IMG/VR virus record: IMGVR_UViG_3300036830_000071 | Span: 1-29,891 of that record | From: a virus | Length of the DNA stretch: 29,891 nucleotides | Direction: 5' to 3' (one strand) | Shown here: positions 1 to 29,891 of the stretch, piece by piece | Position numbering within the stretch: position 1 is the first letter of the stretch | Layout: each line of letters begins with the position of its first letter | Translations under genes and position numbers: made by a program | Notes under the pieces: model-generated | Told to the model about the DNA's origin: nothing | What the model saw: the letters and a program-made list of their open reading frames with translations, nothing else | Database searches by the model: none

Positions 1-90
1 GCATAGGGTGCCACCTTATGCATGATGCATAGGGTGCCACCTTATGCATGATGCATAGGGTGCCACCTTATGCATGATGCATAGGGTGCC
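1..90. repeat. Tandem 26-bp palindromic repeat array
   Basis: Three complete 26-bp units (1-26, 27-52, 53-78) are followed by a 12-bp partial unit (79-90), all identical where they overlap. Each unit carries a near-palindrome of 25 bp (for example 25-49): ATGCATA arm, a GGTG-C-CACC core and a TATGCAT arm, with only one mismatched pair outside the centre. There is no unique spacer between copies, so this is not a CRISPR array. The array sits upstream of the first early promoter (184-212), which suits a repressor/operator array or replication iterons. The window starts inside the array, so the real copy number is unknown. Confidence 0.9.
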
Positions 91-114
91 GGGGCTTCGT
101 GCTGTCCGGTCGCC

Positions 115-135
115 ACTGTTCAACTATTGAACAGT
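115..135. promoter_or_regulatory. 21-bp perfect inverted repeat, operator-like
   Basis: The arms ACTGTTCAA and TTGAACAGT are perfect 9-bp complements around a CTA spacer. There is no T-run on either side, so a terminator is unlikely. It lies about 50 bp upstream of the -35 box at 184 and differs in sequence from the 26-bp array. A dimeric helix-turn-helix regulator site is the simplest reading. No repressor gene for it is recognised in the window. Confidence 0.5.
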
Positions 136-183
136 CGCCACGTTGCTCCCGAAGATCAGCCGAAAGTACTAGGAACCAAACCC

Positions 184-212
184 TTGACGCCTGCGTCTCA
201 CTGACATAAGCT
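184..212 (+). promoter_or_regulatory. Putative sigma70-type early promoter
   Basis: TTGACG (184-189) and TAAGCT (207-212) are separated by 17 bp. This fits the TTGAC / TANNNT consensus of actinobacterial housekeeping promoters. It lies just upstream of the ribosome binding site AAGGAG (222-227) and ATG 233 of the first gene, with palindromic elements upstream. It probably starts the rightward early transcript. Confidence 0.55.
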
Positions 213-232
213 CAAACCAACAAGGAGACGAT

Positions 233-361
233 ATGAACCAGGTACAACGGGTACAGGAGCTGCGGAGGAGTAACGCGGCCACGGCCCAACAGGACAAGCG
301 TACGAAGCGCCAGCGGACTCGCGCGGCGGCTAAGCGGACTGCGATCAAGGAAGGTTGCTGA
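233..361 (+). CDS. Small basic protein, 42 aa
   Basis: The ATG at 233 follows AAGGAG at 222-227 at normal spacing, and the frame stays open for 42 codons to TGA at 359-361. The product is very basic: Arg and Lys dominate the second half (for example KRTKRQRTR, then AAAKRT), so it may bind nucleic acid. It is the first gene after the putative early promoter and is followed one base later by the next ATG (363), so the two are likely co-translated. I do not recognise a family. The start site and position support a real gene, but function is unknown. Confidence 0.55.
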   Translation: MNQVQRVQELRRSNAATAQQDKRTKRQRTRAAAKRTAIKEGC

Positions 362-362
362 C

Positions 363-527
363 ATGAACACGACTAACACGCGGGGCACCGGTAACGGCTC
401 TACTACCGGCCGGTTCTCTAAGCCGCTTACCGACGAACAGCGGGCCGAGCGGACCGCGGCTCAGCTGGCCGCTATCGCCAAGAGGAATATTGAGCTTGGT
501 ATTGACACGGCGCCGGACTCCGAGTAG
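363..527 (+). CDS. Small hypothetical protein, 54 aa
   Basis: ATG 363 comes one base after the stop of the upstream gene, and the frame closes at TAG 525-527. The upstream AAGGAAGG-like stretch at about 349-356 can serve as ribosome binding site. The protein begins with a low-complexity Thr/Gly/Asn stretch (TGNGSTTGRF), continues with a helical part rich in Ala, Glu and Arg (PLTDEQRAERTAAQLAAIAK), and ends acidic. I recognise no domain. Its position between the early promoter and the ParB-like gene marks it as an early gene of unknown function. Confidence 0.55.
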   Translation: MNTTNTRGTGNGSTTGRFSKPLTDEQRAERTAAQLAAIAKRNIELGIDTAPDSE

Positions 528-554
528 GCTTAGGTTTATCAACAGAGGAGCGAA

Positions 555-1301
555 GTGACAGGGATCGAAAGCGTGCGGGTCAGCGCCATGGCTGATGTCT
601 TCCCGATGATCGGGGAAGAGTGGTCGACGTTCGTGGCGGACATTGCGGCTCAGGGAGTAGTCAACCCGATCGTCTGGTCCGCTGATGGTGAGACGCTGAT
701 CGACGGCCGGAACCGGCTGCGAGCGTGGCTTGAGCTGGGGAATGATGTAGCGTCGTGCCCGTCGCGACGGCTGGCCGCGGGCGAAGACGAGTTCGCTTTC
801 ATCGTGTCCGCCAACGTCGCGCGTCGGAGTATGAACAAGGGGCAGCTAGCCATGGCGGCTGCTCGCGCGTTCCCGATCTATCAGGAGCGCGGCCGTGCTA
901 GGTTCGCGGCTTGGATCGCCCAGCGTAAAGAGGGGAATGCCGGCCCCCTGGCCGGGGGTGCCCTGGATGCGCGAGACGAGGCCGGTCAAGCGTTTAGAGT
1001 CGGGGCCAAGACGGTAGACCGGGCACGTAAGCTGCTCGCGGCTGAATCTACCGACATGACTGGACGTGTGTCGGCATTGATCTCGCTAGTGGAGCGCGGA
1101 GAACTGGCTGTGACCGTCGCGGCGGCCCAGCTTGACCTACTGAACTTCACGCCGTCGAAGCTAGACGAGCCCATGCCGACGGGTAAGTTTGACGCTGCGC
1201 TGAAGGCGGTCAAGGACTTCGACTCAGCTACTACGGCTGAACTGATACGTCTCCTGGCCGGGAAAATAGGTATGTCCGTAGCCTTGACACCCAAGGACTG
1301 A
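555..1301 (+). CDS. ParB-like DNA-binding protein
   Basis: The start is GTG 555, preceded by AGAGGAG (544-550), giving 248 aa. The N-terminal ~100 residues resemble the ParB/Spo0J N-terminal fold: an upstream strand region ending in GVVNPIV, then the signature DGRNRLRA (residues 50-57). The motif NVARRSMNKGQLAMAAA (from about residue 88) resembles the ParB segment that precedes the helix-turn-helix. A likely recognition helix lies in FRVGAKTVDRARKLLA (about residues 147-162). Known ParB proteins bind centromere-like palindromes and are CTP switches; phage relatives also act as nucleases or regulators. The 26-bp palindrome array about 450 bp upstream is a natural candidate target, but that is inference. 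No ParA partner is visible in the window. Confidence 0.75.
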   Translation: MTGIESVRVSAMADVFPMIGEEWSTFVADIAAQGVVNPIVWSADGETLIDGRNRLRAWLELGNDVASCPSRRLAAGEDEFAFIVSANVARRSMNKGQLAMAAARAFPIYQERGRARFAAWIAQRKEGNAGPLAGGALDARDEAGQAFRVGAKTVDRARKLLAAESTDMTGRVSALISLVERGELAVTVAAAQLDLLNFTPSKLDEPMPTGKFDAALKAVKDFDSATTAELIRLLAGKIGMSVALTPKD

Positions 1302-1312
1302 CCGGCTACAAT
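1284..1312 (+). promoter_or_regulatory. Near-consensus sigma70 promoter inside the end of the ParB-like gene
   Basis: TTGACA (1284-1289), a 17-bp spacer and TACAAT (1307-1312) match the bacterial consensus at 11 of 12 bases. The -35 box lies in the last codons of the ParB-like gene and the -10 box just after its stop (1299-1301). The next gene starts at 1350 after AAGGAG (1339-1344), leaving a leader of roughly 30 nt. This is the strongest promoter match I see in the window. Confidence 0.75.
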
Positions 1313-1349
1313 AGAGACATCAGCAAACGACACTAGCCAAGGAGCCAAA

Positions 1350-1535
1350 ATGCTGACCTTCGACCCGATCGACGCCGACGTCACCTTTGAGATCGACGCC
1401 GTAGCCGCCAAGAAGTACAATGATAAGAAGCTGTCCGAGTACAAGGCGCGCCTGGCTGAGGTCAACGACCCGGCTGCCCTGTGCGCCAAGTTCAACGCCG
1501 CTCAGGCCGCTCGGAGAGCGAAGCTGAATGGCTGA
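1350..1535 (+). CDS. Hypothetical protein, 61 aa
   Basis: ATG 1350 is preceded by AAGGAG (1339-1344), directly downstream of the strong promoter at 1284-1312. The 61-aa product starts with a short acidic, beta-prone part (LTFDPIDADVTFEIDA) and continues as a Lys/Ala-rich helix. It looks soluble and small. It overlaps the next gene by 8 bases. I recognise no family. Being the first gene after a near-perfect promoter, it is probably strongly expressed early in infection. Confidence 0.65.
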   Translation: MLTFDPIDADVTFEIDAVAAKKYNDKKLSEYKARLAEVNDPAALCAKFNAAQAARRAKLNG

Positions 1536-1941
1536 GTACATCGAAACCCTAGACCTGGACACCATGGACGGTAATTCCGTCCTGGTGGCCGGGTGGGACG
1601 AAGGCGACTCCGTTGAGGTTGTCCTAATCACGAAGGACACCAAGACCTGGCCGGACGACGACGGCCTAGGTAACCTCGGGCGCCCGCGCGAGCAGACTGG
1701 AATATCCAGTATCTACCTGTCGCGAGATGAGACGCTAAAACTGATCACCGCGCTGGCCACGGCCGCGTCCTGCGGCCCGACGCAGGAACAGTCGCGCATC
1801 ATGGATGCGGTAGATACGCTGCGCGCCCCGGAAGACCTGCTGATGTGGGCTACCGCGCGTACCGATGATGACAAGGCGGCCGCGCGAACCTACCTGCGAG
1901 CACAGGGACTAGACCCGGCTCTATACGAGGAGAACTCATGA
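1528..1941 (+). CDS. Hypothetical protein, 137 aa
   Basis: ATG 1528 overlaps the upstream gene by 8 bases, which suggests coupled translation. A purine-rich stretch (GGAGAGCGAAG, about 1513-1523) can act as ribosome binding site. The protein is acidic. Its first part looks beta-rich (NSVLVAGW, DSVEVVLITKDT), its middle contains SSIYLSRDETLKLITAL, and its last 40 residues look helical. I recognise no motif. It shares a promoter and operon with the 61-aa protein and with the small membrane peptides downstream. No function is assigned. Confidence 0.65.
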   Translation: MAEYIETLDLDTMDGNSVLVAGWDEGDSVEVVLITKDTKTWPDDDGLGNLGRPREQTGISSIYLSRDETLKLITALATAASCGPTQEQSRIMDAVDTLRAPEDLLMWATARTDDDKAAARTYLRAQGLDPALYEENS

Positions 1942-2054
1942 ACCGACACCGCGGACGCGCCGCACGTCTTCCTATCTACTGGTCCTGCTGGCTGTTCGTG
2001 ACTGTGTACTTGCTGACGATCATCGTAGGTCAGCTGATCCGGATGACACCATGA
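1938..2054 (+). CDS. Small single-span membrane peptide, 38 aa
   Basis: ATG 1938 overlaps the upstream TGA in an ATGA arrangement, and the frame closes at TGA 2052-2054. GAGGAG (1927-1932) is a good ribosome binding site. The product has a basic N-terminus (NRHRGRAAR) and one hydrophobic span (about residues 14-34, including WLFVTVYLLTIIVGQLI), which predicts an inner-membrane peptide with its N-terminus inside. Its stop overlaps the ATG of a second membrane peptide. The pair could be small early membrane factors such as superinfection or host-takeover proteins, but that is a guess. Confidence 0.6.
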   Translation: MNRHRGRAARLPIYWSCWLFVTVYLLTIIVGQLIRMTP

Positions 2055-2143
2055 CCCCGATGTGGCTCTTGCGCGAAGCAATCATCTGGTGTATGCTCTT
2101 CCTCATCGGCGCCTTGCTGATGTGTCTCGTACTATCAATCTAA
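2051..2143 (+). CDS. Small membrane peptide, 30 aa
   Basis: ATG 2051 overlaps the stop of the previous peptide (ATGA), and the frame ends at TAA 2141-2143. The 30-residue product is almost entirely one hydrophobic helix (AIIWCMLFLIGALLMCLVLS) after a short polar start. Translational coupling and the similar neighbour argue for a real gene despite its size. Chance cannot be fully excluded because a 30-codon open frame is weak evidence on its own. No family is recognised. Confidence 0.45.
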   Translation: MTPMWLLREAIIWCMLFLIGALLMCLVLSI

Positions 2144-2156
2144 CTCAAGGAGAAAC

Positions 2157-2561
2157 ATGAACGTGCTCAAGGTCTCGGCTGCTTCTGTCCTGTCCGTCGT
2201 GCTGGTCGGCTCGCTGGCCGCTTGTGGGACCAGCACTACCGTGTCGACTACTCCCGCCCCGTCGAGCACCTCCGCCCCCGCGCCCGCGGCGGCCAAGGCC
2301 GATTGGACCGTGGCCGCTGTATCCACCACCAAGGACAGCTTTGACAGCACGTTCGTGACCAAGTTCACCGCGACGAACAACACGTCCGCCGCTGCTACAC
2401 AGTGCTTCGACATCTCCTACATCGGCAAGAGCGGATCTGCCGACGGCACTGGCCTGGGGTGCAGCAGCACCGTCCCGGCGGGGGGCAAGGTCGTCGTCTC
2501 GTCCTTCTCGACGGACAAGTACGTCGCGGGCGACACGGTTACGGTGACCGCCAGCTTCTAG
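2157..2561 (+). CDS. Secreted lipoprotein
   Basis: ATG 2157 follows AAGGAG (2147-2152). The 134-aa product has a textbook lipoprotein signal: Lys5, a hydrophobic core (VLSVVLVGSL) and the lipobox LAAC with Cys23 as the lipidated residue. A Ser/Thr/Pro/Ala linker follows (about residues 24-46). The mature part is a beta-rich domain with two cysteines (in QCFD and GLGCSS) that could form a disulphide, resembling the small domains of actinobacterial lipoproteins. Phage-encoded early lipoproteins often block superinfection at the cell surface; that role here is inference. The neighbouring small membrane peptides support a membrane or exclusion theme. Confidence 0.75.
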   Translation: MNVLKVSAASVLSVVLVGSLAACGTSTTVSTTPAPSSTSAPAPAAAKADWTVAAVSTTKDSFDSTFVTKFTATNNTSAAATQCFDISYIGKSGSADGTGLGCSSTVPAGGKVVVSSFSTDKYVAGDTVTVTASF

Positions 2562-2578
2562 CTCTGCCGCTTGCGTGC

Positions 2579-2603
2579 CCCTGCTGTCATCCACTCAGCA
2601 GGG
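2579..2603 (+). terminator. Stem-loop after the lipoprotein gene
   Basis: CCCTGCTG (2579-2586) pairs with CAGCAGGG (2596-2603) across a 9-nt loop, in the 80-bp gap between the lipoprotein gene and the Cas4-like gene. No T-run follows. It could be an attenuator, a processing site or a weak terminator separating two transcription units. Confidence 0.35.
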
Positions 2604-2641
2604 TCGTGCTGGCCGCAGACAGCTGCCAAGTCAGGAGAGCA

Positions 2642-3391
2642 ATGGCTAACGAACGAGCAGGGACGTCCTTCAAGGGCGGGTCGCGCTTCTACACGTTCGA
2701 CGATGGTGTGCAGCACCCGGGCGTGACGTCGATTCTGAACATGCTGCCCAAGCCTTTCTTGGGTCCGTGGCAGGCGAAGATGGCGGCCGAGTGGGCGATG
2801 GACCACATGACGGTCCTGAACGATCTTGCCGAGCGTGACAAGAAAGCCGCGGTCGAGCTGATCAAGGGGAGTGCGCGGCGGTCAACCGCCGGGAGCGCGG
2901 AGTTGGGCACTGCGGTTCACGAGTATATCGAGGCTGTACTGCTCGGTAACAGCGTGCTCGATGCCGCGACTGCCGATGAGTCCCTGATGCGGGCGTCGTT
3001 CCAGGATTTCTTGAAGGACTGGAAGCCCGAGGTTGTCATCACCGAAGCGACGATCCGTAACGACACTGTCGGGTATGCGGGCAGCCTGGACGCGATCCTG
3101 AACATCGGCGGCGTCAACATCGTCGTTGACTGGAAGACGGGCAAGAGCGTCCACGAAGAGACCGCGCTCCAGCTGACCGCCTACTCACGCGCCGAGCAGC
3201 TGTCCAACGGCGACAAGCTCCCGACCGTCGAGGCAGGCGCAGTCCTGCACGTCCGACCGGACGGCTACAAGTTCCACCCGGTAAAGCTCACCGACGAAGG
3301 CTTCAGCTACTTCGTCGCGCTCCGCCACATCTTTGACTGGGAGAGCAGCAAACGCTCGTTCCTGGGCAAGCCCATCACCCCGAATAACTGA
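2642..3391 (+). CDS. Cas4/RecB-like PD-(D/E)XK exonuclease
   Basis: The start is ATG 2642 after AGGAGAG (2634-2640), giving 249 aa. An in-frame upstream extension overlaps the lipoprotein gene and lacks such a site. RecB-family nuclease motifs are visible in order: GTAVHEYIE (His93), Glu135 in VITEATI, GYAGSLD (Gly147, Asp150), VVDWKTGK (Asp163, Lys165) and QLTAYSRA (Gln177, Tyr181). These make the metal site and the Q-x-x-x-Y motif of Cas4/AddB-type nucleases. Phages carry such genes for recombination or DNA processing, often beside a gp3-like protein as here. I do not see the four-cysteine iron-sulphur cluster of true Cas4, so RecB-like exonuclease is the safer name. Confidence 0.8.
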   Translation: MANERAGTSFKGGSRFYTFDDGVQHPGVTSILNMLPKPFLGPWQAKMAAEWAMDHMTVLNDLAERDKKAAVELIKGSARRSTAGSAELGTAVHEYIEAVLLGNSVLDAATADESLMRASFQDFLKDWKPEVVITEATIRNDTVGYAGSLDAILNIGGVNIVVDWKTGKSVHEETALQLTAYSRAEQLSNGDKLPTVEAGAVLHVRPDGYKFHPVKLTDEGFSYFVALRHIFDWESSKRSFLGKPITPNN

Positions 3392-3400
3392 GGAGCAACT

Positions 3401-4030
3401 GTGGCTGTATCTGACCTGTTCGAGCCCCGCCCCGACACCAGCAAAACCCACAACGACACTGTGGGCACGTTCAGGAGTGGAGAAGTCAAGCGGGGCAAGC
3501 CGACGACCCTGCAAGCGTTCCGCGTGACCTGTGTCGATGAGGACACGGCCGAAACCATCTCGGAGGAGTTGGGCGGCGACGTCGTCGAGCACGACAACGA
3601 CAAAGAGCCTCTGCAGGTGTACACGAACGCGACGAAGGTCGCAGTAATTTTCGAGTCCATCGAATCAGGCTTCAAGCTGTGGGTGAACAACGAGTTCGTC
3701 CGCAGCTGCAATGGGCAGATCCAGACCGGCGGCGACCACGCCGGTGAGCGCTGCCCTTGTGCGGACCTGACACTCCAGGAGCGCAAGGACAGCAAGGGTG
3801 GCTGCCGTCCGAGCATTGAGGTGACCTTCCGTATCAAGTCCCTGCCCGAGCTGGGGCTGTTCAAGTTCCGTTCCAGCAGCTGGAGCCTGCTTGAGTCCGT
3901 CCAGGGTGCTGAGCGGAAGGTCGACGAGGCGCGGGACGACGACCGCAAGGTCAATGGGTCGATTGCCATTGAGCAGGTGACGACCAAGATCGGTCGGGTC
4001 CTCACGCTGCCCCGGGTTGTGGCGCAGTGA
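3401..4030 (+). CDS. phiC31 gp3-like protein, possible recombination directionality factor
   Basis: GTG 3401 follows GAGGAG (3390-3395); 209 aa. The pattern VGTFRSGEVKRGKPTTL, then an FRVTC-type strand, then LGGD, then LQVYTNATKVAVIF, then a C-x(n)-C-x-C-x(n)-C segment (GERCPCADLTLQERK to GGCRPS) and finally LGLFKFRSSSWSL resembles the gp3 family of phage phiC31 as I remember it. In phiC31, gp3 is the recombination directionality factor that binds serine integrase to trigger excision, yet relatives occur in many phages without integrase next to a Cas4-like nuclease. The four cysteines (about 118-145) may bind zinc. With no integrase in view, a general DNA-metabolism role is at least as likely. 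Confidence 0.55.
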   Translation: MAVSDLFEPRPDTSKTHNDTVGTFRSGEVKRGKPTTLQAFRVTCVDEDTAETISEELGGDVVEHDNDKEPLQVYTNATKVAVIFESIESGFKLWVNNEFVRSCNGQIQTGGDHAGERCPCADLTLQERKDSKGGCRPSIEVTFRIKSLPELGLFKFRSSSWSLLESVQGAERKVDEARDDDRKVNGSIAIEQVTTKIGRVLTLPRVVAQ

Positions 4031-4293
4031 GCTACAAGGAGCAGTTCTGGGCTCTCGTGGACGTGCGTGACGCGGTCTATTGCTGGAACTGGCAGGGCCG
4101 CACCGACGCATACGGTTATGGCCTGTACAAGGGTCAGCGGGCGCACAGGGTGTCTTTGTCCTTGTCGGGCATCCCGCTGGATGCACGCCTGGACGTGAAT
4201 CACCAGTGTGGCAACAAGTCATGTTGCAGCCCGTTCCATTTACAGCTAATGACCCACTCGGATCATAGCAGATTCACAAGGAGCGCGGCGTGA
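4027..4293 (+). CDS. HNH endonuclease (HNH_3 type)
   Basis: GTG 4027 overlaps the upstream stop (GTGA), giving 88 aa. The N-terminal half has CWNWQGRTDAYGYG (from Cys19) followed by AHRVSLSLSG with His40. The C-terminal half has VNHQCGNKSCCSP (Asn58, His59, Cys61, Cys66) and FHLQLMTHSDH. This is the compact HNH_3 fold seen in free-standing homing endonucleases, in which the His/Asn residues coordinate metal and the cysteines build a zinc knuckle. It is one of four nucleases of the HNH/endonuclease VII class in the window. It lies in an operon, so it may be mobile or may have a DNA-processing job. Confidence 0.75.
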   Translation: MSYKEQFWALVDVRDAVYCWNWQGRTDAYGYGLYKGQRAHRVSLSLSGIPLDARLDVNHQCGNKSCCSPFHLQLMTHSDHSRFTRSAA

Positions 4294-4475
4294 GCAAGAG
4301 TGCGAATTCCCGGGGCTACAAGAACGGGGACACGTTGTACTGCGCTGAGACTGGAGTGCTGCTCCGGTACAACAAGAGCGATGACGCGTGGTACAACGCT
4401 GGCTCCGAGCATTACAGCTGCTTCGGCGACCTGAACAACGGGCGTCTCTGGGAGTTCGTGGGGAGGTTCCGTTGA
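4290..4475 (+). CDS. Hypothetical protein, 61 aa
   Basis: GTG 4290 overlaps the upstream stop (GTGA), with AAGGAG at 4279-4284 as ribosome binding site. The 61-aa protein is rich in Tyr, Trp and Asn (GYKNGDTLYCAETGVLLRYNKSDDAWYN), with two cysteines (Cys18, Cys44) and a beta-prone look. I recognise no family. It is coupled to the HNH gene upstream and to a membrane peptide downstream. Confidence 0.6.
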   Translation: MSKSANSRGYKNGDTLYCAETGVLLRYNKSDDAWYNAGSEHYSCFGDLNNGRLWEFVGRFR

Positions 4476-4558
4476 AGTTCGACACGCAGGAAATGTGGCA
4501 GTTCTGGACGGCGATCGTGCTGTCCATTCTGCTCGTTGCTTTCATCGCAATTATCTAA
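4472..4558 (+). CDS. Small membrane peptide with TTG start, 28 aa
   Basis: TTG 4472 overlaps the upstream TGA (TTGA), and GGGAGG (4461-4466) is well placed as ribosome binding site. The frame closes at TAA 4556-4558. The product has a short polar head (KFDTQEMWQ) and one hydrophobic span (FWTAIVLSILLVAFIAII). An AAGGAG motif for the next gene begins right at its stop, which supports a tightly packed coding chain. It is probably real but very short; no function can be assigned. Confidence 0.45.
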   Translation: MKFDTQEMWQFWTAIVLSILLVAFIAII

Positions 4559-4567
4559 GGAGACGCT

Positions 4568-4819
4568 GTGCGCCACAACGTAGGGTTCGACTTCGGTTCG
4601 CTCATCCTCTGGCTGGTCGTGTGGTACGCGATCATCTGGCTGCTGTTCACGGCGTTTGGCCACAACCGGCGGAGCTACTGGAAGAGCGAGGACTTCCGGG
4701 ACCGCCCGGTTCGGCTGAACCGTGACGATTACAAGCGTGGATATGCCGAGGGCTATGACGATGGCCGGTACGCGGCGGACATTGCTGAGGCGGCCGCTAA
4801 GGGCACGGAATCTAGCTAG
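4568..4819 (+). CDS. Membrane-anchored small protein, 83 aa
   Basis: GTG 4568 follows AAGGAG (4557-4562). Residues ~7-30 form one strongly hydrophobic span (FGSLILWLVVWYAIIWLLFTAF), followed by a basic/polar cytoplasmic part and a Tyr/Asp/Gly-rich segment (YKRGYAEGYDDGRYAADIAEAA). This YxxGYxxGYxxGR pattern recurs in small proteins of unknown function. A terminator-like hairpin starts 9 bases after its stop, so it is the last gene of this sub-operon. The role is unknown. Confidence 0.65.
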   Translation: MRHNVGFDFGSLILWLVVWYAIIWLLFTAFGHNRRSYWKSEDFRDRPVRLNRDDYKRGYAEGYDDGRYAADIAEAAAKGTESS

Positions 4820-4827
4820 CTAGGTTC

Positions 4828-4853
4828 GGGCACGCGGGGATTCTCGCGTGCCC
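4828..4853 (+). terminator. Intrinsic terminator-like hairpin
   Basis: GGGCACGCG (4828-4836) pairs perfectly with CGCGTGCCC (4845-4853) around an 8-nt loop. It sits between the membrane protein stop (4819) and the next gene (4888). There is little U-tract after the stem, as is common for actinobacterial terminators. It may divide the early arm into two transcription units or act as a partial terminator, since I see no clear promoter just after it. Confidence 0.65.
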
Positions 4854-4887
4854 TTACCAGGCCGTCTAGGCACCTCTGAGGAGTGTC

Positions 4888-5034
4888 ATGAAGCTACTGC
4901 TCTATTGGATCCGCTGCGACTGCACAATCTGGCCCGTCACACCCCTGTACGGGCTGGGCAAGTGCGGCACATGCGACACCATTCCGCACACCGTCATGGA
5001 CGAACCTGCTACCGGAAAGGCAACGCGACTGTGA
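4888..5034 (+). CDS. Small Cys-rich protein, 48 aa
   Basis: ATG 4888 follows GAGGAG (4879-4884), and the frame ends at TGA 5032-5034. Cysteines at residues 10, 12, 27 and 30 (RCDC and KCGTC) form a C-x-C...C-x-x-C arrangement that could bind zinc. An alternative frame across the same DNA is open over a longer stretch but lacks a good start signal. Codon choice and the ribosome site favour this frame. It overlaps the next gene by GTGA. No family is assigned. Confidence 0.55.
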   Translation: MKLLLYWIRCDCTIWPVTPLYGLGKCGTCDTIPHTVMDEPATGKATRL

Positions 5035-5453
5035 TTATCGACATGCACGGAGCTGAGACCGAGCCGCACCACTCAGCGTTCTACACGGGCTTTGAGGAGC
5101 ACGAGCGGAAGCTCGCCGAATCCCGCGCCCGCGTCGAACGCGCCGCAGCGGCGGGCAACAAGGCCAGCCAGACAATCCTCGACGAGGCGAAGAACATCAT
5201 CTCCGGACCGCGCCGCGAATCCTACGGACACCCGACGCCCAACCACCAAGCAATAGCCAACCTGTTCAACGCCTTCCTCGACAACCGGCGCATGTTCGGC
5301 ACGGGCGGCCCGCTCAGCCCGCAAGAAGTAGCCACGCTCATGTGCCTGCTGAAGATCGCACGCCTCCAGTTCACGCCCGACCACCACGACTCGCTGCTCG
5401 ACGCCATCAGCTACCTCGCGCTCGTGGACGTCATGAACGAAGGGACCCCGTAA
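5031..5453 (+). CDS. DUF6378-like / MazG-like phage protein
   Basis: I place the start at GTG 5031, overlapping the upstream stop (GTGA), giving 140 aa. A longer upstream extension in this frame covers the neighbouring gene. The C-terminal ~90 residues carry the pattern ILDEAKNIISGPRRESYGHP, then LSPQEVATLMCLLKIARL, then HHDSLLDAISYLALVD. I associate this with the DUF6378 family of phage proteins. The helical layout, with Glu/Lys/Arg then D-x-x-x-D spaced acids, recalls all-alpha NTP pyrophosphohydrolases of the MazG type. A role in nucleotide-pool control is therefore possible but inferred. It is coupled by TAATG to the methylase gene. Confidence 0.65.
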   Translation: MIIDMHGAETEPHHSAFYTGFEEHERKLAESRARVERAAAAGNKASQTILDEAKNIISGPRRESYGHPTPNHQAIANLFNAFLDNRRMFGTGGPLSPQEVATLMCLLKIARLQFTPDHHDSLLDAISYLALVDVMNEGTP

Positions 5454-6220
5454 TGAAATACCAAGGCGGCAAGGCTCGGCCCGGAAAAGCCATCGCCGAA
5501 CTCCTGCGCGGCGGTCTGAAAGCGGGCACGGGATACTACGTGGAGCCCTTCCTCGGGGCCGCGGGCGTGGCTCGGCACGTCGCGCCTCACGCCGTACAAA
5601 TGGCGCTCTCTGACGTGCAAGAGGATTTGATTTACATGTGGCAGGCGCTCGCGGGCGGATGGGACCCGCCGTCTGAGATGACCGAGGAGCGCTACTACAT
5701 GTTGAGGGGCATGCGCCCGTGCCCCGAGCGCGCCTTCGCCGGGTTCGGCTGCTCCTTCAGCGGCAAATGGTGGGGCGGATACGCTAGGGACCGGGTGGGG
5801 ACACGGAACTTCGCTGCGGAGGCACGCAGGGGGCTGCTGAAGATCACTGCGGACATCCAGAGATGCCCGCGGGTCAGCTTCCGGAACCAACCCTACAGCG
5901 ACGCCTCCGTGCTGCTCGGGGACGTCGTGTACTGCGACCCGCCCTATGCCGGAACCCTGGGCTACAAGGGCGCGCCCGCATTCGATCACGAGCGATTCTG
6001 GGACTGGGCCACGCGCCTGGTGGACGAAACGCACGCCTTCGTGTTCGTGTCCGAGTTCAATGCCCCGCCCGGGTGGGTGCCCGTATGGGGCAAGGCGAGG
6101 GACGCGAGCATGCACGGCGACCCCACCAAGAATGCGGCTACCGACCAGCTCTTCTGCAAACCCGTCGTCGCCGAGATCCTTGGGCTCAAGGTGTGCGAGA
6201 CGACTCATGACTCCACGTGA
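5453..6220 (+). CDS. DNA adenine methylase (Dam/D12 class)
   Basis: ATG 5453 overlaps the upstream TAA (TAATG), giving 255 aa. Class D12 adenine-N6 methyltransferase motifs are clear: KYQGGKAR near the N-terminus (residues 2-9), the S-adenosylmethionine-binding YVEPFLGAAGV (from about residue 29), and the catalytic DPPY (Asp162-Tyr165) in VVYCDPPYAGTLGY. No restriction endonuclease partner is recognised nearby, so it is best read as an orphan methylase that protects phage DNA from host restriction or marks it for regulation. The 3' end overlaps the next gene by 14 bases. The target sequence cannot be deduced by eye. Confidence 0.88.
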   Translation: MKYQGGKARPGKAIAELLRGGLKAGTGYYVEPFLGAAGVARHVAPHAVQMALSDVQEDLIYMWQALAGGWDPPSEMTEERYYMLRGMRPCPERAFAGFGCSFSGKWWGGYARDRVGTRNFAAEARRGLLKITADIQRCPRVSFRNQPYSDASVLLGDVVYCDPPYAGTLGYKGAPAFDHERFWDWATRLVDETHAFVFVSEFNAPPGWVPVWGKARDASMHGDPTKNAATDQLFCKPVVAEILGLKVCETTHDST

Positions 6221-6512
6221 AGCGCGGCTCCAACGGCTATACGGCATCGGTGAGGAAGACTATGAAGCTCTCCTTAGTGAGCAGGGAGGAGTTTGCGCGA
6301 TCTGTTCTCGCCCGCCGGGCAAGATCCGACTCGCCGTTGACCACCACCACAAGTCAGGCATTCTTCGCGGCCTACTCTGCTCGTGGTGCAACTACCACGT
6401 CCTAGGTGGCGGAAAGGATTCAGCGAAGCTGCATGAAGACGCCGCCTACTACCTGACCGATCCTCCCGCCCAGCGTGTCCTACCCGGCGCCCGCGTCCCG
6501 AAAGGCAAGTAA
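6207..6512 (+). CDS. Recombination endonuclease VII-like HNH nuclease
   Basis: I choose ATG 6207, which gives 101 aa and a 14-base overlap with the methylase gene. The protein has the endonuclease VII layout: LYGIGEEDYEALLSEQGGVC, a zinc site made by Cys30/Cys33 and Cys58/Cys61, and the catalytic VDHHHKSG (Asp45-His47). Endonuclease VII of T4 resolves branched DNA before packaging; short family members in actinobacteriophages may do this or act as homing nucleases. It lacks the extra N-terminal zinc knuckle present in the two sibling genes (11655 and 27702 starts). Confidence 0.82.
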   Translation: MTPREARLQRLYGIGEEDYEALLSEQGGVCAICSRPPGKIRLAVDHHHKSGILRGLLCSWCNYHVLGGGKDSAKLHEDAAYYLTDPPAQRVLPGARVPKGK

Positions 6513-6712
6513 TGGACCTACCCGAAACTGAAATCCTGTCCCGCGCAGACTACGCCCGCTGCCGGGTCAACAAGCTTATTAAGGATCTGCGCACGTCGGA
6601 CATGTGGTCGCTGAAAGCCGAATACCTCCTGTCCGAAGCTGCACTGAAGATTGATGACGCGCTGGAAGAGCTGCGTCTCCAGGACGGACTGCAGAGGACA
6701 TACAGTGACTGA
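6512..6712 (+). CDS. Hypothetical helical protein, 66 aa
   Basis: ATG 6512 overlaps the stop of the endonuclease gene (TAATG). The 66-aa product is predicted mostly helical and charged (SRADYARCRVNKLIKDLR, then LSEAALKIDDALEELRLQ), with no membrane span. It precedes three coiled-coil genes and its stop overlaps the start of the first one. I recognise no family. It may interact with the coiled-coil neighbours, which is inferred only from order. Confidence 0.6.
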   Translation: MDLPETEILSRADYARCRVNKLIKDLRTSDMWSLKAEYLLSEAALKIDDALEELRLQDGLQRTYSD

Positions 6713-7016
6713 CAGCGAAGAGATCGATCGCCTCCGCGCCGAACTCGCCGAATGCCGCGAAGCACTACTCACGTCAGGCCACGAAACATTCGCTGCCGAC
6801 GCCGAGATCGACCGCCTCCGCGCCGAACTCGCCGAACGCGACCAACGGCTCAGCGCGTCCGCGTGGCGAGAGGCGCAGACACAAGCCGCATGGCTCGTCG
6901 AGATCAACAAGGTCGCCCGCGTCCGGGAAGTCCTCACCTACCCCGACGAGCAGGGATACGACTTCTCGTGCTTCTACTATGACGTCCGCGCCGCGATCGA
7001 AGGGAACCAGCCGTGA
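6705..7016 (+). CDS. Coiled-coil repeat protein A (RLRAELAE type)
   Basis: GTG 6705, after AGAGGA (6693-6698), gives 103 aa and overlaps the upstream gene by 8 bases. The first half carries two copies of IDRLRAELAE (about residues 7-16 and 37-46) in a coiled-coil register. The second half contains KVARVREVL and ends in VRAAIEGNQ. The same three elements recur in the next two genes, so the three are tandem paralogues. No catalytic motif is seen. Such coiled coils could oligomerise or act as scaffold beside the replication helicase; the function is unknown. Confidence 0.65.
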   Translation: MTDSEEIDRLRAELAECREALLTSGHETFAADAEIDRLRAELAERDQRLSASAWREAQTQAAWLVEINKVARVREVLTYPDEQGYDFSCFYYDVRAAIEGNQP

Positions 7017-7726
7017 AATACCCCAACTACCTCTTCGAATACATTGAGGACAACAAGCGACTCCGCGCCGAACTCGCCGCCGTCCGATCCGACATCCACA
7101 ACTGGGAGCACTGGCGCGACGAATGCGAGCGGGCCAAAGCCGAAGCGGACGACCTGAAGGACGAACTTGCCGAGCTGGCGGGACGCAACCTTAGCAATTC
7201 GCTCGATCGGAGCGCTGCCGAAGCCGCCATCGCCCGCGTCCGGGAGGTCTGCGCGAACCCGCCCGTCCCATCCCGAATGCTCATCCCACTCATCCACGCC
7301 GCGATCGAAGGGAGTGAGTGATGTTCGCTGAAGATGAGGTTCTGGAATTGCGCGCAGAGGTCGACCGCCTCCGCGCCGAACTCGCCGAAGCGCAACGCTC
7401 CGTTGGCGCGTACAACGCGCTGATCGAATCTGACGCGGGCGTGATCGACCGGCTCCGCGCCGAACTGGAACATCTGGGCGGATGGGCAACGAGCGCGAGC
7501 AACGCCGCCACGCGGCACAAACTGGATAACGACCGCCTCCGCGCCGAACTCGCCTATCAACTGTCGCTGCGAGAGTACGACCGCGCCGCGATCGCCCGCG
7601 TCCGGGAACTGTGCGATGAGGCAGAGGAGCGCGCCCTATGCGCGCAGTTCCGTGATCTCAACGACGATAAGTGTCGCCGCAACGCAATGGTGTGGGGCGT
7701 CCGCATCCGCGCCGCGCTCGAAGGAG
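6729..7726 (+). repeat. Dispersed DNA cassettes shared by three coiled-coil genes
   Basis: Cassette 1 (core CTCCGCGCCGAACT) occurs at 6729-6752, 6813-6836, 7058-7080, 7366-7389, 7450-7470 and 7534-7554; the copies at 6729, 6813 and 7366 are identical over 24 bp. Cassette 2 (core CGCCCGCGTCCGGGA) occurs at 6913-6929, 7230-7245 and 7592-7608. Cassette 3 (CGCCGCGATCGAAGGGA) occurs at 6989-7005 and 7298-7314, with a variant at 7710-7726. Each gene carries them in the same order, which points to gene duplication plus internal repeat expansion. Confidence 0.85.
7013..7321 (+). CDS. Coiled-coil repeat protein B
   Basis: GTG 7013 overlaps the upstream stop (GTGA); 102 aa. It contains one LRAELAAV element (from about residue 17), then an Ala/Glu/Asp-rich helix (ERAKAEADDLKDELAELAG), then AIARVREVC, and ends with IHAAIEGSE. 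The order is the same as in its neighbours: coiled coil, VREVC element, then an A-A-I-E-G tail. It appears to be the middle member of a three-gene tandem family. The function is not known. Confidence 0.65.
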   Translation: MKYPNYLFEYIEDNKRLRAELAAVRSDIHNWEHWRDECERAKAEADDLKDELAELAGRNLSNSLDRSAAEAAIARVREVCANPPVPSRMLIPLIHAAIEGSE

Positions 7727-7773
7727 GCACGAATGGACAAGAAGGAAACCGACTACACCCCGAAAACGATTGA
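7321..7773 (+). CDS. Coiled-coil repeat protein C
   Basis: I choose ATG 7321 (TGATG overlap with the upstream stop) with GAAGGGAG (7307-7314) as ribosome site; GTG 7318 in the same frame is the alternative. The 150-aa product has three LRAEL elements (about residues 14, 43 and 71), the AIARVRELC element (about 90-98) and IRAALEGG (about 129-136). It is longer than its two neighbours because of the extra repeats. After the shared tail it runs on for ~14 residues into the start of the helicase gene, overlapping it by 41 bases. The function is unknown. Confidence 0.65.
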   Translation: MFAEDEVLELRAEVDRLRAELAEAQRSVGAYNALIESDAGVIDRLRAELEHLGGWATSASNAATRHKLDNDRLRAELAYQLSLREYDRAAIARVRELCDEAEERALCAQFRDLNDDKCRRNAMVWGVRIRAALEGGTNGQEGNRLHPEND

Positions 7774-9049
7774 CCCCAGGAGCACCGAACTGTCCCAGGC
7801 AAGGCGCGTAGTCGACGCCAACCCACACCTCCGGTTCGCCCCGGGCATTGGGTGGCTGGCGTTCAACGGAGCCAAGTGGGTGCCCGACGCAGAGGCGGCC
7901 GCCAACGAGGCAGTACGCACTGCAGCGGACTCAGCCACAATCACGTTCCCAGGATACGGGGCTAAATTCGCGTCCCGCAGAGCACTCGTGGACGTCCGGG
8001 CCATCACCGCCGAACTGTCCCAAACCAAGCCAGCCGAGCTGGACACCCACAAGGACTGGATCCACACATCGGGGATCACGTGGGACCTCCGCACCGGCGT
8101 GTGCTGGCCCACAGAGGAAGACGAACTGAACACGAAGGCACTCGACTGGGAACCGGCCACAGGCTGCCCCGAATGGGTCGCCACCCTGGAACGCTGCTTC
8201 CCGGGCGAGCCCGAGATGGTTGCGTACCTGCAACGCCTCGTTGGGTATGGCATCACAGGCCAAACCCGCGAGCACGTGTTCATCCTGCTCCACGGCAACG
8301 GACGCAACGGAAAGTCCACGTTCATCAACGTACTGACCCACGTGTTCCGAGAGTACGTCCAGCACATCCCCGTAGCAGTACTCATGTCCGCCGACTCAAC
8401 CAACCCGGAAGGACCGTCGCCCATGCTGCTCAAGATGCGCGGCGCCCGAATGGTGTTCACGAGCGAGACAGCCCGGGGCGGAAGGCTGAACGAGCCCATG
8501 GTCAAACTGCTGACCGGCGGGGACGAGATCACAGCACGGGGCATGAAGGCAAGCCCAGTGACCTTCAAGCCCGAGGCACTCATTTGGATGGCAACCAACC
8601 ACAAGCCTGAAATCCAGGGCACCGATGAGGGCATCTGGAACCGGGTCAAGCTCATCGAGTGGCGAGAGTCGTTCGCCGGGCGCGAGGACTTCGGCCTGGA
8701 AGACAGGCTCAAGGCGGAGGCGCCCGGGATCATTGACTGGGCATTGGACGGCGCCCGGGAGTGGTACGCGGGCAAACTGCAAGAGCCAGAGCGGATGCGC
8801 CGGGACACGAAGCACTTCCGCGCGGAGTCCGATTTCTTCGGGTCGTTCGTGCCCGACTGGTTGGCGCTCGACGGCAGCGCGTGGATTCCACGCAAGGAGG
8901 TGCTAGCTGTGTATTCCCTGTATTGCGAGGACAACGGGCTGCTGCCCGTCCGCAACCCGTCAACTCTCTACAACGCGTTGAAGGAACGGGGCGCGGAAAC
9001 GGCCATCCGGAACGGCGTGCACGGCTTCCGAGTGCGGCGCGCAGGGTGA
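7733..9049 (+). CDS. D5-type primase/helicase (phage/plasmid primase, P4 family)
   Basis: ATG 7733 follows AAGGAGG (7721-7727); 438 aa. The central Walker A motif is HGNGRNGKST (His187-Thr196). It is followed by a D5_N/SF3-helicase pattern: MLLKMRGARMVFTSETARGG, LLTGGDEITARGM, ALIWMATNHKPEI and GIWNRVKLIEW. The Walker A Lys194 and the Asn in MATNHKP (sensor 1) are present. Such proteins unwind phage DNA and often also prime it, but I see no archaeo-eukaryotic primase or TOPRIM domain in the N-terminal 100 residues, so this may be helicase only. The gene stops at 9047-9049, inside the left arm of a large inverted repeat. A neighbouring frame continues the typical C-terminal tail. Confidence 0.88.
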   Translation: MDKKETDYTPKTIDPRSTELSQARRVVDANPHLRFAPGIGWLAFNGAKWVPDAEAAANEAVRTAADSATITFPGYGAKFASRRALVDVRAITAELSQTKPAELDTHKDWIHTSGITWDLRTGVCWPTEEDELNTKALDWEPATGCPEWVATLERCFPGEPEMVAYLQRLVGYGITGQTREHVFILLHGNGRNGKSTFINVLTHVFREYVQHIPVAVLMSADSTNPEGPSPMLLKMRGARMVFTSETARGGRLNEPMVKLLTGGDEITARGMKASPVTFKPEALIWMATNHKPEIQGTDEGIWNRVKLIEWRESFAGREDFGLEDRLKAEAPGIIDWALDGAREWYAGKLQEPERMRRDTKHFRAESDFFGSFVPDWLALDGSAWIPRKEVLAVYSLYCEDNGLLPVRNPSTLYNALKERGAETAIRNGVHGFRVRRAG

Positions 9050-9160
9050 AGGGTGACGCGGGTGATGCACTTTTCCCTATCAGTACCAATGAGCTTAGTA
9101 AGTTGGTTGTGCTGTCTGTTGTCATAGGGAAAGTGACATCACCCTCTTCACCCTCTTCAC
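9046..9160. repeat. Long imperfect inverted repeat between helicase and polymerase
   Basis: The left arm 9046-9080 and right arm 9124-9160 are complementary at about 32 positions, with three small gaps or bulges and two mismatches. The inner parts pair as TTTCCCTAT with ATAGGGAAA, next to GGGTGATG with CATCACCC, and the outer parts as GTGAAG with CTTCAC. The 43-nt loop (9081-9123) holds a further short pairing (ACCAA with TTGGT). The right arm also contains a 9-bp tandem repeat (TCACCCTCT twice, then TCACC, 9139-9161). The 124-bp gap otherwise holds no gene except the ribosome site AAGGAG (9163-9168) of polymerase. Confidence 0.85.
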
Positions 9161-9173
9161 CTAAGGAGCGCCG

Positions 9174-10823
9174 ATGTTGACCGACCTGGAAGGCCTCGTC
9201 CGCTCAGGAACAGCGGGCGCCCCGATCGCGCTGGACACCGAAACCGACGGGCTCAACGTGTACACGGGCGCGAAGCTACGCCTCGTATCCCTGTCCGACG
9301 GGACTAACACAGTCGTCCTAAACCCGCAGGATCACGGCCGCACCCTGACCGCGCTCCTGTCCAAGCCCTACAACTGGGTCATGCACAATTCGACTTTCGA
9401 CGCGCAGGTCGTCTACGCGAACCTGGGTATCGAGATGCATGCCACGGACACGCAGACGATGGCGCACCTGCTGGACTCGCGTGCCAAGGAACAGGGCGGG
9501 GTCGGGCTCAAGCTGGAGGACTTGGCCGCTAAGTACTTGGGTGAGGCCAAGCAGGGCGACGAGCTGAAAGGCGAGATGGCTCGTGGCGGGTGGACGTGGG
9601 AGACGATCCCTTTGGATAACCCCGTATACCTTCAGTACGCGGCGCAGGATGCAAGGTTGACGGCCCGGCTGTATGGCGCGCTGGATGCGTTCGGTCCGTC
9701 CCGGAAGTTGATGGAGTTCGAGGCTCAGATTCTCAGGGCGTGTGCGCGCATGGAAAGGCGCGGCATCCTCGTTGACAGGGAATACACAGAGAAGCTCGGG
9801 GCGAAGATGCAAACCGAGCAATACGACTGGGAGGACAAGGCACGTGAGCTGGGCATCGCGAATGTACGTAGCCCGGCGCAGGTGCGCAAAGCGCTCGGGT
9901 TGGAATCAGCTGACGAGGAAGCTCTCAGGCCACTGGTCCTCGCGGGCAACCCGCTGGCGGTAGCAGTCAAGGAGGCGAAACGCCGGGCGAAATGGCGGGC
10001 AGCGTATGTGGCGAAGTTCCTGAGCGAGTCGGATGTGGACGGCAGGTTGCACGCGTCTATACGGCCGCTACAGGCCCGAACAGGTCGCATGAGTATCTCA
10101 AGTCCACCATTGCAGCAGCTGCCCTCTAGCGACTCCATGATCCGTGCCTGCCTTATCGCGGACGAAGGTCAGGTCATATTCAGCGTCGACTTCCAGGCAG
10201 TTGAGATGCGGGTAGCCGCGGCACTGTCCGGGGACGCGAAGATGCTCACCGCTATCAGTTCGGGCGACATCCATGGCGCGACCGCGCAGACGGTGTACGG
10301 CGCCGGTTACACGAAGGAGCAGCGGAACAAGGCCAAGGTCATCGGCTTCGCAACCCTGTACGGCGCGGGCGTTACCCAGCTTGCGGCGCAGGCACAGTGC
10401 AGCCCGGAAGAGGCGCGGGAGATCAGGTCCGGGTTCTTCCGGGCGTACCCGGGGCTCAGGAAGCTGTCCAACAGGTTGAGTAGTGAGTCGGAGTCCCGCG
10501 GGTTCATCATTACGGCGTCGGGACGTCGACTGCTTGTAGAGAAAGATCGTGGCTACGCGGCTTTGAACTATGCAATCCAGAGCACCGCCCGAGACCTCTT
10601 CTGCCAGTCCATGCTCCAAGTCGAGAACGCGGGGCTGGGCGAGCACCTGCTCCTGCCGATCCACGATGAGCTGCTCGGGCAGGCGCGGGAGGAAGATGTG
10701 GAAGCTGTGGCGGGCAACGTGTCCGACGCAATGCAAACCGAGTTGAACGGTGTCGCAATCGAGACCGGGTTGAAGATCGGGCGCCGCTCCTGGGGCTCGC
10801 TATACGAGAAGGGAACCTCATGA
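9174..10823 (+). CDS. DNA polymerase I (family A) with 3'-5' exonuclease
   Basis: ATG 9174 follows AAGGAG (9163-9168); 549 aa, the short form usual in phages, without a 5'-nuclease domain. The proofreading exonuclease shows ALDTETDG (Asp21, Glu23), VMHNSTFDAQ and YAAQDARLTARLY (the Y-x-x-x-D motif). The polymerase motifs are A, SVDFQAVEMR (Asp339); B, RNKAKVIGFATLYG (Arg384-Gly397); and C, PIHDELL (His497-Asp498-Glu499). All catalytic acids are present, so it should be an active replicative polymerase working with the D5 helicase upstream. Its stop overlaps the next ATG (ATGA). The hairpin upstream could influence its translation. Confidence 0.93.
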   Translation: MLTDLEGLVRSGTAGAPIALDTETDGLNVYTGAKLRLVSLSDGTNTVVLNPQDHGRTLTALLSKPYNWVMHNSTFDAQVVYANLGIEMHATDTQTMAHLLDSRAKEQGGVGLKLEDLAAKYLGEAKQGDELKGEMARGGWTWETIPLDNPVYLQYAAQDARLTARLYGALDAFGPSRKLMEFEAQILRACARMERRGILVDREYTEKLGAKMQTEQYDWEDKARELGIANVRSPAQVRKALGLESADEEALRPLVLAGNPLAVAVKEAKRRAKWRAAYVAKFLSESDVDGRLHASIRPLQARTGRMSISSPPLQQLPSSDSMIRACLIADEGQVIFSVDFQAVEMRVAAALSGDAKMLTAISSGDIHGATAQTVYGAGYTKEQRNKAKVIGFATLYGAGVTQLAAQAQCSPEEAREIRSGFFRAYPGLRKLSNRLSSESESRGFIITASGRRLLVEKDRGYAALNYAIQSTARDLFCQSMLQVENAGLGEHLLLPIHDELLGQAREEDVEAVAGNVSDAMQTELNGVAIETGLKIGRRSWGSLYEKGTS

Positions 10824-11095
10824 ACCTGCGCAACTTCATCGACACCGTCCACGACTTCCGGGCAGCCGAACGGGACCTGACCGAAGCCGTTCTACTCGCG
10901 GCAGCCATCGAACCCGACTATGAGCGGGGCGGCTCGGGCGACCATGGCGACCCAACTGCAGAGGCAGTCTTTGAGCTGGACGCACTACATGACGAGATTC
11001 GCATTGCACGCAAGGTCATCCGGAAAGCTACGAAGGAGATGAATGACCAGGCGCAGGCACTCAACACGGAGATGGAACGCTACTTCCGCTCCTGA
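10820..11095 (+). CDS. Hypothetical helical protein, 91 aa
   Basis: ATG 10820 overlaps the polymerase stop (ATGA). The 91-aa product appears all-helical and charged: an N-terminal helix (FIDTVHDFRAAERDLTEAV), an acidic Gly-rich loop (YERGGSGDHGDP), and a C-terminal helix pair (ALHDEIRIARKVIRKATKEM). No domain is recognised. The 3' end overlaps the next gene by 53 bases in another frame. Confidence 0.6.
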   Translation: MNLRNFIDTVHDFRAAERDLTEAVLLAAAIEPDYERGGSGDHGDPTAEAVFELDALHDEIRIARKVIRKATKEMNDQAQALNTEMERYFRS

Positions 11096-11354
11096 TCTGG
11101 TCGCCGTGGCGCTGGAGGTCCTCACGGATGTCCAGCGCCCCATTATTTACAGCTATTATGGGTTCGCGACCGGTGGCGAGATGTCTGACCAGGACATTGC
11201 GGACGACATCGGTATGCCGCGGCGGACAGTTTGCTACCACAGATACCAGGCACTGACTGCAATGAGAGAGGCTCTAGAGACATGGATGACAACTGTGACG
11301 AGTGCGGAGAACCAATGGACGAGCACGAGTCCCTTGAGGCTTACCCGCGGGTGA
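11043..11354 (+). CDS. Sigma-factor region 4-like helix-turn-helix protein
   Basis: ATG 11043 lies close behind AAGGAG (11034-11039), giving 103 aa and a 53-base overlap with the gene upstream. Residues ~17-75 read like a sigma-70 region 4: VALEVLTDVQRPIIYSYY, then MSDQDIADDIGMPRRTVCYHRYQALTAMREAL, with the second helix of the HTH at PRRTVCYHRYQAL. It is too short to hold sigma region 2. It could therefore be an anti-sigma-like or co-activator protein, or a late-gene regulator; regulation of the leftward late arm is a reasonable guess. The last ~25 residues overlap the next gene and look non-conserved. Confidence 0.6.
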   Translation: MTRRRHSTRRWNATSAPDLVAVALEVLTDVQRPIIYSYYGFATGGEMSDQDIADDIGMPRRTVCYHRYQALTAMREALETWMTTVTSAENQWTSTSPLRLTRG

Positions 11355-11662
11355 CCGAGCCTTTCATCGTGCACTGCTCCGTCAACGAGGAAGACCTGAT
11401 CGGCATGGTGGTCGTCCAGCACCCGGAGACGGCCGAGCGCAGGATTGTCCTGGAGTGTGCGGAGACGATGACGGACGTCCCCGAGGACATCTTCGGGGCA
11501 CTCGCCACTGGGCAGCTGTCCGGTCGTGTCCTGTTGACGCCGCAGACGGCGCGCATGTTCGCGGCACGGCTGCTGGATGCGGCGGACATTGCGGAAGGTA
11601 GCGAGTTCACGTCGGGCACGGACTGGGACGCGAGTTTCATCGGGGAGCTTGGAGGTGACTAA
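11282..11662 (+). CDS. Hypothetical protein, 126 aa
   Basis: I choose ATG 11282, which gives an acidic 126-aa protein starting with a C-x-x-C pair (NCDECGEPMDEHESLEAYPR; Cys5, Cys8). The middle looks beta-rich (FIVHCSVNEEDLIGMVVV), followed by VLLTPQTARMFAARLLDAADIAE. The overlap with the HTH gene is long (73 bases), and GAGAGAGG (about 11261-11268) is the only ribosome-site candidate. The later part, LTPQTARMFAARLLDAADIA, recalls small phage proteins of unknown function found beside polymerase and reductase genes. No function is assigned. Confidence 0.6.
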   Translation: MDDNCDECGEPMDEHESLEAYPRVTEPFIVHCSVNEEDLIGMVVVQHPETAERRIVLECAETMTDVPEDIFGALATGQLSGRVLLTPQTARMFAARLLDAADIAEGSEFTSGTDWDASFIGELGGD

Positions 11663-12092
11663 GCGCTGCCTCGACTGCAGTGCGGAGCTGTCTACCGAGA
11701 ACTGTTATGTACTCCCTTCGAAAGGCGGCGTACTAGCTCCTCGGTGCAATCCGTGCGAGCGAGCGCGGGTCACCCGGTGGCTACACACCAAACTGTTGAG
11801 CGACCCGTTCTACACACAGAGAAACAACCTGAAGAAGATGGGCGTCACACTGGCGCAGTACGAGAACTTGTGGACCGCGCAGGGTGGAGCTTGCTACGTC
11901 TGTCACGAAGTCCAGGCCTGGCGTAACCTTAATGTGGATCACGACCATGCTTGCTGCCCGGGCAGATATTCCTGTGGCGTCTGTGTGAAACGATTGTTGT
12001 GTGACCCCTGCAACAAAGCCTTAGGAATGATGTGCGACCGCCCGGACTTGGCGCGGCGTCTAGCCACGTATTTGGAGGAGACCCGTGTCTGA
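11655..12092 (+). CDS. Endonuclease VII-like nuclease with N-terminal zinc knuckle
   Basis: GTG 11655 overlaps the upstream stop by 8 bases, and GGGGAG (11642-11647) is the ribosome site; 145 aa. There are two zinc sites: Cys5/Cys8 with Cys31/Cys34, and Cys80/Cys83 with Cys116/Cys119. The catalytic motif is NVDHDH (Asp95-His98), followed by KRLLCDPCNKALGM, the standard endonuclease VII core. It also holds an extra CCPGRYSCGVC loop (about residues 100-110). The last 8 bases overlap the reductase gene. It may resolve replication intermediates or be a homing nuclease next to the reductase gene. Confidence 0.82.
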   Translation: MTKRCLDCSAELSTENCYVLPSKGGVLAPRCNPCERARVTRWLHTKLLSDPFYTQRNNLKKMGVTLAQYENLWTAQGGACYVCHEVQAWRNLNVDHDHACCPGRYSCGVCVKRLLCDPCNKALGMMCDRPDLARRLATYLEETRV

Positions 12093-14115
12093 CTTGCCAG
12101 AACCAAACTGGGGCCCTAGTGGCCGCGAGGTGTTTGATCGGACGTATAGCAGGACCCTGCCCGATGGGACCCGCGAGAACTGGGCGCAGACCGTGCGTCG
12201 GGTCGTCGCGGGGAACCTCGCGCTCGTGTACGGCGACGATGAGGACAAGTGGACTGCTGAGATCCACGACGAGGCCGCGGAGCTGTGCGGCTACATCTAC
12301 AGCTTCGCGATCCTGCCCGCAGGCAGGCATCTGTGGGCGTCAGGTGTGAAGGGTGCGCAGCACATCCAGAACTGCTGGGTGGCACCCACGGATGACTTGG
12401 TGACGCACACGCGGTTCATGATGATGCAGCTGATGTCCGGGGGCGGTGTCGGTTCCAGGTATGGCTTGGACGCGCACAACTTCTGGCCGCCGACCCGCCC
12501 GCTGCAGCTGCATCTCGTCTGCGACGATTCGCACCCGGATCACGCTGCTCTCGCTGAGGCGGGCGTGTTGAGCACGGAGTACGGCAACGAGTGGACTGGG
12601 GCTTATCCGGTCATTGATTCTAGGGAGGGCTGGGCGGATGCGCTCTGCGATCTTGTCGGGACGTTCTATCGGACTGATGTGCGGCACAGCAATCGTGTAT
12701 ACGATTTGGCGCATATCCGTCCAGCTGGGGCGCGTCTCAAGTCTTTTGGTGGCACAGCCTCCGGGCCTGTCCCATTCGCCCGAATGTTGCATGACGTTGC
12801 CTCCGTCCTCAACCGGTCGGCGGCAACACGGCACCACTTGTCCGGTCTTGATGTCATGGCAATCGACCACGCCATTGCTAGCGCCGTGGTCGCTGGAGGA
12901 GTGCGGCGCAGCGCGAGGATGTCCCAGATGCACTGGAGCGATCCTGAGGTCTTTAGATTCATCGACGCAAAGTCTCTGACCGACAGCCACTGGACGACCA
13001 ACATCAGCGTGGCTATTGACGATGCGTTCTTGGCTAGTGCGGAGAAGGAGGACACGCAGGCGCGCCGGGTGCTCGACGCGATCATCGGGGGCATGTTGAA
13101 GAATGGTGAGCCTGGCCTGTTCAACCAGGACCTTGCGAATGTGAAGGAGCTGGGCAAGGTTCTCGCCACCAACCCGTGCGGCGAGATCGCGCTGGAGCCT
13201 TACGAGCCTTGCGTGCTGGGTCAGATCAACATGGAGTACTTCACTGGTGGCGACATGGAGCGTGAGGCTGCGGACATGGTCCGTGCCCACATGCTGCTGA
13301 CCCGCTTCTTGATCCGGGCGACGTTCGCTGACACGAACTTCAGCGAGTCTAGGCGGATCATGGACAGGAACCGGCGGATCGGGCTGGGCCACACGGGCAT
13401 TGCGGGCTACCTCGCGCGCATGGGTGTGAAGTATTCGGAGGCGTCGGACAGCCCGGGCCTGGAGATGCTGCTTGTCGGGTTGAAGCGTGCGGTCGACCAG
13501 GCTGCAGCTAATTACGCGTTCGAGTTGCGGATCCCTCTGCCGATCAAGCGGACGGCTATCGCACCCACGGGGACGATCAGCAAGCTGCCCGGCTGCACGG
13601 AAGGGATCGCGCCCATTTTCGGGCGGTACTACATCAGGCGGATGCGGTTCTCTAAGACGAATCCGGATCAGGCGGCGCGGATCGAGGAGCTGCGTGCGCT
13701 CGGGTACGAGGTCGAAGATGACCTGTACGCGGCGGACACTGCAGTGGTGTCCTTCCCCATGGAGGATGTGCTACTTGGGAAGGTGAACAAGCCTGAGGTT
13801 GTAGAGGATCAGGATGAGGTTAGCCTGGACTCAAGGCTTGCGTTCCAGGAGATGTACCAGCGTTGCTTTGCGGACAACGCGGTTTCGAACACGGTTACGC
13901 TCGACCCGGCGCGGACCAGCGTCCGGGAGGTGCGGGGCGCGCTGCTCAGATGGATGCCCAGCTTGAAGGGTGTGACGATTTTCCCTTGGGTGTCGCGGCC
14001 GCAGAGCCCTTACGAGAAGATCACGAAGGAAGAGTTCGATTCGATGACGGCGCCTAAGGGCACGGACACGTCCAACGATGAGGAGTGCGCCGGAGGCGCG
14101 TGCCCCGTCCGATGA
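12085..14115 (+). CDS. nrdJ: Ribonucleoside-triphosphate reductase, adenosylcobalamin-dependent (class II)
   Basis: GTG 12085 follows GGAGGAG (12072-12078); 676 aa. It converts ribonucleotides to deoxyribonucleotides for phage replication. Class II monomeric features are all visible. Cys97 (NCW) is one active-site disulphide cysteine. NPCGE has Cys365 and Glu367, the thiyl-radical cysteine and its acid. Cys376, 11 residues on, is the second disulphide cysteine. The C-terminal pair Cys668/Cys673 shuttles electrons. The 11- and 5-residue spacings match those I remember for the Lactobacillus leichmannii enzyme. APTGTISKLPGCTEGI is the phosphate-binding loop. No small beta subunit gene is present, as expected for class II. 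It depends on host or environmental B12. Confidence 0.9.
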   Translation: MSDLPEPNWGPSGREVFDRTYSRTLPDGTRENWAQTVRRVVAGNLALVYGDDEDKWTAEIHDEAAELCGYIYSFAILPAGRHLWASGVKGAQHIQNCWVAPTDDLVTHTRFMMMQLMSGGGVGSRYGLDAHNFWPPTRPLQLHLVCDDSHPDHAALAEAGVLSTEYGNEWTGAYPVIDSREGWADALCDLVGTFYRTDVRHSNRVYDLAHIRPAGARLKSFGGTASGPVPFARMLHDVASVLNRSAATRHHLSGLDVMAIDHAIASAVVAGGVRRSARMSQMHWSDPEVFRFIDAKSLTDSHWTTNISVAIDDAFLASAEKEDTQARRVLDAIIGGMLKNGEPGLFNQDLANVKELGKVLATNPCGEIALEPYEPCVLGQINMEYFTGGDMEREAADMVRAHMLLTRFLIRATFADTNFSESRRIMDRNRRIGLGHTGIAGYLARMGVKYSEASDSPGLEMLLVGLKRAVDQAAANYAFELRIPLPIKRTAIAPTGTISKLPGCTEGIAPIFGRYYIRRMRFSKTNPDQAARIEELRALGYEVEDDLYAADTAVVSFPMEDVLLGKVNKPEVVEDQDEVSLDSRLAFQEMYQRCFADNAVSNTVTLDPARTSVREVRGALLRWMPSLKGVTIFPWVSRPQSPYEKITKEEFDSMTAPKGTDTSNDEECAGGACPVR

Positions 14116-14453
14116 TCAAGATGACGCTAGTCAAGGCGCCACCTGAAACAGGCTGCGACAAGTGCCCATGGCCTGGGGCGTGCCACATGGCGGCCCACCG
14201 GATTGTGGAGCGCTCAAGCACGGGTGAGGTTGTGACCAACTACTGTGGGCCTTGCCTGGATTCGGAGTTGAACAGTTGGGACCAAAGGGGGAAGCCTGCG
14301 CCGGAGTCGAGTCCACCGCCTGCGCCTACGCGGCCGCCTGCGACGACGCTTGCTGGGTATCATCAGTGGGCTCTGGGGTATGCGAGTTCAGGCGGAAGGT
14401 GGAGCGGAATATCACCCGAAAGTACTAGTGACATGCGGGTGGAGGGCGAGTAG
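14112..14453 (+). CDS. Cys-rich protein with CGPC motif, 113 aa
   Basis: ATG 14112 overlaps the reductase stop (ATGA), so it is probably translated with it. Cysteines occur as CDKCPWPGAC (residues 15, 18, 24) and as NYCGPCLDSE (about 45 and 48). CGPC is the thioredoxin active-site motif, but the protein lacks a thioredoxin fold pattern and the cysteine set looks more like a zinc site. The last ~60 residues are Pro/Ser-rich and disordered. A link with reduction of the upstream enzyme is attractive from context but unproven. Confidence 0.6.
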   Translation: MIKMTLVKAPPETGCDKCPWPGACHMAAHRIVERSSTGEVVTNYCGPCLDSELNSWDQRGKPAPESSPPPAPTRPPATTLAGYHQWALGYASSGGRWSGISPESTSDMRVEGE

Positions 14454-14457
14454 TGTT

Positions 14458-14489
14458 CTCCTCAACAGCCAAACACAAAACTTGAGGAG
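14458..14489 (+). promoter_or_regulatory. Hairpin that would cover the ribosome binding site of the secreted peptide gene
   Basis: CTCCTCAA (14458-14465) pairs perfectly with TTGAGGAG (14482-14489) across a 16-nt A/C-rich loop. The right arm contains the GAGGAG ribosome site of ATG 14496. Formation of the stem would hide this site, so translation may be switched by structure. The energy is modest (8 bp), so breathing is likely. Confidence 0.45.
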
Positions 14490-14495
14490 CACAAA

Positions 14496-14693
14496 ATGAA
14501 GAAGATCGCAGCGGCCCTGGTCATCCTGTTCGGCGCTTCGTTCGCGGTGACTGCGGTTGTTGAGACTTCTGGCAGCGCTGCGGCGGTCACCCCGGCGAGT
14601 GCGTGTGCGGCGCAGACCAGCGCGCCGTGGACGGTTGTGGTGAACGGCACGCAGTACCTGTGCACCTCGAACGGTGCGCCGGTTGCGCTGTAA
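14496..14693 (+). CDS. Small secreted peptide, 65 aa
   Basis: ATG 14496 follows TTGAGGAG (14482-14489). The product has a classical signal peptide: KK, a hydrophobic core (IAAALVILFGASFAVTAVV) and likely cleavage after Ala-rich residues (about 27-30, near GSAAAVTP). The mature part is only ~35 residues, with two cysteines (Cys37, Cys56) that could form one disulphide and a beta-prone motif (PWTVVVNGTQYLC). It is the last gene of the rightward arm and ends 8 bases before the bidirectional terminator. A role at the cell surface is likely; function unknown. Confidence 0.65.
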   Translation: MKKIAAALVILFGASFAVTAVVETSGSAAAVTPASACAAQTSAPWTVVVNGTQYLCTSNGAPVAL

Positions 14694-14700
14694 CGCAGAA

Positions 14701-14736
14701 ATGGGCCCTACCCGGGAGCAGTCGGGTAGGGCCCAT
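14701..14736. terminator. Bidirectional intrinsic terminator between convergent arms
   Basis: ATGGGCCCTACCCG (14701-14714) and CGGGTAGGGCCCAT (14723-14736) form a perfect 14-bp stem with an 8-nt loop. ATTTGTTTC follows on the + strand, and on the - strand the stem is followed by TTCTGCG. It sits exactly between the last rightward gene (stop 14691-14693) and the last leftward gene (stop at 14745), so it should end transcription from both sides. Confidence 0.93.
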
Positions 14737-14744
14737 ATTTGTTT

Positions 14745-15983
<1,239 letters not shown>

Positions 15984-16030
15984 TTGTTTCCCATCGGGGA
16001 CCAGGATAGGGGCGAGGATAGGTGCGAGGA

Positions 16031-16477
16031 TTAAGCGAGTACGGTTACGCCATTGATGCTCTCGGCCCAGCCCAGGTACGGGTGGGATTTGCCCAGCCAC
16101 GCGGAGACCTCGGCAATGGTCACGTAGGACACCTTGCCCTTGACTCTGACGTCGGTGCTCCAGCAGTAGCCATTCGTCCAGGCTAGGACGACGTGTCCTG
16201 CGCCGCCGCCCCAGAAGACGGGCACGCCGGGGGGCGGGTTGTAAAACGTGTGCGTCTTGTCAGTGGGCTTCAGGTTCCTGTCCCACGCGTCTACTGCTGT
16301 GCCGCCCATGCCGGGTGCGCCGAAGGCGGATCGCACGAAGGACAGGCAGAGGTCCGTCCAGTTCTGCGACGCAGCCGCGCACTCCTTGTCGGCGAAGGCG
16401 TGAGCCTTGGGGACGACGGAATCGTTGTTGCCCTTGGACACGTAGTAGTTTTTCGATGCCTTACCCAGGATGCTCAT
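16031..16477 (-). CDS. Endolysin, CHAP/NlpC-P60-like peptidase
   Basis: ATG 16477 follows TAGGAG on the minus strand (16493 to 16488). The 148-aa product has a cysteine-peptidase pattern: NWTDLCLSFVRSAFG with Cys44, and GGGAGHVVLAW with His95, the expected Cys-His pair of CHAP/NlpC-P60 amidases. A conserved-looking stretch (YNPPPGVPVFW) precedes the His, as in many phage lysins. The protein is a single catalytic domain with no clear cell-wall-binding domain or signal peptide, so it should need a holin; two holin-like genes lie directly upstream. Confidence 0.75.
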   Translation of the reverse strand: MSILGKASKNYYVSKGNNDSVVPKAHAFADKECAAASQNWTDLCLSFVRSAFGAPGMGGTAVDAWDRNLKPTDKTHTFYNPPPGVPVFWGGGAGHVVLAWTNGYCWSTDVRVKGKVSYVTIAEVSAWLGKSHPYLGWAESINGVTVLA

Positions 16478-16484
16478 GCTGCTC

Positions 16485-16691
16485 CTACTTCACTGCTAGG
16501 TCGAGAATGTAAATTGCTACCGTGATGATGGACAGGAGGCCCGTCATGAAAGCCCACATTTGTGGGACTGTGACGAACCTCGCGCCTTCCAGCACACGGA
16601 TACGAGTTTCGTGGTCGCTCGACTGGCTCAGGAATTGATCGATCTTCGTTTCAATCCGAGCCAACCGAGCGTCCACGGACTCTTCGGTCAC
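16485..16691 (-). CDS. Holin-like protein (coiled coil plus one membrane span)
   Basis: GTG 16691 overlaps the stop of the upstream gene (GTGA), giving 68 aa. Residues 1-38 form a charged coiled coil (DARLARIETKIDQFLSQSS), and residues ~46-65 are a hydrophobic span (MWAFMTGLLSIITVAIYILDL). This matches XhlA/hemolysin-type lysis accessory proteins, which sit in the membrane with a cytoplasmic helix. It lies between the other holin candidate and the endolysin, so a lysis role is well supported by context. Confidence 0.7.
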   Translation of the reverse strand: MTEESVDARLARIETKIDQFLSQSSDHETRIRVLEGARFVTVPQMWAFMTGLLSIITVAIYILDLAVK

Positions 16692-16951
16692 GGGGCAGCG
16701 GGTGCGACAACATCCTGTGCGGCGGCCACGACGGCAGCGACGACGGGAGCGGCGACGGGTGCAGCAGCCTTGACGGCCGCGTTGGGGGCGATAGCGACAG
16801 CGGCTCCGACACCCAGTGCCGCACCGACAATGCCATACCAGTCGTTCAGGGTCAGGCTGCCAGTGTTCAGGTCAGCAAGGACCAGGGTCAGGGCAGCGCC
16901 AAGACCGGCAACGTGGGCTTTCAGGAACTGGGAAATGGTCTTCTCGAACAT
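16688..16951 (-). CDS. Holin-like protein, two membrane spans
   Basis: ATG 16951 follows AAGGAG on the minus strand (16963 to 16958 region). The 87-aa product has two hydrophobic spans (about residues 14-26, AGLGAALTLVLAD, and 38-54, WYGIVGAALGVGAAVAI) and a long Ala/Pro/Val-rich tail (AAPVAAPVVAAVVAAAQ). The topology fits class II holins of actinobacteriophages. It overlaps the next lysis gene by four bases. Endolysin release is the likely role. Confidence 0.7.
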   Translation of the reverse strand: MFEKTISQFLKAHVAGLGAALTLVLADLNTGSLTLNDWYGIVGAALGVGAAVAIAPNAAVKAAAPVAAPVVAAVVAAAQDVVAPAAP

Positions 16952-16960
16952 GTGTGCTCC

Positions 16961-17488
16961 TTATGCGAGTGCCCGGGAGAATATGAAAGTTCCCGGTTGT
17001 AGGGTTGTGGTGCCCGCCGTCGCGGTTGCCTTGCTGAACGTCATGGTGACAGTTCCGCCCGACGCGCCCGACGTGAAGATGATGTGCTCGTCTGCCATTG
17101 CCACGCCTGCGGACGGTGCCGCAGTGTCCGTGCCATAGGTGACTGCGCCCACGAAGTTGTAGCCGAAGTTGTGGATCAGCGTGGACGTCGAGGCAGTCGT
17201 GCTGGTGGTAGTGGGCACCGCGCCCCGTCCGTTGCGAGACACTAGGGCGACAGTGCCTGTAAGAGTCCAGCCAATGGCTAGTCCCAGTGTGCCAGCGACC
17301 GATGAGTTGGCCTGAATGTAGGCCTCTACAAGGAATGTCTGGTTCGCCACGAAGGTCAGCGTCAGCCCGGACGTGGCCAGGGAGTTGGTCGTGTTCGGGA
17401 CGGCAGTTCCGAGCAGCGTGTACTGCGGCGCGAGAAGGTTCAGCTCTGAGGCGGTCAGCACTTGGCCTGCGTTGAATGCGATTGTCAT
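16961..17488 (-). CDS. Small tail protein, 175 aa
   Basis: ATG 17488 overlaps the stop of the long minor tail gene upstream (ATGA). The 175-aa product starts with FNAGQVLTASELNLLAP, a segment I know from the N-termini of phage tail and fibre proteins. The rest is a Thr/Ala/Gly-rich beta protein (LTFVANQTFLVEAYIQ, GTVTMTFSKATATAG) that looks like a jelly-roll or C1q-like trimer domain. It probably is a minor tail or tip protein; receptor binding is possible. No catalytic motif is seen. Confidence 0.6.
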   Translation of the reverse strand: MTIAFNAGQVLTASELNLLAPQYTLLGTAVPNTTNSLATSGLTLTFVANQTFLVEAYIQANSSVAGTLGLAIGWTLTGTVALVSRNGRGAVPTTTSTTASTSTLIHNFGYNFVGAVTYGTDTAAPSAGVAMADEHIIFTSGASGGTVTMTFSKATATAGTTTLQPGTFIFSRALA

Positions 17489-20376
17489 GTGCTCACCACT
17501 CCTAGAACGTCCTGGTAGAAGACATCGATAGCTGCTCCTGCGGTTTGTGCCTTGACAATCGAGTTCACTGACCTCGTGACTGTGAATGTCTGCGGGCTTG
17601 TCGACCCGGACACGGCAGTAACCGTCATCCGCTCTCCCGTGACGTTGATGTCAAAGGGAACGTTAGTCGTCGTCCACAGGTCACCCGGGTTACTTGTCGT
17701 GACCGAGATGCTCGTGGCGGTGGACGACACAGTCGTAGTCAGCGTGGACGATCCGGAATCCAACGTCGCCGTAGGTGCGGGCTGTGTGCTCGACGACGCG
17801 GGCACAATGACAGCGAAAGGCGCATACGGGCGTGCGTTGATTGTGATTGTCCAGCTGGACGAGGGCACATCCCCGATGGTCTCGTTGAATCCGAGTGCGA
17901 CCATTTCGACGGGGCCTGGCGTGGACCATGAAGGCGGGTTGGTGACCGTGAACCTTTGCCCACAATCCAGCGACGACACCGCGGATATAGTCGACGGTGA
18001 AGCCGGGAGTTTGGTGGCTATGGCTGCGTACCTTGGCGCGTTCGTTGTCCCCACGTGAAGTGCCCACTGTGCTAGAGCGGGCAGGTCGCGGGATTGGTTC
18101 CACACGTTGACGGTCGGGTTGCCTGTGAAGGTGCCCACGCCTACGGGCGGGGGCTGGTTGTTCAGTGGGCCTGTTGCTTGGTAGACCCGCTGCGAGCTGC
18201 CGTTCACCTGTTGGACAGTGATGTCATTTCGGGTGAGCTGGTCGTCGTCGACGTTCTGGAATGGGTCCGCGATCTGCTTGCCCGTGTAGTTCAGGGTTGC
18301 CTGCGCGGGGGCGCCAGATATCTCGCCGACCGACCTGTAGGTCAGGCCCGGGAATCCTCTTGCCTCGAACAGTTCACCTTCACCATCGGACTCTTGGCAT
18401 TCTTCAAGCAGGGTGATCGTGTCGTTCAAGTCCTGCTGCCCCAGCGTGATCGCTTGTAGCGCGGTGCTGGGCGGCCGGGACTGGAAGTTGATGCTCTGCT
18501 CTTGGGTGATCCTAGTCATGCGGGCAATCAGGTCTTCTTGGCCCCAGGCTTGCATGACACCGAAGTAGGCGGACGGTGTCTGGTGCACTGCGTTGATGGC
18601 TACGTTCGTGCCATCCGTGCGGGCACTGTTCGTGTAGGTCATGTGACCGACTGCGATGGGCACGTTGAAGTAGGTCTGCGGGAATGGGGTCGTCCCGAAG
18701 AACAGGGTTTGTGCTTGGCTCAGTGTGACTGCGTTGCCCGTGGTCAGGTAGCTGTTGTAGGTACCAGTTTCCATGTCCCCGAACAGGCCGTAGCAGTCGA
18801 GCTGCGTGGTCGGGTTGGCGGCGTTCGGGGCCCAAGCGATGTTCATGAAGATCGGGCGGCCCAGGTAGTTCGATCCGCCAATACCCCCGGGCAGGGGCGG
18901 CCCGACGCCACTAAGAAGAGTGGTCGAGGCGCCCGCGGAAGTGTACGCAACCACGTTGAATGTCGCGTTACCCGTGATCCACTGCACAGTCAAGAACGTG
19001 TCCGCGGACCCGTTGGCGATAAAGGTCGCGCTCAGCAGGGACGGAGATGCTCCGCCCGTGTATGCGGTGGGTAGTTCGAACACGCAGGACATTGCGCCAG
19101 GCTGGTTGGCGCCCGCGCTGAGGGCGGGCAGCTGTGCTTGGACGTAACTGTTCGGATTCAAGGTAACGAGGTTGTCGGATCCTGGCACCCCGGACTGGTT
19201 GTCGAACGTGCCTGCCGTACCGATGACCTGAGCCTGCTGCTGGTTCGCAAGAGGTGACGTGATCGCGTTCGCGACGAGCCCCTCTAGGGGCCAGTAGGCG
19301 ACCGCCTGAGACTTAGCGTAGTAGCGGTACAGGGCGGACCTAGGAGTCTCTTGTCCCTGCCCGCGCTGGCGCAGGACAGAGCCCGCTTCAAGCTGGGTGC
19401 GGACGTCCACGCCGGACAGGTCCGCGGTCGTGTTGAACGTTGCGCACTGACCCGCGAACCGAGAGTTCCACTCGGACACACCCGTGACCTGCCACATGAC
19501 GGCGATATTGTCGTCAATGTAGTTGTAGTGGTTGGGCATGGTGACAGTCACAGTTTGCGCACTGTCCGAGTAGAAAGCCCACATGAGGATCCGGGGCGCG
19601 GCGTTCCCTTGGAAGCCGGAGTCCGAGACGAGCACCCAGGAGCAGCCACCCGAGTTGTCCTGCGGCGCGGTACACATGCTGTTCGCGAAGTCCCCGGACC
19701 AGGCATTGGCCACGAGCAGGACATCACCCGCGGCCAGTGTGACGGGGGTGAAGGCAATTTGCAGTTGGTTCGGGAGTAGGCTGGAAGCGCTGTACATCCC
19801 CGCCGCCGACTGGGTAGACGCCACAGTCCCGGACACCGGGATCGGCAGGAAGGTAGTCGCTGCCGCCCAGGGCTGAGACTGGTTAGACGTCATCGTGGCA
19901 GTGGGGATCGCGCCAGCGCTGACTACCTTGTAGCCGTCCCGTGCGCCAGAGAACAGGCCGTTCCGTTGCGACCCGGACGTGTACCCGGACGGCGCCGTGA
20001 AAGATGCGGTCGGGGTGTGCTGCGCCCAGTAGGAGAATACGATCCCAGCGGTTTCCGCTGTCACGCCCGGAGCCACCATGCTCGTGCTGGCGGTCGTGCT
20101 GTTCGCGCCCGCGCCCGCGGGAGGCGTGCCCATGCCCAGGCGGATAGGGGTCTGCCTGTTCAGGTTCGGGTAGTAGGCGCCCGCCGGGTTCGTCGGCGTG
20201 AACCGGCCATCACGGTTGTTCAATGCGATATCCAGCGTGGCCGCCTGAGGACTACTCGCCTCGTCCGTGCGGCCCCGCCGGATAGTCACAGCTTCTTTCG
20301 TATACGTGTGGTCAGTAATGTTGGTCCACACGCCATTGATTTGTAGGTCAGCTCTGAGGTTGGTGCTGTTGCTCAC
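17485..20376 (-). CDS. Large minor tail protein, 963 aa
   Basis: GTG 20376 overlaps the tape-measure stop (GTGA). The N-terminus (DLQINGVWTNIT, then VTIRRGRTDEASSPQAATLDIALNNRDGRFTP) is typical of the distal tail/baseplate minor tail proteins of actinobacteriophages. The middle (about residues 355-600) has a LamG-like look (ALYRYYAKSQAVAYWPLEG, then FMNIAWAPNA). The C-terminal ~400 residues contain the LTRNDITVQQVNG and ARPYAPFAV-type segments of tail-tip proteins, followed by a Thr/Ser-rich part that resembles a small beta domain. It likely forms the tail tip with the two smaller tail proteins downstream. Confidence 0.75.
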   Translation of the reverse strand: MSNSTNLRADLQINGVWTNITDHTYTKEAVTIRRGRTDEASSPQAATLDIALNNRDGRFTPTNPAGAYYPNLNRQTPIRLGMGTPPAGAGANSTTASTSMVAPGVTAETAGIVFSYWAQHTPTASFTAPSGYTSGSQRNGLFSGARDGYKVVSAGAIPTATMTSNQSQPWAAATTFLPIPVSGTVASTQSAAGMYSASSLLPNQLQIAFTPVTLAAGDVLLVANAWSGDFANSMCTAPQDNSGGCSWVLVSDSGFQGNAAPRILMWAFYSDSAQTVTVTMPNHYNYIDDNIAVMWQVTGVSEWNSRFAGQCATFNTTADLSGVDVRTQLEAGSVLRQRGQGQETPRSALYRYYAKSQAVAYWPLEGLVANAITSPLANQQQAQVIGTAGTFDNQSGVPGSDNLVTLNPNSYVQAQLPALSAGANQPGAMSCVFELPTAYTGGASPSLLSATFIANGSADTFLTVQWITGNATFNVVAYTSAGASTTLLSGVGPPLPGGIGGSNYLGRPIFMNIAWAPNAANPTTQLDCYGLFGDMETGTYNSYLTTGNAVTLSQAQTLFFGTTPFPQTYFNVPIAVGHMTYTNSARTDGTNVAINAVHQTPSAYFGVMQAWGQEDLIARMTRITQEQSINFQSRPPSTALQAITLGQQDLNDTITLLEECQESDGEGELFEARGFPGLTYRSVGEISGAPAQATLNYTGKQIADPFQNVDDDQLTRNDITVQQVNGSSQRVYQATGPLNNQPPPVGVGTFTGNPTVNVWNQSRDLPALAQWALHVGTTNAPRYAAIATKLPASPSTISAVSSLDCGQRFTVTNPPSWSTPGPVEMVALGFNETIGDVPSSSWTITINARPYAPFAVIVPASSSTQPAPTATLDSGSSTLTTTVSSTATSISVTTSNPGDLWTTTNVPFDINVTGERMTVTAVSGSTSPQTFTVTRSVNSIVKAQTAGAAIDVFYQDVLGVVST

Positions 20377-22034
20377 GACGCAGCTCCTAGTACCTTTTGG
20401 ACAGAGCCCCCCTGGAGACGGATCTGCTTTCTCAGCATCTGCACAAGCAGGTCCGACGAATCGCCCGTGACCTGGATCGTCAGAGCGCCAGCCGCGCCAC
20501 CACCCGAGCCCATGACCATCTTGCCCACAGACCCCGACCCGGACGACATTGCGCTCAGCCCACTGTTCGGGATGACGTTCGACCCCTGGGGCAGGTACAC
20601 CAGTTCCGGGCCTTCCTCACCGACGATGTATGCGCCTGATGCGGACACGCTGCCACCCGAGGCCAGCATGCCCATGACGCCCGAGACGATTGATCCGCCG
20701 ACGGACAGGACCTTGCCCACGACGGCGGGGAGTTGCAGCTTCCCGATCGTGTCGTTCCAGATCTTCTCTACGAAGTTGACGACGTCCTGGACGACACCCT
20801 TGATGCTGTTGAAGTGGGAGATGATGAAGTCGATGGCCAGGCCCAGCGGGCCGGTCAGGATGGCGAAGATCAGCTTCCAGTGGTTCGTGATGAAGTCGTA
20901 CACTGCGGAGAAGGCGGATTTGATGCCGTCCCATGTGGTGACGAAGACGGAGCCGACTTCTTTGACAATGTCCCGGAAGGTCGCACTCTTGTTGTAGAGC
21001 ATGACTAGGGCCGCGCCCACTGCGATCAGGATGATGATTGCCGCGACCCACGGGTCAGCAGCTACGGCGGCATTGAGCGACTTGACCATGCCTGTGACTT
21101 CCTCGATCACCTTCAGGGCCACCAACTGCGTGACCACCGCACCGAGGAATACTGCCAGAACTTCGAACGCGGTACTGTGCGCGGCCACGAAGTTCATGAC
21201 GTTTATCAAGTCCTGTGACAAGGTCGCAATAACCGGGATCAGTTTCATCCCGATCTCTTCCTCGATCGTCTTAAAAGCCGCAGTCATCTTCGCGGACGCG
21301 GGCACAGTGGCCGCAGTCTGCCCGGAGATCATCGGGGTGATGTCCGTGTACAGTTCCTTCTGCGCCGCCATCACGCCGTTCTGCTTCTCGGTCGCCTTGA
21401 TCGAGGCGATCTGCGCGGCGGTCAGCAGGACTCCGGCCTTCTTCAGCGCGGTGGCTCCAGTGGCGGGGTCGGTGAAAGCCTTAGCCAGCATCTGCGACGA
21501 TGACGCCAGCGAGTCAGCAGTGTTCTTGCCGTCCGTGGTCTTGGACGACATGTCAGAGACTGCCTGGGCGAACTGGTTCAGGGATACGGTCCCCGACTGG
21601 AACATGCTGTTGACACTGCTGGACGACAGTGCCTTGTTCAGCGCGGCCTGGAAGTCCGACCCAACAACTCCCGCAGACTCTCCCATAGAGTCCGCCACAG
21701 ACTGCACCTGCTCGGCCGTGACGCCCGCCTGCGACCCCATGCTCGCCAGCAGGGCCTGAGTAGAGTTGATCGTAGACTGGGCTTCCTGCCCGGCGTCGAC
21801 GACTCCCTTGCCCCACTCGACAACCTGGTCGACGGCGAAGGCTGCGCCCAGGAGTTTAGCCGCGGAGCCCACACCGCCCACGCTCTCGGACGCTGCTGCT
21901 GAGTGTGCCTCGACGTCATCGGACATTGCCGCGGATGCATCCGCGACCCCGGCCATTTCGTCCTTGACCGCGGAGAACGCTGCGGCCGTGTCGTTGACAG
22001 CTAGCAGATTGAAGATCACTGACGCGTCAGCCAC
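20373..22034 (-). CDS. Tape measure protein
   Basis: I choose GTG 22034, nine bases after AGGAGG, giving 553 aa; the in-frame ATG at 22052 lies before that ribosome site and is unlikely to be used. The protein is Ala/Ser/Val-rich and helical. It has repeated short motifs in the first 250 residues (ALLASMGSQAGVTAEQVQSVADSMGES) and hydrophobic spans around residues 290-450 (FEVLAVFLGAVVTQLVALKV, WVAAIIILIAVGAALVML, WKLIFAILTGPLGLAIDFII). At about 0.15 nm per residue it would set a tail of roughly 80-85 nm, short for this group. It overlaps the frameshifted chaperone gene by 8 bases. Confidence 0.87.
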   Translation of the reverse strand: MADASVIFNLLAVNDTAAAFSAVKDEMAGVADASAAMSDDVEAHSAAASESVGGVGSAAKLLGAAFAVDQVVEWGKGVVDAGQEAQSTINSTQALLASMGSQAGVTAEQVQSVADSMGESAGVVGSDFQAALNKALSSSSVNSMFQSGTVSLNQFAQAVSDMSSKTTDGKNTADSLASSSQMLAKAFTDPATGATALKKAGVLLTAAQIASIKATEKQNGVMAAQKELYTDITPMISGQTAATVPASAKMTAAFKTIEEEIGMKLIPVIATLSQDLINVMNFVAAHSTAFEVLAVFLGAVVTQLVALKVIEEVTGMVKSLNAAVAADPWVAAIIILIAVGAALVMLYNKSATFRDIVKEVGSVFVTTWDGIKSAFSAVYDFITNHWKLIFAILTGPLGLAIDFIISHFNSIKGVVQDVVNFVEKIWNDTIGKLQLPAVVGKVLSVGGSIVSGVMGMLASGGSVSASGAYIVGEEGPELVYLPQGSNVIPNSGLSAMSSGSGSVGKMVMGSGGGAAGALTIQVTGDSSDLLVQMLRKQIRLQGGSVQKVLGAAS

Positions 22035-22568
22035 GGCTCTTCGCCTCCTCATTCATCCGGTCGATGTACGCCTTGCACAGGTAGAAGTCGTACACGCTCA
22101 AAGCTTCCTGATCGGACGGCGACAAGTTCAACACTTCCATCAAGACGCAGAAGTAGCGCTCTCGGTCGTCGGCGACTCTGCTTTTGGGCTGCTGTCCTCA
22201 GGCATCTCCGCCAGCTGCCGCTCCAGAAGCTCCGTGACCTCAGCGCGCTTCTCGTTGGACAGGCCCTTGAGATTGCCCACCTGGTCTAGGAGGTCCGCGA
22301 TTTCCGCGCGCTCCATTTCCACAGTCAACTCGTCGACGTAGAAATCGGGCGTGTCATCCCACCGGAACATCGGGTGCTCAATCGTTTGGCACACCCACAG
22401 CAGGACTCTGCGGTGCTTGGCGTTACCCATGCGGACGCCGTTCAGCCAAGCGTCATAGGTCGCACCGGCGAGGGTTTCGATCCGCTCGGCTTGGGACACT
22501 TTCACTCTGCGCGGGTTGAACGTCCACGTCTGATTCTGGCCGGACTCCGGCTTGTAGCTGACAATCAC
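22027..22568 (-). CDS. Tail assembly chaperone, frameshifted long form (gpGT-like)
   Basis: A -1 shift on CCCAAAA (22188 down to 22182) joins 129 codons of the short form to a second frame that stays open for 51 more residues. It ends at TGA (22029-22027), giving about 180 aa in all. The new tail reads SRVADDRERYFCVLMEVLNL, then YDFYLCKAYIDRMNEEAKSRG, a plausible folded T domain. The stop lies just inside the tape-measure start. This layout is the conserved lambda-type G/GT arrangement. The coordinates given are the full span; the protein needs a join at the slippery site. Confidence 0.82.
22140..22568 (-). CDS. Tail assembly chaperone, short form (gpG-like)
   Basis: GTG 22568 follows TAGGAGCAA on the minus strand. 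The unshifted product has 142 aa: a beta-rich start (MIVSYKPESGQNQTWTFNP), a helical core (AERIETLAGATYDAWLNGVRMGNAKHRRVLLWV), and a charged helical end rich in Glu. The last residues (SSPKAESPTTESATSAS) look like a linker. By position, directly before the tape measure, it is the analogue of lambda gpG, which coats the tape measure during tail assembly. The -1 slippery site lies at codons 128-129. Confidence 0.8.
   Translation of the reverse strand: MIVSYKPESGQNQTWTFNPRRVKVSQAERIETLAGATYDAWLNGVRMGNAKHRRVLLWVCQTIEHPMFRWDDTPDFYVDELTVEMERAEIADLLDQVGNLKGLSNEKRAEVTELLERQLAEMPEDSSPKAESPTTESATSAS
22182..22188 (-). other. Programmed -1 ribosomal frameshift site
   Basis: On the minus strand the heptamer reads C CCA AAA in the zero frame, a canonical X-XXY-YYZ slippery sequence. 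After a -1 slip, decoding continues in the T frame. It lies 39 codons-worth of bases upstream of the zero-frame stop region's continuation and about 150 bases before the tape-measure start. I did not find a clear pseudoknot downstream by eye. Confidence 0.82.
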
Positions 22569-22589
22569 AACTTGCTCCTAGTTGTGTAG

Positions 22590-23078
22590 TTACGACTTGG
22601 ACCGTGCCGCGATCCGCTCCGCCATTTCAATCAATGCCTCGACGATCGCTTCCCGGTACTCCGGGAGATGCTCTTTCACCTTGTCGAACCAGCCCGGCGC
22701 GCCAACCTGGAAGACCTTAGGTGTGTTACCGAACACGGGGTGTTGCCAGCCACGCGCGTTCGTCGCAGCCGGTGCGGACTTGAACCCGCGAGGGTACTTG
22801 TTCTTCGCGGCCTTGATCGTCGCACCCGTGCTCTTACCCGTGTACGACACAGAGGGCTTGATAGCTTGGGCGATCGACTGGCGCAGCGGCTCCGTGTGCA
22901 CTGCCTTGGAAGGCATGGCCAGGATCGCCTGCTTGGCGTCATTGACGGCAGGGACCATGGCGGTCTTCAAGTTTTTGGTCAGTGACGTGCGAAGGGCCGC
23001 CCCGTCAGCCTCAGCTGTCAGAGCGGCCTTCACGGCCTGCATAGCTTTTTGGTCGATCGTCAAGACGATCCCGGGCAT
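22590..23078 (-). CDS. HK97 gp10-like / head-tail connector-like protein
   Basis: ATG 23078 overlaps the stop of the upstream gene (TAATG); 162 aa. The sequence (GIVLTIDQKAMQAVKAALTAE, then TAMVPAVNDAKQAILAMPSK, then a YPRGFKSAP stretch, then WQHPVFGNTPKVFQVGAPGWFDK, then a helical C-terminus) resembles the HK97-gp10 family. Its members act at the head-tail join or as tail-completion factors. Its location after the major tail genes, just before the chaperones, is unusual for this family, which normally sits before the tail terminator. Confidence 0.65.
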   Translation of the reverse strand: MPGIVLTIDQKAMQAVKAALTAEADGAALRTSLTKNLKTAMVPAVNDAKQAILAMPSKAVHTEPLRQSIAQAIKPSVSYTGKSTGATIKAAKNKYPRGFKSAPAATNARGWQHPVFGNTPKVFQVGAPGWFDKVKEHLPEYREAIVEALIEMAERIAARSKS

Positions 23079-23488
23079 TACGAGGTGGCGCGGGTAATCG
23101 CACCAGTCGTCGGCCAGGTGACGGACACAGTGTCGACGTCGCCGACCTTGCCCGTGATCGGGTTCCAGTCGGTGATCAGTACGCTGCCCGAGTAGTACGG
23201 GTTAGAAGTGCCGACAGCGTTCTGCGTACCCGCCACAGTGAAGGTGGCCACGGTGCCGAGAAGCGGCCACATAATGCTGTCAAGAGCTGACGCCGCGAAG
23301 TCGTTGTAGAGGTTCAGGACCAGCTTAGCGTCCTTCAGTCCGCCCAAGCGCTCATGCCATCCGAGGGACGCGTAGTTGGTAACGTCTTCGTCGGCAACAG
23401 TGATCTGAAGTTCAGCCTGGCTACAGTAAGTTTTCAGGTCGTTACTGGCGACCATAACGAGCTCGGCGGTGAGTACGAACTTTGCCAT
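23078..23488 (-). CDS. Major tail protein paralogue, short (136 aa)
   Basis: ATG 23488 follows GAAAGG (minus strand), giving 136 aa. It begins MAKFVLTAEL and carries DVTNYASLGWHERLGGLKDAKLVL, then ITDWNPITGKVGDVDTVSVTWPTTG. The same markers (MAKFVL, DVTNY, W-x-ERLGGL, GKVGDV, TWP) occur in the 247-aa protein at 23813-24556, so the two share descent. The beta-rich pattern is that of siphovirus tail tube proteins. Which copy forms the tube and which decorates or caps it cannot be decided from sequence. Confidence 0.7.
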   Translation of the reverse strand: MAKFVLTAELVMVASNDLKTYCSQAELQITVADEDVTNYASLGWHERLGGLKDAKLVLNLYNDFAASALDSIMWPLLGTVATFTVAGTQNAVGTSNPYYSGSVLITDWNPITGKVGDVDTVSVTWPTTGAITRATS

Positions 23489-23505
23489 TATAAACCTTTC
23501 AAGGA

Positions 23506-23799
23506 TTAGAAGAGGAAGCGCCCGCTGAGTTGCTGACCGCCGGGGGACACTGGTCCACTAAAGGTCACATTGACGTTCCCGAGCGTGTCCATGGTCCATC
23601 CCGTGACCGGGTAAGTTCCGGAAGTGTTCATGGCATAGATGGATGAGGGTAGGGGCAAATGCCCCCCATACAGCCCGACGGCCACTGCGGCACCGTAGTT
23701 TTGCCAGAAGGGGGCTTCAAGTATATTGAACTCGAACGTGGTTAGGGTGCCATCGCCCTGGATGAACATTTCGAAATCGAAGCAGGCATTGACAGCCAT
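23506..23799 (-). CDS. Small protein between two tail-tube-like genes, 97 aa
   Basis: I choose ATG 23799 with AAGGAAGAG just upstream, giving 97 aa; the frame is open much further upstream but overlaps the larger tail gene. The product is beta-rich (NACFDFEMFIQGDGTLTTFE, then YPVTGWTMDTLGNVNVTFSG) with a single Cys (Cys5). It lacks the markers of its neighbours. It may be a tail-tube decoration or stabilising domain, by position only. No family is recognised. Confidence 0.55.
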   Translation of the reverse strand: MAVNACFDFEMFIQGDGTLTTFEFNILEAPFWQNYGAAVAVGLYGGHLPLPSSIYAMNTSGTYPVTGWTMDTLGNVNVTFSGPVSPGGQQLSGRFLF

Positions 23800-23812
23800 G
23801 CGCTCTTCCTTT

Positions 23813-24556
23813 TCAGGCAATGCCGAATGAGACGGCTGCGAGGAAACTGGGGGACGAACCTGTGATAGTCCACGAGGCGCGCCAGAAAGTGTCCGTGATC
23901 GCGCCGGGCGTGCGGAGAATCTGACCGCCAACGGCGGTAGCTGCAGTGAACGAGATGCGGGCAGTGGGAGAACCGAATCCGACCAGGGCCGCACTCTGGA
24001 TAACCATGGTGATCGTGGGCGTGGACGTCCCCGCGACAGAGAACACGTGGAAGTCCGCATAGATGTTCTGCCCCGCTGCGACCGCACCAAGCTGGGTGAT
24101 CGTGCCCGTGCCCGTGGACGTCAGAGCCGTCCCCGCCGGTGCAGCGAAGATGCCCTTCACCAGGGGCCAGGTGGACATGACGTCCAGGCTGTAACCCGCG
24201 ACGTCCCCAACCTTGCCCATGATCGGCTGGTAGTCAGTCTCCAGCATGTTCGTGAAGTAGCACGGAGCCGCATCCAACGCGCCCGCAGGGGCGATCGTGA
24301 TGCCGCCCGCGAGGCCCAGGTTCGCCCATGACGTGTCGTCGACCAGGGGGGCAGTAGTCGTGCCCGCCTCCCAGTAGCCTTGGGCCTTGATCTCCGCAGT
24401 GCCAAGACCGCCCAAGCGCTCTTTCCACAGGTTGGAGTTGTAGTTCGTCACGTCGACGTCCGCCTTGTTGGCGGTCAACGTCGCAGTGTTCGTGTCGCCC
24501 GAGAGGTCAGTGCCGCCCGCGTAGAGGCGGACATTGTTGAGCACGAACTTCGCCAT
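23813..24556 (-). CDS. Major tail protein-like, 247 aa
   Basis: ATG 24556 overlaps the upstream stop (TAATG), giving 247 aa. The N-terminal ~135 residues have the tail-tube pattern (MAKFVLNNVRLYAGGTDLSG, DVDVTNYNSNLWKERLGGLG, DYQPIMGKVGDVAGYSLDVMSTWPLVKG) shared with the 136-aa protein. The remaining ~110 residues form a separate Thr/Ala/Ile-rich beta domain (NIYADFHVFSVAGTSTPTITMVIQ, ITDTFWRASWTI) like those added to tail tubes as outward decorations. It is the more complete of the two and the likelier tube subunit. Confidence 0.72.
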   Translation of the reverse strand: MAKFVLNNVRLYAGGTDLSGDTNTATLTANKADVDVTNYNSNLWKERLGGLGTAEIKAQGYWEAGTTTAPLVDDTSWANLGLAGGITIAPAGALDAAPCYFTNMLETDYQPIMGKVGDVAGYSLDVMSTWPLVKGIFAAPAGTALTSTGTGTITQLGAVAAGQNIYADFHVFSVAGTSTPTITMVIQSAALVGFGSPTARISFTAATAVGGQILRTPGAITDTFWRASWTITGSSPSFLAAVSFGIA

Positions 24557-24996
24557 TAGATCTGCCCGCTTCCTACAACCATGAGGGTCCAAGAGGCGCC
24601 CAGGAAGGTTGCATCCCCGAGCTTGAAGTACTGGTACGCGTTCACTTCAGACACCCAACAGTCATCGAAGATGCCCAGATAAGCCGTGCCGCCGTACTGC
24701 TCACGGCCCGACTCGATCGCTGCCTTGACGGACAGCGGGCCCGTACCGTGAATGTACTGGTCCAGGTTCACCTGCGACGCGATGTCGTCGGCGCGGGAAA
24801 CCACTAGCGTGACCTCAAAGTTGATCTGCTCGAAACCGTGCGGGCCATACGCCTTGTCGTACTGGATCTGCGTGGGGCGAAGCCACACCATCGGCTCCGT
24901 AGCCATGTCGGGTACGTACCAGACTGACGTCAGGGGCGCCGGGATAACTGAGGTAATCTGGTTCGAGATCGCTTGCCTGACTGCGGTAATGTCCAT
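24556..24996 (-). CDS. Tail terminator protein
   Basis: ATG 24996 overlaps the adaptor stop (TGATG); 146 aa. It has an N-terminal helix (DITAVRQAISNQITSVIP), then a strand-rich core (PMVWLRPTQIQYDKAYGPHGFEQINFEVTLVVSRADD), a helix (GPLSVKAAIESGREQYGG) and a last strand (GASWTLMVVGSG). The helix-then-beta layout and the place between head-tail adaptor and major tail protein fit the tail terminator that caps the tube and joins it to the head. Confidence 0.7.
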   Translation of the reverse strand: MDITAVRQAISNQITSVIPAPLTSVWYVPDMATEPMVWLRPTQIQYDKAYGPHGFEQINFEVTLVVSRADDIASQVNLDQYIHGTGPLSVKAAIESGREQYGGTAYLGIFDDCWVSEVNAYQYFKLGDATFLGASWTLMVVGSGQI

Positions 24997-25619
24997 CAGG
25001 CAAACCCGCCGTACTTGCGGTACGGGCCGATCAGAGCGTCCACATCAGGGTCAATACGCGCAACGCGCACCGTGCCCCATTCCGCATTGCCCAGGACACC
25101 TTCCGGCGAATCCTTCCGCCTGTAGAGACGGGCAGCTTGGATGTATGTCGCTTGGATAATGTCGTCTGGCACATAGGGCCATCCCCAAATCGCGGTCACA
25201 CGCAACTGGATGTACGGGTCAATGATCGTACCAATCGGGCGGCGCAACAGGGTGACGGGCCAGCCAAGAGCGAAAGCATTGTCAGGGGACAGGACATAGT
25301 CATTCGTGATGTCGGTCCACAGCTGCGAACCGGTGTGGTTCCAGGAAGTGAAACCTTCCTCAATGATCATGCCGTCCGTGGACCCGATGTCGTCGACCTG
25401 GATGCCGCCACCGGACACATACCAGACCTCGCGCCGCTCGGGCGTGTAGATCCGCTGCGAGACGGCGTCGTCAAGGTAGAAGCGGCGGCCGCACATCCGG
25501 TCGATGTACCGGGACGCGCTGGACAGGGTCATCGTCAGCAGGTTGTCACGGGTGGTATCCGTGATGCTCAACAGCTGCTTGAGGGTGGCTACGTCTCCGT
25601 AGGGCGGTGGAGGGCTCAC
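24996..25619 (-). CDS. Head-to-tail adaptor (HK97 gp6-like)
   Basis: GTG 25619 overlaps the stop of the small Cys peptide (GTGA); 207 aa. The N-terminal helices (VATLKQLLSITDTTRDNLLTMTLSSASRYIDRMCGRRFY) are a clear gp6-type signature. They are followed by a beta middle (VWYVSGGGIQVDDIGSTDGM) and a helical C-terminus (PDDIIQATYIQAARLYRRKDSPEG). Such proteins form the ring below the portal. Its order after the capsid gene agrees. Confidence 0.82.
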   Translation of the reverse strand: MSPPPPYGDVATLKQLLSITDTTRDNLLTMTLSSASRYIDRMCGRRFYLDDAVSQRIYTPERREVWYVSGGGIQVDDIGSTDGMIIEEGFTSWNHTGSQLWTDITNDYVLSPDNAFALGWPVTLLRRPIGTIIDPYIQLRVTAIWGWPYVPDDIIQATYIQAARLYRRKDSPEGVLGNAEWGTVRVARIDPDVDALIGPYRKYGGFA

Positions 25620-25744
25620 GCTTTGTCCGTCTCTTTGCTACGGCGGTCTTGCGGCTTCGCGCTACGGTCCTGCAACTTCGATGCCCGCTCTTCCTTGGCA
25701 ACACACACGCGGCAGTTGGCCGCACAACTAGGCTTGCCACACAT
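25616..25744 (-). CDS. Small Cys-rich peptide, 42 aa
   Basis: ATG 25744 follows TAGGAG on the minus strand, and the frame ends at TGA (25618-25616), overlapping the adaptor GTG. The peptide starts MCGKPSCAANCRVCVAKEER, with cysteines at residues 2, 7, 11 and 14 (C-x4-C-x3-C-x2-C), which may form a metal knuckle. The rest is very basic and polar (Lys/Arg/Asp/Ser). The ribosome site, the start/stop overlap and the ordered cysteines argue that it is real. Its role between capsid and adaptor genes is unknown. Confidence 0.6.
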   Translation of the reverse strand: MCGKPSCAANCRVCVAKEERASKLQDRSAKPQDRRSKETDKA

Positions 25745-25761
25745 ATGCACTCCTAAGGAAG

Positions 25762-25793
25762 GTGGGGCGCCCCGGGTTACCGAGACGCCCCAC
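25762..25793 (-). terminator. Hairpin after the major capsid gene
   Basis: GTGGGGCG (25762-25769) and CGCCCCAC (25786-25793) pair perfectly. The stem continues inside with five more pairs (CTCGG with CCGGG, including a G-U pair) around a TAAC loop on the minus strand. It lies 14 bases after the capsid stop and just before the ribosome site of the 42-aa gene. There is no U-tract. It may reduce read-through or protect the capsid mRNA 3' end so that capsid protein is made in excess. Confidence 0.7.
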
Positions 25794-25807
25794 AGAACTA
25801 CCTACGA

Positions 25808-27235
25808 TCAGCCACCCGCGCCGAGGAAGGCGGGAGTGACAAGGCCAGTTCCAGAGATCTTCTGGTGAGCGCTGAAGCCGCCAGACTGGTACCGGTCGAA
25901 CGTGTAAGCCCAGTACATGTACATGACGAACAGAACGCCCAGGGAAGCAGCGTTGGTCTGCTCGGCGCGAATCATGACAGGAGCCGTGGGGTCTTCCCAG
26001 ACAATCGCCTCGCGGCGGTTGACAACGTAAATCTCGTCCTGGTTGGTGCCGCCCCCAAGGTTGGTCGGGATGTTGTTGTCAACGATGACGTTCAGGCCCG
26101 CGTAGTTGCCACGGTAGCCGGGGCCGTAGTTGGCCACAGCGTCCTCACCAGCGGTGAGGTAGCGGCTGTTCGGAGCCTGCGACAGGAACGGGAACGAAGT
26201 GCCCGAGCCCGAGTTGATCGAGGCCCAACGACGCGAGTGCATGATGGCGAGTTGGTCGCCTTCCTGCGTGTCCAACAGGACACTCTCAACGTTGCTGCGC
26301 GCCTCAAGCATCGCCGCGTAGCAAGCCGCACTACCCGGGGTGACATAGGTCGTGATCGGGTTGAAACGGTTGGTCGCGCCAGTAACAGCCTGGTTGATGA
26401 AGAGCGAGTCTTGCTTCGAATACATGGTCCGCATCAGGTCGTCCAGGGTGACCTCTTCGGCGCCAGTGCTGCGCTCGATCGCCTGACGAGACATGACCTG
26501 CTGAGCGGCCAGAGTCTGAACCGGGATCGTCAACAGGGTGTCGGCCAGGTCCTGGTCCGAAACCGCGTTGTTCTGCGGGGCCTGCACGTCGGCAGAGGCG
26601 CCCGTGGTGATCCGGGAAATGTTGACAACCATGCCCTGGGCGGGCAGGTCCATCTGACGGGCAGCGCTGATGAAGGGCTTCATGGCCTTGGCGTTCGGGG
26701 CGTAGAAGTCAGTCAGGTACTGCGGGACAGTCAGACCGACGAACGAGCCAGTGGAAGTCGCACGCTCGGCCCAACGGGTACCGGCACGCTCAACCATCTC
26801 CTCCTGCATGTGACGGTTCAGGCGGTCGTTGGCGCCAAAGGCACCCACGGCCGAACCGGCCAGGTCAGCAAGGAAAGTCTTACCCTTGGGGTCGTTACCC
26901 GGGTGGTAAGTGCGCTCCTCGCGGCCCACGCGGGCAACGTTGTCGTAAGCAGGCTTGGCCGCGCCAGTCGCACGCAGCTCCTTGCTCATCTTGGTAGCGG
27001 CAGCGTCCGAACGCATGTCAGCCTCAAGCTGAACAATGCGCGCGTTGCGCAGCTCAACCCGGGCGTCGATCTCGGACTTCTTGCTGCGAAGCTTCTCGAC
27101 CTTGGCGCCGGAAACCTCTTCGCCCTTGACCTCGGCGCCGCGCAGCTCTGCCAGCTTGGCAGTAGCCTTCGCACGCGCTTCAAGGTCCGTGGCGTTCTCA
27201 ACCCGAAGGCTGGAAACCAGGTCCTGCAGATTCAT
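25808..27235 (-). CDS. Major capsid protein (HK97 fold)
   Basis: I choose ATG 27235 after AAGGACC, giving 475 aa; an ATG at 27274 in the same frame overlaps the stop of the HNH gene and is less likely. Residues ~1-90 form a charged helical delta/scaffold domain (LEARAKATAKLAELRG, KLRSKKSEIDARVELRNARIVQLEADMRSD), which the protease downstream in the head module would remove. The body shows HK97 features: GTRWAERATSTGSFVGLTVPQYLTDFY, then QVMSRQAIERST, then DDLMRTMYSKQDSLFINQ, then LAIMHSRRWASI. The C-terminus (WEDPTAPVMIRAEQTNAASLGVLFVMYMYWAYTFDRYQSG) is typical of actinobacteriophage capsids. Confidence 0.9.
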   Translation of the reverse strand: MNLQDLVSSLRVENATDLEARAKATAKLAELRGAEVKGEEVSGAKVEKLRSKKSEIDARVELRNARIVQLEADMRSDAAATKMSKELRATGAAKPAYDNVARVGREERTYHPGNDPKGKTFLADLAGSAVGAFGANDRLNRHMQEEMVERAGTRWAERATSTGSFVGLTVPQYLTDFYAPNAKAMKPFISAARQMDLPAQGMVVNISRITTGASADVQAPQNNAVSDQDLADTLLTIPVQTLAAQQVMSRQAIERSTGAEEVTLDDLMRTMYSKQDSLFINQAVTGATNRFNPITTYVTPGSAACYAAMLEARSNVESVLLDTQEGDQLAIMHSRRWASINSGSGTSFPFLSQAPNSRYLTAGEDAVANYGPGYRGNYAGLNVIVDNNIPTNLGGGTNQDEIYVVNRREAIVWEDPTAPVMIRAEQTNAASLGVLFVMYMYWAYTFDRYQSGGFSAHQKISGTGLVTPAFLGAGG

Positions 27236-27270
27236 CTTATGGTCCTTAGTTGGTGAGTCGATAAGGTTTG

Positions 27271-27702
27271 TCAAACTGGCATCGTCAGGTCAGCGCTCAC
27301 GCGGCGACGCGACTCACCCTTGTGCGCTTCGGCATAAAGCGCTAGTCCCCGGATGCGCTCCGGATTCTCTTTCAGCAGTCCCAATGCCATATTGCAGGGA
27401 CCGCAAAGCAATGCTCTTACTAGTCCAGTGTCATGCGAGTGGTCTACCACCAAAGGCTTGTCGTCGGCACCGCACACGGCACACCCGAAATTCTGGGATG
27501 ACTCCATTTGACGAAAGTCTTCCAGAGATATGCCGTAGAGTCGCCGCAGCTTCTCGTTCTTCTTGCGCTCGGGATTTCTTGTCGCCACCTCATGTGCCCG
27601 GCAACACGACTTGCACCAGGACATGTATCCGTCGCGCCCGCGAGAATGTGGATAGAACTGGTCGAACGGCAGTTCCTGCTGGCACTGGGTACAGGTCTTC
27701 AT
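27271..27702 (-). CDS. Endonuclease VII-like nuclease inserted in the head operon
   Basis: ATG 27702 overlaps the protease stop (ATGA); 143 aa. The N-terminal zinc knuckle uses Cys4/Cys7 and Cys30/Cys33. The core uses Cys74/Cys77 and Cys100/Cys103, with catalytic VVDHSHDTGL (Asp87, His88, His90) and RALLCGPCNMALGLL. Its layout equals the 145-aa protein at 11655-12092, so the two are likely paralogues or came from the same mobile family. It splits the usual protease-capsid gene pair, which suggests insertion of a homing endonuclease. Confidence 0.85.
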   Translation of the reverse strand: MKTCTQCQQELPFDQFYPHSRGRDGYMSWCKSCCRAHEVATRNPERKKNEKLRRLYGISLEDFRQMESSQNFGCAVCGADDKPLVVDHSHDTGLVRALLCGPCNMALGLLKENPERIRGLALYAEAHKGESRRRVSADLTMPV

Positions 27703-28457
27703 CTCAGATCGGAATCCTTCACAATGAATTTCCTGGATGCCTTGGGAGTTGCGCTCTCCGCGCGAGCCGACAAACCGGCAAACGTATTCGGGTTAGCGCC
27801 ATAGCCCACAATGGAGACGTCGCCCCGCTGCAGGTTCGCGCTATTGATGACGAACTGCGAGAAGTCCGGGGACCACTCGCCACTAGTAATCTCAAAGCGG
27901 AAGGACATCTCAGACACCAGGCCCGAGGCGATCTTGGGCATGATGTACTGAACGTCAATATCGGCCGGGTCGAGCTGCGCCCGACACACAAGGCCAAGGT
28001 CAGTCTCAGCTAGCATCAACGCGCCAGGCTGACCCCACGGGATAGTCGTCCGTGCGATACGCTGAATCGTGTTGTGCTCGATAACCAGGGGGACATCCAG
28101 CTGGTCGCCCAGGGACAGGGACTGCTGGAACGCACCCTTAGCCACAGACTCCGTGTACGGGCCGCACTGGTCATACATCTCGTAAGGCGAGTCCGTACTG
28201 GACGCAAGCCCGACGAAGAAAATGGAATCAATGTCAGTCGGGCTGGACTCGTCGGACACCCAAGCCCCGCCAGTAGGCACCATTCCGGGGGCGGGCGAAA
28301 TCGCCCCGCCACCCATCAGCCGCATTTCCATCTGCGCCGGGAAGTACGCAGCAGGGCGCCCACCATGGGACACGAACGAGCGGCGCTGCGACGGACGGTC
28401 CGCGCGAGCACGGTACAGGTCACGCCTCTTCTGCGCGGCAGCTCTCATCTCATCCAT
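27699..28457 (-). CDS. Capsid maturation protease (HK97 prohead protease-like)
   Basis: I choose ATG 28457 (overlap of 8 bases with the upstream gene, GAGG just upstream), giving 252 aa; ATG 28448 is the alternative. The core has IFFVGLASSTDSPYEMYDQCGPYTESVAKGAFQQSL, a pattern of S78 prohead proteases. The candidate catalytic His is in VPLVIEHNTIQRIART and the candidate Ser in GLVSEMSFRFEI, matching the H...S order of the family. It would cut the capsid delta domain during maturation. The N-terminal ~50 residues are basic and may be propeptide. Confidence 0.8.
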   Translation of the reverse strand: MDEMRAAAQKRRDLYRARADRPSQRRSFVSHGGRPAAYFPAQMEMRLMGGGAISPAPGMVPTGGAWVSDESSPTDIDSIFFVGLASSTDSPYEMYDQCGPYTESVAKGAFQQSLSLGDQLDVPLVIEHNTIQRIARTTIPWGQPGALMLAETDLGLVCRAQLDPADIDVQYIMPKIASGLVSEMSFRFEITSGEWSPDFSQFVINSANLQRGDVSIVGYGANPNTFAGLSARAESATPKASRKFIVKDSDLR

Positions 28458-28932
28458 TAGCCCTCGGACTCTCCAACGCGCTCCAGTCGACAACCGCCAG
28501 GACACAGGACACCATGGCGTCCGGATCCCGCAAATAGCAGGCGGACACGCGGTGATAGCCGTCCGCCACGATCAGCGGGATGCCCCTGAACAGGTCACCC
28601 TGGATCAGGAACACGGGGGGAAGAGTGACCTCGTCCTTGATGTTCCCGATCTCCTTCTTGACACCCGGGTCGGAATCGTCCACGGGATGCAGCCGCGATG
28701 CACGCAAGATGTCGTTAGCTCTCGCCTGCGTGACCTTACCTGTCTTTAGCTTGGCGATAAGTGCGTCTACAACGTCACTAGGGAAACATAAAGTCAGGTA
28801 GTTCGTGGCTCCGGTGAAGTCCTTAGCCAGGGGCTTCGGCGCGAAGATCGGATCCTTCTTGCGGAGCACATCCGAATTCGGATCAATGTACTGCACGGGA
28901 CGCGGAGTCGCGTGAACGACAACAGTCGGCAT
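28450..28932 (-). CDS. ParB-like fold protein in the head operon
   Basis: ATG 28932 overlaps the portal stop (TAATG); 160 aa. The C-terminal half carries the ParB/sulfiredoxin-like core: VTLPPVFLIQGDLFRGIPLIVADGYHRVSACYLRD, with DGYHR at residues 124-128, the counterpart of the D-G-x-H-R site in ParB-type ATP/CTP-binding proteins. The helical middle (SDVVDALIAKLKTGKVTQARANDILRAS) is not the usual ParB HTH. A gene of this type between portal and protease could be a nuclease, a kinase-like sulfiredoxin relative or a packaging factor. The function is inferred only from fold. Confidence 0.65.
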   Translation of the reverse strand: MPTVVVHATPRPVQYIDPNSDVLRKKDPIFAPKPLAKDFTGATNYLTLCFPSDVVDALIAKLKTGKVTQARANDILRASRLHPVDDSDPGVKKEIGNIKDEVTLPPVFLIQGDLFRGIPLIVADGYHRVSACYLRDPDAMVSCVLAVVDWSALESPRANG

Positions 28933-29891
28933 TATGACTCCAGGTAGAGGTGCAGCACGGAATCCTGAGACCTGCCCGGGAACTGGAAGGTCCCGTCATA
29001 CTTGGGCTCGTTCGGATTGTTGGGCGTGTACGTAGGCGTGGCAGCCTCTTGGTCCTCTGCGCACCCACAGGCACACTCACCCGGGGGATAGGTGCAGCCA
29101 CTGCCCACTGGGTTACACGAGCAACCCGCGGGGCAAGTGCACGCGTCAGCAGCCATCACATGCCAACCCTCAGGCATCTGCGACATTTGAATTTCAGTCG
29201 CACCCTGCAGTGCACGGGAATCGCAGCACTCGGAACAATGCGACTGTGCCAGAGTGAACGTGCCATTGCCCGTGTCGTACGGGCCGCCAGCGTCCGGGCC
29301 AATGGGCATGTAGTCGCGCTGCTTGCGCTTCTGCTTGCTCAGGCCCTTGGCGCCCGGGTTCTGGATAGGCTGCGGCGGACCACCCATGCTCGACTTGAGC
29401 GACGCAATCTCGGCCAGCTGCGCCGGGGTCAGTGGGGGCAGGTTCAGCAGCTCACGCGCCTCATTAGGCGTGCGAATACCCGAAGCGATCTGCGCCACGA
29501 ACAGGGACGTCTGACCGGCCTGGTCCATCTGGAGCAGCGAGTCAGTATTGAACTTGACATAGCGGTTCGAACGGGCATCGCCATTAGTCGCAGCGCCGGG
29601 CAGCAGGTAGTTACTGAAAGCTTCCTCACGCCGCCGCACGGCAGGCAGCATGTTGAACATGAGGAACTGCAGGTTCCGCTGACCAATGTTCGCATACGTC
29701 ATCTTCGCGTTACCCGACGAACCCGAAGACGAAATGTCCAGCAGGTCGTGCGGCACGTTGAAGAATCGGGCAATGTCCTCAGTCTTGAACTGCTGCGCCT
29801 GCAGCCAGTTCAGCCCGGTCTGCTCGGCCTGGAAAGGCTGGAAGTCCCAGTCAGCACCAAGGACAAGAGCGTCACCATTGGCGACAGTCGC
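28932..29891 (-). CDS. Portal protein, C-terminal part (runs off the window edge)
   Basis: The frame is open from the right edge (29891) to TAA (28934-28932), so at least 319 residues are in view and the start is outside; the internal GTG at 29756 is not the real start. The edge-proximal segment (LGADWDFQPFQAEQTGLNWLQAQQF, then IARFFNVPHDLLD, then NIGQRNLQFLMFNMLPAVRRREEAFSN, then IASGIRTPNEARELLNLPPL) is a clear HK97-type portal. The C-terminal ~100 residues are unusual: at least 11 cysteines in CSECC and in a dense run (CTCPAGCSC, then ECACGC), a likely metal- or disulphide-bearing tail. Confidence 0.85.
   Translation of the reverse strand, partial: ATVANGDALVLGADWDFQPFQAEQTGLNWLQAQQFKTEDIARFFNVPHDLLDISSSGSSGNAKMTYANIGQRNLQFLMFNMLPAVRRREEAFSNYLLPGAATNGDARSNRYVKFNTDSLLQMDQAGQTSLFVAQIASGIRTPNEARELLNLPPLTPAQLAEIASLKSSMGGPPQPIQNPGAKGLSKQKRKQRDYMPIGPDAGGPYDTGNGTFTLAQSHCSECCDSRALQGATEIQMSQMPEGWHVMAADACTCPAGCSCNPVGSGCTYPPGECACGCAEDQEAATPTYTPNNPNEPKYDGTFQFPGRSQDSVLHLYLES

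Follow-up and report, generated by a model that had tools for sequence, protein, structure and literature searches.

The sequence analysed here, which we refer to as the window, covers an entire IMG/VR virus record (29,891 bp). Within it, a gene for an SF3/D5-type helicase is followed on the same strand by a gene for a family A DNA polymerase (Table 1), and a preliminary description of this DNA had placed a long inverted repeat with a 43-nt loop at the junction of the two. Both points hold: the helicase gene ends at 9049 and the polymerase gene starts at 9174, and ungapped arms of 31 nt (9050-9080 and 9124-9154), 81% complementary, lie 43 nt apart between them. With one bulge allowed, the repeat reaches about 9045-9163. 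It stands beyond chance both by fold stability, with z scores of -7.31 as RNA and -8.36 as DNA (0 of 200 shuffles as stable in either case), and by arm score, which is 17.8 where 40 shuffles of the complete 29.9-kb record gave at most 15.8. The top-scoring inverted repeat of the record by arm score is found elsewhere, in a tandem array at the left record end (1-90) made of about 3.5 copies of the 26-bp repeat GCATAGGGTGCCACCTTATGCATGAT, each internally palindromic. A ParB-like gene lies near this array (555-1301; phrog_1033, E 2.6e-5), and the 26-bp repeat could serve a phage-plasmid as a parS-like partition site or could be an end repeat. Further features of this 30-kb genome include three recombination endonuclease VII genes (PF02945; 5946-6512, 11577-12092 and, on the minus strand, 27271-27702), a coiled-coil motif, IDRLRAELAE, common to three adjacent small ORFs (6651-7773) that apparently arose by local duplication, and a 19-nt inverted repeat (89%, 8-nt loop) between converging gene blocks at 14696-14741 that is probably a two-way terminator.

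Table 1. Genes and sequence elements at the helicase-polymerase junction of the window.
Feature	Coordinates	Strand	Basis or remarks
SF3/D5-type helicase, putative initiator, 438 aa	7733..9049	+	D5_N + DUF5906 (Pfam/PHROG)
Left iteron array	9045..9069	+	GGTGAAG, GGTGACGCG, GGTGATGCA; from sequence
Left inner core CTTTTCCCTAT	9070..9080	+	only CTTTTCCCTA in record
AT-rich centre, putative DNA unwinding element	9081..9123	.	GC 44%
Right inner core ATAGGGAAAG	9124..9133	-	CTTTCCCTAT on minus strand; from sequence
Right iteron array, inverted	9134..9161	-	minus strand GGTGAAGAG, GGTGAAGAG, GGTGATGTC
Ribosome-binding site AAGGAG of polymerase gene, immediately after right array	9163..9168	+	from sequence
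Family A DNA polymerase with 3'-5' exonuclease domain	9174..10823	+	Pfam/PHROG

The arms of the inverted repeat are themselves composed of direct repeats, three GGTGA iterons on each side, mostly 9 bp apart and facing inward at an AT-rich centre. The preliminary description had recorded the GGTGA and TCACC words correctly and had missed their arrangement as phased arrays. GGTGA stands on the plus strand at 9045, 9052 and 9061 and TCACC at 9139, 9148 and 9157, and the helicase stop codon (TGA, 9047-9049) falls inside the first GGTGA (9045-9049). Inward of the iterons follow CTTTTCCCTAT on the left and ATAGGGAAAG on the right; the left arm reads GGTGAAG-GGTGACGCG-GGTGATGCA-CTTTTCCCTAT and the right arm, on the minus strand, GGTGAAGAG-GGTGAAGAG-GGTGATGTCA-CTTTCCCTAT. 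The word GGTGANNNNGGTGA occurs three times in the whole record, all at this site, where 0.13 occurrences would be expected. GC content is 41% over 9071-9133 vs. 62% in the record, and the 60-mer of lowest GC within the replication region (7-14.1 kb) starts at 9063. Moreover, cumulative GC skew along the record is lowest at 8431, some 0.6 kb upstream of the iterons and with plus-strand genes on both sides, which weakly supports an origin here.

The helicase has its nearest solved relatives (PDB) in the ASFV C962R primase, the SaPI5 primase-helicase 7OLA and pox D5 and, unlike its homologues, carries no PrimPol or zinc-finger primase domain. Its AF2 model (pLDDT 79.7) shows a strand-helix-helix-strand-strand succession at residues 377-434; AF2 of the C-terminal domain alone, run without an alignment, was unusable (pLDDT 42). 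Among 25 relatives, the C-terminal segment matched the Pox_D5 winged helix in 21, with RFX and Cdc6_C matches in others, and the window helicase itself scored 19.1 against Pox_D5 (E 0.0018), below the curated cut-off of 21.4. A family profile from which P4 had been left out also matched the P4 alpha origin-binding domain 1KA8 weakly (E 0.04), an earlier match with P4 in the profile having been discarded as circular. The model and the profile matches suggest a winged-helix-like domain, putatively DNA-binding, at the helicase C-terminus. Once overall similarity of the helicases is accounted for, iteron type does not follow the recognition helix (partial Mantel p 0.28).

Arrays of this kind recur behind homologous helicase genes. 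We collected 80 loci by helicase protein alone (75 after dereplication) and examined each from 50 bp upstream to 350 bp downstream of the helicase stop, counting as an array any 7-mer that recurs directly 7-12 bp away and as a reverse complement 20-220 bp away. Inverted iteron arrays were present in 27 of the 75 unselected loci, and in 35 of 91 once selected loci were added, as compared with 38 of 2172 control segments of the same loci (1.7%) and 0.9 of 91 in shuffles. Direct-repeat spacing peaked at 9 bp (27 loci vs. 8 expected) and was also raised at 7, 8, 10 and 11 bp, with no rise at 12 or 15 bp; since the neighbours of 9 are raised and the other multiples of three are not, the spacing does not reflect codon periodicity. 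The iteron words vary between lineages (TGTTACTTT, GATAGTTCA, AGGACGGTT, GGACCAATT and GTGAACGAT, among others). This detector found no array in the remaining 48 of the 75 homologous loci, including those of the phiC31 group and of the Arthrobacter and Microbacterium phages, which are the nearest named relatives. Iterons are likewise absent from the junctions of phiC31, Crewmate, AvGardian and GMA4, and the 3' region of BPP-1 showed only scattered 8-mers in a search for them. In place of iterons, a loopless palindrome, perfect or near-perfect, is found 5-20 bp after the phiC31-type helicase stop in eight loci (L002, L019, L052, L053, L054, L057, L061 and L071), many of these palindromes being centred on CTCAC|GTGAG. 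In phiC31, the repressor binds to conserved inverted repeats.

The same association emerged from the opposite direction. Two scans of IMG/VR DNA made without gene information, for two GTGA words 9 bp apart with TTTTCCCT or CTTTTCC after them, repeatedly landed behind D5 or VapE helicase genes. In the first (17 loci), seven matches lie immediately 3' of D5/DUF5906 genes (L021, L032, L034, L036, L037, L038 and L041) and one (L039) lies 3' of a PrimPol-VapE gene; L030 is a near copy of L036, and several loci are near-identical, which leaves about four independent lineages. The loci with an inverted partner in the second scan (L038, L135, L137, L138, L144 and L146, out of 17) are all D5 or VapE helicase loci, the array of L138 being exceptional in its placement, roughly 1 kb upstream of the VapE gene. 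There, at 7200-7900, GGTGACGAA iterons with CTTTTCC are spread out across about 400 bp. When the inverted CTTTTCCCTA core alone was sought in a third scan, six loci were returned, two of them (L021 and L023) 3' of DUF5906 genes; the pattern GGTGANGCNCTTTTCCCTA gave eight chance matches in IMG/VR, inside unrelated genes, and was set aside. A TTTTCC core after the inner iteron is also seen in L021, L038, L032, L137, L144, L135, L146 and L039. Behind SF3 helicases as a whole TTTTCC shows no enrichment, so that the core is shared by a subset only. We tentatively suggest, at somewhat worse than even odds and from sequence comparison, that an origin module of two to four GTGA-N5 iterons, ending in (C/A)TTTTCC(CTAT) where the melted region begins, may be common to phages with different SF3-like initiators (D5/DUF5906 or VapE; with DnaG-zinc-finger, PrimPol or no primase domains). 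If true, the TTTTCC core would serve all of them as a signal for melting or primer start, whatever the iteron word. The occurrence of CTTTTCC in both D5- and VapE-type loci is the less expected part of the finding, and would offer a lead on how initiators act after binding.

The preliminary description had proposed that the hairpin is what selection keeps, and had called for a search for compensatory changes. The collections searched contained no close relatives for a covariation analysis; helicase and polymerase had best matches of about 40% identity, and similarity at the nucleotide level was confined to a 53-bp segment within the ribonucleotide reductase gene. In 12 related loci of the GTGA type, for which a convergent GTGA layout was the entry condition, the five bases after GTGA match between left and right in 73% of cases within a locus vs. 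30% between loci (permutation p 5e-5). Matching in these loci was 76% for mirrored left/right pairs, 72% for non-mirrored pairs and 70% within the same arm. A selected stem would favour mirrored pairs, whereas for a repeated protein-binding site all pairs should match equally well, and the latter is what these loci show; with no mirror-specific covariation, the conserved unit is the iteron and not the hairpin, which is a by-product of the inversion of the arrays. Related loci often have unequal numbers of iterons on the two sides, their CTTTTCC core is often one-sided, and their centres extend to 186 bp.

The out-of-frame peptide can be understood in similar terms. An open frame one base back from the helicase does read VKGDAGDALFP and then VTSPSSPSSP up to 9180, as originally described (ORF 8761-9180), and it had been taken for a tail of the GDAGDA/SPSSP kind said to be frequent in D5-type helicases of actinobacterial phages and prophages and to have lost its frame here. 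That proposal is not supported: among the 80 related helicases, none has such a tail (a single SPDSP comes nearest), and the window helicase stops where the C-terminal domain of the family normally ends, with no sign in its sequence of a lost peptide tail. A tblastn search with the tail peptide returned no match, though the low-complexity filter may have masked the query. Iterons of 9 bp read in any open frame yield three-residue repeats, GDAGDA from GGTGATGCN and SPSSP from the other arm, and most arrays of related loci lie behind or across the helicase stop codon. The peptide is thus a by-product of 9-bp repeats read as codons, and iterons would explain GDAGDA- and SPSSP-like repeat peptides in the open frames of such phages generally.

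We consider the element to be a putative iteron-type origin of DNA replication of the phage, with a probability of about 0.85. An origin had been among the options first listed for the repeat, and it is well supported by the iteron layout, the position, the homologous loci and the annotated phage origins. Like other iteron origins served by SF3 initiators, the site lies 3' of the initiator gene and has two inverted repeat sets, an AT-rich centre and an SF3 helicase. The SF3 helicase encoded upstream would bind the GGTGA iterons on either side of the AT-rich centre, probably through its C-terminal winged-helix domain, and the facing arrays would load two helicase hexamers head-to-head. The AT-rich centre with its CTTTTCCCTAT borders would then melt, and a primer made there would serve the family A polymerase, whose gene comes next. 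These steps of iteron binding, melting, bidirectional loading and priming are what we infer from the features read directly at this and related loci, namely the array, its geometry, the AT-rich centre, the position, the helicase family, the recurrence behind homologues and the likeness to annotated origins. A puzzle of a hairpin and a lost peptide is thereby replaced by a testable replication origin, and with it comes a rule for finding others: an iteron of about 9 bp in two inverted sets, no more than about 200 bp behind an SF3 helicase gene.

One of the other explanations is also an origin. The 100-nt stem-loop directly behind the SF3 initiator gene orf904 is required in pRN1, and a similar one has been proposed behind the BIP-1 primase gene (PMC4234260); like these, the window has an inverted repeat of about 100 nt directly behind an SF3 initiator gene, and its arms are very stable as folded DNA. 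An SF3 initiator might accordingly recognise an extruded hairpin here and not a sequence-specific array. We regard such a pRN1-type origin as very unlikely, since a hairpin needs no direct repeats inside its arms, mirrored pairs are not better matched in the relatives, and unequal array sizes, long centres and one-sided cores suit a stem poorly. In pRN1 there are no iterons and pairing is kept over sequence, whereas the repeated word is the matched unit in the window.

The stability of the fold as RNA, and the fact that the right arm stops beside the ribosome-binding site of the polymerase gene, would also suit a hairpin in the helicase-polymerase message that controls translation, decay or termination. 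Such an RNA element is highly improbable given the 9-bp direct repeats, the AT-rich centre, the lack of mirror-specific covariation and the many relatives with the same kind of array between other gene pairs; a structured RNA or terminator was also set aside after no Rfam family and no terminator with a T-run matched at the inverted repeat. Repeated sites in an intergenic spot could also be operators, serving a repressor or autoregulation by the helicase, and loopless palindromes do occupy the same position in phiC31-group loci. We give this the least credence: no promoter-like site was found here when the sigma-70 consensus alone was scored, and two inverted sets with an AT-rich centre are the layout of the annotated origins of phages A2 and Sfi21.

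The putative iteron origin of the window can be placed among several known systems. The crr of P4 likewise lies behind its alpha gene, has type I iterons (GGTGAACA) in 9-bp steps and is served by an SF3 helicase with a C-terminal winged helix. P4 crr/ori proper was nonetheless rejected as a match: its iterons point outward from the AT-rich centre, whereas those of the window point inward, and only the GGTGA word is held in common, the other bases differing. P4 also has a second, distant site (ori), and the window helicase is without a primase domain. In PICIs, the origin lies 3' of rep and has an AT-rich region with a set of iterons on either side (PMC6092414), and the SaPI/PICI layout, just 3' of the initiator gene, resembles that of the window, with SaPI5 7OLA among the closest solved helicase relatives; unlike a PICI, the window has the genome size of a phage and encodes a polymerase of its own. 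Two further phage origins have been annotated as such. In Lactobacillus phage A2, a rep_origin (AJ251789) immediately follows a homologous primase gene and contains ACGGGAGGATGA iterons in either orientation, and Streptococcus phage Sfi21 has a 302-bp origin (NC_000872) directly 3' of its primase gene, with inverted 8-bp TAGTTACT iterons and an AT-rich run between them. These differ from the window in iteron words and lengths, in regions that are longer and noncoding, and in lacking the CTTTTCCCTAT core. They share with it a homologous primase-helicase gene just upstream, two inverted sets of short iterons and an AT-rich centre, and an iteron-type origin behind an SF3 helicase is accordingly of a kind already known from annotated phages.
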